In this document: in pieces, positions 1-64,000 of the stretch
Numbering within the stretch: position 1 is the stretch's first letter
Layout of the letters: every line of letters starts with the position of its first letter
IMG/VR virus record: IMGVR_UViG_3300020203_000404
Location: 87,811-151,810 of that record
Direction: 5' to 3' (one strand)
Length of the DNA: 64,000 nucleotides
Source: a virus
The notes under the pieces: generated by a model
What the model saw: only the letters and a program-made list of their open reading frames with translations
Databases searched by the model: none
Told to the model about the DNA's origin: nothing
Position numbers and translations under genes: made by a program

Positions 1-1134
1 GACAAATTAAATAATCTCGCCCATAATTTACATTTGTGTGCATCAGACGTTGACCATAGTGAATTACATAAACAATTAGAGTCCGTAGCTATGCAGGCTG
101 TAAAAAGCGGTTTTATTTTCTTTGATCGCTCGTCTGGACAATATAGATTACGATCTGATTTGATGCCACGCTCATTAGGTTTTGAAGATATAGCAATTCA
201 ACAGTCATTTAATCAATGTCAATCTAGACTTGATGTAGATACAAAAAGCGAGATTTGTCGTGGCGTTTGGCTTAATGTGCCTTTGGTCGCCTCAAACATG
301 TCTACTGTTGTTAATGCTGATTTTTGTATTTTACTTAGTAAATATGGTGCTATGGGCATTATGCATCGTGCCGCACCCGATGATATACTTATACAATCTG
401 CAAAATCCATGGCTAGTTACTTAGAGCATATTGCCGTTTCGGTTGGCGTCGGAGACGTTCAAGTGCAATTGGCAAAAAAATTAATTCGTGCAGGTGCAAC
501 TATAGTAGTTATTGATATTGCACATGGTTTTAGTTCTGGCGTGCTAGACACCGCCAAGGCCATCAAAGTATTTAGTCCAACAACAAAAATTATTGTTGGC
601 AATTTTGTTTGTCCAGAAGCTATACCATATTTTAATGATTATGTTGATGGTATAAAATTAGGTATTGCACAAGGCTTGGCATGTGAAACAAAAAATACTG
701 CTGGCTGTACAGAGAAACAATTTTCTGCTATTGCTAAAATGACCGCTATATGTCGTGATTTTGGCATGCCAATGATCAGTGATGGTGGTATTCGAGAACC
801 CGCTGATTACACTAAGGCAATTGCTGCTGGTGCGAACGCTGTGATGGCCGGGTCTATTTTTGCTCGTTGTCCAGAATCAGCAGCAGAAATTGTGCATGTT
901 GATGGTGTGGCTAAAAAAGTATATGCCGGTATGGCCAGTCGTTACGTACAGGACAAATGGCGTGGTATGAAAGCCGGTACATGTCCCGAGGGCAGTGTTC
1001 GATATCTTGATATTGGAGAGTCAGTTGAAAAATTAATTGAACGATATCAGGGAGCATTACGAAGTGGCGTTACATATGCTGGCGGAAAAGACATTCAGTC
1101 GTTTCAGGCCAATGTGAAATTTATTCGTGTATAA
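1..1134 (+). CDS. IMP dehydrogenase / GMP reductase family protein (left end open)
   Basis: This TIM-barrel oxidoreductase of purine nucleotide metabolism has a nucleotide-binding catalytic loop, GLACETKNTAGCTEKQ, around residue 220; its Cys would be the thioimidate-forming residue. An SDGGIREPADYTKAIAAGA segment and an AVMAGSIFA phosphate-binding segment follow, as in IMPDH and GMPR. No CBS domains are visible. The frame is open to the left edge of the window; the first alternative start is TTG at 34 and the first ATG is at 91, so the N-terminus may be cut. It is followed at 16 bp by an Fe-S carrier gene. Family assignment is firm; IMPDH versus GMP reductase is undecided. Confidence 0.85.
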   Translation, partial: DKLNNLAHNLHLCASDVDHSELHKQLESVAMQAVKSGFIFFDRSSGQYRLRSDLMPRSLGFEDIAIQQSFNQCQSRLDVDTKSEICRGVWLNVPLVASNMSTVVNADFCILLSKYGAMGIMHRAAPDDILIQSAKSMASYLEHIAVSVGVGDVQVQLAKKLIRAGATIVVIDIAHGFSSGVLDTAKAIKVFSPTTKIIVGNFVCPEAIPYFNDYVDGIKLGIAQGLACETKNTAGCTEKQFSAIAKMTAICRDFGMPMISDGGIREPADYTKAIAAGANAVMAGSIFARCPESAAEIVHVDGVAKKVYAGMASRYVQDKWRGMKAGTCPEGSVRYLDIGESVEKLIERYQGALRSGVTYAGGKDIQSFQANVKFIRV

Positions 1135-1150
1135 ATAAAGGAGGCTATAA

Positions 1151-1480
1151 ATGTCAATAACTTTAACAGAGAGTGCTATTAAAGAATTAGATCGTATTAT
1201 GTTAGAACAGAATCTTTCAAAAAATACATGCCTTCGTTTAGGAGTGCGAGGAGGCGGCTGTTCGGGCTTTAGCTATATTTTAGAATTCGATGACACTGTG
1301 AATGAAGTAGATCAAGTTAATGAACATGGCGGCATTACAGTTGTTTGTGATCCAAAGAGTTTTTTGTATCTTAGTGGTATGAGTGTTGACTTTGAGAACA
1401 CTTTAATGAATCGTGGTTTTAAGTTCATCAATCCTAACGCAGTTAAAAGCTGTGGATGCGGCGAGTCGTTTTCGGCATGA
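1151..1480 (+). CDS. A-type iron-sulfur carrier (HesB/IscA/ErpA-like)
   Basis: A 109-residue protein with the A-type carrier pattern: one Cys in RGGGCSGFSY near residue 37 and the C-terminal SCGCGES pair. These three Cys bind or transfer a Fe-S cluster in the family. A strong ribosome site (AAAGGAGG) lies 7 nt before ATG. The stop overlaps the next gene as ATGA. It could supply clusters to Fe-S enzymes such as the family 4 uracil-DNA glycosylase encoded at 26.7 kb, but that link is inference. Confidence 0.88.
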   Translation: MSITLTESAIKELDRIMLEQNLSKNTCLRLGVRGGGCSGFSYILEFDDTVNEVDQVNEHGGITVVCDPKSFLYLSGMSVDFENTLMNRGFKFINPNAVKSCGCGESFSA

Positions 1481-2349
1481 CAATGCGTATTCTAGTTTCA
1501 TACAGAGGAATTCCTCAGTCTCGTGGCTGGGCGACTGGGGATTGCGTCGTTCGTGCTTTTCAAGAACTTGGGCACGAAGCTGTTCCATATGGTAACTACT
1601 ATCAGACACAAGAGAGACTAGAGGGCTCACGGAAGGTCTTAGAAGAAGACTGGGACTTATTCTTATTTCTTGAATGCGGCGATGGCGATCCCGTCTATAC
1701 AGAGCTAATGAATGTACGGTCACGCAAGCGAGCTAGCTGGTTTTTTGATGCCGCACTCTATCCTGATCGTTGGCGAGCAATCAATAACATGTTTGGCTTT
1801 GATGTTAACTTTATGGCAAACGCCAATATGATCTACGATGGAATGTACTTGCCATACGCCGCCGATGAGAAGTTGCATTTTAGATCTTATCAAGAAAAGG
1901 TTCGTGACTTTCTAATCATAGGTTCTGATAGACCAGAACGTCGCCACCTTTACAATCTAATTAGACAATATTGTCCGGCAGCAAGAACAGATTTTTTGCA
2001 TGGCGTGTTTAGAGAGCAGTACATTGATGAGATAGCTAGATCTCATTATGTTGTAAATGATGTTGCTGGTGGAGGGGGTGGTTTATTACCCATGAGATGC
2101 ACCGAAACCATGGCGGCGTGTAGTGTGCTCCTCAGTGTACAAGATTCGGCCCTGCATACCATTGGCAATGATCTTGAGCACTTCATTTCATTTCAAGACG
2201 AAAACCATCTCGTTGGCAATATTCCAAAAATGTTTTCTGTGGGAGAAAGTCTTTCCAAGAGAATTGCCACTCAGGGCCAAGAGCATTGCTTGAAGAACCA
2301 TACCTACAGGAATAGATGTTCGGCCATTTTGACTAGGATGTTCCCGTAA
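1477..2349 (+). CDS. CgeB-like glycosyltransferase
   Basis: A 290-residue protein starting at ATG 1477, overlapping the upstream stop by 4 nt. It has the spore-protein CgeB / family 1-like layout: an N-terminal half with a GHEAVPYGNYY segment, and a C-terminal Rossmann half with a glycine-rich loop (DVAGGGGGLLPMRCTETMAA) where related enzymes bind the sugar nucleotide. It ends with NHTYRNRCSAIL, the usual CgeB end. First of three glycosyltransferases before 4.1 kb; acceptor unknown. Confidence 0.7.
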   Translation: MTMRILVSYRGIPQSRGWATGDCVVRAFQELGHEAVPYGNYYQTQERLEGSRKVLEEDWDLFLFLECGDGDPVYTELMNVRSRKRASWFFDAALYPDRWRAINNMFGFDVNFMANANMIYDGMYLPYAADEKLHFRSYQEKVRDFLIIGSDRPERRHLYNLIRQYCPAARTDFLHGVFREQYIDEIARSHYVVNDVAGGGGGLLPMRCTETMAACSVLLSVQDSALHTIGNDLEHFISFQDENHLVGNIPKMFSVGESLSKRIATQGQEHCLKNHTYRNRCSAILTRMFP

Positions 2350-2438
2350 TTATTCCAGATAGTGCTGGACAAGATGTTGTTTCAAGTAATCATATGTATG
2401 GGCACCGTTGTTCGACGATCTTAAAAAGTTGTTTCCAC
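2343..2438 (+). pseudogene. Remnant of a second CgeB-like glycosyltransferase C-terminus
   Basis: In frame with the next gene, the stretch before its likely start encodes GQDVVSSNHMYGHRCSTIL. This matches the end of the upstream CgeB-like protein (GQEHCLKNHTYRNRCSAIL). It is best explained as the tail of a tandem paralogue whose body was deleted, now sitting between two glycosyltransferase genes. It may still be translated as an N-terminal extension of the next gene if ATG 2394 is used. Confidence 0.5.
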
Positions 2439-3113
2439 ATGAAAGAGTCTGACAAGATTAGTATTTTGGTTTGCTGTCACAGCAACGATCATGAGCACGA
2501 CATGCTTTTGCAAGCTGCTCTTGAGTCTTTAACTCGACAGACGTATCAAAATTTTGAAACTGTTTTAGTGCTTGATGAGTGTCGTGAAGGCACGAAATGG
2601 ATAGCTGAGCCCTATAGGGATATTTTAAGTCTTAAGATTCATGAGCGTTCCCATAAGCAAGGCTTGGCAATGGCTAAGAACTTTGGTCTAGCTCGCTGTA
2701 CGGGTCAATGGGTTGCCTACCTTGATGCTGACGACCAGTGGATGGATTGTAAGCTTGAACTGCAACGCAACTTCCTTTTAGAGAACGAGAATACGGATTT
2801 TGTATTTTGTGAAGTATGGGATAATTATGCTGGTACGCTAACTCCTAACTGTTTCAAGATTGGGCAATACGAAACCCACGCGGCAATTGCTGCTGCGATG
2901 CCGCGTGAGAATGTTGTATGTCACGGCTCAGCGTTAATTCGTAAGTTAGCTATTGATTCTCTGGGTGGTTACAGTACCGACCGTTTACTATTGGGTCGCG
3001 AAGACTGGGATTTGTGGCAAAGAGCTATCGCTAATGGATTTCATTTCTATAAAATACCAGAAAGATTGTATATTTATGGCATGGGAACTAGCGTTGTTCG
3101 TGGCGAAGTATAA
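2439..3113 (+). CDS. Family 2 glycosyltransferase
   Basis: A GT-A fold enzyme of about 224 residues. ISILVCCHSNDHEHD opens the nucleotide-binding strand, LTRQTYQNFE follows, and YLDADDQW is the metal-binding DxD motif. REDWDLWQR near the C-terminus is the usual ED motif that places the catalytic base. ATG 2439 is preferred because residues before it match a CgeB tail; ATG 2394 is in frame. The stop overlaps the next ATG (TAATG). Confidence 0.82.
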   Translation: MKESDKISILVCCHSNDHEHDMLLQAALESLTRQTYQNFETVLVLDECREGTKWIAEPYRDILSLKIHERSHKQGLAMAKNFGLARCTGQWVAYLDADDQWMDCKLELQRNFLLENENTDFVFCEVWDNYAGTLTPNCFKIGQYETHAAIAAAMPRENVVCHGSALIRKLAIDSLGGYSTDRLLLGREDWDLWQRAIANGFHFYKIPERLYIYGMGTSVVRGEV

Positions 3114-4075
3114 TGAAATTACTTTATTGTGGACTAAGATTCAACTATGGCAAATCACTAGAGGGCGATAGCTACGAATATTGGAATTTTGAAGCTGGAT
3201 TGAAGGAATTTTGCTTATCTCATAAAATAGAACTTCAAATTTATTATCCAGACTATTCTAATATTGCTGTTGACGAACTATGCACTACGGCATTTGATGC
3301 CATTATTCACTTTGCCTTTAATGAATCATTAGATTTGCCAGAGTGTATTGCTAAATTGGCATTAAAGCGTGATGTTCCCGTTATTCAATTTGATGCAGAT
3401 TCAAGCTGGCGTTTCCAGAACTGGATCTTCCCGCGTCGTGACCGCGTGAGTCACTTTGTCACTACTCATTCTGCCACTATTCCTTGGTATGAAAAGAATG
3501 GCTTGAAAGTTATTAAGTCACAGTGGGCTGGTTCCCCGGCGTATAAGGCGAATCCGTGGGCGTATATGTACGACGCTACGTTTGTTGGCCAGAAGCATGG
3601 TCAGATGCCGAATGGCAAATTTCTACGCTCAGAGATCGTGGATGCCATTATGAACGCTGGTATCCGCGTTGACATCTTTGGTAATTACTGGGATGGTTAT
3701 GCCAACTGGCATGGCTACGCGAAGGACTTTGAAGAAGTGATTCGCGTATTCAATCAGTCGCGTGTCAATTTGAATCTGTCGAATCCATGGCATCATGGAA
3801 CGATGCCACAGATTAAGGGCAGGCACTTCGAAATTCCTCAGTGTCAAGGGTTTCAGATTAGTACGCCAGCAGACGATCTTGAATCTTACTTTGTACCAGA
3901 CAAGGAAATAGTCATTGCCAAAAACGTTCAAGAGTTGATTGAGAAGACACAATACTATCTTGCCAATCCAGAGGAGCGAGAGGTAATTGCTCAAGCGGGT
4001 CGTGACCGTATGCTTCGTGACCATCAATGGTACCATCGTTTCGAGTACATCTTTAAGGAAGTGGGATTGCTATGA
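3113..4075 (+). CDS. CgeB-like glycosyltransferase
   Basis: A 320-residue glycosyltransferase of the CgeB type. The C-terminal signature KGRHFEIPQCQGFQIS (about residues 242-257) corresponds to the family's RxFEixacGg motif, followed by acidic residues and a final helix ending HQWYHRFEYIF. It is a distant paralogue of the gene at 1477-2349. Start codon overlaps the upstream stop, and its own stop overlaps the next ATG, so the block is translationally coupled. Confidence 0.75.
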   Translation: MKLLYCGLRFNYGKSLEGDSYEYWNFEAGLKEFCLSHKIELQIYYPDYSNIAVDELCTTAFDAIIHFAFNESLDLPECIAKLALKRDVPVIQFDADSSWRFQNWIFPRRDRVSHFVTTHSATIPWYEKNGLKVIKSQWAGSPAYKANPWAYMYDATFVGQKHGQMPNGKFLRSEIVDAIMNAGIRVDIFGNYWDGYANWHGYAKDFEEVIRVFNQSRVNLNLSNPWHHGTMPQIKGRHFEIPQCQGFQISTPADDLESYFVPDKEIVIAKNVQELIEKTQYYLANPEEREVIAQAGRDRMLRDHQWYHRFEYIFKEVGLL

Positions 4076-4605
4076 GATTGAATCTAGCATCACACGGCGA
4101 CAACCGCGAAGGCTACGTCAACATTGATTACGATCATCCCTCGGCAGACCTCAAGGCCGATGTTTCGGCACTGCCGTACGAGGAAGATTCGGTAGATCAG
4201 ATCCTGGCTTACCACATTCTCGAACACTTTCGAGCCGGTGAGTACGAGCCACAACTATCGAATCCGCTCAATCCCAAGACAGCAATGGCTGCTCTTGCTG
4301 AGTGGCGTCGAGTCCTGAAACCGGGCGGCACACTAGAGATCAAGGTGCCGGACTTCGAGAAGATCGTTTGGCTTTACTTCAACTTCCCTCAATGGGCCAG
4401 AGCAGAATCCAGCGTCAACGCTCCATTTGGTAGCTACTCGGATTGGGTTGTATCTAACGGGCAGCACCAGTGCTTGTTTGACAAGCGGGCTATGCAGCGA
4501 CTACTAACCGTATGTGGCTTCACGAACATCACGTTCGTTGACTCGCCAGCGGTTGCCGTAATTGACAGAGCGAATTTAGAGATGTATGTAATCTGCTCTA
4601 AGTGA
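4072..4605 (+). CDS. SAM-dependent methyltransferase (type 11)
   Basis: A 177-residue class I methyltransferase. The N-terminus, RLNLASHGDNREGYVNIDY, replaces the usual glycine-rich motif I as in predicted glycan-associated methyltransferases; ILAYHILEHF is motif II and EWRRVLKPGGTLEIKVPD is the post-II strand. Lies between glycosyltransferase genes, so a sugar or glycan substrate is likely by context only. Confidence 0.8.
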   Translation: MRLNLASHGDNREGYVNIDYDHPSADLKADVSALPYEEDSVDQILAYHILEHFRAGEYEPQLSNPLNPKTAMAALAEWRRVLKPGGTLEIKVPDFEKIVWLYFNFPQWARAESSVNAPFGSYSDWVVSNGQHQCLFDKRAMQRLLTVCGFTNITFVDSPAVAVIDRANLEMYVICSK

Positions 4606-4973
4606 TGGTACGCACATACAAAACACTTGAGTTTGGTAGAGCTTCTGGCAATGAAGTATGGCGGTCATACATCGCTCGTGCCGCATCTAAGGGACTGGCT
4701 TGGGAATTGACACGCTGTGAATTTGATGCACTGATATCTCGATCATGTGTCTATTGCAGTAGACCTCCCGGCAACATCAAAAACAACGGCAGAAACTATG
4801 GCCATTTGTTTTACAATGGCATTGATAGAGTTGACAATCGTCTCGGATACATCAAGAGTAATGTAGTCTCGTGCTGTGCCATCTGTAACAGAGCTAAAGG
4901 CACGCTCACCACACAAGAATTCGATCTATGGATTCATGATCTCATGCGAGTACAACATGGACTACCAAACTAG
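4605..4973 (+). CDS. HNH endonuclease, free-standing homing type
   Basis: A 122-residue protein with a zinc-binding HNH core: CVYCSRPP, NGIDRVDNRLGYIKSNVV, then CCAICNRAKG. Paired CxxC motifs hold the structural zinc, and GIDRVDN corresponds to the catalytic region. It sits between two methyltransferase genes and overlaps the 5' end of the downstream one, typical of an invasive homing gene. Close relatives lie at 5592-6137, 9018-9263 and 25307-25951. Confidence 0.82.
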   Translation: MVRTYKTLEFGRASGNEVWRSYIARAASKGLAWELTRCEFDALISRSCVYCSRPPGNIKNNGRNYGHLFYNGIDRVDNRLGYIKSNVVSCCAICNRAKGTLTTQEFDLWIHDLMRVQHGLPN

Positions 4974-5592
4974 ACGCGACAATCACGACTTCATGACCGA
5001 AGAGCACATCTCGGTGTTCCTACGTAATCACAACACGGGCACGAACAATCGTGGTCGTCATCGCTTGGCGTCCCTACTTTTTGAATACCAACAACCGACT
5101 GTGTTAGACGTTGCCTGTGGTTCTTGTGTCAACTGGGAAGTGTTTAAGGGACGCGGACTCGACTGCCAGTACACTGGCTTGGATCGCACTAAGAAGATGC
5201 TGGCTCACGCTCAAGCACTCTACGGCGACGAAATTAAACTACAAGAAGGCTTCATCCAGAGTCTTCCATTTCAAGATAGTGCGTTTGATATAGTAATCGC
5301 CAGACACATAATTGAGCACCTTGGCGAAGGCTATGAACAGGCGATTAAGGAAGTCTATCGTGTTGCTTCCAAAGAGGCAATCATCGTTCTGTTCGTCGAT
5401 CTAGCCAATGGGCCAGACGACGAAATCAAGGAGTCGGATCCCGACGAGAACGGCTGCACTTACTTCTGGAACACCTACGCTCACGATAAGTTCATGACTT
5501 TTCTTGGCACATTGGGATGTCAAGTCAAGGTGGAGTATGTGCGTACGCCCGGTGCTGCTGCTAATGATACGATCATTCGACTTATCAAATAA
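4957..5592 (+). CDS. SAM-dependent methyltransferase
   Basis: A 211-residue class I methyltransferase. Motif I is TVLDVACGSCVNWE, the acidic motif is YTGLDRTKKML, and FDIVIARHIIEHLGEG carries motif IV. Start ATG 4957 lies inside the 3' end of the HNH gene; an upstream in-frame start at 4876 would overlap it heavily and is unlikely. Substrate unknown; the setting suggests glycan or surface modification. Confidence 0.8.
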   Translation: MDYQTRRDNHDFMTEEHISVFLRNHNTGTNNRGRHRLASLLFEYQQPTVLDVACGSCVNWEVFKGRGLDCQYTGLDRTKKMLAHAQALYGDEIKLQEGFIQSLPFQDSAFDIVIARHIIEHLGEGYEQAIKEVYRVASKEAIIVLFVDLANGPDDEIKESDPDENGCTYFWNTYAHDKFMTFLGTLGCQVKVEYVRTPGAAANDTIIRLIK

Positions 5593-6137
5593 TGCACAAA
5601 CGAATTCAAAACCTTGACGGCAAGAAGTTTGGTAGCTTGACGGCTACTAACATAACTCGTAAACGTCGTAATAGAAAATTGCAGCGTCTATGTCATTGTG
5701 ATTGTGGGCAAGATTCTTGGGTCGAGACAAATGCCTTGATAAGCGGCGGCACCAAAAGTTGTGGCTGTAAGCAAGGCGGTGGTAGAAAATTGTCTTTTGG
5801 TACCGCCTCAAGAAATGAAGTCTTAAGAAATTACAAAAGCAGTGCTAAGAAACGTGCTCTTGTTTGGAAAATTACCGACAAAGAGTTTGACGAGCTAACA
5901 AGTGGCATATGTCATTATTGTGGCTCGCCACCCTCTAGAGTCAAACATACTGGAAGAAATTATGGTGACTTTGTTTATAATGGTATTGATAGTGCTATAG
6001 GATATACTGTCAAAAATGTTGTCCCTTGTTGTACGCTATGCAATAGAGCTAAAAACACCATGAACTATATTGATTTTATTCATTGGATTGATAATATCAG
6101 GACGCACAATCGTTTGGAGGTTGTATATGTTTCATGA
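5592..6137 (+). CDS. HNH endonuclease with N-terminal CDCG domain, core damaged
   Basis: A 181-residue protein. Residues 8-60 form the small domain often joined to phage HNH and AP2 proteins (DGKKFGSLT, CHCDCG, SCGC). Residues 110-160 form the HNH core with CHYCGSPP and CCTLCNRAK. Where relatives read GIDRVDNRLGY this copy reads GIDSAIGY, losing about three residues of the presumed active-site loop. The zinc Cys pairs remain. It may be catalytically impaired. Confidence 0.75.
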   Translation: MHKRIQNLDGKKFGSLTATNITRKRRNRKLQRLCHCDCGQDSWVETNALISGGTKSCGCKQGGGRKLSFGTASRNEVLRNYKSSAKKRALVWKITDKEFDELTSGICHYCGSPPSRVKHTGRNYGDFVYNGIDSAIGYTVKNVVPCCTLCNRAKNTMNYIDFIHWIDNIRTHNRLEVVYVS

Positions 6138-6975
6138 TGTGACGTACGGGGTTTTGCATTACAATCCCAGCCTAGATGCAGGTGCGACTCGTGCGTATAT
6201 TAATGCTGTTGATTCTTTAGCACAAAATAGAAGCTCTAGTTTGCGTAGTGAAATTTTTCTTATTGATCAAAATAGTGATCAAGAGTTAACGAATACACTT
6301 GCTAAAAAATATGGCTTTAGTTCATTATGTTTAAACAAAAACATTGGCATTAGTCGTGGTATCAACCTGTTAGCCAATATGGCTCGCGGCAAGTATGTGT
6401 CATTAGTCACATCAGATGTGATCTTCCCACAAGGACTTGATGAAAGACTTATGTCTGTGCTTGATGCCGACCCCAAGATCTATCAGATCTGCCCAGTGTC
6501 CGACAACTCGTCTCTGGATCACCAGCGTTCGCCTTGTGCTATTGAAGATGGCGTCCTTATTCCCAACCTAGTTCAAGAGTTGACCATTCAGTATTGGCCA
6601 CGTACCGTTTTCGACAAGATTGGATACTTTGACGAACGCTGGAAGGCGTGCTACGAGAACATGGACTTTGCTCTCCGTGCCTTCTTGGAGGGCGGATCTG
6701 TCGTAGTCGATCAACGTGCGTTCTGCCACCATGAGCACAACACCACTATGAAGAGTGGTGCGATTCACCATGCATACGACGGCTATCTACCTATGCCCAA
6801 TGGTCTTGATCATCAGCCGCTCTTGCAGATGTGGCGTGACAAGTGGCCCAACCTTGAAAGATACATGAATCACTATGACACATTCACTAAGGATATGGGC
6901 CAAACGCGGGCGGCAATGTTTTTTGCGTATAGCAAGAACGTGTATCTGCCGTATGTACAAGAAGTCCCTTATTAA
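6127..6975 (+). CDS. Family 2 glycosyltransferase
   Basis: A 282-residue GT2 protein. The acceptor/donor domain shows LIDQNSD, NKNIGISRGINLLANMARG and YVSLVTSDVIFP, where SD replaces the usual DD metal site. ENMDFALRAFLEGG is the C-terminal catalytic acid region. GGAGG before ATG 6127 sets the start, which overlaps the HNH gene by 11 nt. Third GT2-type or related transferase of the glycan block. Confidence 0.8.
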   Translation: MFHDVTYGVLHYNPSLDAGATRAYINAVDSLAQNRSSSLRSEIFLIDQNSDQELTNTLAKKYGFSSLCLNKNIGISRGINLLANMARGKYVSLVTSDVIFPQGLDERLMSVLDADPKIYQICPVSDNSSLDHQRSPCAIEDGVLIPNLVQELTIQYWPRTVFDKIGYFDERWKACYENMDFALRAFLEGGSVVVDQRAFCHHEHNTTMKSGAIHHAYDGYLPMPNGLDHQPLLQMWRDKWPNLERYMNHYDTFTKDMGQTRAAMFFAYSKNVYLPYVQEVPY

Positions 6976-6976
6976 C

Positions 6977-7558
6977 ATGAAACGCTACGATATCATTCGT
7001 CATCTGATTGAGGCACGCGACTACAAGTCGTATCTTGAAATTGGTGTACTGGAACAAGAAACATTCAACAGCTTGCCGCCATTAGATGTTAAACATAGTG
7101 TTGATCCTAATGGGCAAGCTGTGTTTAATACTACCTCCGACGACTTTTTCAAGAATCATTGTCATCAATATTATGATTTAATCTTTATTGACGGCTTACA
7201 TCTTGAAGAGCAAGTGCAAAGAGATATGGAAAATTCATTGACATACCTAAACGAAGGTGGCATAATTATAGTACATGACTGCTTGCCTTCGGCAGAGTAT
7301 GAGCAACTGCGAGAAGGTGTTAGTGGCAAACCATGGACTGGGGACGTGTGGAAGGCATTTGCAAAGCTGCGAGCGGATCGTAGGGACTTAATTATGCGTG
7401 TTGTGGACACTGATTATGGATGTGGGTTGATTGAGCGTGGTGTCGATCCGGTCGAGTATCACTCAATTGATGGCGATTACACCTGGGACTTCTTCTGTAA
7501 GAATCGTAACGAAATCATGGGTGTTATTACACCGGAGCAGTTCATTGGACGTTCATAA
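6977..7558 (+). CDS. SAM-dependent methyltransferase (type 24-like)
   Basis: A 193-residue protein with YLEIGVLEQETF as motif I, YDLIFIDGLHLEEQV as the acidic metal or substrate motif and YLNEGGIIIVHDCLP as the post-II strand. This order matches the Methyltransf_24 group, which often modifies sugars or glycans. Start ATG 6977 follows the upstream stop by one base. Confidence 0.78.
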   Translation: MKRYDIIRHLIEARDYKSYLEIGVLEQETFNSLPPLDVKHSVDPNGQAVFNTTSDDFFKNHCHQYYDLIFIDGLHLEEQVQRDMENSLTYLNEGGIIIVHDCLPSAEYEQLREGVSGKPWTGDVWKAFAKLRADRRDLIMRVVDTDYGCGLIERGVDPVEYHSIDGDYTWDFFCKNRNEIMGVITPEQFIGRS

Positions 7559-8072
7559 TCGAGATTGGGTTGTAGCCCGTAACAATCTTTTGAATGGTAA
7601 GCTACTTGAGATTGGTAGTTTTGTTGTGCCCGGCCAAGAACAGATTGCCTTGCGACCAGTAGTCGAAAAGTTTGTCAATAGCTATCTCGGCATTGACATG
7701 CGTGAAGGCCCTGGCGTTGATCTCGTAACTAGCGAAGACAACGCCTTTCCTTTTGAAGATAACACATTTGATGTCGTTGTATCGTTAGACACCCTTGAAC
7801 ACGTTCGCAACCCTTGGACGTTCATTGAAAACGCAGCGAGAGTCCTAAAGCCCGGTGGTCACTTCTTTTTGGCTACCGTGTTTTCATTTCCTATTCATGG
7901 TTACCCGGATGACTACTGGCGTTTCACCCCCAATTGCTTGAAGATGCTCATCGAGACCTATGGTCTCGAAGTGGCAGGTGATTTGACGCCATCTGAATGC
8001 TGTACTAAAAACCCTGCACATCACTTGGCGAACCCGACAATCGTTCGTCTAATTGCTAGAAAGCCACTATGA
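7545..8072 (+). CDS. SAM-dependent methyltransferase (type 11)
   Basis: A class I methyltransferase of about 175 residues: KLLEIGSFVVPGQ is motif I, YLGIDMREG motif II, FDVVVSLDTLEHV motif IV and ARVLKPGGHFFLATV the following strand. No ATG fits without long overlap, so TTG 7545, overlapping the upstream 3' end by 14 nt, is the likeliest start; this is uncertain. Its stop overlaps the ATG of the fucose synthase gene. Confidence 0.75.
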   Translation: MDVHNRDWVVARNNLLNGKLLEIGSFVVPGQEQIALRPVVEKFVNSYLGIDMREGPGVDLVTSEDNAFPFEDNTFDVVVSLDTLEHVRNPWTFIENAARVLKPGGHFFLATVFSFPIHGYPDDYWRFTPNCLKMLIETYGLEVAGDLTPSECCTKNPAHHLANPTIVRLIARKPL

Positions 8073-9025
8073 ACGCCAAGACATTAGTTACTGGTTCGTC
8101 TGGATTTTTAGGTCAACATGTCGTTCCACTCTTACGTGCCGACGGTCATGAAGTGATGACCCCATCAAGTAACTCTTTGAACTTACTTGACCAAGACGCT
8201 AAGGCAATTGCGAGTTATCTTGTTATCCACGAGGTAAGTACGGTTGTTCATCTTGCTGCAATTTGTGGTGGCATCGGCATCAATAAAGACAATCCAGGTA
8301 AGTTCATGTATGGGAACTTGCAGATGGGTCTTAACGTTATCGAGGCGTGTCGCCTCGCTAACGTAAAGAAGCTTGTGAATTTGAGTACCGTCTGCTCGTA
8401 TCCCAAGAACACGCCGGTACCATTTCAAGAGAGTGATCTATGGATCGGCTATCCCGAAGAGACCAATGCTCCATATGGCATTGCCAAGAAAACGATTGTG
8501 GAGCTTGGTATTGCATACCATAAGCAGTATGGTTTAAACGTCACTAATCTAGTGCCGGTTAATATGGCCGGTGAGCACGATCATTTCGATCCTTATTCCT
8601 CTCATGTTGTGCCAGCTTTGATTCGCAAGTTTGAAGAAGCTGATCAACAAAGAGAGTATGTAGATATCTACTCAGTTAGTGCCCCACTTGTGACCTTATG
8701 GGGCACAGGATCTGCTTCTCGCGAGTTTTTGTATGCCGGTGATTGTGCCAAAGCGATTGCAATTGCCGTTCAAAAGAATACGGGGCCAGATCCCATCAAT
8801 CTTGGCACTGGTCAAGAAATTACCATCAAGCAGTTAGCCGAGTTGGTAAAGCAAATTGGTGGTTATGTTTCCAATGTCAAATGGGATCATACTAAGCCAG
8901 ATGGTCAACCACGCAGATCACTAGATGTTTCAAGAGCCAAGAACGTGCTTCACTGGGAAGCTACAACTCCTATTTCCGAAACGGTCCGCAAGACCATTGA
9001 CTGGTACAGAGAGAACAATGGGTAG
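8069..9025 (+). CDS. fcl: GDP-L-fucose synthase
   Basis: A 318-residue short-chain dehydrogenase of the extended type. TGSSGFLGQHV is the NADP-binding glycine motif and NAPYGIAKK carries the catalytic Tyr and Lys. The SHVVPALIRKFEEA segment is typical of GDP-fucose synthases, which epimerise and reduce GDP-4-keto-6-deoxymannose. GDP-mannose dehydratase, the enzyme that makes that substrate, is encoded just downstream, which supports the assignment. The two are separated by an HNH remnant. Confidence 0.88.
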   Translation: MNAKTLVTGSSGFLGQHVVPLLRADGHEVMTPSSNSLNLLDQDAKAIASYLVIHEVSTVVHLAAICGGIGINKDNPGKFMYGNLQMGLNVIEACRLANVKKLVNLSTVCSYPKNTPVPFQESDLWIGYPEETNAPYGIAKKTIVELGIAYHKQYGLNVTNLVPVNMAGEHDHFDPYSSHVVPALIRKFEEADQQREYVDIYSVSAPLVTLWGTGSASREFLYAGDCAKAIAIAVQKNTGPDPINLGTGQEITIKQLAELVKQIGGYVSNVKWDHTKPDGQPRRSLDVSRAKNVLHWEATTPISETVRKTIDWYRENNG

Positions 9026-9263
9026 AACACTAATAGACGTTGACGGTCAAAGATTTGGTAGACTTGTCGCAAGTAACAAAGTCAAGAAAATTGGACGTGC
9101 TATGTGTCGTCTATGTTACTGTGATTGTGGCAAAAAGACTTGGCAAGCTACAAAAGGATATACCAAGAAGAACTGTGTATCTTGTTGTAAAATCTGTAAT
9201 AGAGCTAAAAGCGGCATGGGGTTTGACGATTTTATGAGTTGGATTCGGAGATTACAAGCATGA
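9018..9263 (+). pseudogene. Internally deleted HNH endonuclease gene
   Basis: An 81-residue reading frame. Its N-terminus is the CDCG-type domain (DGQRFGRLVAS, CYCDCGKKTW). It then jumps directly to the end of an HNH core (GYTKKNCVSCCKICNRAK). The middle, including the first CxxC and the GIDRVDN loop present in its relatives, is missing while the frame is kept. It is still coupled: it overlaps the upstream gene by 8 nt and the downstream ATG by 4 nt. Probably not a nuclease. Confidence 0.7.
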
Positions 9264-10279
9264 ACAAGACTGCTATAATTAGTGGTGTTGGCGGTCAAGA
9301 CGGAATGTACTTGTCGCATTATCTCTTGTCCTTGGGTTATCGAGTTGTAGGTATTCGTCGTCGCACATCGACCCCAAACTTAGTTCGATTACGTACTTTA
9401 ATAGGGTCGCCAAACTTTCATATTGTTGATGGTGACATTACTGACATTTCAAGCCTCCAGGACATCGTGCGTCAATTCCAACCGCACGAGTTCTATCACT
9501 TGGCCGCACAGAGCCATGTTGCGATGTCCTGGAAGTATCCTATCGCCACCTGCGAAATGACCGGCCTCGGTGTTTTGAATTGCCTTGAGGCTTTGAAGCA
9601 AGTGAAGCCAGACTGTCGTTTCTACTTTGCTGGTTCAAGCGAACAGTTCGGCAACCCAATTCACAATGGTAAGGTTGTGAGCTTGGACGAGAACACTCCT
9701 ATGGAGCCTGAGTCGCCATACGCGGCTGCCAAAGTCTTCGGCTACAATATTGCTCATGTGTATCGCCGTTCGTTTGGTATGTACACCGCCTGTGGCATTC
9801 TCTTCAATCACGAGTCTCCGCTTCGTGGAGAGGAGTTCGTCACACGAAAGATCACAAGCAACCTTGCTCGCGTCAAATGGGGCTTGCAGGATTGTGTAGA
9901 ACTCGGCAACATGGACGCTCAACGTGACTGGGGCTTCGCTGGCGATTACGTCAAGGCGATGCACGGCATGTTGCAGCTAGACACCCCAGACGATTTCGTA
10001 ATTGCAACAGGCAGCACGCACTCTGTGCGTAAGTTCTTTGACGCCTGCTGTAACTGGTTTGAACTCGATCCTGAAAAGGTTTATCGAATCAATCCTGCAT
10101 TCAAACGCCCCAAGGATGTTGAAGTATTGTTGGGCGATTCTTCCAAGGCCCGAAAGAAGTTGAACTGGTATCCTGAGTGCGACTTCGATCAGCTAGTAGA
10201 CAAGATGTGTCGTTACGACTACCATCTACAGTCGCCTGAACCCAACTTGTTCAGACGTGCTGACGAATTCCTTTTCTAG
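9260..10279 (+). CDS. gmd: GDP-mannose 4,6-dehydratase
   Basis: A 339-residue extended short-chain dehydrogenase. GVGGQDGMYLSHYLL is the NADP-binding motif typical of Gmd (GxxGQDG), SSEQFGN carries catalytic Ser/Glu and YAAAKVFGYN the Tyr and Lys. ILFNHESPLRGEEFVTRKI is the family's conserved substrate segment. It converts GDP-mannose to GDP-4-keto-6-deoxymannose, the substrate of the fucose synthase upstream. Confidence 0.92.
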   Translation: MNKTAIISGVGGQDGMYLSHYLLSLGYRVVGIRRRTSTPNLVRLRTLIGSPNFHIVDGDITDISSLQDIVRQFQPHEFYHLAAQSHVAMSWKYPIATCEMTGLGVLNCLEALKQVKPDCRFYFAGSSEQFGNPIHNGKVVSLDENTPMEPESPYAAAKVFGYNIAHVYRRSFGMYTACGILFNHESPLRGEEFVTRKITSNLARVKWGLQDCVELGNMDAQRDWGFAGDYVKAMHGMLQLDTPDDFVIATGSTHSVRKFFDACCNWFELDPEKVYRINPAFKRPKDVEVLLGDSSKARKKLNWYPECDFDQLVDKMCRYDYHLQSPEPNLFRRADEFLF

Positions 10280-10287
10280 GAGTAAAT

Positions 10288-10974
10288 ATGAATGAGAATG
10301 AAAAGCCGCACGAGATCACTGAACGTGAGAAGCGTGCATGGCAAGAGGGTTCTAAGACCCGCAAACGTGATCGTCCTGCATTGACAATGCCACAGCGTAT
10401 TGAATTCTTGAAGATGGTTGCACAGCTTTCAAGTAATACAGCATTCGAAAGAAAGCTTGGATTGGGTGCTGCCGATGTTGACTTCTATAAAAAGGAGTTC
10501 AGTGTTGAAAATCAAGATGATGCTAGACGTTTGTATAAACGCCTAGAGATCGACATGATTGAAGGCAACGAAGAGCGTATTATTAGCGAGACAGGCAAAG
10601 CTCGTGACGCTGAGGCTACTGCTAATCTTAGACTGAAAGAGATTGAATTGCGTAAGACGATTGAGAAACGTGAAAAGACCGTTGGCACGCCGAACGGCAA
10701 TGCGATTCGTGCTGAGGATGCCGAACGTCAACAACGTTTCCAGCAAGAGCAAGACGCTCAAATGACAGAAGCTCTTGGCAATGGCGAACCTTGGTTTTTG
10801 CCACTTGAGGGCTCTGAATCCGATAGACGTGGCATGACCGAACGTTTCCGTCGAGACGTTGAGAATTGTGGTTTGCAGTTTTGTGTCAATAAGTATCGGG
10901 CCAGTCCCCTTCAATTGAAAACAGAAGCGGCAAGACTCAAGCTTCGCATCAATTGGGATAGAGTCAAAAGATGA
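10288..10974 (+). CDS. Hypothetical charged, helical protein
   Basis: A 228-residue protein I do not recognise. Residues 85-140 are rich in Glu, Lys and Arg with heptad-like leucines, consistent with a coiled coil. The C-terminus ends INWDRVKR; a similar INWDRVKQ occurs near the N-terminus of the protein at 28956-29351, and such a peptide often precedes helix-turn-helix segments in phage proteins. A small terminase-like or DNA-binding role is possible but unsupported. GGAG lies before the ATG. Confidence 0.6.
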   Translation: MNENEKPHEITEREKRAWQEGSKTRKRDRPALTMPQRIEFLKMVAQLSSNTAFERKLGLGAADVDFYKKEFSVENQDDARRLYKRLEIDMIEGNEERIISETGKARDAEATANLRLKEIELRKTIEKREKTVGTPNGNAIRAEDAERQQRFQQEQDAQMTEALGNGEPWFLPLEGSESDRRGMTERFRRDVENCGLQFCVNKYRASPLQLKTEAARLKLRINWDRVKR

Positions 10975-10984
10975 ACCGCAAACT

Positions 10985-11704
10985 ATGAAATTGACGCATC
11001 AAAGTTTGCAACAACTCTACGACACTATGTCGTTGGATGAAATGGCTATTCATGTAGGCATGTCAAAGTCTACCCTGTATTATCATATGAAAAAGTTGGG
11101 CGTCGCCCGTAGAAGTAAGAGTGACGCTCAACGTAAACACATTGAGACTACTGGTCATCAGAGAACTGGCAGTCATCATACGGGCGAGGCTCGCGAAAAG
11201 ATATCGACGGGCACGAAAGAGTTTTGGGAGTCCGATAGAGGTAAAGATCAGAAGGCTGCGTTATGTAAATTACGTCGCCAAGAATGGGCGGATAGCACAA
11301 GTAAGAAGCGTAGTGCCGTACTGGCACGCCTTCAAGATGCTCACAGGCCGGAGCCAGGCGAGCTTTCGAACTTTGGAAGGAAGTTGTCCACGTTCCTTGC
11401 AAGCAGGGAACGTGTTTCTACAGGAATCCGACTGACGAACGATCACGTCTCTGACATAATATTAGAGGACAGGAAGGTGGTCGTAGAGCTTATCTTCCCG
11501 ATTAGTATCTATGGAGAACAACAACAACATCGACTCGAAGAACGGTACGCACGCCTCACACAGCATTTGAATGCCGCAGGCTATCGCGTTATGATCATCG
11601 AGGACAAGTCCAATTCTGTATCGCAAGCTCGCTGTCAGCGGGTATATGATCAACTCTGTCTCTTTTTTCAAGAGACGCAACAGGCCAAGACAATCATTTC
11701 ATGA
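10985..11704 (+). CDS. HTH-NUMOD3 homing endonuclease, Vsr-like
   Basis: A 239-residue protein in three parts. Residues 1-40 form a helix-turn-helix (LDEMAIHVGMSKSTLYYHMK). Residues 60-75 resemble the NUMOD3 DNA-binding motif (HHTGEAREKIS). The C-terminus has DIILEDRKVVVELIFP and a RYARLTQHLNAAGYRVMII helix-strand, like Vsr or DUF559-type PD-(D/E)xK nucleases. This combination suggests a free-standing homing endonuclease. The stop overlaps the next ATG. Confidence 0.55.
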   Translation: MKLTHQSLQQLYDTMSLDEMAIHVGMSKSTLYYHMKKLGVARRSKSDAQRKHIETTGHQRTGSHHTGEAREKISTGTKEFWESDRGKDQKAALCKLRRQEWADSTSKKRSAVLARLQDAHRPEPGELSNFGRKLSTFLASRERVSTGIRLTNDHVSDIILEDRKVVVELIFPISIYGEQQQHRLEERYARLTQHLNAAGYRVMIIEDKSNSVSQARCQRVYDQLCLFFQETQQAKTIIS

Positions 11705-12408
11705 CTATCACACCCAAGCTACCCCGATACGGCACTAACTGGGAAGACCAACTTCAACCTGCCGACATTGGTGCTCGAAAAGAAGAGAATAGGGAGATGC
11801 GAGTTGTATACTTGCGTGGTCTACAACGTCTCGCTCAAGACGCTGGCATGATTCGCAGTGAATGTAGACTCAACTTCATCACAAAGGACCAGACCGGATC
11901 AGTTGGCATCATGCAGGCTGTGTATACGGTTGAGTTTTCTGATGGTACTTGGTGGGTTGGAGCGGCTGACTGTAACTCGGCGAATACGTCAGAGAAGTAC
12001 ATGAAGTATCCAACGGCGGTGGCCGAGTCTCGTGCGGAAGCTCGTTGTCTTCGCAAGGCCCTGAACATTGGTATCCTGTCGTCGGAAGAGGTTGGCTTTA
12101 CTGATGGCGGTGCGATTGAACAAATTGCGGCCTCATCGAATAAGAAAGTTGATACACAGGTTGTGAAGGCTATTGAAAAGCTTTGTGAGTCTCGTGGCGT
12201 TACGAACGCCGAAGTGCTCGAAGCTATTCTTAGTAAAGGTCGCAATAGCTCTGTCTTTGAGCTTGGCGAATTGACGGTTGACGAAGGTCAGAAAGCCATG
12301 GGATGGCTAAACGAACAGAAACCGAAGGCGGTCAAGTTGACCGCCACCCAAGAACGTGACGCCCGCAAGAAGGAATTGCGAGCACAGACAGATAAGGATA
12401 ATTCATGA
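11701..12408 (+). CDS. Putative single-strand annealing (Rad52/Sak-like) protein
   Basis: A 235-residue protein. The central segment VAESRAEARCLRKALNIG resembles the motif shared by phage Sak/Rad52-type annealing proteins, preceded by a beta-rich stretch with FSDGTWWVGAADC. The C-terminal third is helical and charged. A zinc-ribbon protein follows, overlapping by 4 nt, a frequent neighbour of annealing proteins in phages. Assignment rests on one motif and context. Confidence 0.4.
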   Translation: MTITPKLPRYGTNWEDQLQPADIGARKEENREMRVVYLRGLQRLAQDAGMIRSECRLNFITKDQTGSVGIMQAVYTVEFSDGTWWVGAADCNSANTSEKYMKYPTAVAESRAEARCLRKALNIGILSSEEVGFTDGGAIEQIAASSNKKVDTQVVKAIEKLCESRGVTNAEVLEAILSKGRNSSVFELGELTVDEGQKAMGWLNEQKPKAVKLTATQERDARKKELRAQTDKDNS

Positions 12409-12746
12409 AGATTACATATACAAGCAAGAGTGGTCGTCTCGCCGCAGAGTTTGACGAGAAGTCCCAAAAAGATCTCTTCCGACAGATTTCTACATTTCAA
12501 GAAGTCTTTGAAGAGACGAAGTGTGGCGTCTGCGGTAACGAAGATTTGCGTTTTGTTGTCCGCAACATTAAGGACAACGATTTTTATGAACTCCACTGCT
12601 TGAGCATTCCTTGCAAGTCTCGCTTGGCGTTTGGACAGCACAAGAAGGGTGAAACGCTGTTCCCGAGTCGCAAGGACGACGAAGGTAAGTGGCTACGTAA
12701 CAACGGTTGGATTAAGTGGAACCCTGATACGAAGAAGGAAGAGTGA
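12405..12746 (+). CDS. Small zinc-ribbon protein
   Basis: A 113-residue protein with CGVCGNEDLRFVV near residue 42 and a second pair of Cys (HCLSIPCKS) about 25 residues later, a plausible zinc ribbon. Coupled to both neighbours through 4-nt overlaps. Function unknown; position suggests help with recombination or ssDNA binding. Confidence 0.6.
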   Translation: MKITYTSKSGRLAAEFDEKSQKDLFRQISTFQEVFEETKCGVCGNEDLRFVVRNIKDNDFYELHCLSIPCKSRLAFGQHKKGETLFPSRKDDEGKWLRNNGWIKWNPDTKKEE

Positions 12747-13126
12747 TGAATACATTCCGCCTTACTTTTCAAGAGTATCAAAAGCTTGCCGCCGCTACCG
12801 CAGTTTATCCTTTTGTTGGGGTCAGTCCAAATAGTGTTGGTGGGACCGCACATTGTGAAAACTACATTTATCCTGCTCTTGGATTATGTGGAGAGGCTGG
12901 TGAAGTAGCTGAAAAAATCAAGAAGATTATTCGTGATAAAGATGGTGCAGTATCAATAGAAGATAAGATGGCTATCGCCAAAGAGCTTGGCGACGTTATG
13001 TGGTATCTTGCCGCCCTATGCAAAGAACTTGATCTTGATATGGGTGAAGTCGCTCAATGCAATCTTGACAAGCTTGCTGCTCGTGCATCAAAAGGAACTC
13101 TTGGTGGAAGCGGTGATAGCAGATGA
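12746..13126 (+). CDS. MazG-like nucleotide pyrophosphohydrolase
   Basis: An all-alpha NTP pyrophosphohydrolase of 126 residues. GLCGEAGEVAEKIKK and IAKELGDVMWYLAAL give the ExxE and ExxD metal-binding residues of the MazG/dUTPase-like fold, followed by VAQCNLDKLAAR. It would hydrolyse (d)NTPs or possibly ppGpp. It lies in the run of DNA-precursor genes that ends with NrdJ and ThyX. Confidence 0.85.
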   Translation: MNTFRLTFQEYQKLAAATAVYPFVGVSPNSVGGTAHCENYIYPALGLCGEAGEVAEKIKKIIRDKDGAVSIEDKMAIAKELGDVMWYLAALCKELDLDMGEVAQCNLDKLAARASKGTLGGSGDSR

Positions 13127-13416
13127 GACGCATTGGTGATGGACCTCCTGTAGACAAGAAGATGTTTACGTGCCCGCAATGCTTGCAGACACGTATGACC
13201 CGTCCATTGGATCATACAGTGTCTCGTGATAAACAAGAATTCAAGACGAAAGACGGTTCGTCTATTTTGTTAATGACTGACACTTGCGACGCTTGCGTCG
13301 CAAGGAACTATCGTAGGTATTTTGAACCAACGAGAGCAGACATTCGTAAAGTTCTCAGGGCTATGAATGATGAGGCTCGGGCGTCGCCTGATGTATCGCT
13401 AGAAGAATTGCTGTAG
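13123..13416 (+). CDS. Hypothetical zinc-binding protein
   Basis: A 97-residue protein with two Cys pairs, CPQCLQ near residue 17 and CDACVARN near residue 55, spaced like a zinc ribbon. Basic middle region. Overlaps the upstream gene by 4 nt. No function assigned. Confidence 0.55.
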   Translation: MRRIGDGPPVDKKMFTCPQCLQTRMTRPLDHTVSRDKQEFKTKDGSSILLMTDTCDACVARNYRRYFEPTRADIRKVLRAMNDEARASPDVSLEELL

Positions 13417-13417
13417 C

Positions 13418-14641
13418 ATGGTCAAACACGCAAATTTGTGGTTTGAATCGTGCCCAACCAAGCGTGAACTCACGTCTGGATTAATAAAGAATGTTGACAC
13501 GCTCATCATCGGTGGCGGACTCGCCGGGGTGAGCTTGCTTCATAATCTTGTCAATGGCGGCATGGTCAATACATATCTCGTTGAAGAAAACTCTGTTGGG
13601 TTTCATGGGTCCGGTCGTGGCATGGGACAGCTTATGCTACGCGGTAGCAAGCTCTTTCATGAAATGCCAGATGGTGAAGAGTATCTGAATTTCGTTAGCG
13701 ACAATAACTGTCGTTTCTTGAAAGGGTTACGAGCACTATCCTTTGATCATGACCTTCGTGAAACTGGTGGTCTAAGACTTGCTATGAACGATCAAGAGAT
13801 GGCGTTACTTGAACGTGAATCATGGTTTATTCAACAGGTGCGTAGGATCGACTGTCCAATTCTTTCGAGACGACAGTTAAATTTACTAGTACCAGCTAAA
13901 CATTTCGTAGGTGGTATGTTTATTCCTAATGAAGCTTCGTACAATCCATACAAAGTTGTGAATGGCTTGCGAGATACTGTTGAAAAAAACGGATCTCGTG
14001 TCTTTACTAACACTCAGGTAGAATCTGTACTTGCGAACGATGATGGAAGTTTAACCGTCTTAATTCGTCATCGTGGCACCATTCGAGCCAAACAAGTAGT
14101 GTATTGTCTTGGTGCATACACGAGTAGACTACTACCAGAATTTGCGGATGTGCTTATTCCATTTAGAGAGCAAGTAGTTGCTACCGATTATCTTGAAAAC
14201 GACGCCGCACAGACGCTCCCGGCTATGAGCATTTCATGCAATAATGGTCAGGAGCGATTTCGTCAGTACGCGAGTCGTTTCCTTATGGGAGGCATGCGAC
14301 AGTCTGTGCGAGGCCGACAAGAAGGTCTCGTATACGATGGAGAGATTAGTCCTGCGGTGTATGAAAAACTTCGTGTATTCGCCATCGAATCTTTTCCAGT
14401 CTTAAAACATTCTAAGTTCAGTCATGTCTGGTCAGGTGTTTTCTGTGGCACCAAAGATGATAAGCCATTGATTGGTCCGGTACCAAATCGCCCCAATCAA
14501 TACATGATGACTGGTTTCGGTTGTTATGATTCTAGCAACGCAATTCTCGGCAGTATGTTGATCAAGGATTACATTAAGCACAAGGACTCGGCTGGGCCGG
14601 GCCACCAAATTTTGCATCCAGGACGTTTTTTCCATGTTTGA
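13418..14641 (+). CDS. FAD-dependent amino acid oxidase-like oxidoreductase
   Basis: A 407-residue flavoprotein of the D-amino-acid oxidase superfamily. TLIIGGGLAGVSLLHNL binds the ADP part of FAD, and GGMFIPNEASYNPYKVVNGL matches the segment before the substrate domain. The C-terminus WSGVFCGTKDDKPLIGPVP...MMTGFG is the second flavin-binding region. Such enzymes oxidise amines or amino acids. It is unusual in a phage and lies directly before the ribonucleotide reductase. A role in making a modified base, tRNA or sugar is speculation. Confidence 0.8.
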   Translation: MVKHANLWFESCPTKRELTSGLIKNVDTLIIGGGLAGVSLLHNLVNGGMVNTYLVEENSVGFHGSGRGMGQLMLRGSKLFHEMPDGEEYLNFVSDNNCRFLKGLRALSFDHDLRETGGLRLAMNDQEMALLERESWFIQQVRRIDCPILSRRQLNLLVPAKHFVGGMFIPNEASYNPYKVVNGLRDTVEKNGSRVFTNTQVESVLANDDGSLTVLIRHRGTIRAKQVVYCLGAYTSRLLPEFADVLIPFREQVVATDYLENDAAQTLPAMSISCNNGQERFRQYASRFLMGGMRQSVRGRQEGLVYDGEISPAVYEKLRVFAIESFPVLKHSKFSHVWSGVFCGTKDDKPLIGPVPNRPNQYMMTGFGCYDSSNAILGSMLIKDYIKHKDSAGPGHQILHPGRFFHV

Positions 14642-16595
14642 TATCGCCACACCTTCTTTCACACTCCCCGATTCGTTTGTAGCCAAGTACCGTGGTAAAC
14701 AGCCTCAATGGGGCAGCTTGGGTTATTTTACTTTTAAACGGACTTATGCCCGTGCCATTGAAAACGAAAGTCGTTCAGAGGAATACTGGGAGACGTGTCG
14801 TCGTGTAGTTGAAGGCACGTTCAGCATTCAGCGTAACCATTGCAAGCGTAATCATTTACCTTGGAATGAAGCAAAGGCTCAACGTACCGCTAAGCGTATG
14901 TTCGAGTTGATGTGGACGTTCAAGTTTCTTCCTCCGGGCCGTGGCCTGTGGGCGATGGGCACTAAATACGTTCAAGAGCGTGGTGGTGCGGCCCTCAACA
15001 ACTGTGCCTTCGTTAGCACGAAAGATCTCGCCACCGATCCTATTAAGCCATTCACGTTCATTATGGACATGAGTATGGTTGGTGTCGGTGTTGGCTTTGA
15101 TACGATGGGTGCTGGCAAACTCTTAGTGAAGGGCGTGACAGTCAATCAGGCTGAGCCGTTCGTTGTGCCAGATACTCGCGAAGGCTGGGTCGAAGCATTG
15201 CGACTTATGTTAGAGGCGTACATTCATGGCACGCCAGGACCGTGGTTTGACTTTAGTTTAGTTCGTCCAGAAGGATCGCCCATCAAGGGATTTGGCGGTA
15301 CTGCAAGTGGACCTCAACCATTGATTGAAATGTTGCAGGACATTCGCAAGGTGCTGGACGCAAAGACAGACCAGACGCTATCATCAGAAGATATCGTAGA
15401 CATCGGCAATCTCATTGGCCGTTGTGTTGTCGCGGGCAACGTTCGTCGCTCCGCAGAGATCGTATTCGGCGATCCAACCGACGAGACATTTGCCCTTTTA
15501 AAGCAAGACAAAGAGAAGCTAGCTCACCACAGATGGGCAAGTAACAACTCTATCTTCGCTACCGTAGGTATGGACTACGCTTGGCACGCTCGTCAGACAG
15601 CTACCAACGGCGAGCCGGGATATATGTGGCTTGACAATGCTCGTGCATACGGACGCATGAAGGATCCTGCCGACTGGGCAGATCGTGAAGCCGTTGGTGG
15701 TAACCCGTGCTTAGAGCAGACTCTCCATCAGTACGAACTCTGTACTCTTGTCGAAACGTTCCCGTCGAGACATGAAAGTCTCGACGAGTATGTGGAAACT
15801 CTCAAGATTGCATACCTGTACGCAAAGACCGTCACCCTGATTCCGACTCACTGGGCAGAGACGAACTCTGTGATGGCTAGAAACCGTCGTATCGGTTTGA
15901 GTCAGAGCGGCATCATCAAAGCGTTTGGACGACACGGTCGTCGTGAAGTATTGCGTTGGTGTGACAAGGGTTACGAATTCATCTCTGGGCTTGACATTCA
16001 GTATTCTAATTGGCTTGGTGTACCCAAGTCAATTAAGAAGACTTCCGTCAAGCCCAGTGGGACTATCAGCTTGCTTGCTGGTGAGCCGCCCGGCATTCAT
16101 TACCCGCACTCCGAGTATTACATCAGGCGAATCCGCGTTGGCACGTCTTCGCCTTTAGTTGAAGCTGCCCGCGTAGCTGGCTATAAGATTGAAGCCGCTG
16201 TTGGCCAAGAGGCGAACACGGTCTGTATTGAATTCCCTATCCACGAAGAGTTCTTTGTCCGTTCGAAGGACGACGTGTCGATCTGGGAGCAGGTTGCCAA
16301 TGCAGTTGCGTACCAACGTTACTGGGCTGATAACCAAGTGTCAATCACTGTGACTTTCAAGCCAGAAGAGCAGGAAGATATTCAGCACGTTCTTGAGCTA
16401 TATGAAGACTCGCTCAAAGGCATTTCGTTCTTGCCAATTTCAGAGCATGGCTACGTGCAAGCTCCGTATGAAACTATTACAAAAGAGCAGTATCTTGAAA
16501 TGTCAAAGGACTTGAAGGCCGTTATCTTTGACAATGTTTCAGAGGGTGATGTAGTAGCTCCTAAGTTTTGTGATGGTTCATCTTGTGAAATCTAG
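14634..16595 (+). CDS. nrdJ: Adenosylcobalamin-dependent ribonucleotide reductase (class II)
   Basis: A 653-residue reductase of the monomeric B12-dependent triphosphate type. FLPPGRGLWAMG and LNNCAFVS open the barrel; GGNPCLEQTLHQYELC holds the catalytic Cys and Glu; SVKPSGTISLLAG is the conserved phosphate-binding loop; CDGSSCEI at the end is the redox Cys pair. It makes deoxynucleotides without oxygen or a second subunit, provided the host supplies cobalamin. The start overlaps the flavoprotein gene by 8 nt. Confidence 0.93.
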   Translation: MFDIATPSFTLPDSFVAKYRGKQPQWGSLGYFTFKRTYARAIENESRSEEYWETCRRVVEGTFSIQRNHCKRNHLPWNEAKAQRTAKRMFELMWTFKFLPPGRGLWAMGTKYVQERGGAALNNCAFVSTKDLATDPIKPFTFIMDMSMVGVGVGFDTMGAGKLLVKGVTVNQAEPFVVPDTREGWVEALRLMLEAYIHGTPGPWFDFSLVRPEGSPIKGFGGTASGPQPLIEMLQDIRKVLDAKTDQTLSSEDIVDIGNLIGRCVVAGNVRRSAEIVFGDPTDETFALLKQDKEKLAHHRWASNNSIFATVGMDYAWHARQTATNGEPGYMWLDNARAYGRMKDPADWADREAVGGNPCLEQTLHQYELCTLVETFPSRHESLDEYVETLKIAYLYAKTVTLIPTHWAETNSVMARNRRIGLSQSGIIKAFGRHGRREVLRWCDKGYEFISGLDIQYSNWLGVPKSIKKTSVKPSGTISLLAGEPPGIHYPHSEYYIRRIRVGTSSPLVEAARVAGYKIEAAVGQEANTVCIEFPIHEEFFVRSKDDVSIWEQVANAVAYQRYWADNQVSITVTFKPEEQEDIQHVLELYEDSLKGISFLPISEHGYVQAPYETITKEQYLEMSKDLKAVIFDNVSEGDVVAPKFCDGSSCEI

Positions 16596-16629
16596 TAGAC
16601 ATGAGACTGATCTTGGTCATAATATAGAC

Positions 16630-16902
16630 ATGCAGAACACACAAAAGTACGTTATGATCTTCGCTAGGGACGAGCAGGGTAACGAAATCAAATATCGTTT
16701 CATGCTTTCCATTAGTAAGTCAATTAAGTCAGTCGAAGCGAAGTTTATTAAGGCCGTGATGGACACCGATGGAGTCGATCGTGTTGAGCTTAATGGTCGA
16801 TACACGGCTGAGGTGGTGATCGCTCGTGCCTTTGATGCCGAAGAGGTATTAAAAGTACTCGCATCCAAGCTCGATGAAGTACTCAGCGACATCATTGTAT
16901 GA
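16630..16902 (+). CDS. Hypothetical small protein
   Basis: A 90-residue protein I do not recognise. Beta-alpha pattern with KYVMIFARDEQGNE at the start and a helical, acidic C-terminus (AEEVLKVLASKLDEVL). Sits between the reductase and ThyX and overlaps the ThyX start by 4 nt, so it is probably in the same operon. Confidence 0.6.
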   Translation: MQNTQKYVMIFARDEQGNEIKYRFMLSISKSIKSVEAKFIKAVMDTDGVDRVELNGRYTAEVVIARAFDAEEVLKVLASKLDEVLSDIIV

Positions 16903-17528
16903 CTCAGCACACTAACGTAGTAGAACTGATCGGACATTATGGTGGTGACGAGTCACATGCTCTGTCTGCGTGGACTAGTACAAGCCGCGATCTTACAGAC
17001 GAGAAGCGTGGGCGTATGGGTCGTCTACTTGAATCTCTTGCTAAGGCAGGTCATCACACACCATTTGAAAAAAGTCAATTGCATTTTCTTGTCACTTGTG
17101 ATACCGCAAGTCACATTCATATCATTAAGCATCGCATCGGTGTTAGTGTGAATGCCGAATCTGCTCGTTACAAGGAACTCAAAGAAGACAAATATTATCT
17201 GCCACAAGACTGGTCTCAAGAATCACGAGATGATCTTGAGTGTAACATAAAGAAATGCTATGTGGAATACCACCGTTATGTGCGTGAGCTTGAAAAACAA
17301 GGCATTGACAAAAAACGTGCTAAAGAATCCGCACGCTTCATTCTTCCTTACGCTAATCAGTTGGTGCTTGATGTGAGTTTTAACTTTCGTTCCTTTATGC
17401 ACTTCCAAGGACTGAGAAATAACGAACATGCTCAGCTAGAGATTCGGACAATCGCTCAACAAATGTTGCGTTTAGTTAAAGACACTGGTCAGTTTGACAT
17501 GTCATTGAAGGCATTTGAATATGCTTAA
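16899..17528 (+). CDS. thyX: Flavin-dependent thymidylate synthase
   Basis: A 209-residue ThyX. The signature RHRxxSxNxxSxRY appears as KHRIGVSVNAESARY near residue 80, with one conservative change at the first Arg. FRSFMHFQGLRNNEHAQLEIR near the end is the conserved dUMP/FAD-binding helix. It methylates dUMP with methylene-tetrahydrofolate. Together with NrdJ and MazG it forms the DNA precursor group. A terminator follows 30 bp downstream. Confidence 0.92.
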   Translation: MTQHTNVVELIGHYGGDESHALSAWTSTSRDLTDEKRGRMGRLLESLAKAGHHTPFEKSQLHFLVTCDTASHIHIIKHRIGVSVNAESARYKELKEDKYYLPQDWSQESRDDLECNIKKCYVEYHRYVRELEKQGIDKKRAKESARFILPYANQLVLDVSFNFRSFMHFQGLRNNEHAQLEIRTIAQQMLRLVKDTGQFDMSLKAFEYA

Positions 17529-17557
17529 CTTATTGTCTAATTGACGTTCTTTCAAGA

Positions 17558-17580
17558 CCCGCTAAAAGCGGGCCTTAGTG
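17558..17580 (+). terminator. Rho-independent terminator after thyX
   Basis: CCCGCT, loop AAA, AGCGGG forms a 6-bp GC-rich stem 30 bp after the thyX stop, followed by a short CCTTAG tract. The T-run is weak, so termination may be partial. It separates the metabolic genes from the virion genes. Confidence 0.55.
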
Positions 17581-17631
17581 TATTCATCTAAGGTCGGGTA
17601 TCGTTTTTGTACCTTTTCAAGGAAGTTCAGT

Positions 17632-18078
17632 ATGACCTCAATAGTAGCATCAATCGTAGGCAGTGGAACATTGCCTTTTACTCGTGCAATTCTTCCACCT
17701 TCTCAGCGTGGCACTCAACTTGGTTCCGAGGGTGTTCGCACCGGAATGCAGGTAATGATTGGCAACCCCGAAGACATGACTTCGGTTGATGCCTTTGCCG
17801 TCTCTGGTGTGTCGCTGGCGGGAACTCCTGTGCGAATCTGGGGACCGGGCATTAGCTCGTTACCTAGACAGCGAGAAGTGATGATTAAAAATCAAGGACC
17901 GGGCTCTGTTTACATTGGCCCAAACTCAACTGCTGTCATTGCACCCAGTGGTTTCCAGATCAATCCACCTACGGCGAACAACACGTTCAACGAAGTAAAG
18001 CTTCCATTCTTGTGTAACGTAGACATTTGGGCCAGAGCAGATGGTGCCGGTGCGTCGGTAACTATTATCGCTTACTGA
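17632..18078 (+). CDS. Putative virion surface protein (beta-sandwich)
   Basis: A 148-residue, Gly/Ser/Pro-rich protein without signal peptide. The segment MIKNQGPGSVYIGPNS near residue 85 recurs in the next gene (LVLHNAGPGILYIGLSG), a pattern of small phage capsid- or fibre-decorating domains. AAGGAAG before ATG 17632 sets the start. Context with fibre-like genes supports a virion role; the exact position is unknown. Confidence 0.55.
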   Translation: MTSIVASIVGSGTLPFTRAILPPSQRGTQLGSEGVRTGMQVMIGNPEDMTSVDAFAVSGVSLAGTPVRIWGPGISSLPRQREVMIKNQGPGSVYIGPNSTAVIAPSGFQINPPTANNTFNEVKLPFLCNVDIWARADGAGASVTIIAY

Positions 18079-18105
18079 TGACACAATCCCTTTAAAGGGG
18101 AGCCC

Positions 18106-18540
18106 ATGTCCTTAGAATACAGCACAATTATTGGCTCAGGTACAACTCCTCACCTAGCACCGTCGCCGGTCTATAACTTTCCAGATGGTACGTTTCCGAT
18201 TCCTGATCAACGCACGGACCTTCGTGCCCGTCGTGGCGAAGGTACCGTCATTCTCAATCCCGAGAACTTCTCGGTGTCGATTGGATTGCGTCAGCAGGCC
18301 ATATCTGTTTCAAGCGAAATAGCACTGCCACTAAACCCCCTAGAGAATAGACGTGCTCTTGTTTTGCACAACGCTGGTCCAGGTATACTGTATATCGGAT
18401 TATCTGGTGTCACTACTATTGATGGTTTCCCAATTGCTGTAAATGAAAAGATAGCAATTGACTGCCAGGGAACCACGAACGTAACCCTTTACGGCGTCTC
18501 TGACTCGACTTGCGATGTCAGAGTTCTTGAGTTTGCGTAA
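18106..18540 (+). CDS. Putative virion surface protein, paralogue of the previous gene
   Basis: A 144-residue protein sharing the GPGxxYIG core with the gene upstream, followed by DGFPIAVNEKIAIDC and a beta-rich end. A strong site (AAAGGGGAG) precedes ATG. The stop overlaps the next ATG. Likely made late with the other virion proteins. Confidence 0.55.
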   Translation: MSLEYSTIIGSGTTPHLAPSPVYNFPDGTFPIPDQRTDLRARRGEGTVILNPENFSVSIGLRQQAISVSSEIALPLNPLENRRALVLHNAGPGILYIGLSGVTTIDGFPIAVNEKIAIDCQGTTNVTLYGVSDSTCDVRVLEFA

Positions 18541-18932
18541 TGGTCAGCATAGGAGGCATTGTCAGCCTTGGCGGGGGCACAAGCGGTGGGGGCGGCGGGT
18601 CTACATCCGGCATCCAGTCTATCAACGGCCAGACTGGCCCGACTGTTTCATTCACTGGCGTCAACGGCATTGTAGTTGCCGCTGGCGGCAACCAGATTGT
18701 TATCGACGGTGCGGGTGCATCAGGCGTAACGAGCAAGTTCGCACATTCCTTTTCTTCTATTTCAAGTGGATTGTTTACGCATGGATTAGGTACTTTGGAT
18801 GTACTTGTTCAGGTGTACGATAATGGCTCCCCTAGACGTGCCATGATGCCTGACGATATCATTATTGAGAATACTACACAAGTATCACTAATCTTCAATA
18901 CTCCACAATCTGGACGTATTGTGATTGTTTAG
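18540..18932 (+). CDS. Fibre-like protein with glycine-rich linker
   Basis: A 130-residue protein. Residues 8-25 are a glycine/serine hinge. SINGQTGPTVSFTGVNGI is a repeat common in phage tail fibres. The C-terminal 65 residues (HGLGTLDVLVQVYDNGSPR to SGRIVIV) form a beta-sandwich module that recurs at the end of the next protein (HNLGTTDVSVDVYDASSPR to AGRVVISGF). Probable trimeric fibre tip or adaptor. Confidence 0.62.
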   Translation: MVSIGGIVSLGGGTSGGGGGSTSGIQSINGQTGPTVSFTGVNGIVVAAGGNQIVIDGAGASGVTSKFAHSFSSISSGLFTHGLGTLDVLVQVYDNGSPRRAMMPDDIIIENTTQVSLIFNTPQSGRIVIV

Positions 18933-18956
18933 TGTAATCATATTTGGAGGAACATC

Positions 18957-19727
18957 ATGGTAAGACTAAATGGCGATCTCATTCCCGGTAGTAGTGGTCA
19001 AGCACACTTGGGCGTGAACGGTGGCGTAGGCGATGCATTTGATATAACCACGCTAACGCCGTTTGGTCGTATTCATATGAACTCTGGCGTCTGGCACGAT
19101 CCTATGACGGGTCAATCAGGCGTCCTTAGATATAGCCAAGCCGCAAGTGCGTTTCAGATCTCTATTGATGGAGGTCGTACGTTCAATAACTTGGTTACAA
19201 GTGCCGGAACTGTTACATCCGTTGGTGTAATTGGTGGTGCTAATCTTACTGGCAATATCGACCTAGCGACCCAAGCGAGCGGCTTCCTTGCTATCTTTGA
19301 CACTGCTGGTGCAAGCCCAATCAATTTTGCCGTTGATCATCTAGGTCTATCTGGCCTGTGGAGATTCCCACCACAAGGCTTCAATGGATCTGTTGTTAAT
19401 GAATTGACTGACTTCAATGGTACAAAAGTTCAAGGATCGGTAAGTGTTGTTGGTGCCTCTGGTGTCGTTGTTGATATTATTGGTCAAGTAATAACGATCA
19501 CCGCCGGTAATACACTACTGCGAGCATTTGCCCAAACTTTTGGTGCATTTGTAACTTGGACCGTCATTCACAATCTTGGTACGACAGATGTATCTGTAGA
19601 TGTTTATGATGCAAGTTCTCCACGTCTATCAATTATTCCCGATGCGATTGCAATTACAGATAGCAATACTGTTACTGTGACTTTTAACACCGCTCAAGCT
19701 GGCAGAGTTGTAATTTCAGGATTCTAA
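18957..19727 (+). CDS. Fibre-like protein with shared C-terminal module
   Basis: A 256-residue protein. The N-terminus (LIPGSSGQAHLGVNG, FGRIHMNSGVWHDPMTG) resembles that of the gene at 20494 (FAHVHMDSGIFHS), suggesting a shared virion attachment domain. The middle is Gly/Val-rich beta repeats. The last 60 residues match the end of the upstream protein. TTGGAGGAA lies before the ATG. Likely tail fibre or capsid fibre. Confidence 0.62.
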   Translation: MVRLNGDLIPGSSGQAHLGVNGGVGDAFDITTLTPFGRIHMNSGVWHDPMTGQSGVLRYSQAASAFQISIDGGRTFNNLVTSAGTVTSVGVIGGANLTGNIDLATQASGFLAIFDTAGASPINFAVDHLGLSGLWRFPPQGFNGSVVNELTDFNGTKVQGSVSVVGASGVVVDIIGQVITITAGNTLLRAFAQTFGAFVTWTVIHNLGTTDVSVDVYDASSPRLSIIPDAIAITDSNTVTVTFNTAQAGRVVISGF

Positions 19728-19728
19728 T

Positions 19729-20427
19729 ATGGTAAGTTTACATCTTTTGTTGCGTGGAGACATGATGCCATTAAGTGGCATCAAAGCTTCCATTGGTCGT
19801 AATACATATGATGGTGCCGCCCCGACTGTGCCAGTGAATGACGTGCATTTACGTTCTCTTAATCTATATGATGGCGGTTCATCTGGCGTTCTTACTTACA
19901 ATAATGGTAATAGACGTTTAGATCTAAATCGTAACAATGGGGCTGTAAGACCAATTGTTACGGCGATCGTAGTACAAATTTATGACGCTGATGGCACTGG
20001 TACACATGTATTTGGTAGCGGCGGCACACCAGTTATTATGTCCACAACACAAGTTAATACTCATGTGAATCTTTTTCTTCTTGGTGGTGCTGGTTCTGAG
20101 ATTGGCGTTAAGGAAGACGGAACTTATGAATTGGAATGGCGTGTAACGGCACAAGATGATGGTGGATGGGGTCGTGACGCTAGCATAAGTATTTGGCTTG
20201 AAGAAGATAATGGTGGTGGTTTTACTGAAGTTGCTGGAACACGCTCTTTCGCTTCAATGGGGATAGACGGAAACGGTACTGTATGGCCAGCCACAGCCAA
20301 TGGTTTTCATATTATGCCCATTTTTGATAGTTATGTTTATAGAATCATGGTTGATGATTTGACTGGCGGCTCTACTGGTGCTCAAGTTCAATATGGATCA
20401 TCTTTTATGATGAAGAAAATATATTGA
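19729..20427 (+). CDS. Putative virion protein
   Basis: A 232-residue protein. The N-terminus (LLLRGDMMPLSGIKASIG) again resembles the attachment domain of its neighbours, with LRSLNLYDGGSSGVLTYNNG like the GVLRYSQ segment upstream. The rest is beta-rich with a jelly-roll-like composition. It starts one base after the upstream stop. Function as fibre or decoration is inferred from context. Confidence 0.55.
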   Translation: MVSLHLLLRGDMMPLSGIKASIGRNTYDGAAPTVPVNDVHLRSLNLYDGGSSGVLTYNNGNRRLDLNRNNGAVRPIVTAIVVQIYDADGTGTHVFGSGGTPVIMSTTQVNTHVNLFLLGGAGSEIGVKEDGTYELEWRVTAQDDGGWGRDASISIWLEEDNGGGFTEVAGTRSFASMGIDGNGTVWPATANGFHIMPIFDSYVYRIMVDDLTGGSTGAQVQYGSSFMMKKIY

Positions 20428-20493
20428 AATGAAAATGGCAATAATAATTACTGGTGTTGGTGCATCACAACTACTTATAAAGAGACTTAAATA

Positions 20494-21879
20494 ATGGCAA
20501 GAGAAGTAGGAGATTTGTGGCCGCAAGTTAGTGGCTCTGCATCTTTGGGTGCGGAGATGCGTAATGGTGGCTTTACCGGAGCGATACGTCCATTCGCTCA
20601 TGTACATATGGACAGTGGTATATTTCATAGTTCACTTATTGATAATTCTGGTATCATTAGATTAGACACGGGCAAGGGACTTTATAATGCACATGCTCCA
20701 TCTTTTTCATTTTCTTTTAATGGCGGGAATAATTTTCCGTTGGAAATTGGTGGCAATGCAGCACAACCAGTATTAGAAGCTGCGTATATTGAGACACCAA
20801 GAGGAGACTTGCGTCTTACTGCAAGCGGCACTTTAACGCTTTTAAGTCTTAATAGCGACATTGGCGTTACAACAAATAGCGATACTGTTATAAGCGTTTT
20901 TAATAATAGCGGCGTCCTACATTACGAGTTTGGTCCTCATCAAGCTTGGTATGTAAAAGCTAGTCACTCAAATACTGGCGGACCATTCAATGATGGCTTC
21001 TGGCCGATTGCACATTCGGGCAACGTTGCTCAAATGATTGCTAGTAGCACTACAACATTACAACAGGCGTACGTAGCTGGCCGCTCTATCATCACAACAT
21101 CACTTGATGGCGGACCTGTACTAATCTCTGGTCAGACTGCTGTACCATTACGTCTTGAAACCGCAGAAGATAGTTTGGGACATATTGAAATGTTAGGTCT
21201 ACTTAGATCTCCAACAGAATTTCAAAAGCCAGGCACTCTTGTCTTGATGAGTCATGGTTTGAATCTTGACAATCCTTTTGTTGCGTCTATCACTGGACAA
21301 AACATGATTGCCGCCAAGTCTGCCGGTATACCAACACTTTGGTTACACTGTGGTGGTTCTGGAACGGTTGCAATACGTACTGCGTCTGGTGTATCTCAGT
21401 TTTTTAATATCTTTGCTTCAAATGCAATAACTGAAACCGGCTTGAATGTGCCGTTTTTAGATCCATCACAATCAGTACCAGATAGATTTTTAAAGTCTAT
21501 TTCTGGCAGTGGTATTCAAGTTCTTGTTCCTGGCCTTTATAAGATTTTGTATGCGGCTTCGCTAGAAAAAACTGCTGGCGAACTTGCTCAACAAGTTAAC
21601 ATAGAGATTCGCATTAATGATATTTGGGGTCAAACATTTAAAATTATTGGCGGCAATGCTTTTTCTACTGTTAGAGATTCAGCATCTAACGTTAATACGG
21701 CACATGGACAATCTATTATTGATGTTAACAGTGGCGAAGTGCTCAATATTTTTGGTTATTTACCATTCGCTCCTGTGCCACCAAACTCTGTACGATTCGG
21801 CCAAAGATTGTGCAATGTTATTGTAGAGTATCTTGGTCCACAAAGAGGTATCAGTACTGTGAGACTGAAAGTAACATAA
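20494..21879 (+). CDS. Large fibre-like virion protein
   Basis: A 461-residue protein. The N-terminal 60 residues (LWPQVSGSASLGAEM, AHVHMDSGIFHSSLIDNSGIIR) are shared in pattern with the gene at 18957. The middle is a long beta-rich shaft; the C-terminal 150 residues look like a TNF- or C1q-like head (GLYKILYAASLEK, VNIEIRINDIWG, NVIVEYLGP), a common phage adhesin fold. Probably the receptor-binding member of this block. Confidence 0.6.
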   Translation: MAREVGDLWPQVSGSASLGAEMRNGGFTGAIRPFAHVHMDSGIFHSSLIDNSGIIRLDTGKGLYNAHAPSFSFSFNGGNNFPLEIGGNAAQPVLEAAYIETPRGDLRLTASGTLTLLSLNSDIGVTTNSDTVISVFNNSGVLHYEFGPHQAWYVKASHSNTGGPFNDGFWPIAHSGNVAQMIASSTTTLQQAYVAGRSIITTSLDGGPVLISGQTAVPLRLETAEDSLGHIEMLGLLRSPTEFQKPGTLVLMSHGLNLDNPFVASITGQNMIAAKSAGIPTLWLHCGGSGTVAIRTASGVSQFFNIFASNAITETGLNVPFLDPSQSVPDRFLKSISGSGIQVLVPGLYKILYAASLEKTAGELAQQVNIEIRINDIWGQTFKIIGGNAFSTVRDSASNVNTAHGQSIIDVNSGEVLNIFGYLPFAPVPPNSVRFGQRLCNVIVEYLGPQRGISTVRLKVT

Positions 21880-22178
21880 TGGACGCTGTATTAGACACGG
21901 CAAAAACATTAATTGAAAGCTACGGCTTTACTGGTGCGGCTTTTGGTGGACTATTGTGGCTTCTATGGAAGAACAAGAAGGACGCTGACGTGCGTATCAC
22001 AGAGCTTGAGCGTGCAGCAGACTCTTATCAGTCTGGTCAAGTTGCCAACTACAAAGAGATGATCATGGAATATATTTGTCTCGTTAAGGGTAACACAGAG
22101 TTGCTCGCCAAGCTAACTACCTGTCTTGATTCAATGAATAATACTCTACTTAGGCTAGAAGATAAGAAGCAAGAATAG
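21879..22178 (+). CDS. Holin-like membrane protein
   Basis: A 99-residue protein with one transmembrane segment at residues 16-32 (GFTGAAFGGLLWLLWKN), then a charged helix with coiled-coil character (RITELERAADSYQSGQ) and a second helix. The position after fibre genes, the small size and the single anchor fit a holin or a membrane-attached lysis accessory. No lysin is recognised nearby. The start overlaps the fibre stop. Confidence 0.45.
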   Translation: MDAVLDTAKTLIESYGFTGAAFGGLLWLLWKNKKDADVRITELERAADSYQSGQVANYKEMIMEYICLVKGNTELLAKLTTCLDSMNNTLLRLEDKKQE

Positions 22179-22185
22179 AAACACT

Positions 22186-22215
22186 CGGGGCCGCGATAAG
22201 CGGCCCCGATTGTTT
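22186..22215. terminator. Bidirectional hairpin terminator between convergent genes
   Basis: CGGGGCCGC (22186-22194), loop GATAA, GCGGCCCCG (22200-22208) is a perfect 9-bp stem followed by ATTGTTT. It lies between the + strand virion operon and the - strand operon that ends at 22214, and can serve both. Confidence 0.85.
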
Positions 22216-22453
22216 ACACGATGTTTGGTTTGGCGTTGTTAGGATCGCCTCGCTTCTCGACCCTTTCTTTGTCCGCAGCTACACTCGCTTCGGGCGTCAT
22301 TACGCACGCACCAAAGGGTTTACGTTCTGGGCGTCCAAAGAAGGACATGATCTCAGTCCTGAGACTTGCACGCACCTCCTGTGGTACATTGAATTGCTCC
22401 AAGCGTTCACGCAGAATACGATCCAGCGTGAGTCCATTGTCATTACTGTTCAT
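22214..22453 (-). CDS. Hypothetical small protein
   Basis: A 79-residue polar protein with an N-terminal helical part (RILRERLEQFNVPQEVRASL) and a basic, disordered C-terminus. Overlaps the upstream gene by 11 nt and is the last gene before the terminator. Not recognised. Confidence 0.5.
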   Translation of the reverse strand: MNSNDNGLTLDRILRERLEQFNVPQEVRASLRTEIMSFFGRPERKPFGACVMTPEASVAADKERVEKRGDPNNAKPNIV

Positions 22454-22949
22454 TTTTCCACATTCTTTTAAAGCGGTTGATAGTACGTCTCTTTAATGAG
22501 CGTGCTTGATCTTTATCTATCTCATCTAGTTTGGCAGCCAACTCACTAACCTTTGAGTGGTCCTTGGGAGCCAATAGAACCTCCCCGTCCCTAACCTTTG
22601 CCTTAACATATTCGGCTGTCTTCTTGCGAAAGAAGACGAGCGATCGAATAGTGGGCACCAATTCACGACGAATAGCTTGTTGCCACCTGCGACAAGTATC
22701 GTCGAGCGGCGAGACCTGACTGTTGAGTTCATCTATGATTCGCGAGTCGTTGTATACCATCACGTCACCCTGAATGCCTTGTTTTCGAGCCACTTCCTTG
22801 AGGGCTAGAAACAACACCTTATAGGTGTGGTGAATCTCATTAAAGATAGGACGGCCACGTTCATCCGTTGCCGGGGTGCATTTGAAGCTAGCTTCAACGC
22901 CTTCCCCAGCAACATAGTAACCATCTTTGGTAACGAAGACCGTGATCAT
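22443..22949 (-). CDS. Putative RNase H-like fold protein
   Basis: A 168-residue protein. VFVTKDGYYVAGEG could be the first strand with a catalytic Asp, NEIHHTYKVLFLALKEV the helix with Glu, and VMVYNDSRIIDELN resembles the YTDSxxvvxxl motif of type I RNase H. The C-terminal 60 residues are basic and helical. The order fits RNase HI, but the residues are not all canonical. Alternative: unrelated hypothetical protein. Confidence 0.35.
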   Translation of the reverse strand: MITVFVTKDGYYVAGEGVEASFKCTPATDERGRPIFNEIHHTYKVLFLALKEVARKQGIQGDVMVYNDSRIIDELNSQVSPLDDTCRRWQQAIRRELVPTIRSLVFFRKKTAEYVKAKVRDGEVLLAPKDHSKVSELAAKLDEIDKDQARSLKRRTINRFKRMWKNEQ

Positions 22950-23476
22950 TGTGCCAAACGACAGAAGTCAGCCTTCATTTCCGTGGCCCGTGCTTGCTCG
23001 ACTGGCGTGACTACGCCAGCAGTGCGTAGAGCGTCAGCAACAATAGTCAGTACTTCTTGGGTACGTGGCGAGAGTTCAAGCATATGCGTCTCGGGATTCA
23101 ACCATTCCAGGGCACCACGAGCTAGCAATTCTTGTTCGACAACAAGCAAGATGAATTCAACTTCATCATTATCAAAGCCAGCCTTACGAAGAGCCGGAAC
23201 AATCAAGGACTTCACTCCACCGGCAATGGGTTCGCCCTTAATGCCATCAATGATTGCGGCCACAACACCGAGTTGATTATGAGTGACGAGGCCCTCCTGT
23301 AGAATGCGGTTAGAACCAATCTTCACACCCAACTGAATGTACAGCTTCCACTTGCCGTATTCAAGCTCGGTCATCTCTTCAAGCGGCTTAACTCCAATCC
23401 CTCCGGTGTTGACGCACGATACGAAGCCGCTTGAGAGAGCGGCACAAAATACCAACACTGTTACAATTTTCTTCAT
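22946..23476 (-). CDS. Putative lipoprotein
   Basis: A 176-residue protein with a signal peptide: MKKIVTVLVF core, then SSGFVSC, where the Cys would be lipidated after cleavage. The mature part is helical (EFILLVVEQELLARGALEWL). A phage lipoprotein near a lysis region could be a spanin-like or superinfection-exclusion protein; neither is shown. Overlaps both neighbours by 4 nt. Confidence 0.6.
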   Translation of the reverse strand: MKKIVTVLVFCAALSSGFVSCVNTGGIGVKPLEEMTELEYGKWKLYIQLGVKIGSNRILQEGLVTHNQLGVVAAIIDGIKGEPIAGGVKSLIVPALRKAGFDNDEVEFILLVVEQELLARGALEWLNPETHMLELSPRTQEVLTIVADALRTAGVVTPVEQARATEMKADFCRLAQ

Positions 23477-24039
23477 GATTCATTCTTCTTTCGAGCTACT
23501 GGACTGTGACCTTCTCGGGTGTCGGCTGGAGCCTTTGCACCCAAGAACGCCGCCTTTTCTTCTACTGTTTTTTCATTGATACGCTTACGGCAGTCTCTAC
23601 ACGTACGGTAGATATGACGTTTACCATTCTCCATGGTTATACTGATGGGACTTTTATTGATGTGTAAACATTTACTACCATCTACTGCCATTCCTGGCAA
23701 AATGATATCTTGATCTTCTGATATTTCACGAGGACTTGTATCGACCATCTCTCGTTTCTTTGCAGCAACAAAACTAGCATCGTCTTCATCCAGGTCGGCA
23801 AGTGTACGCTGACCTGGATTTTCGGAATGGCTCTGGCGGGCACCGCCAACAAAGTCCCAGCCCTCAGGCAACAAGTCGCCTGAGACAAGCTGTTGCTCAA
23901 GTTTTGCGGCTGCTGCCGCAGAGAGTTCGTATGTGCGACCAGTCTTCTTGCCACTTTTCTTTATAACCAACGTGACTGTATCGGCGGGATCATATTCCTG
24001 CTTGGTTAAATCACATTCTTGAACAACACGTCTTGCCAT
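23473..24039 (-). CDS. Lsr2-like N-terminal domain protein with C-terminal Cys cluster
   Basis: A 188-residue protein. Residues 1-52 (CDLTKQEYDPADTVTLVIK, TYELSAAAAAKLEQQL) resemble the dimerisation domain of the nucleoid protein Lsr2 (DG.EADETV.F..DG..YEIDLS...A..L). The C-terminal part has CLHINKSP and TCRDCRKRINE, a possible zinc site. The AT-hook domain of Lsr2 is not obvious. It may affect host chromatin or silencing; inference only. Confidence 0.45.
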   Translation of the reverse strand: MARRVVQECDLTKQEYDPADTVTLVIKKSGKKTGRTYELSAAAAAKLEQQLVSGDLLPEGWDFVGGARQSHSENPGQRTLADLDEDDASFVAAKKREMVDTSPREISEDQDIILPGMAVDGSKCLHINKSPISITMENGKRHIYRTCRDCRKRINEKTVEEKAAFLGAKAPADTREGHSPVARKKNES

Positions 24040-24728
24040 TACGGTAAGTCCTGACTTCTGTATGCTTCGTATCTACGAAGAACTTCCTTAACGATTGGTG
24101 AGCGTTGAACCGTCTCAATATTCTCCATTGAGATTACACCCACTCCTGGTACCCCATCCAGTATGTTGATTGCCTCAATCAAGGCACTATTTTCTGGACG
24201 AATGTCGCACTGATCCATATCGCCAGCAATTACTAGCTTGGAATGCTTACCAACTCTAGTAAGTAACATCTTCATAGCGTCACCATCCAGAGGAACGTTT
24301 TGTGCTTCCTCTACGATAATGAAGCAGTTGTTGAATGAGCGTCCACGGCACAGACTTAAGACCGTGAACTCAAACTTGTCACGAACGATGTTGTCAATGT
24401 CTTGTTCATTTTGAAACATAAGACGCATGTTGTCTCTTAGACCTAGAACATACGGCGTGACCTTTTCATCAACTGTACCCGGCAGAGCACCAAGTTTTTC
24501 TCCAGTATTGGATTGAATATATGGACGAACGATCACAATACGTTGAATGCCGCCTCTTTTGGGGGCATTCATCATCATGGTCAATGCCTTATTGACCGCC
24601 AAGAATGTCTTTCCTGTACCGGCATAGCCGTTACAAATAGTGATAATGTTTCGATCTAGTGAATCTTGATACTCTTCTTGTCCTGGTGCTGGTTGAGCGG
24701 GAACAAATCGGACTTCACTTTTTTGCAT
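24039..24728 (-). CDS. phoH: PhoH-like ATPase
   Basis: A 229-residue P-loop ATPase. Walker A is GYAGTGKTFLAVNKAL, Walker B lies in NCFIIVEEAQN, and GDMDQCD is the sensor motif typical of PhoH. IVRPYIQSNTGEKLGALPGT is the PhoH-specific segment. Phage PhoH is widespread; it is linked to RNA metabolism or phosphate stress, but its role in infection is unclear. Confidence 0.9.
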   Translation of the reverse strand: MQKSEVRFVPAQPAPGQEEYQDSLDRNIITICNGYAGTGKTFLAVNKALTMMMNAPKRGGIQRIVIVRPYIQSNTGEKLGALPGTVDEKVTPYVLGLRDNMRLMFQNEQDIDNIVRDKFEFTVLSLCRGRSFNNCFIIVEEAQNVPLDGDAMKMLLTRVGKHSKLVIAGDMDQCDIRPENSALIEAINILDGVPGVGVISMENIETVQRSPIVKEVLRRYEAYRSQDLP

Positions 24729-24731
24729 CTA

Positions 24732-25349
24732 TCATCCTCTATTGGCCCTACGAGAAGCTTTTGTTTTCTTGTTTTGGGCACGACGATCCGCAATAACCTT
24801 GCGACGGTGGGGGGTAAGCTTCATGCCAAACTTCGTTTGGCTAACTTGTGCTGACATTTCATTCTCAAGGTGATGAGCAATGATCGTACCATTCAAGTGG
24901 TCCATTTCATGCATCACACATCTTGCCCAAAAACCCTTGAATACTTCCGTCTTGACCTCGCCGTCAAGCTCGTGATATTGAAGAGTAATTTGCTTTGGTC
25001 TTTTAATCATTGCACTAAATCCAGGAAGTGACAGGCATGCTTCGCCGTCCTTCTTCGTCTCGCGACTACGCGAGATAACTACCGGATTAATGAATGCACG
25101 ATTCACGCCCTTTTCGCGAAGCAAGAAGATCCGTTTAGGATAGCCCACCTGTACGGCGGCTAAACCTGCGGCTTGTTCTCCAAGCACATCAAGGACAGCA
25201 TCCATTTTGCCAATGACGGCTGCATCAGTATCATTGATGGGTAAGCTACATGGTTGCGACGCACCTTCAAGCAAGGGCCAGCGTTCTTGATCTTGGGGCG
25301 TGATTATCACTGATTCTTGTGTTGATGATTCCATACTCGATTGATCCAT
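24732..25349 (-). CDS. def: Peptide deformylase
   Basis: A 205-residue metalloenzyme that removes the N-formyl group from nascent proteins. The three motifs are AAGLAAVQVG (GxGxAAxQ-like), GEACLSLPG (EGCLS with Ala for Gly) and CVMHEMDHLNG (HExDH), giving Cys and two His ligands. A basic C-terminal tail of 35 residues is extra. Encoded near a methionine aminopeptidase, so the phage carries both N-terminal processing steps. The upstream HNH gene overlaps the start by 43 nt. Confidence 0.9.
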   Translation of the reverse strand: MDQSSMESSTQESVIITPQDQERWPLLEGASQPCSLPINDTDAAVIGKMDAVLDVLGEQAAGLAAVQVGYPKRIFLLREKGVNRAFINPVVISRSRETKKDGEACLSLPGFSAMIKRPKQITLQYHELDGEVKTEVFKGFWARCVMHEMDHLNGTIIAHHLENEMSAQVSQTKFGMKLTPHRRKVIADRRAQNKKTKASRRANRG

Positions 25350-25951
25350 TTCAAAAATTCCTCGGTTGTCTTGACGTGCTTCCCGTAATTACAATCTTTA
25401 CAAGATGTCACACAGTTGTCTAGTGAATAGCCAAGATTACTATCAATCCTGTCAATGCCGTTTGTCCGAATCAGACCATCCTCGTGACGCCGCTTGGCTT
25501 GTTCTGACCGAACTTGTTTGTATCTAGTCTTATTAAAGACGTTTTGTGCTATTGATGGAAGAGCACCACAATAATAACAACTTGAAAAAATGAAGCGTTC
25601 AAACTCGTCTTTTGTTAATGACCAAGACAAGTGTCTTTTTTTTGCTCCGCCTTTGTAGCGGGACATGTAGTTATTGATATTTGTTTCTTTAGGATCTCTT
25701 GAAAAGAGAGGAGCGTGAACACGCCATTGACATCCACATGACCTATTGGGTGTTCTACGAATTTGCCTGCTGTCTAAGATGATTTCATTGCCACAATCAC
25801 ATCTCGCCTGCCATTGCACGTACTTATCATTCTTGACAAGTTTTTGATCATCGGATACACGCCCTAAGATGGTCATATATCCAATACGCTTTCCTGTATA
25901 ATCTATTGCTTTGTGTGCCATATCAAGTAGTACACTATTAGCACGCGGCAT
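25307..25951 (-). CDS. HNH endonuclease with N-terminal CDCG domain
   Basis: A 214-residue protein, the longest of the related HNH genes here. Residues 15-75: KRIGYMTILG, ARCDCGNEI, RSCGCQ. Residues 125-200: CYYCGALP, NGIDRIDSNLGYSLDNCV, SCKDCNYGKH. All Cys pairs and the GIDRIDS loop are present, so this copy may be active. ATG 25951 is chosen; ATG 25921 is an alternative. It is inserted between the map and def genes. Confidence 0.8.
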   Translation of the reverse strand: MPRANSVLLDMAHKAIDYTGKRIGYMTILGRVSDDQKLVKNDKYVQWQARCDCGNEIILDSRQIRRTPNRSCGCQWRVHAPLFSRDPKETNINNYMSRYKGGAKKRHLSWSLTKDEFERFIFSSCYYCGALPSIAQNVFNKTRYKQVRSEQAKRRHEDGLIRTNGIDRIDSNLGYSLDNCVTSCKDCNYGKHVKTTEEFLKWINRVWNHQHKNQ

Positions 25952-25961
25952 GAGTGTGATA

Positions 25962-26738
25962 TTAGGACAGAATCTCATAGCCATCTTCCTTGACAAGGAT
26001 ACATCGTTCCGAATGAGCAACCAATGATCCGTCTTTAGAGCGTGCCGTCCAGCCATCATCACCAATCACAAACTCTGTTGATCCGAATGTCACAACTGGT
26101 TCGAGACAAATAATATCGCCGGTCTTAAACTTATACGCAGCATACTCTCTTTCAAGTTGCCACTGCTTAATCTTAGAGAGCGATCTATCTATTCCATTGG
26201 GGATAAAGGGCACTTCATGTAATGTTCGCCCTATCTTATGACCACCCCAAGCAAGACATATATTGACGCCTAATGCAGTGGCTCTAGCCTCAGCAATTTT
26301 AGCTATTTCAAGTAAACTAACGCCATCTTTAAGCACAGAAATCTCAGCTTCCAATACACTCTCTACGGCAGTAATGAGACGTTCTTGAAAAGGAAAAAAT
26401 GTAGGGTGTGTTACATCAGAAACGATGCGGGTGCGTGCAGAGTCCACACACCATCCTTCATAGCTACAGCCAACGTCTACGGTGAGTAGATCGCCGTCTT
26501 TTAGAACGTAGTTGTTCGGGACGCCGTGTACGATAACATCGTTAGGCGATAAGCAGCAGACTCCTGTGAATCCGCGATAGCCTTTAAAGATTGGTACGCA
26601 TCCAAATATAGCGAAGTGTTGCTCTATCGCGTCGTTAATCTCTAAGAGAGTTGTGCCCGGAACGGCATGGCTAAATCCTAATTCAATAGCCATGCGATTG
26701 ATTTCCCCGGCGTGGCGAGTGGCTTCGAGTCTATCCAT
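25962..26738 (-). CDS. map: Methionine aminopeptidase type I
   Basis: A 258-residue pita-bread metallopeptidase. All ligands are visible: His in VIVHGVP, Asp in LLTVDVG, Asp in VDSARTR, His in GGHKIGRTLHE, Glu in CLEPVV and Glu in AHSERCIL. The start at ATG 26738 overlaps the stop of the UDG gene. It removes initiator Met after deformylation and pairs functionally with the deformylase downstream. Confidence 0.92.
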   Translation of the reverse strand: MDRLEATRHAGEINRMAIELGFSHAVPGTTLLEINDAIEQHFAIFGCVPIFKGYRGFTGVCCLSPNDVIVHGVPNNYVLKDGDLLTVDVGCSYEGWCVDSARTRIVSDVTHPTFFPFQERLITAVESVLEAEISVLKDGVSLLEIAKIAEARATALGVNICLAWGGHKIGRTLHEVPFIPNGIDRSLSKIKQWQLEREYAAYKFKTGDIICLEPVVTFGSTEFVIGDDGWTARSKDGSLVAHSERCILVKEDGYEILS

Positions 26739-27330
26739 GTTCTTCAACCCAATACTTGATCTTTCGCCAGTGTGACAGCGTTTCACGGTAAGCCTTTTCA
26801 GGACTTTTCAAGTGAAACGATGGGTGGTAAGTCACAATAACCTTGGAAGCGTAGCCATCTACAGTGTAATTCAGCCAGCCGTCTTTATTGGACAGCTTAT
26901 CAAAAAAAAACCGATTCAATGCACCCTTAATTGGCTCGCCTTTAAATTGTTCAAGTGCAGATCGTCCAAGCAATACTATTAACTTGGGACGCAGCAACCT
27001 GATCTGTAGGTCGAGCCGCCATTTACACGAGTCCATTTCTTCTTTTCGAGGCGTTCTGTCATTAGGTGTACGACATAGAACCGTGTTTGTGATATAGACA
27101 TCTTGACGTGTCACGCCAAGGTAACTAAGGATTGAGTCTAATTTTTGTCCAGCTTTTCCCAGAAAAGGAACGCCCTCCAAGTCCTCTTCTTCGCCAGGGG
27201 CTTCGCCAACAATCAAAATCAATGGTTCGTGTGAGCCCGATCCGAATACAACCTTTGTGCGGGTTTTGCATAGGTCGCAAGATCCGCACGAAGACATCTG
27301 TTCTTGAAAAGCATCAAGCCGAGCATTCAT
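26731..27330 (-). CDS. Uracil-DNA glycosylase family 4 (4Fe-4S)
   Basis: A 199-residue UDG. CGSCDLCKTRT holds the first Cys ligands of the Fe-S cluster, GEAPGEEEDLEGVPFLGKAGQ is motif 1 of family 4, NTVLCRTPNDRTP brings another Cys, and TYHPSFHLKS is motif 2 with the catalytic His. It excises uracil from DNA; with ThyX and MazG it helps keep uracil out of the phage genome. Confidence 0.9.
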   Translation of the reverse strand: MNARLDAFQEQMSSCGSCDLCKTRTKVVFGSGSHEPLILIVGEAPGEEEDLEGVPFLGKAGQKLDSILSYLGVTRQDVYITNTVLCRTPNDRTPRKEEMDSCKWRLDLQIRLLRPKLIVLLGRSALEQFKGEPIKGALNRFFFDKLSNKDGWLNYTVDGYASKVIVTYHPSFHLKSPEKAYRETLSHWRKIKYWVEEHG

Positions 27331-28265
27331 ACATTATGTCCCGTGAACAACTCGTTAGTCCAATTACCCTTAGTCTTTCTTCGCAGTGCGTCTCCACCGA
27401 AGTGAAGTAAGTTCATCATGGAATCGGCTGATGCTGCGATACGACCTTCAATCGTCTTGATGTCTGTTATTTCATTGCAAGAGTTTTCAAGAGCTTGCTT
27501 CTTAGCTTCCGGCACTTCTATTTCAAGGTCATTCTCAACGTGAATCATTAGATGATCCACATAGCGGGCACTTGCACGATTAATACCCGTCATATAGAAT
27601 GCGTCCTTCGGACGCAGGTGGCCATTCACATAGCAGGTTGACGTGTGCCAGCCGATGTTGCGGAAGATACAGGCTGCCATGACCAGTGAAATGTTCAGGG
27701 GGGTTTCAGATTCTTTTGCCTGTACGGCCATCACCTTGGCTAATCGTAGCGAGCCAGCGACGTGTACTAAAAGACCGCCGCGATAAGCCAGGGGGCCGCT
27801 CAAGCCATAGGGGCTCGTCTTGAGAGCGTGTAGCATATCGAGACGATGAATAGCGTTACCCACGACATTGCGGTAGTGCTCATCGGTCATTGTCTCGAAG
27901 GCTTCTTCAACGTCTGCTGCACACGCAGCCAGAGCGGCGTCACTCATGCCCTTCACATAGTCGTGAACATTGAGGGGCGTATCTACCTCAACGACCTTAC
28001 TGGCGTCTACAGAGAACTCTAGATCGTCCTTGTAGGGTTTTAACTCTACTGCCATACGATAATACTGACCTTCAACTAAGGTGCTGTCGTAATTCCATAC
28101 GACACCTTCAATTTCTCCAGTAATATCTCGAAGCGTTGCCTTGGCGAATCTATTGCCAGAGGTCGTTAGCATGGCTTCATTTTGCGTAACCTTTTGAACA
28201 AGAAAGATCTGTCGGTAACGACCAGCTTTCAAGTCCTTGATCGCAATATACGTTTCAGTATTCAT
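27327..28265 (-). CDS. YhaM-like OB-fold / HD-domain protein, HD site degenerate
   Basis: A protein of about 312 residues. The N-terminal 100 residues form an OB fold (LRDITGEIEGVVWNYD, ARGRYRQ-like loop) as in 3'-5' exoribonuclease YhaM. The HD part has RGGLLVHVAGSLRLAKVM with the first His, but the expected HD pair reads FRNIGWH (Arg-Asn for His-Asp). Metal-dependent nuclease activity is therefore doubtful. ATG 28265 or 28286 could be the start. Confidence 0.6.
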   Translation of the reverse strand: MNTETYIAIKDLKAGRYRQIFLVQKVTQNEAMLTTSGNRFAKATLRDITGEIEGVVWNYDSTLVEGQYYRMAVELKPYKDDLEFSVDASKVVEVDTPLNVHDYVKGMSDAALAACAADVEEAFETMTDEHYRNVVGNAIHRLDMLHALKTSPYGLSGPLAYRGGLLVHVAGSLRLAKVMAVQAKESETPLNISLVMAACIFRNIGWHTSTCYVNGHLRPKDAFYMTGINRASARYVDHLMIHVENDLEIEVPEAKKQALENSCNEITDIKTIEGRIAASADSMMNLLHFGGDALRRKTKGNWTNELFTGHNV

Positions 28266-28467
28266 ATTTGTTGCGTCTGCCACCATGCGTTCGATCATCT
28301 CCCTGTTTACAGGTTGGGCATTGAGCGACCTTGCGGGTGATGATGTAGATTTCATCTGGCTGTTCTCTTTCTGAACCTGGATTAAGGATGATCTTCACTT
28401 GTCCGCCGTAGTAACAGCCGCGACACTTGCCGCATTCAATAAGAGTGATAGTCTTAGGCGTTTTCAT
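28255..28467 (-). CDS. Small zinc-binding protein
   Basis: A 70-residue protein with CGKCRGCYYGG near the N-terminus and CPTCKQGDD near the C-terminus, a four-Cys zinc site. It overlaps the sigma factor gene upstream by 14 nt and the HD gene downstream. Function unknown. Confidence 0.6.
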   Translation of the reverse strand: MKTPKTITLIECGKCRGCYYGGQVKIILNPGSEREQPDEIYIITRKVAQCPTCKQGDDRTHGGRRNKYEY

Positions 28468-28966
28468 GACTCAATCTCTTTTCCAGCAACTTGACGAGTC
28501 GTTTGACATGCATAGCCACACCCTGATGTGAGATGTCACTTGACTCCGCTATCTTTCGAAACGACTTGCCTTTGACATAGTGCTCGATTAAGAAGTGTGC
28601 GTTTGGCTCTTCCGCAACCGCACTAAAAATAGAAGCCATAAGCTCGCTTTCTTCGGGTGAGTTGTCTACATAGCCGGGTTCGAGCGTAGCGTCAAACTCT
28701 AAACGATTCACGGAGACGCGAGTCTTTTCAAGAACATAGCGTAGCATACGTCCACGCATATATAAATAAGCGAAGGTCGTGAACTTAGCTTTTGTTGAGT
28801 CATAGTTTTTGACTGCACTAAGCAGGCCAACCCATGCCTCTTGTTGAAGGTCTTCGTACGTAATTAGTGGATCTTTTTTTGTGTACGAAAGGAATGGACG
28901 TATAATAGCACTGATCAGTGCGTCCCATTCACATTTTGGCAAAGAGTCTAAAGTTTTATCGTTCAT
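28454..28966 (-). CDS. RNA polymerase sigma-70 family factor
   Basis: A 170-residue sigma factor. Region 2 is ITYEDLQQEAWVGLLSAV followed by KFTTFAYLYMRGRMLRYV; region 4 is SFRKIAESSDISHQGVAMHVKRL, a helix-turn-helix. No region 1 or 3. It would direct host polymerase to a second promoter class, perhaps late phage genes. ATG 28966 is preferred to TTG 28975. Confidence 0.85.
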   Translation of the reverse strand: MNDKTLDSLPKCEWDALISAIIRPFLSYTKKDPLITYEDLQQEAWVGLLSAVKNYDSTKAKFTTFAYLYMRGRMLRYVLEKTRVSVNRLEFDATLEPGYVDNSPEESELMASIFSAVAEEPNAHFLIEHYVKGKSFRKIAESSDISHQGVAMHVKRLVKLLEKRLSHENA

Positions 28967-29351
28967 AAGAGTCAATTTGTGCGACTAGCATTGTAATGTA
29001 CGTGTTCTTTTCGTCGCTTGTCAGAGCAGCCCAGTGAGAGATCACGTCGAGATTGCCGCCGTTTGGCACTTCTTCGTTACCCACTATTTGGCGGTGCCGA
29101 TATAGTACTTGTCCTTCTATGTTTTGCACTACAAAGGTTACCACATGAAAGTCTTCGCTGTCGATTAAATTCCAGAAGTACTTGAGTAGTTCGTTGTATC
29201 GCACTACAACCTTCTTTGATTTACCGCCCTTTTCTATCAGGATAAAGATAACCCTATCCTGGTTTTTCCAGCCATCTGATTCTAGCTCGGCGTGTAGTTG
29301 CTTTACTCGGTCCCAATTGATTTTGATTGCTATGAGACAAGCCCCCTTCAA
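28956..29351 (-). CDS. Hypothetical protein with INWDRVK motif
   Basis: A protein of about 131 residues with a TTG start (29351). INWDRVKQLHAEL near the N-terminus matches the last residues of the protein at 10288-10974. The rest is alpha/beta without a known motif. Overlaps the sigma gene by 11 nt. Confidence 0.5.
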   Translation of the reverse strand: MKGACLIAIKINWDRVKQLHAELESDGWKNQDRVIFILIEKGGKSKKVVVRYNELLKYFWNLIDSEDFHVVTFVVQNIEGQVLYRHRQIVGNEEVPNGGNLDVISHWAALTSDEKNTYITMLVAQIDSYER

Positions 29352-29367
29352 GTAAGGATTACACTAA

Positions 29368-30624
29368 TCACGCAACGCGACCATCTTCGATGTAAACACC
29401 CATTCTATCTTCGGAGTTGCGTGAGGCGTATTCAATCCAGATCTGAAAGTCACTGTCAACGGCCATAGAATTAATAACCGCCATACTCTCGTCATCCAGT
29501 AGCGAACCGTCTGTAATGCGAATGACACGTAAAGTTGGATTGGACGCCATCGCGATAGCAAGCGAGATTTTTAGTCTGCGTGCCGCAGAAGCTTGACAGA
29601 ACGGTACGTCTGTACCGTCTTCATTGATAATACGCACACCTTCGGCATTGATAGTAAAGCCCTTGACCGGCAAGGGGGCAGCTTCTAGAGCTTCCGCCTT
29701 TTCAATCTCGATCAGTTCCATCTTTGCGTTCAGCGATGTGATGTTAGCGTCTACACCTTCTAGTGCCTTGCGTAGCTTACGATACTCGATAACTTCACGA
29801 GCACGGCGATTGTTGTTCTCAATGTCCTTGAGTTGACTTTGCAAAAACGTAACGTCAATAACTTCTGTCTTACCAAGCTCAGCGGTGTTCGCTCCCATGA
29901 TCATGGCGGAATTGTTCACTACTGCCTGTAGTCTTTGAATCTCGCGGAGGGCATCTGCGGACGCCTTGGTAACACGCTCGTTCTCAGCTTGCAAGTCCTT
30001 GATGCGTTGATTAACTGCCACGCCCTCCGTGATAGAGACGGTGAGATCTAGGCTAGACAATTCTTCTACTGGATCTTGATCTGTTGGTGGACGAACATTC
30101 GCCAACAAACTAGCCAGACGTTTCTGTTCACGGTTGGCATCGGTGCGAGATTCGTAGGCCGCTTGTATGCGGGCGTCGAAGTCCGCCAAGTTCAACTTGC
30201 CATCCGTAATCTTAAACAAGAGGTCGGCCAGCATGGTACGCTGCTCTTGTTCGGTTTTTCTAGCAAACTCCCATGGATCGAATGAAAGATCACCAATCAT
30301 TCCATCAAGTAGTTTTTGAGGAGACGACACCTTATTGCCTTCTGGCGTACGAACTTCTAAAGTGCTGCCGCCCTCAGTAAAACGACGAGTCACAATATAG
30401 TCGCCCAGATCCAAAGTCGTCACGGCACTTTTCTCGCCACGACGTATTGGCTGCGGATTACTCTTGGATGCTGCCCTATATTCGAGTGCGAGATAGATAC
30501 AGTCAAGCACAGAAGTTTTGCCATTTTCATTCTTACCACTGATAACTACTACGTTATCAGTGGGGGTAATGTCAATAGCCTTAAGTCGCTTGATGTTTTC
30601 AGCTTGTAATTGAATGATCTTCAT
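29368..30624 (-). CDS. Rad50/SbcC-like ABC ATPase
   Basis: A 418-residue SMC-type ATPase. Walker A is ISGKNENGKTSVLD; a coiled-coil region covers about residues 150-300 (NREQKRLASLL, IKDLQAENERVTK, LKDIENNNRRAR); the C-terminus has QASAARRLKISLAIAMAS (signature-like) and IRITDGSLLDDES in place of Walker B. It is short for SbcC. A partner Mre11-type nuclease is not seen next to it, although a metallophosphoesterase lies at 55.8 kb. DNA end processing or exclusion functions are possible. Confidence 0.7.
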   Translation of the reverse strand: MKIIQLQAENIKRLKAIDITPTDNVVVISGKNENGKTSVLDCIYLALEYRAASKSNPQPIRRGEKSAVTTLDLGDYIVTRRFTEGGSTLEVRTPEGNKVSSPQKLLDGMIGDLSFDPWEFARKTEQEQRTMLADLLFKITDGKLNLADFDARIQAAYESRTDANREQKRLASLLANVRPPTDQDPVEELSSLDLTVSITEGVAVNQRIKDLQAENERVTKASADALREIQRLQAVVNNSAMIMGANTAELGKTEVIDVTFLQSQLKDIENNNRRAREVIEYRKLRKALEGVDANITSLNAKMELIEIEKAEALEAAPLPVKGFTINAEGVRIINEDGTDVPFCQASAARRLKISLAIAMASNPTLRVIRITDGSLLDDESMAVINSMAVDSDFQIWIEYASRNSEDRMGVYIEDGRVA

Positions 30625-30662
30625 TGTTAAACGCCTTTAGAAAGTAGTTTTCAGCGACCACA

Positions 30663-31259
30663 TTAGCGTGCGAACTCGAACGTCACCGTTTCGCTTACGT
30701 TTGATAGCCCGCCTAGGCTTTGCATTGTTTGCCATAATAGTTTATCGTGATTATCTGATGGCTGCCAGCCATCAGTGAGTTGAAAAAGTGCTCGCGTGTG
30801 TGCCATGCCAACCGTCAAGATATCCGTACTGTTTGTTTGGCCCACTCTACGATTGACCTGTTTCGAGCGTGGAGATTTACGTCTCCATGAAAATGAGCGT
30901 CCAACAGTTCTTAACATAGTTGCTTGAGGATTCTCCTCAAGCATGCTTGAAAAAGTAGAAAGATGGTTGTGCAGCCACACGTCGTCGTCGTCGATGTACG
31001 CAATCCAGGGATTAGAACCTAACGCCGCACCTTTATTGCGAGCCCAGGCACCGAAGTCTTCGTGACAGGGCACGTCTGAGTTAACGACCTTCACTTGTGG
31101 ACTATCGACAATGTGCTCTAGGCGTGACATACCGTCACACACTATCCAAAGACACCAGTCTTTATAATCTTGATGTAGGACTGATTCGACAGCTTGAAAC
31201 AGGCTGAGCCTGCCGACTGACGGCAGGATAATGTCAAACTTCACTTGAGAGGTCTCCAC
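30663..31259 (-). CDS. Family 2 glycosyltransferase
   Basis: A 198-residue GT-A enzyme: FDIILPSVGRLSLFQAVESVL, WIVCDGMSR, then AYIDDDDVWLHNHL with the DxD metal site. It stands apart from the glycan operon, among nuclease genes, and overlaps the nuclease upstream by 19 nt. Substrate unknown; DNA glucosylation or virion glycosylation cannot be told from sequence. Confidence 0.78.
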   Translation of the reverse strand: METSQVKFDIILPSVGRLSLFQAVESVLHQDYKDWCLWIVCDGMSRLEHIVDSPQVKVVNSDVPCHEDFGAWARNKGAALGSNPWIAYIDDDDVWLHNHLSTFSSMLEENPQATMLRTVGRSFSWRRKSPRSKQVNRRVGQTNSTDILTVGMAHTRALFQLTDGWQPSDNHDKLLWQTMQSLGGLSNVSETVTFEFAR

Positions 31260-31726
31260 ACAAACTTATTTACAGGTATTTTATATGACATCTTGGAGCC
31301 AAAACCTGTCCACGGAATAATCTTGCATGTATCTATAATGTCTTGGAGGGCCGCAGGCTTGAGCATCGTATAGCGTGGTACGTCTTCATTAGATCCATTG
31401 ATCATCAGGATGATTGCACCATCACGCAGGTATGACTTTACTTGAGAAGCTTTCAAGTGAAAGAACTTATCCAGTAGTGGCTTTGAAAACTTGACTTCGA
31501 CTTTACCATAACCCTCAACATTAAAGTCGGGATCCATGGACACTTCTTTGTCTGTCAGTAGCTCGCCAGTTTGACCGCAGCCGGTATCAGTATACTTTGG
31601 CCGAACGCCACTGGTGCGTTCGACCAAATCTAGCCACATAATGAACAACGCACGCTCTTCTTTCGTCCTAGACTTAATGTCCTTCTTGAACTGATCTTCG
31701 GAACGACTATCATAGCGGTAATTCAT
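31241..31726 (-). CDS. Putative PD-(D/E)xK nuclease
   Basis: A 161-residue protein. DPDFNVEGYGKVEVKFSKP near residue 80 fits the D-x(n)-ExK active site of restriction-like nucleases. The N-terminus is helical and charged (EDQFKKDIKSRTKEERALF). Similar stand-alone proteins in phages are annotated as endonucleases or resolvases. Active-site spacing supports the fold; specificity unknown. Confidence 0.5.
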   Translation of the reverse strand: MNYRYDSRSEDQFKKDIKSRTKEERALFIMWLDLVERTSGVRPKYTDTGCGQTGELLTDKEVSMDPDFNVEGYGKVEVKFSKPLLDKFFHLKASQVKSYLRDGAIILMINGSNEDVPRYTMLKPAALQDIIDTCKIIPWTGFGSKMSYKIPVNKFVWRPLK

Positions 31727-31787
31727 TTTTATAGCTTCAAAGGTGTTCTTGGTCTAGCGATGTCGCCACAAGAAGCTGTATCGTCCA

Positions 31788-32387
31788 TTACTTCACAAGT
31801 CTTTCAATGACATCCGGCTGAGACAAGACCTTGCGGAATTTGTGCAGCACTTGAAAACAACAATGAGAATCATATAGAGCAGCGTGGAACTTACTCTTGC
31901 CAAGATAGCTCATGTCGATTTTGAGAGCCTTCACTGTCTGCGACAGACTTGCTCCACTCTTGATTGCTTCACTGCCAGCAAACAATCGGATGAGGGGCAT
32001 AGAGTCAACGTAACGGTACGTGAAGTTGGCTTCAAATTGTTGAGGCTCGATACCATAAATACCATACGCCAACATTCGTATATCGAATGCTATATTGTGA
32101 CCGCCCATGATCTGAGCACCATTATCGTGCCACATGTCTACGAATTTACTCTGGATTACTTCCGTTGTTTCCCCTTCTGAGAAGGCTTGTGACGGAGTAA
32201 TGCCATGAATTTCGATGGCCTTTGGCGTAAACTTATAGTCTTCAATAGACGGCAGCTTATGCAGAGATTCAAACTGAGAAATAATCTCGCCAGTTTCAAG
32301 ATCGCCAACAAGAGCACCAACCGAGAACACTGAGTGTACCTTGGAATCTAATCCGCCCGATTCACTGTCAAACACCATGATTCGCAT
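31788..32387 (-). CDS. DEDD-type 3'-5' exonuclease
   Basis: A 199-residue DnaQ-like exonuclease. Exo I is VFDSESGGLDS (DxE), Exo II is GGHNIAFDIRMLAYG and Exo III is KFHAALYDSHCC (HxxxxD). It acts on DNA or RNA 3' ends in repair or turnover. A GAGGAATAAA site lies before the ATG at 32387. Confidence 0.88.
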   Translation of the reverse strand: MRIMVFDSESGGLDSKVHSVFSVGALVGDLETGEIISQFESLHKLPSIEDYKFTPKAIEIHGITPSQAFSEGETTEVIQSKFVDMWHDNGAQIMGGHNIAFDIRMLAYGIYGIEPQQFEANFTYRYVDSMPLIRLFAGSEAIKSGASLSQTVKALKIDMSYLGKSKFHAALYDSHCCFQVLHKFRKVLSQPDVIERLVK

Positions 32388-32506
32388 TTTTATTCCTCAT
32401 CTTTTCGTAATATTTTCTTTTAGTCGCCTGAACGCAAATGACTCCAGCACCCATTAGGTTCTATTCGAACCTTCTGCATGAATCGTACTGGAATTGATTT
32501 TTCATT

Positions 32507-32944
32507 TTACGATACGCATTGTGTATTAACTGCCTTCACGGCTTCGTCAAACATACCAACGATCTTTGCCCACTGATCGTCGCGTGCCATCGGGCAACGG
32601 AAGGCAACATTGCCAAGCTTGTCAACATTCGAAAACGTCGGGTCCGTACAAGCGTGTTCGGGCTTGAATACCTTGCGGAATTCACGCACAACTGCACGAG
32701 CATCTACCTTGTCCGACAGGTGCTCCACGACGCCGACAAACTTGACGTTGTTATTGCCTTCAATCGTACTCACAACACGTTGAGCCAGAATGTGGCGGGC
32801 CAACTTGCGGTTGAAGCAGTCGCCAGCACGCACGAAGCCGACTGACATATAGGCGACGCTAGCAATCACTGCGACGCCAACACTGATGCCGTCAGCAGGA
32901 CGGTGAGAAAATGCCATCGAATCAATCAATTCAACGATCTTCAT
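32507..32944 (-). CDS. Hypothetical protein
   Basis: A 145-residue protein starting at ATG 32944. A mildly hydrophobic segment (VGVAVIASVAYMSVGFV) near residue 22 is followed by a basic alpha/beta region. No motif recognised. The start overlaps the gene upstream by 14 nt. Confidence 0.55.
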   Translation of the reverse strand: MKIVELIDSMAFSHRPADGISVGVAVIASVAYMSVGFVRAGDCFNRKLARHILAQRVVSTIEGNNNVKFVGVVEHLSDKVDARAVVREFRKVFKPEHACTDPTFSNVDKLGNVAFRCPMARDDQWAKIVGMFDEAVKAVNTQCVS

Positions 32945-33128
32945 TTGAAATGTTTCCTTGTACTTTTTGCACAGGTGGTTGGACTTGGCTGAGAACAGAC
33001 AAGGCCAGGAAAAGGTTAACGGTAACTCCGATTGGAGCACCGACGTTAGTTGTACGAAGGGCAGCCATTAAAATGCGTGCCTCATCCCCGGACAGTGCGA
33101 TATTGGGTTCGTGTTGTGTATCAGTCAT
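32931..33128 (-). CDS. Hypothetical small protein
   Basis: A 65-residue protein (MTDTQHEPNIALSGDEARI). One amphipathic or mildly hydrophobic helix (APIGVTVNLFLALSVL). Lies between the dNMP kinase gene and the previous entry, overlapping both, so it is coupled. Function unknown. Confidence 0.5.
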   Translation of the reverse strand: MTDTQHEPNIALSGDEARILMAALRTTNVGAPIGVTVNLFLALSVLSQVQPPVQKVQGNISNEDR

Positions 33129-33846
33129 TGATCAAACCATATTTTTTCAAGACGGAGCGTAGATAGTTTTCAAGGTCATCGAATGAACCATTGTTCTGGT
33201 ACGTGTTCTCAAACACTTCGTTATCTAGGGCCGTTTCACTTGCGTGATTATCTTTAAAGCCCGTAGACCTCTCCAGTCTAATGATGACGCCGCCCGCCTC
33301 TTCTGTCACGCTCTTTTCGTTAGGAAAGCGACAGTCCGTTATGATTACTACGTCAGTGCCCCAATCGCGGTTAAATGGAGCTTTAGCCCATACTGGATCG
33401 TAAATCGCACGAAAGATGTCAGTACCCATCACTTGAAGCACTTCACGATTAGTCATGGCACCAGTTCGCGGCAGTAGTTTACCATCAAGTGGGTCAATTT
33501 CTATACTATATTTCAAGCGAACGTCGAGAGTGAATCCATCCCATAGAATGGGGGAGCGTTCGTTCTTTTGTACGTCAGTGCCGTAGACTTCCGCAGAACT
33601 CAAGCCCAAGATGTCAATGCACATATTCTTGAGAGGGTCGGCGAACGAAGTAATGACTACGCGTTTTCCGGTTGTTTCAAGTATTTTTTTGATAAACATA
33701 GCTGAGCTATCTTTACCAACTTGTTTCTTACCTGACAGTGCAATGAACACTGGAGAGGCATGGGGGGTCTTTTTAGTCATGTCTTCTAGTCCTACTGTTA
33801 GAGTATCGTGTGGTGTACCATAGTCTACTTCATCAAACCAATTCAT
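33121..33846 (-). CDS. Deoxynucleoside monophosphate kinase
   Basis: A 241-residue P-loop kinase of the T4 gp1 type. IALSGKKQVGKDSSAMFIKK is the Walker A loop, TSFADPLKNMCIDILG the NMP-binding segment, LQVMGTDIFRAIYDPVWAK the conserved middle and VIITDCRFPNE the Walker B-like strand. It phosphorylates dNMPs to feed the phage dNTP pool. Confidence 0.88.
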   Translation of the reverse strand: MNWFDEVDYGTPHDTLTVGLEDMTKKTPHASPVFIALSGKKQVGKDSSAMFIKKILETTGKRVVITSFADPLKNMCIDILGLSSAEVYGTDVQKNERSPILWDGFTLDVRLKYSIEIDPLDGKLLPRTGAMTNREVLQVMGTDIFRAIYDPVWAKAPFNRDWGTDVVIITDCRFPNEKSVTEEAGGVIIRLERSTGFKDNHASETALDNEVFENTYQNNGSFDDLENYLRSVLKKYGLIND

Positions 33847-33880
33847 GCGTGCATCAATCTTGAAAAAACTGTAGGTGTCT

Positions 33881-34363
33881 TTAGTACTCCCCTAAGATAC
33901 CCTTCACGACGTACAGGGCGTCTGCGATATTGGTCGTGCGAAACTGACAGCATTCGGTGACAAATGCATGTTCGTGTGTATTGCCAGTCTCTTCAATGAT
34001 TAAGATGATAGGAATATCTCGGGCATTGGCCCAGCCGACTTCTACCATTGATCCAATAGAAACTCTTTTCGAGCCAAGTAAATTGAGAATCATGACATCA
34101 GTATTGAGACAATAAAACCTGTCACGAGTCACAACACCAGTCGGCGTACTCATGGCACGCACCGCACACTCAAGTCCAGGTACGATTTCACAATCAGTTA
34201 ATAGACCTTTGTGATGACGTAGATGCACCGCTGAACTGAGCGGGCTAATGGCCTTGATGCCTGATTTAGCAAGCTCTTCTTGTGCGTCTTGACGCCATTC
34301 TGTAGCTTCGTCATACGTGAGACCACTGATTGGACCAGCCAAGTATACCGTTTTATTTACCAT
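33881..34363 (-). CDS. Nucleoside 2-deoxyribosyltransferase-like protein
   Basis: A 160-residue protein. TVYLAGPISGLTYDEA opens the fold, FYCLNTDVMILNLLG carries an Asp, and VSIGSMVEVGWANARDIPIILII holds the presumed nucleophilic Glu (GSMVEVGWA). Members swap bases on deoxyribonucleosides or hydrolyse nucleosides and nucleotides. A relic of a transposable element lies just upstream. Confidence 0.72.
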   Translation of the reverse strand: MVNKTVYLAGPISGLTYDEATEWRQDAQEELAKSGIKAISPLSSAVHLRHHKGLLTDCEIVPGLECAVRAMSTPTGVVTRDRFYCLNTDVMILNLLGSKRVSIGSMVEVGWANARDIPIILIIEETGNTHEHAFVTECCQFRTTNIADALYVVKGILGEY

Positions 34364-34382
34364 GTAGCTTTCTTAATGAGGT

Positions 34383-34575
34383 TGCTTAGTTTACTTGACA
34401 TGCTCCCCGACCTAAAGGCACGGGGATTCTCCGGCTAGGCGACTTTCGTCGCTGTACGGTTGGCTTGACGTTTCAACACGGGTTGCTCCCAGGGGAGTCT
34501 TACGCCCGCTCCGCGTCCATTTAGCGTCGTGGGCATATCCTGCCCCGACTTGATCAATGTTATCAGCTGGTAGAA
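34383..34575 (-). mobile_element. Relic right end of an IS200/IS605-group (tnpB) element
   Basis: Read on the minus strand, the segment ends with a CCCCGTGCC / GGTCGGGG hairpin followed by GAGCATGTCAAG. This is the typical right end of IS605/IS1341 elements, where the 3' end of the guide (omega) RNA lies. Before it a frame GQDMPTTLNGRG...RTATKVA ends in TAG and resembles a TnpB tail. No TnpB body remains. It sits between the RNA ligase gene and the deoxyribosyltransferase gene. The intact TnpB at 60.1 kb has a different end sequence. Confidence 0.6.
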
Positions 34576-34584
34576 ATGTAGTAT

Positions 34585-35646
34585 TCATTCTTGCGTGACG
34601 GGCTTGCCTTTTTCATCCTTAACCTTTTCAAGGACAATTTTCCAGATATTGTCTATCATCTTCTTCTTATCTAATAGACCAAAGACAATACCAGTTAAGG
34701 TCTTGGGCGTGTTTGCCTGGATCCAGAGAGCTTGCGTCTTGCGATCTGCATCAGGGATGCGACCGGCAATATCCTCAGTCTCGATACGCAGCTTGTCGTG
34801 CATAGTCTGCACGTAAGCACGGATGTCGTCGAAGTCCTGTCGAATACCATGAGGCAATTCGCGAAGCGTTACGCCGTATTCCTTGCCACGGATAAGCTCG
34901 ATGACCCCCTTCGGGCTCATGTAATTCAGGAGTCGGTGGACACGCAGGTAGGCCGGTGATTTGACTTTAACACGACGACCGCTCGCAAAGCGAGCGACGT
35001 ATCCCTCGTGGTTATCCTCGAAAGGAATGTCGCCACGTAAGTCCAGATTGTAGCGGCGGGGCCGCTTAAAGCCACACTTTTCTGCGAGTTGGTCAACTCG
35101 CATGGGGTGCCATTCCGTCCCGCCGTGCTCGATGACACCGAGTAGACACAGGAACGTCTCGCCCTTGTAATCTACGACGATTCGGTTCTCTGGATAGATA
35201 ATCTCGAAGATTGGCGTGCAGTCCTTCGGCAGCAATTGCGTAGGATAGTTAGCATTCAAGATCTGAGTGCCCATCTTTGCCTGATTCGACTCCATGCTAC
35301 CGGGGGTCGCCAGTGACCACGACACGTCACCCGTCAAGAAGTATCCGATACCACATGAGCCGTCCACCTTTTCCGTGATCTCGATCTCTTCATCCCACGG
35401 AAGATTCTCCATCATCGTCTCGGAGACTTCTCCGAGGTTGAAGAACTTCGGAAAGGGGCGAGCCACTAACGTTCCATCGGAACGGAAGATGATGCCGCGA
35501 GCCTGACGGTTCGTGTCGTTCCAGAGACCCTGGATGTGGGTGTCCTGGGTGTATTTGAAGATCGCGAGGTCGCCCGTTCGTGAGACGTTGACACGACCTT
35601 CGTCTACCTCGCGAATGAGCTTCTGATAAAGTATGTAGTCTTTCAT
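34585..35646 (-). CDS. RNA ligase, T4 Rnl1 type
   Basis: A 353-residue ATP-dependent RNA ligase. ITEKVDGSCGIGY is motif I with the AMP-accepting Lys; FEIIYPENRIVVDY is motif III/IIIa; HEGYVARF is motif IV; GRRVKVKSPAYL is motif V. ARGIIFRSDGTLVARPFPKF is the usual N-terminal segment of Rnl1. In T4, Rnl1 reseals tRNAs cut by host anticodon nucleases. Its start overlaps the CCA-enzyme stop by 4 nt, tying it to tRNA repair. Confidence 0.88.
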   Translation of the reverse strand: MKDYILYQKLIREVDEGRVNVSRTGDLAIFKYTQDTHIQGLWNDTNRQARGIIFRSDGTLVARPFPKFFNLGEVSETMMENLPWDEEIEITEKVDGSCGIGYFLTGDVSWSLATPGSMESNQAKMGTQILNANYPTQLLPKDCTPIFEIIYPENRIVVDYKGETFLCLLGVIEHGGTEWHPMRVDQLAEKCGFKRPRRYNLDLRGDIPFEDNHEGYVARFASGRRVKVKSPAYLRVHRLLNYMSPKGVIELIRGKEYGVTLRELPHGIRQDFDDIRAYVQTMHDKLRIETEDIAGRIPDADRKTQALWIQANTPKTLTGIVFGLLDKKKMIDNIWKIVLEKVKDEKGKPVTQE

Positions 35647-36875
35647 GCGAGTGCCTTTACTCGTGCTTGCTCCATCTTTTGCTTAATGGCTTCGCCATTT
35701 CGTAAATTAGCGAACTGATCGCCCTTCACGCTGCGGAATCTATCCGCAGCGTCTAGCACAGCTTGACGCTGCGGATAGGGCTTGTCATGAAAGTCGGGTC
35801 CACGCCCCTGAGCGTCTGCCTGCGAAGCAAGCGTAACGCATTCAATTAGCGTGTTGCCGTGAGCGGCCCCCAGTCGATCAAGGAGTCGTACCTTTGTCGT
35901 AGACCTCAAGGAATCGAAACGATGGATATTCAGGTGCTCTCGTGACGTAGCCACACCAACATCTCTGAGTGCGTTGGGCACCTTTAAACGATCACAGAAT
36001 TTATGTACCAATGGTATACCCAACGCCTCATGATTGTAATGGTGCGGTAGGTTATCGTCGTCAGTCACGGCCTTTCCTAGATCGTGGACCAATGCAGCAA
36101 ACATCGTGGCGTCATCCGCCCCGAGTTCGCGTGCTCGATCCACGACTAGAAGCGTGTGAACGAATGCGTCACCCTCCGGGTGATGCTTCTCTGGTTGGAC
36201 TCGTCCAGCCAGAGCAGCGATTTCTGGGAACACTTCTGCCAAACATTGGAAGTCTCGAAGTGCCTCAAAGAATACACTCGGCTTGGCCGAACGTAACGCC
36301 TTCATAAGCTCCTCAAAAACACGCTCGCCAGCGAGCGTGGGAAGCTCGAAACGCAAGAATTGGCACATATTCATAAGCTCTTGCGTAGACTGGAATCCGA
36401 GTTGGGCCGCGAACCTTGCGGCACGCAACACACGCAACGGATCCTCAACGAAGTGCTTGCTGACGGGAGCCAGTCTTTTTTCAGCAATTGCCTTACGACC
36501 ACCGAACGGGTCGATAATCTCACCCGTGAACGGTTCCATAGCCATAGCATTAATCGTCAAGTCACGACGGAACAAATCTTGTTCAATCGTGATGCCGCCC
36601 GTATCACAGACGAATCCCGTGTGACCAGCACCGACCTTGCGTTCTGTACGAGCTAGGGCAATTTCGATACCCGCAACGATAACGATAGGAAAATCCTTAC
36701 CTACGGCATCGCCTTCTGGAAAGGCTGCAAGCAACTGCGGCATCGTCAGGCCAATGACGCAAATATCCACGTCATTCGACTCGCGACCCATTACGTGATC
36801 GCGGACGGCCCCACCAACCACAAGGGGGTGGCCACCAACCGCTTGAATGCGGCGGCAAAGCTCAAGATGTTCCAT
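35643..36875 (-). CDS. cca: CCA-adding tRNA nucleotidyltransferase with HD domain
   Basis: A 410-residue class II nucleotidyltransferase. VVGGAVRDHVMG and NDVDICVIG form the catalytic head with the DxD metal site; DLFRRDLTINAMAM is the neck motif; EDPLRVLRAARFAAQLG follows; the HD domain has FVHTLLVVDRA and ALVHDLGKAV. Phage tRNAs here mostly encode CCA, so the enzyme is more likely used to repair cut or trimmed tRNAs. A consensus promoter puts the -10 box 5 nt from ATG. Confidence 0.92.
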   Translation of the reverse strand: MEHLELCRRIQAVGGHPLVVGGAVRDHVMGRESNDVDICVIGLTMPQLLAAFPEGDAVGKDFPIVIVAGIEIALARTERKVGAGHTGFVCDTGGITIEQDLFRRDLTINAMAMEPFTGEIIDPFGGRKAIAEKRLAPVSKHFVEDPLRVLRAARFAAQLGFQSTQELMNMCQFLRFELPTLAGERVFEELMKALRSAKPSVFFEALRDFQCLAEVFPEIAALAGRVQPEKHHPEGDAFVHTLLVVDRARELGADDATMFAALVHDLGKAVTDDDNLPHHYNHEALGIPLVHKFCDRLKVPNALRDVGVATSREHLNIHRFDSLRSTTKVRLLDRLGAAHGNTLIECVTLASQADAQGRGPDFHDKPYPQRQAVLDAADRFRSVKGDQFANLRNGEAIKQKMEQARVKALA

Positions 36876-36880
36876 GTGTC

Positions 36881-36909
36881 ATTATACCTTACGTCGTGGA
36901 CGTAGTCAA
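36881..36909 (-). promoter_or_regulatory. Sigma-70 promoter of cca-rnl, predicted leaderless
   Basis: Minus strand TTGACT (36904-36909), 17-bp spacer, TATAAT (36881-36886), then GACAC and the cca ATG. With initiation about 7 nt after the -10 box the mRNA would start at or beside the start codon. Confidence 0.8.
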
Positions 36910-37317
36910 CTTCTTTCGCAGATTCATGAGAGCCTTACCCAGAAAATTACTTCCCTTGCCGTTGCAGACTCCCCAAAACGTATCGCCCCAGGTATTACCT
37001 TCGATCAATTCGGCATCGCCAGTGGCGACAAGAGCGTCCTTAAGCACTTCTTCTGAAAATTTACTTACAAGTATATCTTCCATTACAACGATCTTGTCCC
37101 AATTGGGACGTAATACCAGTGCTCTGCCAAGGTGTTTAGAGAGGCTTGCATCCATTAAAGGTTGTGTAAATGCTCGCCTTGCTTCCATGTTCAGGGTCTT
37201 GGCGGCTTGAAAAGCATGTTCGCTAGAAGGATAAATTAGTCCCTCATAACTTACATTACATCTGTAGAAATTACTCAGGAAGGCGTATTCGCCACGAAAT
37301 TGTTCAATTCTTTTCAT
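36889..37317 (-). CDS. NADAR (YbiA-like) domain protein
   Basis: A 142-residue single-domain protein. FRGEYAFLSNFYRCNV, YPSSEHAFQAAKT, KFSEEVLKDALVATGDAELIEGN and WGDTFWGVCNGKGSNFLGKALM give the complete NADAR signature. YbiA acts as an N-glycosidase on a riboflavin-pathway intermediate, and NADAR proteins have been shown to remove ADP-ribose from guanine in DNA in DarT-type systems. In a phage, reversal of a host ADP-ribosylation defence is plausible. Confidence 0.87.
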   Translation of the reverse strand: MKRIEQFRGEYAFLSNFYRCNVSYEGLIYPSSEHAFQAAKTLNMEARRAFTQPLMDASLSKHLGRALVLRPNWDKIVVMEDILVSKFSEEVLKDALVATGDAELIEGNTWGDTFWGVCNGKGSNFLGKALMNLRKKLTTSTT

Positions 37318-37597
37318 AACGACTACACTCCGTAACGACATTAAAGACGAGCGGTGATACAATCGACTGACCGGGCTGCGAACGCCAGAAACACACCGAT
37401 CGCACTTTCTGGATGTCAATCGAGATTTGAGAAACTCCGGGACTTTCTGCATTGTCACCGTCGAACGGATTGCCCTGTATCATTTCTGGCTGCATGAAAA
37501 TTTGCACGTCGTTCTCTTGCAACGTCATGCCATGTCTGCACGTCCAGCACCGACTTTGTTGCGGCGTGACATCTTCTTCTTCATCATCGTCATGCAT
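37304..37597 (-). CDS. Hypothetical zinc-binding protein
   Basis: A 97-residue protein with an acidic N-terminus (HDDDEEED) and CWTCRHGM near residue 17, with later single Cys residues (VCFW, TECSRY) that could complete a zinc site. Start overlaps the kinase stop (ATGCATGA). Not recognised. Confidence 0.55.
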   Translation of the reverse strand: MHDDDEEEDVTPQQSRCWTCRHGMTLQENDVQIFMQPEMIQGNPFDGDNAESPGVSQISIDIQKVRSVCFWRSQPGQSIVSPLVFNVVTECSRYEKN

Positions 37598-38006
37598 ATT
37601 CTTGTTCACTTTCAAGCGGCTGATACTTGTTGATTTGCCTTTGAACAATCTCTTTGGTTACACCATGAGTGTTTCGGGACGCGAATAGTTTGGCGTCCCA
37701 CGGACCCTTGATTCGATAAATTGTGACTTCGTAATCAAATTCCTTAGCCATTTGAAGGTACGGAGTTAATTCCCAGCGAGTCATGCTCGTGTTCGACACG
37801 ACCACCAGTTCTTTTTCGCTACTGACAGCTTCACGAACACGACGTTGACAGTCAGCGTGAGCTTGACTCAGCTTATTGGCCTCAAAAACGTACGTGCCGC
37901 TCCGCATAAAGAATTCGTCTGCCTCAAAGTGGAGACCTCCGAGTGCTTTAGCGGCGGTGGACTTGCCTGAGCCACTCGGCCCACGAAAGATGATGAGCTT
38001 CTTCAT
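37590..38006 (-). CDS. P-loop kinase, polynucleotide-kinase-like (AAA_33)
   Basis: A 138-residue kinase. IIFRGPSGSGKSTAAKAL is Walker A; VVVSNTSMTRWELTPYL matches the segment after Walker B in T4 polynucleotide kinase-like proteins; KLFASRNTHGVTKEIVQRQ is the lid. No phosphatase domain. A 5' RNA or DNA kinase role would complete a tRNA-repair set with the two RNA ligases and Cca; substrate not proven. ATG 38006 sits 6 nt after a -10 box. Confidence 0.72.
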   Translation of the reverse strand: MKKLIIFRGPSGSGKSTAAKALGGLHFEADEFFMRSGTYVFEANKLSQAHADCQRRVREAVSSEKELVVVSNTSMTRWELTPYLQMAKEFDYEVTIYRIKGPWDAKLFASRNTHGVTKEIVQRQINKYQPLESEQEYA

Positions 38007-38012
38007 TGCTTT

Positions 38013-38053
38013 ATCATACAACAGGGGCGTGCTCTTGTCAAGCACGCCCCTGT
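38013..38053 (-). promoter_or_regulatory. Hairpin with promoter -35 box in its loop, upstream of the kinase gene
   Basis: Arms 38021-38033 and 38041-38053 form a perfect 13-bp stem (ACAGGGGCGTGCT / AGCACGCCCCTGT). On the minus strand the loop region carries TTGACA (38036-38041); the far arm is the 17-bp spacer and TATGAT (38013-38018) follows, 6 nt before ATG. The hairpin lies 20 bp after the ssb stop and can also act as its terminator, so termination and initiation signals overlap. Confidence 0.8.
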
Positions 38054-38072
38054 GAAAACTTGATCTAAAGGA

Positions 38073-38444
38073 TCAGAACAGCTTGCCTTCGCTCGTAGCC
38101 GCCTCCACAGGAGGTTCGTCGCTCTTTGGTCCACCACTGACGAAATTGAATCCGCCGAAGCTGTCGAGAATCATTTCAAGCTTAGAACGCTTATCGCCAT
38201 CCTTCGTTTCCCAGCGGTTCTGATGAATAGAGCCCTTTACGATGATCTGTTTACCCTTCGTGCAGTAAACCTTGATCGTATCGACCTGCTTACCAAAGGC
38301 CACACAATCAACGAATGCCGTTTCCTTTTTGTCACCAAATCCGGTGTTCACGGCGATGGTAAAACGAGCCACGTTCTTTTCTGGACCGATGATCTCAGGA
38401 TCAGCCGTCAAATTACCTTGCAAAATCACTACGTTCAAATTCAT
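38073..38444 (-). CDS. ssb: Single-stranded DNA-binding protein
   Basis: A 123-residue OB-fold protein. NVVILQGNLTADPEI is the start typical of bacterial Ssb, RFTIAVNTGFGDKKETAFVDCVAFGK the beta core and GSIHQNRWETKDG the next strand. The C-terminus ends GKLF, a weak version of the acidic DDDIPF tip. Coats ssDNA in replication and recombination. Coupled to the gene upstream by a 4-nt overlap. Confidence 0.9.
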   Translation of the reverse strand: MNLNVVILQGNLTADPEIIGPEKNVARFTIAVNTGFGDKKETAFVDCVAFGKQVDTIKVYCTKGKQIIVKGSIHQNRWETKDGDKRSKLEMILDSFGGFNFVSGGPKSDEPPVEAATSEGKLF

Positions 38445-38806
38445 ACTACTATTTCCTTGGCTGCGATAGCAGCGATAACTTCTTGTAATGCCCGCTCACG
38501 AGTGAGCGTGCCGTCCTTGTGTCGTTGACATTGTTCACGACTCATGCGAAATCTACGGACCACGCCCGTAGCCGCCTGCACTCTTTCCGAGAAATTTGCG
38601 ATCGTCAAGCCATCGCAAAGATAGACCGAATCAGGAACCTCGGGCTTTCTAGGCTTAAGCTTATCGGCTCCACCAGCCGCAATAAACTCAGCAAATGCCT
38701 GTTCTCGTGTAAACGTACCAGCTTCGATACGTGCGAACTGTTCGTTGCTAACACGAAAACGGAACCCCGTCTTTTCGTGAAAGTTTTCTAACGTTAGATC
38801 ATTCAT
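38441..38806 (-). CDS. Hypothetical protein with two tandem repeats
   Basis: A 121-residue protein made of two similar units: LTLENFHEKTGFRFRVSNEQ...GTFTREQAFAEFIAAGG and LTIANFSERVQAATG...FRMSREQ...GTLTRERALQEVIAAIAA. Each looks like a small helical DNA-binding unit. Upstream, CATAAT lies before an ATG that opens a six-codon frame just ahead of this gene. A shortened copy of this gene is found at 42728-42916. Confidence 0.6.
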   Translation of the reverse strand: MNDLTLENFHEKTGFRFRVSNEQFARIEAGTFTREQAFAEFIAAGGADKLKPRKPEVPDSVYLCDGLTIANFSERVQAATGVVRRFRMSREQCQRHKDGTLTRERALQEVIAAIAAKEIVV

Positions 38807-38917
38807 GTTGTGTCTCCATGTAACTATTATGACGGGTTGGGTTTCTAGCGTCTATCTGAAATTCGAATTCGTAGGAAGGGTGATTATAGTCTAAACTTAC
38901 TCAGGGCATTGAGTGTT

Positions 38918-40003
38918 TCACAGATCCTTAGAATCACGGAATACGACACCTACAGGGAAACGGGGAATACCGTCGTCCGTGAGGTCGAAGTAGCGGACGG
39001 TGAGCTTCTTACCGATGTACTTTTTGCGTTCCGCATAAAAGCGGCGACGTTCGTCCATGGTAGCCTTCATCGTGCATTCGAAAAGTCCACCATTACTTTG
39101 ACAGGTCCACACGACGCACGCTGTCATCTTGCCACGACCGTCACGAGCATCGACAACGAGGAATTCGGCATCTTGGAATTCCTTTACCTTTAGAAGCTCA
39201 GAAGAGCGATATCCCCAAAGGTATTGTCCATGACCAAGACGTAGAATTGCACCTTCATAGCCCTCTTGGACGAATAGACCGTACAGAGTCATTAGCTCTG
39301 TGTGTGATGCGACTTTAAAAGTAGGTACACGTTTGACATTTTTGAATTCCGCGATCGAATTCAGCTTGAGTGTACGTTCTTCAAAAGTGAGTGTTTCATC
39401 GCCTTCGTCACAAACCGGCACGTCATAGACGTTGTAGATAATCTGCTCACTGCCGGGCTTCCACTTTTTGACGAGCGAAGTCACCGTTTGGCATGATAGG
39501 CCGTGATAGTAAAGCTCGCCATCAAGAACCATGTTGCGGGGCAACCACTTTTCAAGCTGCTCTTGAACGGGCGGCATCTTGTATGGCTTGCCCGCTCGCG
39601 AGGTCAAAACGACCTTATTACCTTCCCATTCAGCTAAACAGCGAACGCCATCTAGCTTGGGTTGCACGAAAGCTGGGAAAGAGACGTTCTTCTTCTTATC
39701 CTCGTACTTATGAGCTAACATCGGAAGGCGTAACTCCTCCTGAGCCCCTTCCTTCGTCTCACTGTACTTTCTCTCGACTTTAAAGCTCCAGAGTGATTGA
39801 GCCTCCGCCTGGGCTTGTGCATCAGGCGTCGTGGCGTTCGAACGTCCTACGTTCTTCGAGATAGCCTTTTTCAAGCTTTGTTGAAGCTTGCCGCCAACCT
39901 GACCATACTCGGTCATGATCGTGTCGCCTTTGGCCCAAACTCGCCATTGACGAAGATCTCCGCCCTTGGCTTTATGATAAAGAATAGGAAGCTTCATATC
40001 CAT
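38918..40003 (-). CDS. ATP-dependent DNA ligase
   Basis: A 361-residue ligase. The N-terminal 60 residues (WRVWAKGDTIMTEYGQVGGKLQ) look like a WGR-type nucleic-acid-binding domain. FVQPKLDGVRCLAEWEG is motif I with the adenylated Lys, LDGELYYHG motif III, EGYEGAILRL motif IV and LLKVKEFQDAEFLVV motif V, followed by an OB domain ending VGVVFRD. Seals nicks in DNA replication or repair. The start overlaps the stop of the RNA ligase gene. Confidence 0.9.
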   Translation of the reverse strand: MDMKLPILYHKAKGGDLRQWRVWAKGDTIMTEYGQVGGKLQQSLKKAISKNVGRSNATTPDAQAQAEAQSLWSFKVERKYSETKEGAQEELRLPMLAHKYEDKKKNVSFPAFVQPKLDGVRCLAEWEGNKVVLTSRAGKPYKMPPVQEQLEKWLPRNMVLDGELYYHGLSCQTVTSLVKKWKPGSEQIIYNVYDVPVCDEGDETLTFEERTLKLNSIAEFKNVKRVPTFKVASHTELMTLYGLFVQEGYEGAILRLGHGQYLWGYRSSELLKVKEFQDAEFLVVDARDGRGKMTACVVWTCQSNGGLFECTMKATMDERRRFYAERKKYIGKKLTVRYFDLTDDGIPRFPVGVVFRDSKDL

Positions 40004-41073
40004 CAATGACGCTCGGTTCCGCCCTTACGGGTCAGGTAATCATGACTAATGACCTTGAAAATACGACGCTTCGGATGCGGGTCAAGATCTCCCTTGCCCC
40101 AAGTCTCTTCGTCCATTGGACGGACAACTATACCCTCTTTTATTTGACCGGGCGACAACACACTGTCGCCTTCCGCTAGTTCACACAATTCCTTGAAAGT
40201 GTAAACAGCAGGGTTTATGTGCGGGACGATCGGTAATTCGCATTGAACGCAGATTTCCTTGACGTACGCCCAGGGCAGGTAAGTGCCGTTGATCGCGATG
40301 TCGAAAATACGCCACGCCTTTTCTTTGCCGTAAGTCAAATCCTGTACGCCAGGACCGAAGATCTCGCCGAAGACGAGAATGGAGTCGATGTGTCCTGGTA
40401 CGCTCGTGGTTGTCAGGATATCGTACAAGGTATTCAGGCCCTTATCGTAAAGCTCGAAAGGTAGACCGTAAACTCCGGACTGCTCAATCTTACGTTGCGT
40501 GCGGTGAGTACCAGCAATCCTTTCAAGGTAGTCATTGCCTATCTCGTTCGAGGAACGAACCCAGCCCACGCGGCTATTCGTGCCATGAATCTTTTCCGTC
40601 AGAATCAACGGTGCTCCGTAATTCAATTGATCCGGGAAGTTGCGAAGATTCTGAATATCCGTGTACGTATGTAAGAGCGGATGATTGCGGGCCATCTGTC
40701 CCGGCGACGTACTTTCGGGCTCTTCGTATTTTTCAATGCCAAGATATTCGGCCAGATTCGTTCCAATAGGATCATCACCCGGCACAGGAGCGAGGAAGCC
40801 AAAACTAGGAGCACCGCGTAGCTTCACGGCCTTGACGCGACCCCTAGTGGCGTCTTTGTTCCACGAAAGATAGTCGCGTACACCCCAGGCAATAGCCCGG
40901 TCCTTTGGCACCATAACATCGGGCGGAACATGGACGGCTAGCTGACCGACAACATAATTGCCCTTGCCAGAGACAATCTGCCAACCACCAACTTTCACAA
41001 TTTCAAGCTTATCCGCATTAGGATGCGGATGTACTTCGTCAATCTCCACAACAAGTACAAGAAGATCACTCAT
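40003..41073 (-). CDS. RNA ligase with N-terminal OB domain (DraRnl/Rnl5-like)
   Basis: A 356-residue ligase. Residues 1-110 are a tRNA-binding-like OB domain (EIDEVHPHPNADKLEIVKVG, VSGKGNYVVGQLAVHVPP). LTEKIHGTNSRVGW is motif I with the nucleotidyl Lys; ILVFGEIFGPGVQDL motif III; KEGIVVRP motif IV; KVISHDYL motif V. The order matches Deinococcus radiodurans RNA ligase. Second RNA ligase in the window; start overlaps the split NAMPT gene by 8 nt. Confidence 0.85.
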   Translation of the reverse strand: MSDLLVLVVEIDEVHPHPNADKLEIVKVGGWQIVSGKGNYVVGQLAVHVPPDVMVPKDRAIAWGVRDYLSWNKDATRGRVKAVKLRGAPSFGFLAPVPGDDPIGTNLAEYLGIEKYEEPESTSPGQMARNHPLLHTYTDIQNLRNFPDQLNYGAPLILTEKIHGTNSRVGWVRSSNEIGNDYLERIAGTHRTQRKIEQSGVYGLPFELYDKGLNTLYDILTTTSVPGHIDSILVFGEIFGPGVQDLTYGKEKAWRIFDIAINGTYLPWAYVKEICVQCELPIVPHINPAVYTFKELCELAEGDSVLSPGQIKEGIVVRPMDEETWGKGDLDPHPKRRIFKVISHDYLTRKGGTERH

Positions 41074-41842
41074 GGTTAAGTCGGGCTCGGATTTCAGCGA
41101 GCGTAGTTGTGTTGTATTGCATGCCGTTTTCGTAAACAAGTTGGAAGGCACAGGAGTTGACCTGTTCCCACGAAGCTTCCTGTCGCATCCCAAATGACTT
41201 GCCGAAATTAGCTTCGTAGACAGCGATCAGTCCCTTGGCAGACTTCTTGCTGAAAGCCCCCTTGTTTGTCTTGGGGTCTTTGAAAATGGCTCGTTCCTCG
41301 CCGTTAACCACACCGAAGGTGGCCTTCATCGCGAAACCAAATGTGTCGCGAGTTACATACTGATATGTGTAGCTGCCGATACCAGCGACCCAATTTACGC
41401 TTGCGAAGCCCTTAGCCTTAAGCCCTTGATTGATCTTTCTTGCCAAAGGCAAGGTGATGCTGTCGCCGTAGATCAGACCGATGTGCGAATCCAATTCCTT
41501 GAAGCCTGCGGCATTCGTGACGCCGCCAAAAAGCTCCCAAAGTACTTCAACAGATCCCTTGAATTCCGGACTGTCGGGTGCGGCGTCAGGGTCTCCGCAA
41601 ATGATCTCCAGTGGCGTCTTAGGACTTGAGTCCGGTCGAATCACCAACTTACCATTTCGGGCCATGATTTCCTCCCGCAATTGCGGGAGGATGGTAGTTA
41701 GAACACCCCAGTAGTCCCAAGTGTCTGATACGACACTAACGATGCCTGTAGGGTAGACACTAAGTAGACGCTTGAAATACTCTAATTCGCCATAGAAGAG
41801 TTTTTCGTGTTCGTTAAGAGTGCGAATTCGTTTTCGAGTCAT
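41066..41842 (-). CDS. NAMPT-like phosphoribosyltransferase, C-terminal half (split gene)
   Basis: A 258-residue protein equal to the second half of nicotinamide phosphoribosyltransferases: IVSVVSDTWDYWGVL, LVIRPDSSPKTPLEIICGD, HIGLIYGDSITLPLARKI, NWVAGIGSYTYQYVTRDTFGFA and the FKDPKTNKGAFSKKSAKG segment. The N-terminal half is a separate gene 55 bp upstream. It has its own consensus promoter, so both halves may be made and assemble. In a whole enzyme it would join nicotinamide to PRPP, or to ADP-ribose pyrophosphate in the NARP1 type. Confidence 0.82.
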   Translation of the reverse strand: MTRKRIRTLNEHEKLFYGELEYFKRLLSVYPTGIVSVVSDTWDYWGVLTTILPQLREEIMARNGKLVIRPDSSPKTPLEIICGDPDAAPDSPEFKGSVEVLWELFGGVTNAAGFKELDSHIGLIYGDSITLPLARKINQGLKAKGFASVNWVAGIGSYTYQYVTRDTFGFAMKATFGVVNGEERAIFKDPKTNKGAFSKKSAKGLIAVYEANFGKSFGMRQEASWEQVNSCAFQLVYENGMQYNTTTLAEIRARLNHE

Positions 41843-41853
41843 GGTAATGTATT

Positions 41854-41882
41854 AGTATACAACGGAGTGTTCGGAATGTCAA
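41854..41882 (-). promoter_or_regulatory. Consensus promoter inside the split NAMPT-like gene
   Basis: Minus strand TTGACA (41877-41882), 17-bp spacer, TATACT (41854-41859), 11 nt before the ATG of the C-terminal half. It lies in the piece that interrupts the gene, so the insertion brought or created a promoter. Confidence 0.75.
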
Positions 41883-41897
41883 GCAAAAGATAACTTA

Positions 41898-42731
41898 TCA
41901 AGGAAGCGATCTAATGAACTTCCAAGTTTGTGACGCTTCATTCCACTCTTCTTCTACAGAAGTGATGATAGCTGCCCTATCCATTGATACTAAAGAGGCG
42001 ACAGAATGTTCGGTTGCCGCCACGCTACATCCGACAAGCTCTTTGTCGGAGTCGGCACCGTAATACTGTTCAAGGAAGTCAATCGCTGGAACGGTGTCCG
42101 ATCCGACAAAGGATAAAAGATGAGCCGCACCACTCGTGCAGGCAGCTTCGATACCGGGCATGCCACGGAACGAGAAGTCGTGACCTTGAAAGGAAGTAAA
42201 ACCAACGTCAGCTCCGGTCTCTTTCGCCGCTCGCACAAATTCCTTCTTGTATTCTGCCGCGATCGTGGCTGACGTGCAGGGTTGCCAGAGCGTCGCAGAC
42301 AGAATCGTTTCGAGGTAATTCGGGAGCCAGAAGCCGCTCGGGTGCGTGTTGTGAATGACTACCGGAGGTACCCCAATCGGAACTCGACTACCTTCTGGTA
42401 GTGCGAGAATTCGAACCGGCAGATATCCCAGGGCGTGCAACGCCCTGATGTGATCCATCGGGACGGTATCCTTGCCAAGAGCATTGTCTACACGACGCTT
42501 GTACCTCGCGACCACTTCTTCAACAGGTCGCGAGAAGAAGTTGACATCCCACTCGTGAGCAAGAAATCTTTGAATGAAGTATTGAAGGCCAAAAAATACC
42601 ACGGATTCCACTCCGTCGATCCGTGAGGATCGCGGGGTGAAGTTCGAGAAAACGAGGCTCGTGCCCTCGGGGTATTGGCGACGGTGGTCGGCCTTGTACC
42701 AGTCGATACTATGAAGCGGATGAGTATTCAT
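41898..42731 (-). CDS. NAMPT-like phosphoribosyltransferase, N-terminal half (split gene)
   Basis: A 277-residue protein with the first half of the family: SIDWYKADHRRQYPEGTSLV, FSNFTPRSSRI, FFGLQYFIQRFL, VPIGVPPVVIHNTHP, ETILSATLWQPCTSATIA, FSFRGMPGIEAACTSGAAHL and VAATEHSVAS, which carries the catalytic His. Family similarity stops after SVAS; about 30 unrelated residues follow before the stop. Start overlaps the gene upstream as ATGA. Confidence 0.82.
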   Translation of the reverse strand: MNTHPLHSIDWYKADHRRQYPEGTSLVFSNFTPRSSRIDGVESVVFFGLQYFIQRFLAHEWDVNFFSRPVEEVVARYKRRVDNALGKDTVPMDHIRALHALGYLPVRILALPEGSRVPIGVPPVVIHNTHPSGFWLPNYLETILSATLWQPCTSATIAAEYKKEFVRAAKETGADVGFTSFQGHDFSFRGMPGIEAACTSGAAHLLSFVGSDTVPAIDFLEQYYGADSDKELVGCSVAATEHSVASLVSMDRAAIITSVEEEWNEASQTWKFIRSLP

Positions 42732-42916
42732 TGGGAGATGTAGTCATTAAAAGATTTACAGACCATGAACAATATTACAGGAAGACAAAACAACATCGTA
42801 ACTATTATGACAAGTACACAAACCTCTTCAGGCTTTCTAGGCTTAAGCTTCTCGTTGCTAACACGAAAACGGAACCCCGTCTTTTCGTGAAAGTTTTCTA
42901 GCGTTAGATCGTTCAT
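42728..42916 (-). CDS. Rearranged short copy of the 38441-38806 gene fused to a membrane segment
   Basis: The first 22 residues (MNDLTLENFHEKTGFRFRVS...) are nearly identical in protein and DNA to the gene at 38441-38806, then about 27 residues are missing and KLKPRKPE follows. After that the frame runs into VCVLVIIVTMLFCLPVILFM, a strong transmembrane helix not present in the parent. The frame is kept and overlaps both neighbours by 4 nt, so it is probably translated. Confidence 0.6.
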   Translation of the reverse strand: MNDLTLENFHEKTGFRFRVSNEKLKPRKPEEVCVLVIIVTMLFCLPVILFMVCKSFNDYISQ

Positions 42917-43692
42917 AGTTTTAGTTGCCTAATCATCGGGTCGTCAAATGTTGCAAAACTGTCCGTGCAGTAGATTCGCTCGATCTTGCCGTCAAAGACG
43001 GCAAGGCCATTCGAGAAGATCGCATGCGTTACGACCAAGTATACCTTTGCCTTCGGAGAACGCAAGTGAATTGCTTTCGCGATCTCTGTAAAAGTGCGAC
43101 CGCCATCGCAAAGGTCATCGACAATCACGAACTTATCGTACATACAAACGTTAGTGGAGGTGGTGTTTATTTCCGTGCCAACAACCTTGCCGTTTTCGTC
43201 ACGACGCTTGCTGCATTGCACTAAATCGCCGTTGAGTGGGATTTGCTTACTGACCCAGGCCGCAGCACCGGCATCGGGCGACACGAAACAAACGTTGTCG
43301 TCGCCAATATCCTTGAGAGCCAAGTCCACAAGTCGGATCGTGGGCTCGACAATACTGACATTGGGCAGATATTTCTTCAATGCCACAGGATTGTGCGGCT
43401 TGACGACATCGATCGTTTCGAGGCGAAGGCTACACAAGTAATCGCATACAATCTTGATGTCGATAGCCTCGCCAGGGGAGAAGCGGCGGTCACAGCGAGC
43501 AGCCAGCAAGTAATTGACTTGAAGGTGCCTGATCTCCGGGTGAATCTCCAAAACCTGAGCGATCAAGAAGAGGTCGTCGAAATTACGGATACTAGCACTA
43601 AGTGTAGTGGAGCCCTTGAGATCCATCGTTGACACAATGTGCTTGTGACCATCGGGATAGTGAGAGACCTTGAAATCGGATAGATTAACCAT
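42913..43692 (-). CDS. PRPP-synthetase-like enzyme (possible ADP-ribose pyrophosphate synthetase)
   Basis: A 259-residue member of the Prs family, shorter than bacterial Prs at the N-terminus. HYPDGHKHI matches the FxDGE start, LLAARCDRRFSPGEAIDIK the ATP-binding flexible loop (RQDR), VSPDAGAAAW the next loop and FVIVDDLCDGGRTF the PRPP-binding motif. In phages such a gene beside a NAMPT-like gene can be the first step of NARP1 (Adps), which rebuilds NAD+ from ADP-ribose. Ordinary PRPP synthesis is the alternative. Confidence 0.82.
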   Translation of the reverse strand: MVNLSDFKVSHYPDGHKHIVSTMDLKGSTTLSASIRNFDDLFLIAQVLEIHPEIRHLQVNYLLAARCDRRFSPGEAIDIKIVCDYLCSLRLETIDVVKPHNPVALKKYLPNVSIVEPTIRLVDLALKDIGDDNVCFVSPDAGAAAWVSKQIPLNGDLVQCSKRRDENGKVVGTEINTTSTNVCMYDKFVIVDDLCDGGRTFTEIAKAIHLRSPKAKVYLVVTHAIFSNGLAVFDGKIERIYCTDSFATFDDPMIRQLKL

Positions 43693-43717
43693 TTGCTTTA
43701 CTCTTTCTTACAGTGTT

Positions 43718-43806
43718 TGGTGCGGGTGACAGGCATCGAACCTGCAAGCCTTTTTAGGGGCACGGGATCCTAAGTCCCGCGTGTCTGCCAATTCCACCAC
43801 ACCCGC
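43718..43806 (-). tRNA. tRNA-Leu (TAG)
   Basis: GCGGGTG / CACCCGC acceptor, anticodon loop CTTAGGA in a CGGGA/TCCCG stem, long variable arm, T-loop TTCGATG, encoded CCA. Placed between the macrodomain gene and the PRPP-synthetase-like gene, probably on one transcript. Confidence 0.92.
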
Positions 43807-43818
43807 GTGTGTGCCACA

Positions 43819-44316
43819 TCAAATATTGTGTTGGCAGATTATGGCATCAGGGAAATAGTGTTCGATAATGGCCAAGTAAATACCCCACTCTCCGCCGCCA
43901 AGGCCGCATCCCATCTTGAAGGGGAAGTAAAGAGGAACATCTTTGTCAAGTTTCGGAGCAAGCGACTCAAAGGCTCTTGCCGTGGCATCGTAGCTAGTCA
44001 TTCGCCACCTAGAGGAAATGTAACCTTGGCCAAAAACGTTTGCGATTTTGAGGTACTTGTGATTAGGTACCGTCCACATGAACGTTTTGCCAAGCATCAC
44101 GTCGTTAGCAAGGTCTTCTGTAAGATAACCACTGAGACGTTCGTTATCTACTGACTTAATCCACTTGGCAATACAATCTTGATATTCTTTTTCAAGACCT
44201 GGGAACTTCTTGGCGAGTGCGTAGGCGATGCCGCCCCCCATGATGCCTTGGCAGTTGACCTGATGGAAGAGAACGCCATCCGTGAGAGCAAGCATGTCCT
44301 GTTTGATGATCTTCAT
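43819..44316 (-). CDS. Macrodomain protein
   Basis: A 165-residue single macrodomain. IIKQDMLALTDGVLFHQVNCQGIMGGGIAYALAKKFPG contains the conserved Asn-Cys and GGGIA loop of the ADP-ribose-binding pocket; FPFKMGCGLGGGEWGIYL near residue 145 is the second loop. Similar proteins bind or hydrolyse ADP-ribose and ADP-ribose-1''-phosphate (a by-product of tRNA splicing) or remove ADP-ribose from DNA. It heads the run tRNA-Leu, Prs-like, NAMPT-like. Confidence 0.88.
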   Translation of the reverse strand: MKIIKQDMLALTDGVLFHQVNCQGIMGGGIAYALAKKFPGLEKEYQDCIAKWIKSVDNERLSGYLTEDLANDVMLGKTFMWTVPNHKYLKIANVFGQGYISSRWRMTSYDATARAFESLAPKLDKDVPLYFPFKMGCGLGGGEWGIYLAIIEHYFPDAIICQHNI

Positions 44317-44348
44317 GTTCTATAGTATCACGTTGTCCAGTAAAAAGT

Positions 44349-44423
44349 TGGTACTCCTACCAGGATTCGAACCTGGACGCTTTGTTTAGAAGACAAAGAT
44401 GCTGTCCATTACATCATAGGAGT
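44349..44423 (-). tRNA. tRNA-Arg (TCT)
   Basis: ACTCCTA / TAGGAGT acceptor, anticodon loop CTTCTAA with a TTTGT/ACAAA stem, T-arm CCAGG TTCGAAT CCTGG, encoded CCA. Confidence 0.9.
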
Positions 44424-44441
44424 GCGTATGGGCTATTGTTT

Positions 44442-44518
44442 TGGTCGAGCATGTTGGAATTGAACCAACCTAATGTCCTGTTTCCAAAACAGGCGACCCA
44501 CCATGAGTCTGATGCTCG
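44442..44518 (-). tRNA. tRNA-Pro (TGG)
   Basis: CGAGCAT / ATGCTCG acceptor, loop TTTGGAA in a CCTGT/ACAGG stem, T-arm GTTGG TTCAATT CCAAC, encoded CCA. Positions 8-9 are CA, unusual but tolerated. Confidence 0.85.
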
Positions 44519-44526
44519 AATTGTTT

Positions 44527-44613
44527 TGGCGGAGAGGCAGAGGAATCGAACCCCGGACCTTGCGATCCCCCCGGTATTCAAAACCAGTTGCCGACCATTC
44601 AGCGGTACCTTCC
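44527..44613 (-). tRNA. tRNA-Ser (TGA), acceptor partly mismatched
   Basis: Anticodon loop TTTGAAT in a CTGGT/ACCGG stem, long variable arm, T-loop TTCGATT, encoded GCCA end. The acceptor pairs GGAAGGT with CCTCTCC only in part (two mismatches), and one T-stem pair is lost, so it may be decaying. Confidence 0.7.
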
Positions 44614-44679
44614 GTTTGTTTACATGCTCGCCACGTTGATGTGGTGACTTGAAATAGAAAAGAGCTTCGGCAACGCTCA

Positions 44680-44790
44680 TTAGTTGCTCCCGATCAAAGC
44701 CTTGACGATGAAGAAAAGACCGACCATGCAAGCACACCACCATATAATGTAGGTGATGACGAATGCCCAGAAAGCGGTTTTGACCTTCAT
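44680..44790 (-). CDS. Small membrane protein (36 aa)
   Basis: Frame MKVKTAFWAFVITYIIWW...VKALIGSN. Almost the whole chain is one or two hydrophobic helices. Promoter: TTGCAC (44819-44824), 16-bp spacer containing CTTGAAAA, TATCAT (44797-44802), 6 nt to ATG. The placed promoter makes it likely real. Function unknown. Confidence 0.6.
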   Translation of the reverse strand: MKVKTAFWAFVITYIIWWCACMVGLFFIVKALIGSN

Positions 44791-44796
44791 GTCTCT

Positions 44797-44824
44797 ATGA
44801 TATCACTTTTCAAGCGAAGTGCAA
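44797..44824 (-). promoter_or_regulatory. Promoter of the 36-aa membrane protein gene, predicted leaderless
   Basis: TTGCAC, 16-bp spacer, TATCAT, then AGAGAC and ATG. The spacer holds GCTTGAAAAG, the octamer that is over-represented in this window. Confidence 0.65.
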
Positions 44825-44920
44825 GTATATTTTCAAATTTTGGCGGTAGATCCAGGACTAATTATGTTGGCCACACATATGGCAATGACTGAAAGTCTGG
44901 AAATGGTAAAAAGGTCTGCA

Positions 44921-45199
44921 TCAGAGTTCGCGAAATTTTTTGTAAGACGACTTGAGCTTACTTTTAAGCACGGAAGAGAAACACCAGTAGCCTAAGAGAA
45001 ACTTATTGATATTAAGAGTAAGTTGGATGAAGCCTATAACGCAGAGAGTTCCAGGCACAAACGCGATCGGAATACAGAGTGGCGAGAGTACCCACCACCA
45101 GGACCAGTCGATGAAGTTCGTTAGCTTGAGGCCGATGAACAGAACAGTGAGTATACCAGCGAAGTTGACGCTATTTCGCTCATAAGTATTATTGGTCAT
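44921..45199 (-). CDS. Small membrane protein (92 aa)
   Basis: Three hydrophobic segments: FAGILTVLFIGLKL, WWWVLSPLCIPIAFVPG and LCVIGFIQLTLNI, then a basic tail (KSKLKSSYKKFREL). Start overlaps the 24-codon frame upstream. No family recognised. Confidence 0.6.
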   Translation of the reverse strand: MTNNTYERNSVNFAGILTVLFIGLKLTNFIDWSWWWVLSPLCIPIAFVPGTLCVIGFIQLTLNINKFLLGYWCFSSVLKSKLKSSYKKFREL

Positions 45200-45263
45200 G
45201 ATTTTGAGTAAAAGTTATTGATTCGTCGCACATTTCTTTGGATTGACCGGCGAGATTACGCAT
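45189..45263 (-). CDS. 24-aa leader peptide or small protein
   Basis: Frame MRNLAGQSKEMCDESITFTQ..., directly 6 nt after a strong -10 box and ending inside the start of the membrane protein gene. It may couple translation of that gene or be the leaderless first cistron. Too short to identify. Confidence 0.4.
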   Translation of the reverse strand: MRNLAGQSKEMCDESITFTQNHDQ

Positions 45264-45269
45264 GCTGAT

Positions 45270-45298
45270 ATCATAGCTCGCTAAAGCGAGCTAGTCAA
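45270..45298 (-). promoter_or_regulatory. Promoter whose spacer is a palindrome
   Basis: Minus strand TTGACT (45293-45298), spacer AGCTCGCTTTAGCGAGC (inverted repeat GCTCGCT/AGCGAGC), TATGAT (45270-45275), 6 nt to ATG. The palindrome fills the spacer and could be an operator. Confidence 0.75.
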
Positions 45299-45307
45299 GA
45301 AAAAGTT

Positions 45308-45391
45308 GGTAGGAACAGTCGGGATCGAACCGACACGCCGTTAGGCACATCATTTTAAGTGATGAGCGTCTGCCAATTCCGCCATGTCCCC
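45308..45391 (-). tRNA. tRNA-Leu (TAA)
   Basis: GGGGACA / TGTTCCT acceptor with two G-T pairs, anticodon loop CTTAAAA in CATCA/TGATG, long variable arm, T-loop TTCGATC, encoded CCA. Confidence 0.9.
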
Positions 45392-45397
45392 GTGTAT

Positions 45398-45474
45398 TGG
45401 TCCGCTATCTAGGAATTGAACCTAGCCCTGAGGTTAATAAGACCCCTGCATGACGACCAGTGTGCTAATAGCGG
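45398..45474 (-). tRNA. tRNA-Ile (TAT)
   Basis: CCGCTAT / ATAGCGG acceptor, anticodon loop CTTATTA in GGGGT/ACCTC, T-loop TTCAATT, encoded CCA. Reads AUA. It begins next to the stop codon of the secreted protein gene. Confidence 0.82.
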
Positions 45475-45909
45475 TCAGTCCAGTGTACAAGCCATTGCAT
45501 TCGAGGTGTTGAACGTGATCGCACCAGAGTTCGTGTCACGGTACCACCACTGAAAAAGGAGCGTCGTGCCAAGCGGCATCAGCGTCAAGTCAACCTGACG
45601 AGTTGCGTTGCCGTTCACGGTAGCAGTCGGCCCACCGACGCGAACGAATTGACCGAGCGGATTGATACACAACGTGCCGTTACCAAAAGGAACGTTGAAC
45701 TGGGTCGTGCCACACGTCAGTTGTGCAAACGACTGAGGCATTGCGTTCGTCAGCGTACAGCCGAGGTTGTTGTCGATTCGCGTTAGCGAGCCGGTGTAGT
45801 CACAATGGGCAACCAATCCAAGAGAATTGGGCTGCGAATCGCAGTAGTTGTAAGCGGAGCCAGCGGAGGCGGTAAGTGCTAGGAGGCACACAGCGATGAT
45901 GTTCTTCAT
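45475..45909 (-). CDS. Secreted protein with QWWYRD-type extracellular domain
   Basis: A 144-residue protein with a signal peptide (MKNIIAVCLLALTASAGSA) and four Cys. NVPFGNGTLCINPLG, MPLGTTLLFQWWYRD and AITFNTSNAMACTLD resemble a small extracellular beta domain I associate with Planctomycetota and Myxococcota secreted proteins; this is memory of a pattern, not a search. Its promoter is the same cassette that drives the hexapeptide-repeat genes. May be displayed or secreted by the infected cell. Confidence 0.6.
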   Translation of the reverse strand: MKNIIAVCLLALTASAGSAYNYCDSQPNSLGLVAHCDYTGSLTRIDNNLGCTLTNAMPQSFAQLTCGTTQFNVPFGNGTLCINPLGQFVRVGGPTATVNGNATRQVDLTLMPLGTTLLFQWWYRDTNSGAITFNTSNAMACTLD

Positions 45910-45915
45910 GCTTGA

Positions 45916-45943
45916 ATGATACATCATTCTCACGGTTTGTCAA
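45916..45943 (-). promoter_or_regulatory. Cassette promoter of the secreted protein gene
   Basis: TTGACA (45938-45943), 16-bp spacer with CGTGAGAATGATG, TATCAT (45916-45921), TCAAGC, ATG. Nearly identical to the promoters of the neighbouring repeat genes. Confidence 0.8.
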
Positions 45944-45951
45944 GCAAAAAA

Positions 45952-46557
45952 TCACTTTAAGCCGACGATTGAGCCGGGGGCGATGGTCGCGTCCTGGCCG
46001 ACGATCGCGTTCTCGTCGATGGTCACGTTCCTGCCGATGGTCACGTTCTCGTAGATGAGCACGTATTCGCCGATGGTCACGTTCTCGCCGATGATCGCGT
46101 TCTTGCCGATGTACGAGTACGAGCCGATGTTCGCGTGCTCGCCGATTTTCGAATCCTGGCCGATGTTCGCGTTCTCGCCGATGGTCACGTTCCAGCTGAT
46201 GTTCGCGTTCTTGCCGATGGTCGAGTACGAGCCGATGATCGAGTACGGGGCGATGGTCACGTTCCAGCCGATGGTCGCGTCCCGGTCGATGGTCGCGTCC
46301 CGGTCGATGGTCACGTTCTCGCCGATGGTCACGTTCTCGCCGATGGTCGAGTATGAGCCGATGTACGAGTCCTCGCCGATGGTCGCGTTCCTGCCGATGG
46401 TCGAGTGCGAGCCGATGGTCGCGTTCTCGCCGATGGTCACGTTCGGGCAGATGAGCACGTATTCGCCGATGGTCACGTTCTCGCCGATGGGTACGTTCGA
46501 GCCGACGTTGACCAGAACGGTCTTTCCGTCCGGGTTCGTGTGTGTGATGGTTTTCAT
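45952..46557 (-). CDS. Hexapeptide-repeat left-handed beta-helix protein, copy 1 (201 aa)
   Basis: The N-terminus is the family leader (KTITHTNPDGKTVLVNVG), followed by about 28 hexapeptides of the form N-V/A-T-I-G-x, then the C-terminal cap ATIAPGSIVGLK. The I-G-x-N-x-T pattern with Ile every six residues is that of the left-handed beta-helix of LpxA-like proteins, but no catalytic loop or extra domain is present. Promoter: TTGACA (46586-46591), 16 bp, TATCAT (46564-46569), 6 nt to ATG. Function unknown. Confidence 0.8.
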   Translation of the reverse strand: MKTITHTNPDGKTVLVNVGSNVPIGENVTIGEYVLICPNVTIGENATIGSHSTIGRNATIGEDSYIGSYSTIGENVTIGENVTIDRDATIDRDATIGWNVTIAPYSIIGSYSTIGKNANISWNVTIGENANIGQDSKIGEHANIGSYSYIGKNAIIGENVTIGEYVLIYENVTIGRNVTIDENAIVGQDATIAPGSIVGLK

Positions 46558-46598
46558 GTTTTAATGATACATCATTCTCGCGGTCTGTCAAGCAAAAA

Positions 46599-47258
46599 TC
46601 ACTTTGAGCCGACGATTGAGCCGGGGGCGATGGTCGCGTTCTTGCTGACGGTCGCGTTCTTGCCGATGGTCGCGTTCCTGCCGATGGTCGCGTTCCTGCC
46701 GATGGTCACGTTCTCGCCGATGGTCGAGTACGAGCCGATGTGCGAACCCTCGCCGATGTGCGAACCCTCGCCGGTGTACGAATCCTCGCCGATGGTCGAG
46801 TACGAGCCGATGATCGCGTTCTTGCCGATGATCGCGTTCGGGCAGATGGTCACGTTCTCGCCGATGGTCACGTTCTCGTAGATGAGCACGTATTCGCCGA
46901 TGGTCACGTATTCGACGATGGTCACGTTCTCGCCGATGATCGCGTTCTTGCCGATGGTCGCGTTCGGGCAGATGGTCGAGTACGAGCCGATGGTCACGTT
47001 CCTGCCGATGATCGCGTTCGGGCAGATGGTCACGTTCTCGCCGATGTTCGCGTATTCGCCGATGGTCACGTTCCAGCCGATGTTCGCGTACTTGCCGATG
47101 TACGAGTACGAGCCGATGGTTGCGTTCTTGCCGATGATCGCGTTCTTGCCGATGCTCGCGTTCTTGCCGATGGTCACGTTCTCGTAGATGGTCACGTTCT
47201 CGCCGACGTTGACTTGAACGGTCTTGCCGTTCGGGTTCGTGTGCGTGATGGTTTTCAT
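46599..47258 (-). CDS. Hexapeptide-repeat left-handed beta-helix protein, copy 2 (219 aa)
   Basis: Longest copy: leader MKTITHTNPNGKTVQVNVG, about 31 hexapeptides, cap ATIAPGSIVGSK. It is 18 residues (three units, one helix turn) longer than copy 1. ATG 47258 follows TATCAT by 6 nt; an upstream in-frame ATG would lie inside the promoter. A few units break the rule (SYTGEGSHIGEGSHIG). Confidence 0.8.
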   Translation of the reverse strand: MKTITHTNPNGKTVQVNVGENVTIYENVTIGKNASIGKNAIIGKNATIGSYSYIGKYANIGWNVTIGEYANIGENVTICPNAIIGRNVTIGSYSTICPNATIGKNAIIGENVTIVEYVTIGEYVLIYENVTIGENVTICPNAIIGKNAIIGSYSTIGEDSYTGEGSHIGEGSHIGSYSTIGENVTIGRNATIGRNATIGKNATVSKNATIAPGSIVGSK

Positions 47259-47299
47259 GTTTTCATGATACATCATTCTCGCGGTCTGTCAAGCAAAAA

Positions 47300-47707
47300 T
47301 CACTTTGAGCCGACGATTGAGCCGGGGGTGATGGTCGCGTTCCTGCCGATGGTCGAGTGCGAGCCGATGCTCGCGTTCTTGCCGATGGTCACGTATTCGC
47401 CGATGGTCGAATTGACGCCGATGTACGAGTACAAGCCGATGTACGAGTGCAAGCCGATGGTTGCGTTCTCGCCGATGGTCACGTTCTTGTCGATGGTCGC
47501 GTGCTCGCCGATTTTCGAATCCTGGCCAATGTTCGCGTTCTCGCCGATGGTCACGTTCTCACCGATGTACGAGTCCTCGCAGATGGTCACGTATTCGCCG
47601 ATGGTCACGTTCTCGCAGATGGTTACGCCATAGCCGATGGTTACGTTCTCGCCGACGTTGACTTGAACGGTCTTGCCGTTCGGGTTCGTGTGCGTGATGG
47701 TTTTCAT
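47300..47707 (-). CDS. Hexapeptide-repeat left-handed beta-helix protein, copy 3 (135 aa)
   Basis: Same leader and cap (ATITPGSIVGSK), about 17 units. The start of the helix reads ENVTIGYGVTICENVTIG, as in the + strand copy at 63586, so these two are closest relatives although on opposite strands. Own promoter cassette upstream, -10 to ATG 6 nt. Confidence 0.8.
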   Translation of the reverse strand: MKTITHTNPNGKTVQVNVGENVTIGYGVTICENVTIGEYVTICEDSYIGENVTIGENANIGQDSKIGEHATIDKNVTIGENATIGLHSYIGLYSYIGVNSTIGEYVTIGKNASIGSHSTIGRNATITPGSIVGSK

Positions 47708-47748
47708 GTTTTAATGATACATCATTCTCGCGGTCTGTCAAGCAAAAA

Positions 47749-48246
47749 TCACTTTGAGCCGACGGTTGAGCCGGGGGCGATGGTCGCGTCCTGGCCGACG
47801 ATCGCGTTCTTGCCGATGGTCGCGTTCTTGCCGATGGTCGCGTTCTTGCCGATGGTCGCGTTCTTGCCGATGGTCACTTCCCGGCGGATGTGCGAGCCCT
47901 CGCCAATGGTCGCGTCCTGGCCGATGGTCACGTTCTCGCCGATGGTCGCGTTCCTGCCGATAGTCAAGTGCGAGCCGATGGTCGAGTGCGGGCCGATGGT
48001 CACGTTCTCGCCGATGTACGAGTCCTCGCCGATGTACGAGTCCTCGCCGATGGTCGAGTACGAGCCGATGGTCGAGTACGAGTCGATGGTCACGTTCTCG
48101 CCGATGGTCGAGTACGAGCCGATGGTCGCGTATTCGCCGATGGTCACGTTCTCGTCGATGGTCACGTTCTCGTCGATGTACGAATCCTCGCCGACGCTGA
48201 CTTGAACGGTCTTTCCGTTCGGGTTCGTGTGTGTGATGGTTTTCAT
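47749..48246 (-). CDS. Hexapeptide-repeat left-handed beta-helix protein, copy 4 (165 aa)
   Basis: Leader with VSVGEDSYI, about 22 units including HIRREVTIGKNATIG shared with copy 9, cap ATIAPGSTVGSK. It lacks the usual promoter cassette: the tRNA-Val gene lies directly upstream (5 bp), so it is probably read from tRNA transcription. Confidence 0.8.
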   Translation of the reverse strand: MKTITHTNPNGKTVQVSVGEDSYIDENVTIDENVTIGEYATIGSYSTIGENVTIDSYSTIGSYSTIGEDSYIGEDSYIGENVTIGPHSTIGSHLTIGRNATIGENVTIGQDATIGEGSHIRREVTIGKNATIGKNATIGKNATIGKNAIVGQDATIAPGSTVGSK

Positions 48247-48251
48247 TGTAT

Positions 48252-48325
48252 TGGTAGGCAATGAGGGAATTGAACCCCCGACTTCTGGATGTAAACCAGG
48301 CGTTTTACCACTAGACTAATCGCCC
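48252..48325 (-). tRNA. tRNA-Val (TAC)
   Basis: GGGCGAT / ATTGCCT acceptor, anticodon loop TTTACAT in CTGG/CCAG, T-loop TTCAATT, encoded CCA. Confidence 0.9.
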
Positions 48326-48333
48326 GTGCTAAG

Positions 48334-48660
48334 TCAATCCCAAAGATGGAAAAAGTGCTCTCGGAACAGATTGAGGCCAGTTTCAACCTCAGTCCGCTCT
48401 TCCTCAGTCAGCATGTATATCGCACCATCTGAATCGACAATCAGCTTGAATGCCCTATGCATCTTTTCAAGCATGACAAGCCACGCTTCGTGACCGCCCT
48501 CCAACCCCATTGGAAAGCCATGATTATAAGTGTCAATAAAAGCTCGCAGACGAGGCTCGATGAATGCAGCGACTGTATTATTAAGAGACCACAATTCGCT
48601 ATCGTCAAATCCGCGAGTAAGACGTTGCCATAAGAAGTGTATCTTGCGAGATAATTTCAT
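48334..48660 (-). CDS. Hypothetical protein
   Basis: A 108-residue protein, helical and acidic at the C-terminus (LTEEERTEVETGLNLF). Start ATG 48660 lies between the tRNA-Thr and tRNA-Val genes, so mRNA and tRNAs share transcripts. No family recognised. Confidence 0.55.
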   Translation of the reverse strand: MKLSRKIHFLWQRLTRGFDDSELWSLNNTVAAFIEPRLRAFIDTYNHGFPMGLEGGHEAWLVMLEKMHRAFKLIVDSDGAIYMLTEEERTEVETGLNLFREHFFHLWD

Positions 48661-48678
48661 ATTAATCCTAAAGTGTAT

Positions 48679-48755
48679 TGGAGCCATCGGTGGGCCACGA
48701 TCCCACAACCTATCGCTTACAAAGCGATTGCACCGCCTACTTGTGCTACGATGGC
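48679..48755 (-). tRNA. tRNA-Thr (TGT) with altered T-loop
   Basis: GCCATCG / CGATGGC acceptor, anticodon loop TTTGTAA in ATCGC/GCGAT, encoded CCA. The T-loop is ATCGTGG instead of TTCRANY: positions 54 and 58, normally T and A, are A and T. The T-stem GTGGG/CCCAC is intact. Confidence 0.82.
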
Positions 48756-48883
48756 ATTTTCTTTTTACGAATGCGTTTAGCATTCTTATATGATGTTGGT
48801 AGACCGTGACGGTGATGCTCTATCATACACCCTCTTACGAGGGTGTGGGCTTGAAAAAGAAGAATTACATTTTCAAGTGTATG

Positions 48884-48945
48884 GTGCCTCCCCGACGACC
48901 TTCTGCTCTTCACGCAGACGCTACTACTAACTGAGCTACAGAAGC
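48884..48945 (-). tRNA. tRNA-Phe-like (GAA) lacking the T-arm (62 nt)
   Basis: Acceptor GCTTCTG pairs with GGGAGGC plus A and encoded CCA; D-arm GCTC...; anticodon arm TCTGC GTGAAGA GCAGA reads GAA. Between AGGTC and the acceptor only GTC remains, so the T-arm is absent. Either a decayed gene or an armless tRNA or decoy. Confidence 0.6.
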
Positions 48946-48961
48946 AAAAGCATGCTTGTAT

Positions 48962-49039
48962 TGGTGGGGAAGGCAGGACTCGAACCTGCGACCTTAAGGG
49001 TATACACCCTTGTTGCTCTCCCAACTGAGCTACTTCCCC
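48962..49039 (-). tRNA. tRNA with ambiguous anticodon
   Basis: Good acceptor (GGGGAAG/CTTCCCC), D-arm (GCTCAGTTGGGAGAGC), T-arm (GCAGG TTCGAGT CCTGC) and CCA. The anticodon arm AAGGGTGTATACCCTT is nearly pal­indromic and can fold with a 6-nt or 4-nt loop, and there are two extra bases in the region, so the anticodon cannot be read safely. Confidence 0.75.
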
Positions 49040-49062
49040 ATAGTGGAGTTAATGTACTTTGA

Positions 49063-49139
49063 TGGTGGACCGGGGGAGTGACGATCTCCCGACTTTCGGA
49101 TGCAAACCGAATGTTTTACCAACTTAGAACTACCAGCCC
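49063..49139 (-). tRNA. tRNA-Ala (TGC) with altered T-loop
   Basis: GGGCTGG / CCGGTCC acceptor, anticodon loop TTTGCAT in TTCGG/CCGAA, encoded CCA. T-loop ATCGTCA within GGGAG/CTCCC again shows A54 and T58, as in tRNA-Thr at 48679. Confidence 0.82.
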
Positions 49140-49149
49140 ATCCTAGCCG

Positions 49150-49503
49150 TTAAACACCAAAGAGACGCATATCTTTACTATGTTTTTCAAGAGCATTTTC
49201 TAATTCCATAATGATCTTGCCATAGACAAGCTCTAAATGGTCAGGGACATTGTGACGATGATTCGAACCACGCTTTTCGTGGTACAGGTTCAATACAGCG
49301 GTGATCCGCAGAGCATTGTCACGCACCTTACGGGCCGCAACCCATGATCGCTTCACGTTGTCAGGCGTTTTAGCGTGATCTAACCAGTAAGAACTATGAC
49401 CAACTCTCCAGTAAGAATTGTGACCAACCTTATAAGGCCCCGTCTTGCGTTCCTTTTTGAGAGCCTTTTGGCTCTCAGACATTTGCTTAATTAGGTTCTT
49501 CAA
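49150..49503 (-). CDS. Hypothetical basic protein
   Basis: A protein of about 117 residues (TTG start at 49503, or a downstream ATG at MSESQKAL). Contains a short duplication, YKVGHNSYWRVGHSSYW. Very basic N-terminal half. Between tRNA-Ala and a tRNA-Trp relic. No family recognised. Confidence 0.5.
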   Translation of the reverse strand: MKNLIKQMSESQKALKKERKTGPYKVGHNSYWRVGHSSYWLDHAKTPDNVKRSWVAARKVRDNALRITAVLNLYHEKRGSNHRHNVPDHLELVYGKIIMELENALEKHSKDMRLFGV

Positions 49504-49551
49504 TGCGATCTGCGTATTTATAACGATTCACTCCGTTTATTGTTGAGCTTG

Positions 49552-49614
49552 AAAAGCCAAGTGGGGCTCGAACCCACGCACTGACCGTTTGGAGCGGTCT
49601 GAACTATACCCGCA
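49552..49614 (-). pseudogene. tRNA-Trp (CCA) relic without D-arm
   Basis: The anticodon arm GACCG CTCCAAA CGGTC and T-arm GTGGG TTCGAGC CCCAC are perfect, but the D-arm is reduced to TAGTTCA and the acceptor strands (GCGGGTA, TTGGCTT) do not pair; no CCA follows. Probably a deletion derivative. Confidence 0.6.
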
Positions 49615-49623
49615 AAATTGGAA

Positions 49624-49887
49624 TCACACGGGTTTCCAAATCTTAGTTATTGTTTCTACTTGCTTTACTTCAGTACAGTCAAGAAAAAACTCAAAGTCAT
49701 AATCAGTAAAATAACTTCCCGTACGGCTAACACATAGCTCGTAATAAGGACCGTCACCTTCTCTAAATATGACACTAAGATTAGACCATTTACCTTGGTC
49801 TTGCCACTCTCCGATTTCTATAACCGTATACTTATCGGAGTCGTCGGTGAGGATTTCAGCCGCTTCTGATTCTGTTAATTGCATCAT
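49624..49887 (-). CDS. Hypothetical protein downstream of a truncated repeat gene
   Basis: An 87-residue acidic alpha/beta protein (MMQLTESEAAEILTDDSDKY). AGAGGAAAC precedes the ATG. It overlaps the end of the truncated hexapeptide copy 5, whose promoter and start region now drive it. Function unknown. Confidence 0.55.
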   Translation of the reverse strand: MMQLTESEAAEILTDDSDKYTVIEIGEWQDQGKWSNLSVIFREGDGPYYELCVSRTGSYFTDYDFEFFLDCTEVKQVETITKIWKPV

Positions 49888-50012
49888 AGTTTCCTCTGGT
49901 AAATCAATGCTTGAAAGATGGTGGATCTTGAGCCGGGGGCGATGGTCGCGTGCTCGCCGACGTTGACTTGAACGGTCTTGCCGTTCGGGTTCGTGTGCGT
50001 GATGGTTTTCAT
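49884..50012 (-). pseudogene. Truncated hexapeptide-repeat gene, copy 5
   Basis: Leader MKTITHTNPNGKTVQVNVG followed by only EHATIAPGS, then 14 unrelated residues to a stop that overlaps the next gene's ATG. Promoter cassette intact (TTGACA, 16 bp, TATCAT, 6 nt, ATG). The helix has been deleted, leaving promoter plus start as a short upstream cistron. Confidence 0.7.
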
Positions 50013-50053
50013 GTTTTAATGATACATCATTCTCGCGGTCTGTCAAGCAAAAA

Positions 50054-50371
50054 TCACTTTAGGCCGACGATTGAGCCGGGGGCGATGGTCGCGTTCTTGC
50101 CGATGTACGAGTACGAGCCGATGGTCACGTTCTTGCCGATGATCGCGTTCGGGCAGATAGTCACGTATTCGCCGATGTTCGCGTTCTTGCCGATGTTCGC
50201 GTGCTTGCCGATGTACGAGTACGAGCCGATGTACGAGTGCGAGCCGATGGTCGAGTCCTCGCAGATGGTCACGTATTCGCCGATGATCGAGCCATCGGCG
50301 ATGGTCACGTTCTTGCCGACGCTGACTTGAACGGTTTTGCCGTTCGGGTTCGTGTGTGTGATGGTTTTCAT
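50054..50371 (-). CDS. Hexapeptide-repeat left-handed beta-helix protein, copy 6 (105 aa)
   Basis: Leader with VSVGKNVTIADGSIIG, about 12 units, cap ATIAPGSIVGLK. Variant promoter: TTGACG, 16 bp, TATAAT, TGAAGC, ATG. The -10 box is closer to consensus than in the other copies while the -35 is weaker. Confidence 0.8.
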   Translation of the reverse strand: MKTITHTNPNGKTVQVSVGKNVTIADGSIIGEYVTICEDSTIGSHSYIGSYSYIGKHANIGKNANIGEYVTICPNAIIGKNVTIGSYSYIGKNATIAPGSIVGLK

Positions 50372-50412
50372 GCTTCAATTATACATTATTCTCGCGGCTC
50401 GTCAAGCAAAAA

Positions 50413-50748
50413 TCACCTTAAGCCGACGGTTGAGCCATCGGCGATGGTCGCGTTCCTGCCGATGATCGAGTACGAGTCGATGGTCACGTTCTTGCCGACG
50501 GTCGAGTACGAGCCGATGTTCGCGTACTCGCCGATGTTCACGTACGAGCCGATGTTCACGTACGAGCCGATGTTCGCGTACGAGCCGATGTTCACGTACG
50601 AGCCGATGTTCGCGTACGAGCCGACGTTCGAGCCCCAGCTGATGGTTACGTGCTCGCCGATTGTCGCGTTCGGGCCGATGTTCGCGTTCGGGCCGACGTT
50701 GACTTGAACGGTCTTGCCGTTCGGGTTCGTGTGCGTGATGGTTTTCAT
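50413..50748 (-). CDS. Hexapeptide-repeat left-handed beta-helix protein, copy 7 (111 aa)
   Basis: Leader, then a run of alternating units built from SYANIG and SYVNIG (six in a row) in place of the ENVTIG type, cap ATIADGSTVGLR. The block shows local amplification of a 36-bp DNA unit. Cassette promoter with 6 nt to ATG. Confidence 0.8.
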   Translation of the reverse strand: MKTITHTNPNGKTVQVNVGPNANIGPNATIGEHVTISWGSNVGSYANIGSYVNIGSYANIGSYVNIGSYVNIGEYANIGSYSTVGKNVTIDSYSIIGRNATIADGSTVGLR

Positions 50749-50789
50749 GTTTTAATGATACATCATTCTCGCGGTCTGTCAAGCAAAAA

Positions 50790-51305
50790 TCACTTTGAGC
50801 CGACGGTTGAGCCATCGGCGATGGTCGCGTCCTGGCCGACGATCGCGTCCCGGACGATGTACGAGTTCTTGCCGATGATCGCGTTCTTGCCGATGGTCGC
50901 GTGCTCGCCGATGGTCACGTTCCTGCCGATGTTCGCGTTCTCGCAGATGAGCACGTATTCGCCGATGTACGAGTTCTCGCGGATGATCACGTTCTCGCCG
51001 ATGGTCACGTTCTTGCCGATGGTCACGTTCTTGCCGATGATCGCGTTCTTGTCGATGGTCGCGTTCCTGCCGATGGTCACGTTCTCGTAGATGAGCACGT
51101 ATTCGCCGATGGTCACGTTCTCGCCGATGTTCGCGTTCTTGCGGATGGTCGCGTTCGGGCAGATGGTCGAGCACGAGCCGACGTGCGAACCATCGGCGAT
51201 GTTCGCGTATTCGCCGATGGTCACGTTCCAGCCGATGGTCACGTTCTCGCCGACGTTGACTTGAACGGTCTTGCCGTTCGGGTTCGTGTGTTTGATTGTA
51301 TTCAT
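50790..51305 (-). CDS. Hexapeptide-repeat left-handed beta-helix protein, copy 8 (171 aa)
   Basis: Leader variant MNTIKHTNPNGKTVQVNVG, about 23 units, cap ATIADGSTVGSK. Contains VLIYENVTIG and VLICENANIG turns shared with copies 1 and 2. Cassette promoter present. Confidence 0.8.
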   Translation of the reverse strand: MNTIKHTNPNGKTVQVNVGENVTIGWNVTIGEYANIADGSHVGSCSTICPNATIRKNANIGENVTIGEYVLIYENVTIGRNATIDKNAIIGKNVTIGKNVTIGENVIIRENSYIGEYVLICENANIGRNVTIGEHATIGKNAIIGKNSYIVRDAIVGQDATIADGSTVGSK

Positions 51306-51346
51306 GTTTTAATGATACATCATTCTCGCGGTCTGTCAAGCAAAAG

Positions 51347-51772
51347 TCACTTTGAGCCGACGATTGAGCCGGGGGCGATGGTCGCGTCCTGGCCGACGAT
51401 CGCGTCCCGGACGATGTACGAGTTCTCGCCGATGTTCGCGTTCTCGCCGATGATCGCGTTCTTGCCGACGGTCGAGTACGAGCCGATGGTCACGTTCTTG
51501 CCGATGGTCGCGTTCTCGCCGATGGTCACTTCCCGGCGGACGTGCGAGCCCTCGCCAATGGTCGCGTCCTGGCCGATGGTCACGTTCTCACCGATGGTCA
51601 CTTCCCGGCGGACGTGCGAGCCCTCGCCAATGGTCGCGTTCTCGCCGATGGTCGCGTTCTCGCAGATGGTCACGTTCTCGCCGATGGTCACGTTCTTGCC
51701 GATGGTCACGTTCTTGCCGACGCTGACTTGAACGGTTTCGCCGTTCGGGTTCGTGTGCGTGATGGTTTTCAT
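51347..51772 (-). CDS. Hexapeptide-repeat left-handed beta-helix protein, copy 9 (141 aa)
   Basis: Leader with NPNGETVQVSVG, about 18 units including a duplicated block ATIGEGSHVRREVTIG (twice), cap ATIAPGSIVGSK. The duplication spans about 60 bp of DNA and is nearly exact. The upstream copy 10 reads through this gene's promoter region. Confidence 0.8.
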   Translation of the reverse strand: MKTITHTNPNGETVQVSVGKNVTIGKNVTIGENVTICENATIGENATIGEGSHVRREVTIGENVTIGQDATIGEGSHVRREVTIGENATIGKNVTIGSYSTVGKNAIIGENANIGENSYIVRDAIVGQDATIAPGSIVGSK

Positions 51773-51786
51773 GTTTTAATGATACA

Positions 51787-52257
51787 TCATTCTCGCGGTC
51801 TGTCAAGCAAAAAACACTTTGGGCCGACGGTTGAGCCATCGGCGATGGTCGCGTTCCTGCCGATGATCGAGTACGAGTCGATGGTCACGTTCTTGCCGAC
51901 GGTCGAGTACGAGCCGATGATCGCGTTCTTGCCGATGGTCGCGTTCTCGCCGATGGTCGCGTTCTCGCCGATGATCGCGTTCTGGCCGATGTACGAGTAC
52001 GAGCCGATGGTTGCGTTCAAGCCGATGGTCGCGTTCCTGCCGATGGTCGCGTTCTCGCCGATGATCGCGTTCGGGCAGATGATCACGTATTCGACGATGG
52101 TCGAGTACGAGTCGATGTTCGAACCGACGCCGATGTTCGCGTTCTCGCCGATGGTCACGTTCTCGCCGATGATCGCGTTCTTGGCGATGGTCACGTTCTC
52201 GCCGACGCTGACTTGAACGGTTTCGCCGTTCGGGTTCGTGTGTGTGATGATATTCAT
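51787..52257 (-). CDS. Hexapeptide-repeat left-handed beta-helix protein, copy 10, extended (156 aa)
   Basis: Leader variant MNIITHTNPNGETVQVSVG, about 20 units, cap ATIADGSTVGPK. The usual TGA after the cap Lys is TGT here, so the frame continues nine residues (CFLLDRPRE) across the -35 region of copy 9's promoter. A different promoter is used: TATCCT, 5 nt to ATG, the same as at 58952. Confidence 0.78.
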   Translation of the reverse strand: MNIITHTNPNGETVQVSVGENVTIAKNAIIGENVTIGENANIGVGSNIDSYSTIVEYVIICPNAIIGENATIGRNATIGLNATIGSYSYIGQNAIIGENATIGENATIGKNAIIGSYSTVGKNVTIDSYSIIGRNATIADGSTVGPKCFLLDRPRE

Positions 52258-52295
52258 GTCTTAGGATACCCTATAAGTGCGAAAAAAGCAAAAAA

Positions 52296-52595
52296 TCACT
52301 CTGGGCCGATGTACGAGTACAAGCCGATGTACGAGTCCTTACCGATGGTCACGTGCTCGCCGGTGGTCACGTGCTCACAGATGGTCACGTTCTCGCCGAT
52401 GGTCGAGCCATCGCCGATGATCGCGTGCTTGCCGATGTTCGAGCCCTGGCCGATGTTCAAGTCCTCGCCGATGGTCGAACCCCGACCGATTGTCACGAAC
52501 TTGCCGATGGTCACGTTCTCGCCGATGGTCACGTTCTTGCCGACGCTGACTTGAACGGTTTTACCGTTCGGGTTCGTGTGTGTGATGGTTTTCAT
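52296..52595 (-). CDS. Hexapeptide-repeat left-handed beta-helix protein, copy 11 (99 aa)
   Basis: First gene of the minus-strand array. Leader with VSVGKNVTIG, about 13 units that are more divergent (RGSTIGEDLNIGQGSNIG), ending YSYIGPE without the normal cap. Promoter TTGACG, 16 bp, TATAAT, 6 nt to ATG 52595. Confidence 0.78.
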   Translation of the reverse strand: MKTITHTNPNGKTVQVSVGKNVTIGENVTIGKFVTIGRGSTIGEDLNIGQGSNIGKHAIIGDGSTIGENVTICEHVTTGEHVTIGKDSYIGLYSYIGPE

Positions 52596-52719
52596 GCTTC
52601 GATTATACATCATTCTCGCGGCTCGTCAAGCAAAAAATCACTCTAAAAAGCGGTCGCGACTCTCAATGGCCTACACCAACACAGAATCTCATTTTTTTCT
52701 TTTCAAGTTGTCTTGAAGA

Positions 52720-53610
52720 TCAGCACGACTTCTTGGGACGGCGACACGACGCCTCATGCTTCTTGCCGCCCTTCGTACCGCAGTGCGAGCAAGGACTACG
52801 CTTGACGGTTCGTGTCGTCGTCGTGGTAACTTCGACAACATCTTCCTCCTCATATGCCGGAACAGGTTCCGGCATAGGATACATCGGACTCTCGATCTGC
52901 CCCTCAGCCTCAGCGAGCACTTTGTAACGACACACACGCAGCTTGGAACAGTTGTGGTCCTTAGGCACCGCGATGCAGTCGGCTGGATTCACTTTCACGA
53001 GCACAGTGCGAGCGGCAAAGCTGCGAGCGTACTCCAACGTACCGACGTGGTAGCCACGGCTACATTCGTTGCGACGATCAGGATCGACATTCTGACGAGG
53101 CATTTCAATGACTTCGCCAATTGCATTCTTAACCATACCAGAGTACTGATCGAACCAGTCGTCACGCACGCCCTTATAGCCGATGAAGCAACCATCTTCC
53201 GTGATCGGAAACTGACTACAGCCATTGTTGGTGTTTTCCAGAAAGTCGTAGAGTTCCGCGACGGCCATCGGCATCGGGTTGGCCATCAGGTTTTCAAGGA
53301 ATCGAATCAGCGGATCAGTCGGCAGTCCTTCTCGAATGAAGTCGAGAATGCGTTCCGTCACCGTATTGTGCATCGGCAGATCGCCGTAGAACACTTGGCC
53401 ATGCTTGACCGTGACGGGGCTATTTCTCATGGTCGCCGCAATGGTCGCCGGAATGTCGATGAGAGATTCCAGATCGTCGTGTCGCTTTGCCTTAATCGCT
53501 TCCACGATTAAGACGTAGTTTGGATGACTCTTCCCGATCGAGAAGGTCTTGGCATCGAGAATCAGGGTGATGTTGCCATCGCCCGTAACGAGACTTGCAA
53601 AGTTTTTCAT
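52720..53610 (-). CDS. rIIB: rIIB-like protein
   Basis: A 296-residue protein with the T4 rIIB core: CFIGYKGVRDDWFDQYSG, GEVIEMPRQNVDPDRR, ECSRGYHVGTLEYARSFA and VLVKVNPADCIAVPKDHN. The C-terminal 60 residues are a Pro/Glu/Thr-rich linker and a Cys-rich tail (CSHCGTKGG). It lies just after rIIA, as in T4, where the pair affects lysis timing and exclusion by prophage lambda. Confidence 0.85.
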   Translation of the reverse strand: MKNFASLVTGDGNITLILDAKTFSIGKSHPNYVLIVEAIKAKRHDDLESLIDIPATIAATMRNSPVTVKHGQVFYGDLPMHNTVTERILDFIREGLPTDPLIRFLENLMANPMPMAVAELYDFLENTNNGCSQFPITEDGCFIGYKGVRDDWFDQYSGMVKNAIGEVIEMPRQNVDPDRRNECSRGYHVGTLEYARSFAARTVLVKVNPADCIAVPKDHNCSKLRVCRYKVLAEAEGQIESPMYPMPEPVPAYEEEDVVEVTTTTTRTVKRSPCSHCGTKGGKKHEASCRRPKKSC

Positions 53611-53613
53611 AGT

Positions 53614-55539
53614 TCAGACGGCCTCAATCAATTTGATGTACTGGATCACTGGTTCCATAGCAATGTTACCTCGGTACCAGTCAATGCCACCCAAAATCGG
53701 GTATTTTTTGAAGAATTCTTTCTGATAACGAGGAGCGGTCGGCATCTTGATGTCAAAAACCTGACACAAGCGGCTGTAAACGCTCATGTTACTGACATTC
53801 GCCCCGTAAACCTTAATCAGATTGTCACACTCTGTCGAGAGTCCAGCAATTTTCTCAATGAGAAACTTATGGCTAATGTCATCCCCATCATTTTGAAATC
53901 TCGACAGAGCAAACATATCAAGATCAGCCAAAAACTCTTCGGTCATGTCCTTGGCGACAGCGGAACATTCGATGATACCGTGCTTGACACGAAAAGAGTC
54001 GTATTGCTTGGCAGGGATTCCGTAAATTCGCTTGAAGCCGAACGTGTTCGCGATGATATGAACGTCCTGCGGAGCGACCTTTTGGCCGTTCCAGATAACC
54101 CAATTACCATCACGCGGCACACAGCAGGCGTCATTAGCGTCAACGTCGGTAGCCGCGTTAATGCCATACCACTCAAAGCTGTTATTGAGAAGCTTGATCG
54201 GCATGCTACGCACTGTCGTACCTGCGGTTCGAGCCTTACGCGGCACATCCGGCAACAGACTCAGCTTGGTCATCACGTCGCCAAACAATTCAGTAAAGCG
54301 AGCGGCGTCCTCAATCTTCACAAGATAGAACCGATTATGGGTACACGCTCGCATGTATTGACGAAGGCGACCCTTCATCTTCTGCGTCATGTCCGCATCA
54401 TCTTCAATGAAGATCATTTGATCAATATGTCCGCCAATATGGAATTCACCGTGCAGGCTATGCATGAAGAGTTTTTTGTCAAGACGAAGAGAGCAGGATT
54501 GCATTGAATACTTGTCCTTCTCTTCGTATTTGATTGGATCGGTTCCATGAGGCGAAAGTTCGCTCACCAAGTTACGGTACTTGGCTAGAGCCCGCAGCTT
54601 TTGAAGGACCGTCCCTTCGTTCGCGACACGACGTTCAAATTCGGCCCGCACCACAACGGCAGCCTCGTTAAGAGCAGCGGTTATCTTCGCGATCGTCCTG
54701 TCGTCGTAATTAACCTCTTCGCGACTAGCGGCAATAGAAACCGCACCTATCGGCAAGTTCAAGATAATAATGGCATTGTGGTAAAACGGGCAGGCAAAAT
54801 CGCGATCAGAGACGGCGTAGCAAACCTGACCCATCATGACGTTAAGACGCGATGAAACAGGTGCTTTATGATTTATGTACAACGAGAATTCACTCGTTTC
54901 AAATTCCGGCTTCTCGCTATCGAAGTTGAGTTGGGCACCGACAATGTTCGGACGCACCTTGAAAAAGGTGTAGACACGTTGAGCGGCCCTGACGAAAATC
55001 TGAGCGTCGCCCGGCTTCGTGTTGATGCGGACTTCCAAGCCGTTCGGCTCGTCCGTATCAACTGTGTTCAAAAGAGCGAGCGTCGGAATCGACGACTCAT
55101 TCTTGAAGGCGGAGTACGTGTACTTCCGTTTGTCCCAAATGGATATAATCGTGAATTGGTCCGTGTACGCAAAGGGGGACTTGCTGCCGATACCTAGACA
55201 GCCAGTAAAGTCATCGCTATTCGTGCGAGTACTTTTGCCGTATTTCTTGTATACGGTTTCGATTTGAGTGGGCGACAAGCCCGTACCGTAGTCACGGATC
55301 GACAACCAAGGCTCTAGTTGATTTGGAAGATGAACATCGAACGGCTGATCGGCACAGCCAGCATCCGTATGAGAGTCGGATGCATTCGTGGACAATTCAC
55401 GAACGATAGCTCGCGGCTCGTCAGTGTAAACCTTCTTTGAAAGCAAGGCAAACATTGCCGCGTTTGTTTCGAAGGAGTACGTGCCTTCTTGGAAGGTGCC
55501 AGAGCGTTCGACTTCGAGAGTTGTTTCAGTGAGTTTCAT
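53614..55539 (-). CDS. rIIA: rIIA-like protein (GHKL ATPase)
   Basis: A 641-residue protein. PRAIVRELSTNASDSHTDAG is the N-box, IRDYGTGLSPTQIETVY the G1 box and FTGCLGIGSKSPFAYTDQF the G2/lid of a GHKL ATPase, as in T4 rIIA. The long C-terminal part is membrane-associated in T4; no clear transmembrane helix is seen here. Promoter with -10 box 6 nt before ATG. Confidence 0.87.
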   Translation of the reverse strand: MKLTETTLEVERSGTFQEGTYSFETNAAMFALLSKKVYTDEPRAIVRELSTNASDSHTDAGCADQPFDVHLPNQLEPWLSIRDYGTGLSPTQIETVYKKYGKSTRTNSDDFTGCLGIGSKSPFAYTDQFTIISIWDKRKYTYSAFKNESSIPTLALLNTVDTDEPNGLEVRINTKPGDAQIFVRAAQRVYTFFKVRPNIVGAQLNFDSEKPEFETSEFSLYINHKAPVSSRLNVMMGQVCYAVSDRDFACPFYHNAIIILNLPIGAVSIAASREEVNYDDRTIAKITAALNEAAVVVRAEFERRVANEGTVLQKLRALAKYRNLVSELSPHGTDPIKYEEKDKYSMQSCSLRLDKKLFMHSLHGEFHIGGHIDQMIFIEDDADMTQKMKGRLRQYMRACTHNRFYLVKIEDAARFTELFGDVMTKLSLLPDVPRKARTAGTTVRSMPIKLLNNSFEWYGINAATDVDANDACCVPRDGNWVIWNGQKVAPQDVHIIANTFGFKRIYGIPAKQYDSFRVKHGIIECSAVAKDMTEEFLADLDMFALSRFQNDGDDISHKFLIEKIAGLSTECDNLIKVYGANVSNMSVYSRLCQVFDIKMPTAPRYQKEFFKKYPILGGIDWYRGNIAMEPVIQYIKLIEAV

Positions 55540-55545
55540 GCCAGT

Positions 55546-55574
55546 ATCTTACCCCTTAGAGTCTAGCCCGTCAA
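55546..55574 (-). promoter_or_regulatory. Promoter of rIIA-rIIB, predicted leaderless
   Basis: TTGACG (55569-55574), 17-bp spacer, TAAGAT (55546-55551), ACTGGC, ATG. It overlaps the last codons of the gene upstream. Confidence 0.72.
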
Positions 55575-55845
55575 GTGGAAATTTTGGCCCATAGATCAAA
55601 CGCAGTCGCAGAAATTCTTGGTACTCGTAATATTGAGTCTGTTCTTTGCTACGCAGAAGAATAGTTTCAATTGCCGTCGCTCCTGCCATTAGCAAGGTCT
55701 CGAAACATTCGTGCCCTTTGTTAAAGACAATATATTCGGTTTGCCGATCTCCAACCACAAAATAAATACGTCTGCAATTGTCCAAAGCTCCCCGATGCAC
55801 GACAATTTCTCTATCCATTAATGGTCTCGCGTTCTTTTCTAGCAA
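55549..55845 (-). CDS. Hypothetical protein
   Basis: A 98-residue protein with TTG start at 55845 overlapping the phosphoesterase stop, or ATG 55818. Beta-rich first half (RIYFVVGDRQTEYIVFNKG), helical second half. Not recognised. Confidence 0.5.
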   Translation of the reverse strand: MLEKNARPLMDREIVVHRGALDNCRRIYFVVGDRQTEYIVFNKGHECFETLLMAGATAIETILLRSKEQTQYYEYQEFLRLRLIYGPKFPLDGLDSKG

Positions 55846-56570
55846 TACAGCAACTCAAGCGACTCGCCATTCCATAGAATAGCCTGATGCTGTTCGATAC
55901 ACGGAGCACACGCCCACGTTGTACCTTCGGTTTCACCAGCTTGATACGTGTGATGATGTCCAAACACCCAGTGCCTGGGCTTAAACTGCCCTCGAATAGC
56001 GTTCAGAGCTTGCTTATCCGATCGCCCAAATTCCTTTTTGTGCGAACCATAAGGAAAGTCGAATGGAAACTCGTGCGAGATCACAAGGTCGATTGTCTGC
56101 TGATAATCCAACGCCTCCATGACTTGACGATAGGTGATTGACTCTTGAGGCCACCACGACTTACCTTGGATCCGATGATCCTTGTCGATGGATGAAGCAC
56201 CGCCGAAAAACATCACGGTGTAGTCTGTCAGTCGCAGGACTGATCCACGCGGCTGATAGATCATGCCCGACTGAAACGCCCCTTGATCTTTTTCAAGCTG
56301 ATCGTGATTCTCATGATTACCATCAATCCAATAGAATGGCAATGCTTCTGCCTTAGTAATCGTGGACGGATTCATATACGCTTTGTGAAACGTAAAGGGG
56401 TTACAGAATCCAGTGCCGTTAGCCTGAATGTCGCTACCCGGCCACGCATAGCCAAAATCTCCCACTTGAATCATATGGGTGATATCAGGGTGCTGCTTGA
56501 GAGCACGAGCAATCGTGATGTTGAGATCGCTCCACATTCCGTGGACATCCCCCAAGATTAAGACCTTCAT
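55839..56570 (-). CDS. Calcineurin-like metallophosphoesterase
   Basis: A 243-residue phosphoesterase. ILGDVHGMWSD (DxH), QVGDFGYAW (GD), WIDGNHENHDQ (GNHE), LVISHEFPFDF (H) and HWVFGHHHTYQ (GHxH) give all metal ligands. It could act on nucleotides, protein phosphate or DNA ends. Not close enough to Mre11/SbcD by eye to call it. Confidence 0.85.
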   Translation of the reverse strand: MKVLILGDVHGMWSDLNITIARALKQHPDITHMIQVGDFGYAWPGSDIQANGTGFCNPFTFHKAYMNPSTITKAEALPFYWIDGNHENHDQLEKDQGAFQSGMIYQPRGSVLRLTDYTVMFFGGASSIDKDHRIQGKSWWPQESITYRQVMEALDYQQTIDLVISHEFPFDFPYGSHKKEFGRSDKQALNAIRGQFKPRHWVFGHHHTYQAGETEGTTWACAPCIEQHQAILWNGESLELLYC

Positions 56571-56581
56571 GATGTCAAGTC

Positions 56582-56749
56582 TTATTCGTTTTCAAGCTCA
56601 GATTCCCGCCCAGAGAACGCCCAGTACACAAACAATGTAAATGGAATGATAGGCCACATCAGTGACACGAAACCTCGCACCCAGCTATTGTCAGTGTCGG
56701 CACGATCCCAGGCGAGAGGCATACCGAGCACGTAGAGGATCCAAAACAT
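56582..56749 (-). CDS. Small membrane protein (55 aa)
   Basis: Frame MFWILYVLGMPLAWDRAD...WPIIPFTLFVYWAFSG...LENE with two hydrophobic segments. Its ATG overlaps the stop of the ATPase gene (TGATG), so it is coupled. The C-terminal ELENE is encoded by a CTTGAAAA site. Confidence 0.6.
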   Translation of the reverse strand: MFWILYVLGMPLAWDRADTDNSWVRGFVSLMWPIIPFTLFVYWAFSGRESELENE

Positions 56750-57822
56750 CAGTCGTCCTTGTTTCGACAGGCGGTGAGGTCAGATTGGAATTTACCAGTG
56801 AGCAACAGATTGCGGCCAGTCAAGCACACGGCAATGACACGTCGCGGATCGGTATTCTGTTCAACGTCCATGCAGTAGCGAATCGCAGGTTCAATCCATG
56901 CGGCATCACCATTGATAGATTCAATTTCACGCTTAAGAATTAGCCGCAAGATTGCTTCGTTAGGACGCGGACAGTAAATACTGTGAGAGAAACGTGACGC
57001 CATTGCCCCTTCGTGACGTGACTTGAAAAGATCAATGTCATTCACGGTCGCGACGCAGACGAACGGCACCTTGCGGTAGTAGCTACCACGAGCAGTCACC
57101 TTGCGAATTTCCGCTCGACCATCAAGAGCGGACAGTAGCCACATAAAAGCTTGATCCGGCACCTTTTCAATCTCTTCAATCACGAGAAGGGGCGGAACAA
57201 CGTCGGCATCCATGATTGCGGCAATAGCACCAGCAGCCGTAGTCTGAGTGCCGTCGAATTCGATACAGCCATCGACCCCCACCATATTCTTGACACCACC
57301 CAGAAGATCACTCTTGCCGCATCCAGGCTTGCCGTGCAAGACAGCGTGATAACGTTTCGTATAATTGGTGTCTTTGGCGGTTTGCAACGATGCCAGAACA
57401 ATGTCGATTTGCGGATCGAGACCGTACAAGTGATCGAAGTGCGTACCACGTTCGATTGTGACTTCCGCAATCAAGTCAGTTTCATTGAATACTTTGAGAT
57501 TGGGGCCGGTGGTATTATGACCGCCCAGCACGCTCCACTTGCCCTTATTGCCAGCACACTTAAAAATGGCGTCCTTGACACCATTGAATTGTTTGGCCGG
57601 GTCGCCGCGACCAATGTGCTCGAATTCAAGTTCGACGCTGTAATGCCATTCACCTTCAACCAAAACAGGCACGATATCGTCTGGTAGTTCGGTTGACAGA
57701 CGGAATTGTTTGCCTCGTGAGGCCGCGAGAGCACGATCCACGATCTCGTCTACCTGACGACGGGTAATCGAGACGTTCGAGCGACGTTGGGCTTTGCGTT
57801 CGATGGTGATCTTGTGACTCAT
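56749..57822 (-). CDS. AAA+ ATPase
   Basis: A 357-residue ATPase. The N-terminal 120 residues are unrecognised. VLHGKPGCGKSDLLGGVKN is Walker A, PPLLVIEEIEKVPDQA Walker B, FVCVATVNDIDLF sensor 1, ASRFSHSIYCPRP the arginine-finger box. MoxR/ClpX-like remodeller of unknown target. A fully consensus promoter (TATAAT) sits 6 nt before ATG. Confidence 0.82.
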   Translation of the reverse strand: MSHKITIERKAQRRSNVSITRRQVDEIVDRALAASRGKQFRLSTELPDDIVPVLVEGEWHYSVELEFEHIGRGDPAKQFNGVKDAIFKCAGNKGKWSVLGGHNTTGPNLKVFNETDLIAEVTIERGTHFDHLYGLDPQIDIVLASLQTAKDTNYTKRYHAVLHGKPGCGKSDLLGGVKNMVGVDGCIEFDGTQTTAAGAIAAIMDADVVPPLLVIEEIEKVPDQAFMWLLSALDGRAEIRKVTARGSYYRKVPFVCVATVNDIDLFKSRHEGAMASRFSHSIYCPRPNEAILRLILKREIESINGDAAWIEPAIRYCMDVEQNTDPRRVIAVCLTGRNLLLTGKFQSDLTACRNKDD

Positions 57823-57828
57823 GCCTCT

Positions 57829-57857
57829 ATTATACCCACTAAACAGCTATTTGTCAA
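57829..57857 (-). promoter_or_regulatory. Consensus promoter of the AAA+ gene, predicted leaderless
   Basis: TTGACA (57852-57857), 17-bp spacer, TATAAT (57829-57834), AGAGGC, ATG. Perfect match to sigma-70 boxes; overlaps the 3' end of the gene upstream. Confidence 0.85.
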
Positions 57858-58017
57858 GTGACTTCCACAAAACGCAGCGACCCAAGAAATAAGCCACTGC
57901 GATCAACATGAAGTAGTGTTCATATAGCACGAAAAAGAGAGCAGTGATGGGCAGTAGAAACAAACATACGCTTAACACGATGGAGCCGAGCAGAAGACTC
58001 AGGGCGTGGTGCTTCAC
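57847..58017 (-). CDS. Small membrane protein (56 aa)
   Basis: GTG start at 58017 overlapping the upstream stop (GTGA). Two hydrophobic helices (LLLGSIVLSVCLFLLPITALFF and FMLIAVAYFLG), short basic tail. No family recognised. Confidence 0.55.
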   Translation of the reverse strand: MKHHALSLLLGSIVLSVCLFLLPITALFFVLYEHYFMLIAVAYFLGRCVLWKSLDK

Positions 58018-58172
58018 TTCACTGTCACCATAGCATCTAGAGGCACAAAAACGATACAATTATTGGTTTCAAGACAGAAAACCCTGGCGTTAGGTCCACC
58101 GTGCAATTTCAAGAACGTCTTGCCGTCATAAGTAAACCACGTTGCGTTTCTTAGAGACCAAAAGAACTTCAT
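58014..58172 (-). CDS. Hypothetical small protein (52 aa)
   Basis: Frame MKFFWSLRNATWFTYDGKTF...LDAMVTVK. Soluble beta-type composition. It overlaps its neighbours on both sides by 4 nt (ATGA and GTGA), which argues that it is translated. Confidence 0.55.
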   Translation of the reverse strand: MKFFWSLRNATWFTYDGKTFLKLHGGPNARVFCLETNNCIVFVPLDAMVTVK

Positions 58173-58417
58173 GCTTCGTAGAAAACAAGGGCTTCTTGTT
58201 TCTCATCCCAGGACATATTCACTAACCCAAGCTCAACCAGACGCATAAGATCTTCGTTAATCGCCAGAGTAGCAATCTCTTTGAGAAGCTGGTCGTCTGT
58301 GAAGCAATCTGGCATTCGCGAGATGGCCAACATAGTAATGTACTCGGAGCATTCGCCGTCAACTGAGACGCGGGAGCACTCTTCAAGAGGCTTGAAATAG
58401 TCAGATTTATTGTGCAT
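58169..58417 (-). CDS. Hypothetical protein (82 aa)
   Basis: An acidic helical protein (SRVSVDGECSEYITMLAISR, INEDLMRLVELGLVNMSW). ATG 58417 is used. Coupled to the following gene by ATGA overlap. Not recognised. Confidence 0.5.
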   Translation of the reverse strand: MHNKSDYFKPLEECSRVSVDGECSEYITMLAISRMPDCFTDDQLLKEIATLAINEDLMRLVELGLVNMSWDEKQEALVFYEA

Positions 58418-58655
58418 AATTTCTCCTAAACAGTTTTGTGTATATACGTTCAAATGCTTCGTAGAGGCGTTTTGCCATAGACAAAACTAACTCCTCTTTT
58501 TCTTTTTCAAGCGATTCAGACGTAAGGTGAACTTGCGATACGTCTACACCCTTAGCGTGTAAGTCTCGATTCGAGACTAGTGATTTACGCTTAAGGCCGC
58601 GAGTTGCTGCTTGGTCCAACAAAACGTTCAATGGTTTAGCTTTTAAGTGTGTCAT
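58407..58655 (-). CDS. Hypothetical protein (82 aa)
   Basis: A basic N-terminal half and a charged helix (TSESLEKEKEELVLSMAKRLYEAF). First gene of a small four-gene run. A GTGACA...TAATAT pair upstream could be a weak promoter. Not recognised. Confidence 0.5.
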   Translation of the reverse strand: MTHLKAKPLNVLLDQAATRGLKRKSLVSNRDLHAKGVDVSQVHLTSESLEKEKEELVLSMAKRLYEAFERIYTKLFRRNYAQ

Positions 58656-58729
58656 AATTGGTAATATTAGCGGTAACGATTGTCACTTTTGCCGTCACGA
58701 AAACATAATCACTTTTGTAACGACGTATG

Positions 58730-58873
58730 TTAATCTTCCAGGTCTTCGCCATATTGGGCGAGCGGCAGAGGTATAGGTTTGGGTGTTGCGGTCGGCCATA
58801 TTTTCTTGACGCCCTTAATGACTAAGCCGCCAACAATGAGGCCGCCAAGGATGACGGAGTACACCATACACAT
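58730..58873 (-). CDS. Small membrane protein (47 aa)
   Basis: Frame MCMVYSVILGGLIVGGLVIKG...LAQYGEDLED: one N-terminal transmembrane helix with GxxxG-like glycines and a Pro-rich cytoplasmic or periplasmic tail. Starts just after the 24-residue frame below, from the same promoter. Confidence 0.55.
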   Translation of the reverse strand: MCMVYSVILGGLIVGGLVIKGVKKIWPTATPKPIPLPLAQYGEDLED

Positions 58874-58877
58874 TCAC

Positions 58878-58952
58878 TCACCATCCTTTTCGAGTTGTTC
58901 GATTATCATCTAATAGGGCTCGTTTAGATCGAAACTGTAGTTTGATTTGCAT
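58878..58952 (-). CDS. 24-aa first cistron or leader peptide
   Basis: Frame MQIKLQFRSKRALLDDNRTT..., very basic, beginning 5 nt after a -10 box. The membrane protein gene follows after 4 bp. The layout is the same as the 24-codon frame at 45189-45263. Confidence 0.4.
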   Translation of the reverse strand: MQIKLQFRSKRALLDDNRTTRKGW

Positions 58953-58957
58953 GTCTT

Positions 58958-58985
58958 AGGATACCCCATCTAGGGGCTAAGTCAA
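58958..58985 (-). promoter_or_regulatory. Promoter shared in sequence with that of repeat copy 10
   Basis: TTGACT (58980-58985), 16 bp, TATCCT (58958-58963), AAGAC, ATG. The block GGGTATCCTAAGACATG also occurs before the gene starting at 52257. Confidence 0.65.
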
Positions 58986-59225
58986 GTCCTTTTCAAGTTC
59001 CTTACGCAGAACCTCCACACACTTATCACAAACCTTACCAGAGACATCATTGAGGCGACCGAGGTCGATACCCATCAGTTTGGTGCCGCAAATGGCGATT
59101 GTGCCTGCCTTGGCGGGTTTATTTTCGTTGCGGATGATGTGGGCGAGCGGAGGCCAGGAGGGCGGAACCTCGTCCATCATGGGTTCGATTACAGGTTCAG
59201 TCAGTGTTTCTTTTGTCATTTTCAA
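58977..59225 (-). CDS. Hypothetical protein with Cys pairs (82 aa)
   Basis: Starts at TTG 59225 or ATG 59219. ICGTKLMG and KVCDKCVEVLRKELEKD could bind zinc, as in several small phage and actinobacterial proteins. The N-terminus is acidic and Pro-rich. The final LEKD is encoded by CTTGAAAA. Function unknown. Confidence 0.55.
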   Translation of the reverse strand: MKMTKETLTEPVIEPMMDEVPPSWPPLAHIIRNENKPAKAGTIAICGTKLMGIDLGRLNDVSGKVCDKCVEVLRKELEKDLT

Positions 59226-59363
59226 GCTACTCCAATAAGGAAGTTGGCGGGTTAGATCTTATTCATTTTCAAGCCGCTCCAAATTTATCATAGTAAAAGA
59301 AGAAAACAAACGGCGAGTCATCATGGCGGAACCAGACCTGTGGCTACGAGGTGACACCGAGGC

Positions 59364-59393
59364 GTTCCTTGAAAACGAAAAGAGACACCAGGG
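59364..59393. repeat. 30-bp inverted repeat, left copy
   Basis: Reverse complement of 61346-61375 with 28 of 30 positions equal (CCCTGGYGTCTC, TTTTC, TTTTCAAGGAAC). The pair encloses the initiator-like tRNA and tnpB. Between 59240 and 59480 I see no convincing gene otherwise. Confidence 0.6.
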
Positions 59394-59483
59394 GGCGATA
59401 CTCGTTAGGGTCTATCCTTCTCTTTTTGTTATAGTTTTTGTTTTCCTGTGCTCACACACGAGCACTAACACATTGGCAGCTTC

Positions 59484-59696
59484 TCAGCCTATGAAATATT
59501 GCAGTGTTTGGCTCGCCCGCAAGCACTTCGTGGTCCGGCTGGGCATGTCGGCCCTCCCCCTAGCCTGCGTGCATTCTACGTGTCTCCAGATGTAAAAAAG
59601 TGTGTTTGAATTTTCTTGAAATGGATCAGTACCCCGCCGCACACTGAACCCCAGCTTCCCAGTCGCCGTAGTCGCCAGTGCCTTTTCGGTACTCAT
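59484..59696 (-). CDS. Possible small protein (70 aa) with strong promoter
   Basis: Frame MSTEKALATTATGKLGFSVR... with no recognised motif. The main support is a consensus promoter exactly 6 nt before its ATG, as for other genes here. Composition (Thr, Arg, Cys) is not distinctive. Could be a leader or spurious. Confidence 0.4.
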   Translation of the reverse strand: MSTEKALATTATGKLGFSVRRGTDPFQENSNTLFYIWRHVECTQARGRADMPSRTTKCLRASQTLQYFIG

Positions 59697-59702
59697 GTCT
59701 GC

Positions 59703-59731
59703 ATGATAGTACTGTTTCGAGCTATTGTCAA
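59703..59731 (-). promoter_or_regulatory. Promoter, predicted leaderless
   Basis: TTGACA (59726-59731), 17-bp spacer with GCTCGAAAC, TATCAT (59703-59708), GCAAGAC-like 6-nt gap, ATG 59696. Confidence 0.7.
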
Positions 59732-59929
59732 GAAGTTTCTTGAAAAAGAAAAAAGTAGTTGCACACCTATCCTTTTGGGTGTACTCTTGAATGCAGGAGC
59801 CCAGCTAAGGCTCGCAAGATAGGTTCCGCAAACCCCAGTCCGGCGGTTTGGCACAATCCAGCAAATTGTGGTGTTTTGCGTGTAAACGCTATACGTCTGT
59901 TGCCTATCCTGCACTTTTCAAGTAATAGC

Positions 59930-59957
59930 TTGACATTACGAGGAATCGTGATATGAT
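59930..59957 (+). promoter_or_regulatory. Promoter of the initiator-like tRNA
   Basis: TTGACA (59930-59935), 16-bp spacer, TATGAT (59952-59957), 25 nt before the tRNA. CTTTTCAAG lies just upstream and GCTTGAAAAAG just downstream of the -10 box. Confidence 0.75.
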
Positions 59958-59982
59958 AGAAGTGGCTTGAAAAAGTCAACAC

Positions 59983-60061
59983 TGCGGAGTAGAGAAGCCC
60001 GGCTGTTCTCGTCTGCCTCATAAGCAGAAGATCGTGGGTTCGAATCCCACCTCCGCTACCA
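59983..60061 (+). tRNA. tRNA with CAT anticodon, initiator-like
   Basis: Acceptor TGCGGAG / CTCCGCT has a T1-T72 mismatch, D-arm GAGA AGCCCGGCTGT TCTC, anticodon loop CTCATAA, T-loop TTCGAAT, encoded CCA. The layout follows bacterial tRNA-fMet (unpaired first position, AGCCYGG D-loop, CTCATAA), but the three G-C pairs of the initiator anticodon stem are replaced by TGC/GCA. Confidence 0.85.
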
Positions 60062-60099
60062 TTTATCGAAGCACGAAGACTTGCGGAACAAGGAGCGGC

Positions 60100-61206
60100 G
60101 TGAAGGTACAGCGTGGTTACAAGACCGAATTGAGGTTGAACGACAAACAACGAACCGCATGTCTCAAACATGCAGGGGCGGCTCGTTACACCTACAATTG
60201 GGGCTTGAGCCAGAAGAAGATGGCATACGAGAACGGCGAAAAGACGCCCAACGCCATCGAACTCCACCGCCGACTCAATGCTCTCAAACCGACTGAACTG
60301 CCGTGGATGTACGCAGTATCAAAGTGCAGCCCACAAGAGGCTCTACGCAATCTGGATCGTGCCTACGATAACTTCTTCAAGAAGCGGGGCAAGTTCCCAA
60401 AGTTCAAGAGCAAAAAGAATGGCATCGGCGGCTTCCGGCTGACTGGCACAATCAAGGTTACGGAGAACACGGTGCAACTGCCCCGGCTCGGTGTCCTGAA
60501 ACTCAAGGAACGTGGCTATTTGCCCACGGACGCCAAGATACTGTCAGCAAGCGTCTCAGAACGTGCTGGACGCTGGTTCGTGAGCATTCAGGTCGAGGAA
60601 GACCTACCAGAGTACAACGGCGTCAAGGACGAGCATGACGTGGTTGGCGTGGACTTGGGCATCAAGACGTTGGCAACCGTGAGTGATGGTACGAAGTACG
60701 AGAACCCGAAGCCGTTGAAGACGAAACTCAGAAAGTTGAAGAAACTCCAGCAGAGCGTCAGCCGGAAGGTCAAAGGAAGCCAGAACAGGAAGAAAGCGAC
60801 CAAGAAAGTAGCCCGACTCCATCTCAGGATCAGCAACGTCCGCAAGAACACGTTGCACAAGATGACGACGACTTTAGCGAAAACCAAGCGGGTTGTCGTG
60901 ATCGAGGACTTGAATGTGTCTGGCATGATGAAGAACAGGTGCTTGTCTCGGTCGATAGCCGATCTTGGCTTGTTTGAATTACGAAGACAGTTGTCCTATA
61001 AGGGCGGCTGGTATTCTTGCAAGATCGTGCCAGTGGACAGGTTCTTCCCATCCAGCAAGACGTGTAGCGTCTGCGGGGAGATCAAGGAAGACTTGACACT
61101 GGCTGATCGAGAATGGGATTGTGGCGGTTGTGGTACGCATCATGACCGGGATCACAACGCATCAGTTAATTTAGAGAACGTCGCTGCAAGTTCTGTAGAG
61201 ACGTAA
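60100..61206 (+). CDS. tnpB: TnpB, RNA-guided nuclease of the IS200/IS605 group
   Basis: A 368-residue protein with GTG start (AAGGAG 6 nt before). The N-terminal HTH/WED part begins GYKTELRLNDKQ; VVGVDLGIKTLATVSDG is RuvC-I with the catalytic Asp; VVIEDLNVSGMMKN is RuvC-II with Glu; CSVCGEIKEDL and CGGCGTHHDRDHNASVN give the zinc ribbon and RuvC-III Asp. All catalytic residues are present. No tnpA is nearby, so it moves, if at all, in trans. Confidence 0.9.
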   Translation: MKVQRGYKTELRLNDKQRTACLKHAGAARYTYNWGLSQKKMAYENGEKTPNAIELHRRLNALKPTELPWMYAVSKCSPQEALRNLDRAYDNFFKKRGKFPKFKSKKNGIGGFRLTGTIKVTENTVQLPRLGVLKLKERGYLPTDAKILSASVSERAGRWFVSIQVEEDLPEYNGVKDEHDVVGVDLGIKTLATVSDGTKYENPKPLKTKLRKLKKLQQSVSRKVKGSQNRKKATKKVARLHLRISNVRKNTLHKMTTTLAKTKRVVVIEDLNVSGMMKNRCLSRSIADLGLFELRRQLSYKGGWYSCKIVPVDRFFPSSKTCSVCGEIKEDLTLADREWDCGGCGTHHDRDHNASVNLENVAASSVET

Positions 61207-61300
61207 AACGCCTGTGGAGAGGGAAGCTCTGGTCATGAACTTGTCGTTCATGACGAAACTGCCTTCTGTGAAGCAGGAATGGAACAGGGGATTTGGGGCG
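61150..61300 (+). ncRNA. Candidate omega/guide RNA 3' region of the tnpB element
   Basis: Overlapping and following the tnpB 3' end are CGCCTGTGGAGAGGGAAGCTCTGG-type sequence in parts, a hairpin GTCATGAAC/GTTCATGAC and CTGCCTTCTGTGAAGCAG. Similar structures follow tnpB in many IS605 relatives and form the guide RNA scaffold. The exact 3' end, and so the guide, cannot be fixed by eye. Confidence 0.4.
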
Positions 61301-61345
61301 TTTTTGCGTCTTCCAGATTTCCGTAGGTTTTCAGGAACGGTCAAA

Positions 61346-61375
61346 CCCTGGCGTCTCTTTTCCTTTTCAAGGAAC
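61346..61375. repeat. 30-bp inverted repeat, right copy
   Basis: Partner of 59364-59393. Contains TTTTCAAG at its inner end. Confidence 0.6.
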
Positions 61376-61397
61376 TGCAAAGGACAATTTGCAGGAC

Positions 61398-61502
61398 ATG
61401 GCTCGAAAAGGTAGAGCTCCTATGGCTACTGCACTATTCTCAAAAGAACAAGTGGCGTTACTATATGCCGCTGGCGTCTCTTCGACACGAATCGCTCGTT
61501 AA
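61398..61502 (+). pseudogene. Truncated helix-turn-helix reading frame
   Basis: A 34-residue frame ending LFSKEQVALLYAAGVSSTRIAR then TAA. This looks like the first half of a helix-turn-helix of the type in the protein at 10985-11704, cut by the stop. Probably a relic of a homing gene next to the TnpB element. Confidence 0.4.
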
Positions 61503-62189
61503 ATGGTGTACACTACAAGAGTTATGGCGGTCCAATTAGAGACCGGGGGTCGAGAAAATGGGGTAATAGATATTCCCCTGGGAGTACCGGGGTGCGTAAA
61601 AAATACGTCTAAGACTTAAAAATGAAATTCTGAATAGACATGAGAGAAAACTCTGGAAGTCTGTACAATTCGCTTACTTAGCGTTTCCCAGAAATTTCAG
61701 CGGCTTCGTCACCGTCCTTACTAGTGGCTTGAAAAAGAAGAACTGGGGGCGGGCGTGCTCAACTCCCATCCCCATAGGAGGAGCACCACCCGTCGCCGTG
61801 GCCCTTGGCCCGCCTTCGCGACACCCTATCTTACTCCATTTTCAAGCAATGTCAACAAGGATCCACGATTTTCGTCCCTGATGTCGGATCTTCCAGGGCG
61901 ACCGTATCTCGTTGACAGTTACATGTTATCATCGTTTTCAAGCGATGTCAATAAGGATCCACGTTTTCAAGTGGAACGGGCCTCTCCCCGCGTCAAGTCT
62001 AGTTGCGGAACCGCAACAGAGGTAGATGGATGCCCTGAAAGGATTTACACCTAAGTCTTTCGCACCGTTTCCTAGGACTGCGTGCGGCTGTTCTGTTTCT
62101 TGTGTTTTTGAACTACAGGGCGGACATATCATACCATCGTTTTCAAGATAGTCAAGCGGAACGCTTGAAAAAGAAATCGCCCGCCTCAT
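61503..62189. other. Gene-free stretch with leftward promoters
   Basis: No convincing gene. It holds two copies of a 30-bp block (GTGGATCC, TTGACAT, GCTTGAAAA) at about 61839-61863 and 61935-61960. Each makes a minus-strand promoter (TTGACA, 16-17 bp, TAAGAT or TAACAT). A third promoter (TTGACT, TATGAT) lies near 62130-62155. Products could be small RNAs or very short peptides. Confidence 0.5.
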
Positions 62190-62217
62190 TTGACATTCCC
62201 ACGGATCGGCGTATCAT
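62190..62217 (+). promoter_or_regulatory. Promoter of the DUF932-like gene
   Basis: TTGACA (62190-62195), 16-bp spacer, TATCAT (62212-62217), 44 nt before ATG 62262. Unlike most promoters here it leaves a normal leader with CGGAG. Confidence 0.75.
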
Positions 62218-62261
62218 ATGGAGTACCGCCAATCGGCACGAACCAACAACGGAGAATCGAC

Positions 62262-63146
62262 ATGACTCAAGCAACGACCGACTTCCTGAACCGCGAAAAC
62301 ATGAACTACAGCGTGCAAAGCGTACCGGCTCCGCATCCCGTGTATCGTGATCGGAACGTCGAGGGACAATACCACCTTGTTCGCTCCACGGACAATGTCG
62401 TAGTCTCGTTGAAAACCGTCTCGAAAAGGTACGTCGCGACGTGCCCGATTGACATGATCGCCCCGATCGCCCCTCTGATCGCCGAGGGCTGGGTGACGCC
62501 TGAGCGAGGTTTCATGCTCTCCGAAGGGTCGCACGAGATGCTGGTGTTCAAGATCGACGGCGGCAAGCTCGACAACGGCGGTAGGGTCGATGGTGAGGAT
62601 TGGGACCACTTTTTCCAGCTTCACAACTTCCAGGGGTCTGGATCGTTTTTCGGCTCGCTCTTCGCCCGGCGTCAGGTCTGTTCAAACGGTGCCGTTCGCG
62701 TCGTGAGCAAGGGTAACGGGTTCCGTCTCCGCCACATGGGAGCCCTTCAAGCGAAGTACGAAGATGCGATGCGAACGTGGGAAGATATCCAGGTCGAGAT
62801 CCGCAAGCTCTCGAAGCGGATGACGCTCTGGAACGGTCAAAGGCTGACCTACTCCGAAGCCGTCGCCCTTTTCAACATGATCTATGATGTCGAGGATCCG
62901 AGCGACATCGCAACGCGGACGGAAAACGAACTCAAGTTTGCGATCAGCGAGTTCTCGAATCCAGGCCGTGGCACCTACGGCAAGACCGTTGCGGATGTCT
63001 ACAACGCGATCACGGCGACAAATACGCACTACGCCCCCAAGGGTAGCCGCGAGACGGAAACGAAGCGGATGTCAAGCCTTTTCAATCCGAACGGCTCGCG
63101 GAACCTCCTCGAAGGTCGGGCAATCGAAGTGCTGTCGAGCCTCTAA
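62262..63146 (+). CDS. DUF932-like protein
   Basis: A 294-residue protein resembling the phage/plasmid DUF932 family: KTVSKRYVATCPIDMIAPIAPLI near residue 55, a beta core (HEMLVFKIDGG), RQVCSNGAVRVV and FRLRHMG in the middle and a helical end with TVADVYNAITATNTHYAPKG. Family members are common on phages and plasmids with unknown function. Base composition is more GC-rich than in the left half of the window. Confidence 0.72.
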   Translation: MTQATTDFLNRENMNYSVQSVPAPHPVYRDRNVEGQYHLVRSTDNVVVSLKTVSKRYVATCPIDMIAPIAPLIAEGWVTPERGFMLSEGSHEMLVFKIDGGKLDNGGRVDGEDWDHFFQLHNFQGSGSFFGSLFARRQVCSNGAVRVVSKGNGFRLRHMGALQAKYEDAMRTWEDIQVEIRKLSKRMTLWNGQRLTYSEAVALFNMIYDVEDPSDIATRTENELKFAISEFSNPGRGTYGKTVADVYNAITATNTHYAPKGSRETETKRMSSLFNPNGSRNLLEGRAIEVLSSL

Positions 63147-63150
63147 TTAG

Positions 63151-63192
63151 TCCGGGGTGGCGGTTGACAAGACCGCCACTCCGGACTATACT
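63151..63192 (+). promoter_or_regulatory. Hairpin with -35 box in its loop, upstream of a small membrane gene
   Basis: Arms 63151-63164 and 63172-63185 form a 14-bp stem with one G-T pair; the loop is TGACAAG. TTGACA (63164-63169), 17 bp, TATACT (63187-63192), 8 nt to ATG. It begins 5 bp after the DUF932 stop. Same design and same TTGACAAG loop as 38013-38053. Confidence 0.8.
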
Positions 63193-63200
63193 CTAACCTC

Positions 63201-63362
63201 ATGGGACATCGCTGGGATCGTGACTACAATCGAGCCTCTAGACCACCTCCCGACCTTATTGGTGACGCCAAGGGCGTTCTCACGGAATGGATCTTGCTGG
63301 CACTAGGGACCGCACTACTGGGGTGTTTCATCAAGTTTATGGGATGGAACACGGACGACTGA
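63201..63362 (+). CDS. Small membrane protein (53 aa)
   Basis: Frame MGHRWDRDYNRASRPPPDL...LTEWILLALGTALLGCFIKF...NTDD: a polar Pro-rich N-terminus and one transmembrane helix. Strong promoter upstream and a strong terminator 4 bp after the stop make it a self-contained unit. Function unknown. Confidence 0.65.
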   Translation: MGHRWDRDYNRASRPPPDLIGDAKGVLTEWILLALGTALLGCFIKFMGWNTDD

Positions 63363-63365
63363 CTA

Positions 63366-63398
63366 GGGGGCGGCTCTTTTGAGCCGCCCCCAATTCTT
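63366..63398 (+). terminator. Strong hairpin terminator
   Basis: GGGGGCGGCTC (63366-63376), loop TTTT, GAGCCGCCCCC (63381-63391) followed by AATTCTT. Perfect 11-bp stem after the 53-aa membrane protein gene. Confidence 0.85.
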
Positions 63399-63485
63399 GA
63401 AAAGGAGTTGACAGCCGATCTATACGGCTGCCATTTTGGCAGCCATAATCCTACGGTGGCCCCCGGTCCTCCACCATGACGCTGA

Positions 63486-63514
63486 ACTATATCACACGAA
63501 ACGTGTTACGTCAA
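63486..63514 (-). promoter_or_regulatory. Minus-strand promoter with palindromic spacer
   Basis: TTGACG (63509-63514), spacer TAACACGTTTCGTGTGA with ACACG/CGTGT, TATAGT (63486-63491), 8 nt to an ATG that opens only an eight-codon frame. Product unclear; the TGGCAGCC hairpin at 63427-63446 lies downstream. Confidence 0.5.
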
Positions 63515-63541
63515 GCCGATGGCTCAACCGTCGGCTCAAAG
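63513..63541 (+). pseudogene. C-terminal remnant of a hexapeptide-repeat gene
   Basis: ADGSTVGSK followed by TGA, identical to the cap of copy 8, with nothing of the helix before it. The promoter of the next full copy follows as in the main array. It marks the deleted first member of the + strand array. Confidence 0.65.
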
Positions 63542-63585
63542 TGATTTTTGTTTGACAGACCGCGAGAATGATGTATCATTAAAAC

Positions 63586-63921
63586 ATGAAAACCATCACG
63601 CACACGAACCCGAACGGCAAGACCGTTCAAGTCAACGTCGGCTCGAACGTAACCATCGGCTATGGCGTAACCATCTGCGAGAACGTGACCATCGGCGAAT
63701 ACGCGAACATCGTCGATGGTTCGCACGTCGGCTCGTACTCGACCATCGGCAAGAACGCGACCATCGGCAAGAACGCGATCATCCGCGAGCACGCGACCAT
63801 CGGCAAGAACGCGATCATCCGCGAGCACGCGACCATCGGCGAGAACGCGACCATCGGCAAGAACTCGTACATCGGCAAGAACGCGACCATCGCCCCCGGC
63901 TCAATCGTCGGCTCAAAGTGA
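63586..63921 (+). CDS. Hexapeptide-repeat left-handed beta-helix protein, copy 12 (111 aa)
   Basis: Leader MKTITHTNPNGKTVQVNVG, SNVTIGYGVTICENVTIG as in copy 3, a duplicated AIIREHATIGKN block, cap ATIAPGSIVGSK. Promoter TTGACA (63552-63557), 16 bp, TATCAT (63574-63579), 6 nt to ATG. Opposite strand to copies 1-11. Confidence 0.8.
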   Translation: MKTITHTNPNGKTVQVNVGSNVTIGYGVTICENVTIGEYANIVDGSHVGSYSTIGKNATIGKNAIIREHATIGKNAIIREHATIGENATIGKNSYIGKNATIAPGSIVGSK

Positions 63922-63962
63922 TTTTTGCTTGACAGACCGCGAGAATGATGTATCATTAAAAC

Positions 63963-64000
63963 ATGAAAACCATCACGCACACGAACCCGAACGGCAAGAC
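63963..64000 (+). CDS. Hexapeptide-repeat protein, copy 13 (cut by window end)
   Basis: Leader MKTITHTNPNGK is visible before the window ends, preceded by an intact promoter cassette (TTGACA, 16 bp, TATCAT). The + strand array therefore continues beyond this window. Confidence 0.75.
   Translation, partial: MKTITHTNPNGK

Follow-up and report, generated by a model that had tools for sequence, protein, structure and literature searches.

Promoter-early stem-loops (PeSLs) are intergenic cassettes that combine a strong sigma70-like promoter with an effective terminator stem-loop, and their repeats mediate modular shuffling or the formation of mini-circles. Those of the phages RB49 and phi1 were reportedly described by Arbiol et al. 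in 2010 and by Comeau et al. in 2014. In the bacterial promoters of leaderless genes, the -10 box lies about 6 nt before the ATG; to our knowledge, such promoters are not hairpin-linked. PeSLs of the T4-type phages RB49/phi1 are covered in PMC4503421, and leaderless transcripts in mycobacteria in PMC4633059.

The units analyzed here resemble PeSLs in being small intergenic cassettes of large tailed phages, in which a predicted strong sigma70-like promoter is paired with a stem-loop. As in leaderless-gene promoters, a gap of only 5-9 nt separates the -10 box from the ATG, which leaves no room for a Shine-Dalgarno leader, but the present units are hairpin-bearing junction elements of phages. The GC-rich hairpin is a feature that the units share with canonical intrinsic terminators. 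An ordinary intrinsic terminator with a promoter behind it obeys the same junction logic and is a form also used by these phages (contig G006 at the ssb junction); it has a separate U-tract, whereas in the units the two signals share bases.

The window, i.e., the whole stretch of 64,000 nucleotides that was analyzed, is the final 64 kb of a virus contig of 151,810 bp. A hairpin with a promoter, which an earlier note had described at 63 kb together with a counterpart at 38.0 kb, was confirmed by direct reading and folding; its true span is 63148-63188 and reaches slightly past the coordinates given in that note. The features of the two sites are as follows.

62262-63146, + strand: DUF932 gene upstream of the 63-kb hairpin (ORF call and domain match)
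63148-63188, + strand: hairpin of 18 bp with a 5-nt unpaired loop, -35 box in the loop and spacer in the distal arm (sequence and folding)
63164-63169, + strand: -35 box TTGACA (perfect), in the hairpin loop (read from the sequence)
63187-63192, + strand: -10 box TATACT after a 17-bp spacer, at the position expected for a terminator U-tract (read from the sequence)
63201-63362, + strand: 53-aa ORF downstream of the 63-kb hairpin, ATG 8 nt past the -10 box, predicted to be nearly leaderless
63366-63391, + strand: terminator-like ordinary hairpin GGGGGCGGCTC-tttt-GAGCCGCCCCC at the end of the 53-aa gene (hairpin search)
38073-38444, - strand: ssb gene upstream of the twin hairpin (Pfam SSB)
38021-38053, - strand: twin hairpin of 13-14 bp with TTGACA (38041-38036) in the loop (sequence and folding)
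38013-38018, - strand: twin -10 box TATGAT after a 17-bp spacer (read from the sequence)
37590-38006, - strand: AAA_33/kinase-like gene downstream of the twin, ATG exactly 6 nt past the -10 box TATGAT

The 63-kb site reads TAGTCCGGGGTGGCGGT-TGACAAG-ACCGCCACTCCGGACTA followed by TATACT, with the final TA of the stem common to the -10 box, and the stop codon of the DUF932 gene ends 1 nt ahead of the stem. The RNA of this hairpin folds at -36.3 kcal/mol (z = -7.7), and none of 200 shuffles was as good. Both sites indeed have TTGACA in the loop, a 17-bp spacer and a -10 box after the stem (TATACT at 63 kb, TATGAT at 38 kb). The equal arm lengths claimed by the earlier note did not hold, with 17-18 bp at 63 kb versus 13-14 bp at 38 kb. 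The 53-aa ORF has a homologue in the related contig G001 (91%) and, as judged by eye, one likely transmembrane helix. At 38 kb, we infer that the kinase-like gene is started by the twin promoter. The octamer TTGACAAG by itself occurs 8 times in the window versus 2.8 expected; it is not special, whereas its placement in a long stem with a -10 box behind it is. A literal TTGACAAG pattern at a fixed 14-nt distance, which is the wrong spacing, found no match in the contig, and an Rfam search returned tRNAs only.

This genome has many near-consensus promoters in which an ATG follows the -10 box by 5–8 nt; near-perfect promoters number 31 versus ~2 expected. A separate genome-wide count is biased because start selection rewarded such spacing. 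Widespread leaderless transcription is likely in this phage. Promoters of this -10/ATG type are spread across the contig, e.g., at window positions 57857 (-), 59731 (-), 38041 (-) and 63552 (+). A family of small hexapeptide-repeat (LbH-like) ORFs is found at window positions 46591-52629 (-) and 63552-64000 (+) and at contig positions 30-6350 (+), thus at either end of the contig as well as in its middle, each member behind an almost identical promoter TTGACAgaccgcgagaatgatgTATCATtaaaacATG.

Relatives were collected by SSB and DUF932 searches of viral contigs and taken nearly whole; these contigs are metagenomic and may be incomplete. The eight DUF932 proteins were too diverse to be used as a single alignment for searching, and two sub-alignments were used instead; a DUF932 search among 'phages' found nothing. 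In 11 related phage contigs (1.6 Mb), 22 sites that combine a near-consensus promoter with a stem no shorter than 10 bp were found when one -35 mismatch was allowed. Clean units number 19 and occur in 9 of the 11 genomes, with stems of 10–17 bp and a spacer of 16 or 17. Without exception, a co-directional stop codon lies 1–27 nt upstream of the clean units and an ATG 5–9 nt past their -10 box (mode 6), a codon context that rests on crude ORF calls. The G005 site at 128301 was left out of the clean units, as a tRNA begins too near its -10 box, and the AT-rich G007 site at 19472 (TTTACA) belongs to the 22 sites and stands outside the 19. A further unit is flanked by tRNA-Met and tRNA-Arg; no translation takes place there that could be regulated. 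In the window, a TnpB (OrfB_IS605) gene at 60034-61206 adjoins the tRNA-Met at 59983-60061, and for another tRNA at 48962-49039 ARAGORN left the anticodon reading undetermined (4-base). The nearest relatives of the TnpB come from Chloroflexota MAGs (58-59%) and then from Actinomycetota, which is too weak for an inference of the host.

At the DUF932 junction, a unit is present in G000, G001, G003, G004, G008 and G012, with different stems and with protein identity down to ~30%. In G005 and G006, a plain terminator hairpin stands in its place, with the T-rich tails atttcatttt and attttccgg, respectively, and G007 shows a GC-rich repeat that by eye is less regular. At the ssb junction, TTGACA overlaps the 3' end of the hairpin in G006, and the hairpins of G005 and G008 are arranged in other ways. 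A common core, GGGGCCGC-TTGACA-GCGGCCCC, recurs in units of G011 (40345, 40618, 43324), G008 (19751) and G012 (36788), which read as duplicated cassettes; the three in G011 are near-identical and located within 3 kb. The further examples that the earlier note proposed to look for in relatives thus exist, having unrelated stems and the same architecture at tandem gene junctions in 9 of 11 related phages. As to the search across phages that it proposed, two scans for exact stems among 2.9 million viral contigs gave matches in this clade only; similar single cases elsewhere are one RB49 early promoter and the contig L218. The same phages also contain ordinary terminators whose T-run leads straight into TTGAC(A/G) or a sequence close to it (G003 53396, G005 41907, G006 120277, G007 126894, G008 87956, G012 103846), which by their sequence are adjacent terminator-promoter units. 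A further motif, TTAGTGTATT, is modestly enriched and often stands right after structural-region terminator hairpins (contig coordinates G000 105386, G008 58624, 76292 and 128371, and others); it is possibly a late promoter.

The structure of the units is kept while the sequence of the stem changes. Among the nine ssb junctions found by ssb homology, the four that carry the unit were compared: both partners had changed in 7 of 13 stem pairs and pairing held for 98% of cells, whereas a control in which the partner was shifted by 1–3 columns gave at most 54%. As an example, GGGGCGTGC/GCACGCCCC is replaced by GGGGCACGC/GCGTGCCCC in the closest relative. An alignment of seven sites in a single register shows covariation at 10 of 13 pairs, a figure biased upward because the non-orthologous sites were chosen as hairpins. 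Imperfect stem pairs were G·T in 8 cases and A·C in none, both being scored alike (p = 0.004 with orthologues kept in, which is optimistic because orthologous sites are not independent). Departures of the G·T but not of the A·C kind indicate that selection acts on an RNA structure with the orientation of the upstream gene, which points to the RNA of that gene, rather than the DNA, as its target.

Directly visible in the units are the hairpin, the near-consensus promoter spacing, the position and the structural conservation with turnover of the stem. From these, we infer promoter activity, termination and a leaderless start. The unit is probably a composite junction element, in which a terminator (or 3'-end hairpin) is combined with a host-sigma promoter for a nearly leaderless mRNA. 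In the RNA of the upstream gene, the palindrome would form a GC-rich hairpin, by which the transcript would be terminated, or at least capped, right past the stop codon. The same bases as double-stranded DNA would form a strong sigma70/sigmaA promoter, with the -35 box in the loop, the distal arm as spacer and the -10 box after the stem. Transcription would start at the ATG of the next gene or within ~3 nt of it, so that the mRNA would be leaderless or nearly so and the hairpin absent from it. In this way, ~45 bp would insulate two tandem genes and restart transcription. The sigma and terminator rules applied here were assumed ones. Judged by sequence, the promoters of the units are predicted to be strong and sigma70-like (TTGACA-17-TATACT), 22 being near-consensus with stems of at least 10 bp. 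The designation terminator-promoter in the earlier note is plausible and is the best explanation, although its terminator half is putative and comes without a proper U-tract, the place of which is taken by the -10 box. An uninterrupted U-tract directly 3' of the stem was not found, TATACT or TATGAT standing there. The 9 nt after the stem contain on average 3.45 T in the units versus 3.97 in plain hairpins after stop codons; after unit stems there are typically 3-4 T in these 9 nt, interrupted and mostly part of the -10 box.

Terminators and promoters are both intergenic, and adjacent terminator-then-promoter arrangements also occur in these phages, as would be expected if two common intergenic features of compact genomes merely overlapped by coincidence and without function. 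Because both signals are intergenic, the position of the hairpins relative to the -35 box was examined: 14 of ~45 hairpins within ±80 nt have their centres in the two 6-nt bins covering the -35 box, and the other bins hold at most 6. Exact TTGACA combined with a -10 box at 16–18 bp and a stem no shorter than 10 bp occurs at 10 sites in 9 genomes, whereas 60 permuted -35 hexamers under the same -10 and stem rule in these genomes gave a mean of 0.08 and a maximum of 1. Shuffled genomes yielded 0 sites in each of six sets versus the 22 observed in 11 genomes. The sharp positional peak, the permuted-hexamer null and the retention at orthologous junctions down to ~30% protein identity make coincidence extremely improbable, and the recurrence with unrelated stems at tandem junctions in 9 of 11 related phages lends strong support to the view of a module as opposed to chance. 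A palindrome centred on the -35 box also occupies the classic position of an operator, which a dimeric repressor or activator of phage or host might bind to control the promoter, and the three near-identical copies in G011 would suit such a site. An operator is nevertheless very unlikely, given that stems are wholly different, both among the copies of a single genome and at orthologous junctions, with changes that preserve pairing, that wobble is tolerated on the sense strand only, that every clean unit lies past a co-directional gene end and that no conserved half-site was seen across the stems. We also give little credence to an action at the DNA level, in which a supercoiling-driven cruciform or a hairpin in single-stranded replicating DNA would expose or hide the -35 box and thereby tune the promoter. 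With their short loops, stems of 10-17 bp are of the extrudable kind and the -35 box sits exactly in the loop, but G·T without A·C departures indicate RNA of one strand, and a cruciform predicts neither the strict tie to upstream stop codons nor plain terminators as a replacement at the same junction. The operator and the cruciform were both rejected on the turnover of the stems and the G·T/A·C asymmetry.

The hairpin could instead be a 3'-end stabiliser or an RNase processing stop of the upstream mRNA, with the promoter superimposed to save space. Very stable stems directly past stop codons and poor U-tracts fit this explanation, which also accounts for the covariation and the G·T bias. We consider it unlikely, as the hairpin at the DUF932 junction of two relatives (G005 and G006) looks like a terminator and is followed by a T-rich tail, and the unit between two tRNA genes needs no mRNA stabiliser. 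For bacterial RNA polymerase in vitro, sliding after termination and reinitiation at nearby promoters have been described (PMC6978380). It is conceivable, though rather doubtful, that the overlap itself is the mechanism in the units: a polymerase releasing the upstream RNA at the hairpin would meet the next -10/-35 boxes and re-initiate, in a hand-over from gene to gene.

Returning to the composite element, its likeness to PeSLs extends to the intergenic position between tandem genes, seen for the 19 clean units, and to the repetition of same-core copies within one genome (G011); three such copies within 3 kb would allow repeat-mediated modular shuffling. The hairpin of the units is stable and covarying with a poor U-tract, and termination is a prediction. 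Compared with PeSLs, the -35 box in the loop is the rule here, the -10 box takes the place of the U-tract, and the transcript would be nearly leaderless. A scan of RB49 gave 13 strong stems near early promoters, of which 3 lie just upstream of the -35 box (centre about -27), 4 have the -10 box in or near the loop (centre about +24; one at a 1-mismatch -35) and 1 lies near the -35 box. The -10 box is inside the hairpin loop at RB49 (L227) 3201, 39130 and 42355 and at L228 44253. In L218, an unrelated viral contig, the site at 3316 reads AAAAATAGGCTATT-gacaa-AATAGCCTATTTTTta-TATTAT, with the -35 box in the loop and then a real T-run. A -35 box in the loop thus appears to have some precedent (one case in RB49, and L218) and as a rule to be a feature of this clade. 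A portal search found no isolate above ~24% identity, the best being Bacillus and Microcystis phages, and terminase and portal comparisons found no T4 relative (remote PHROG matches only); an rIIA-like gene is present in the phage. The unit is best read as a distinct, compact and repeatedly evolved variant of T4-type promoter–terminator cassettes that would work like PeSLs.

As the covariation evidence shows, phages have more than once fitted a terminator-like hairpin and a promoter within a single stretch of ~45 bp, with the -35 box in the loop and the -10 box where the U-tract belongs. The units offer a natural test case for the minimal U-tract that a terminator requires, and for whether the overlap of both signals aids re-initiation by RNA polymerase. 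They would represent a compact insulator-plus-promoter part and may mark a leaderless-transcription lifestyle in an uncultured clade of large phages.
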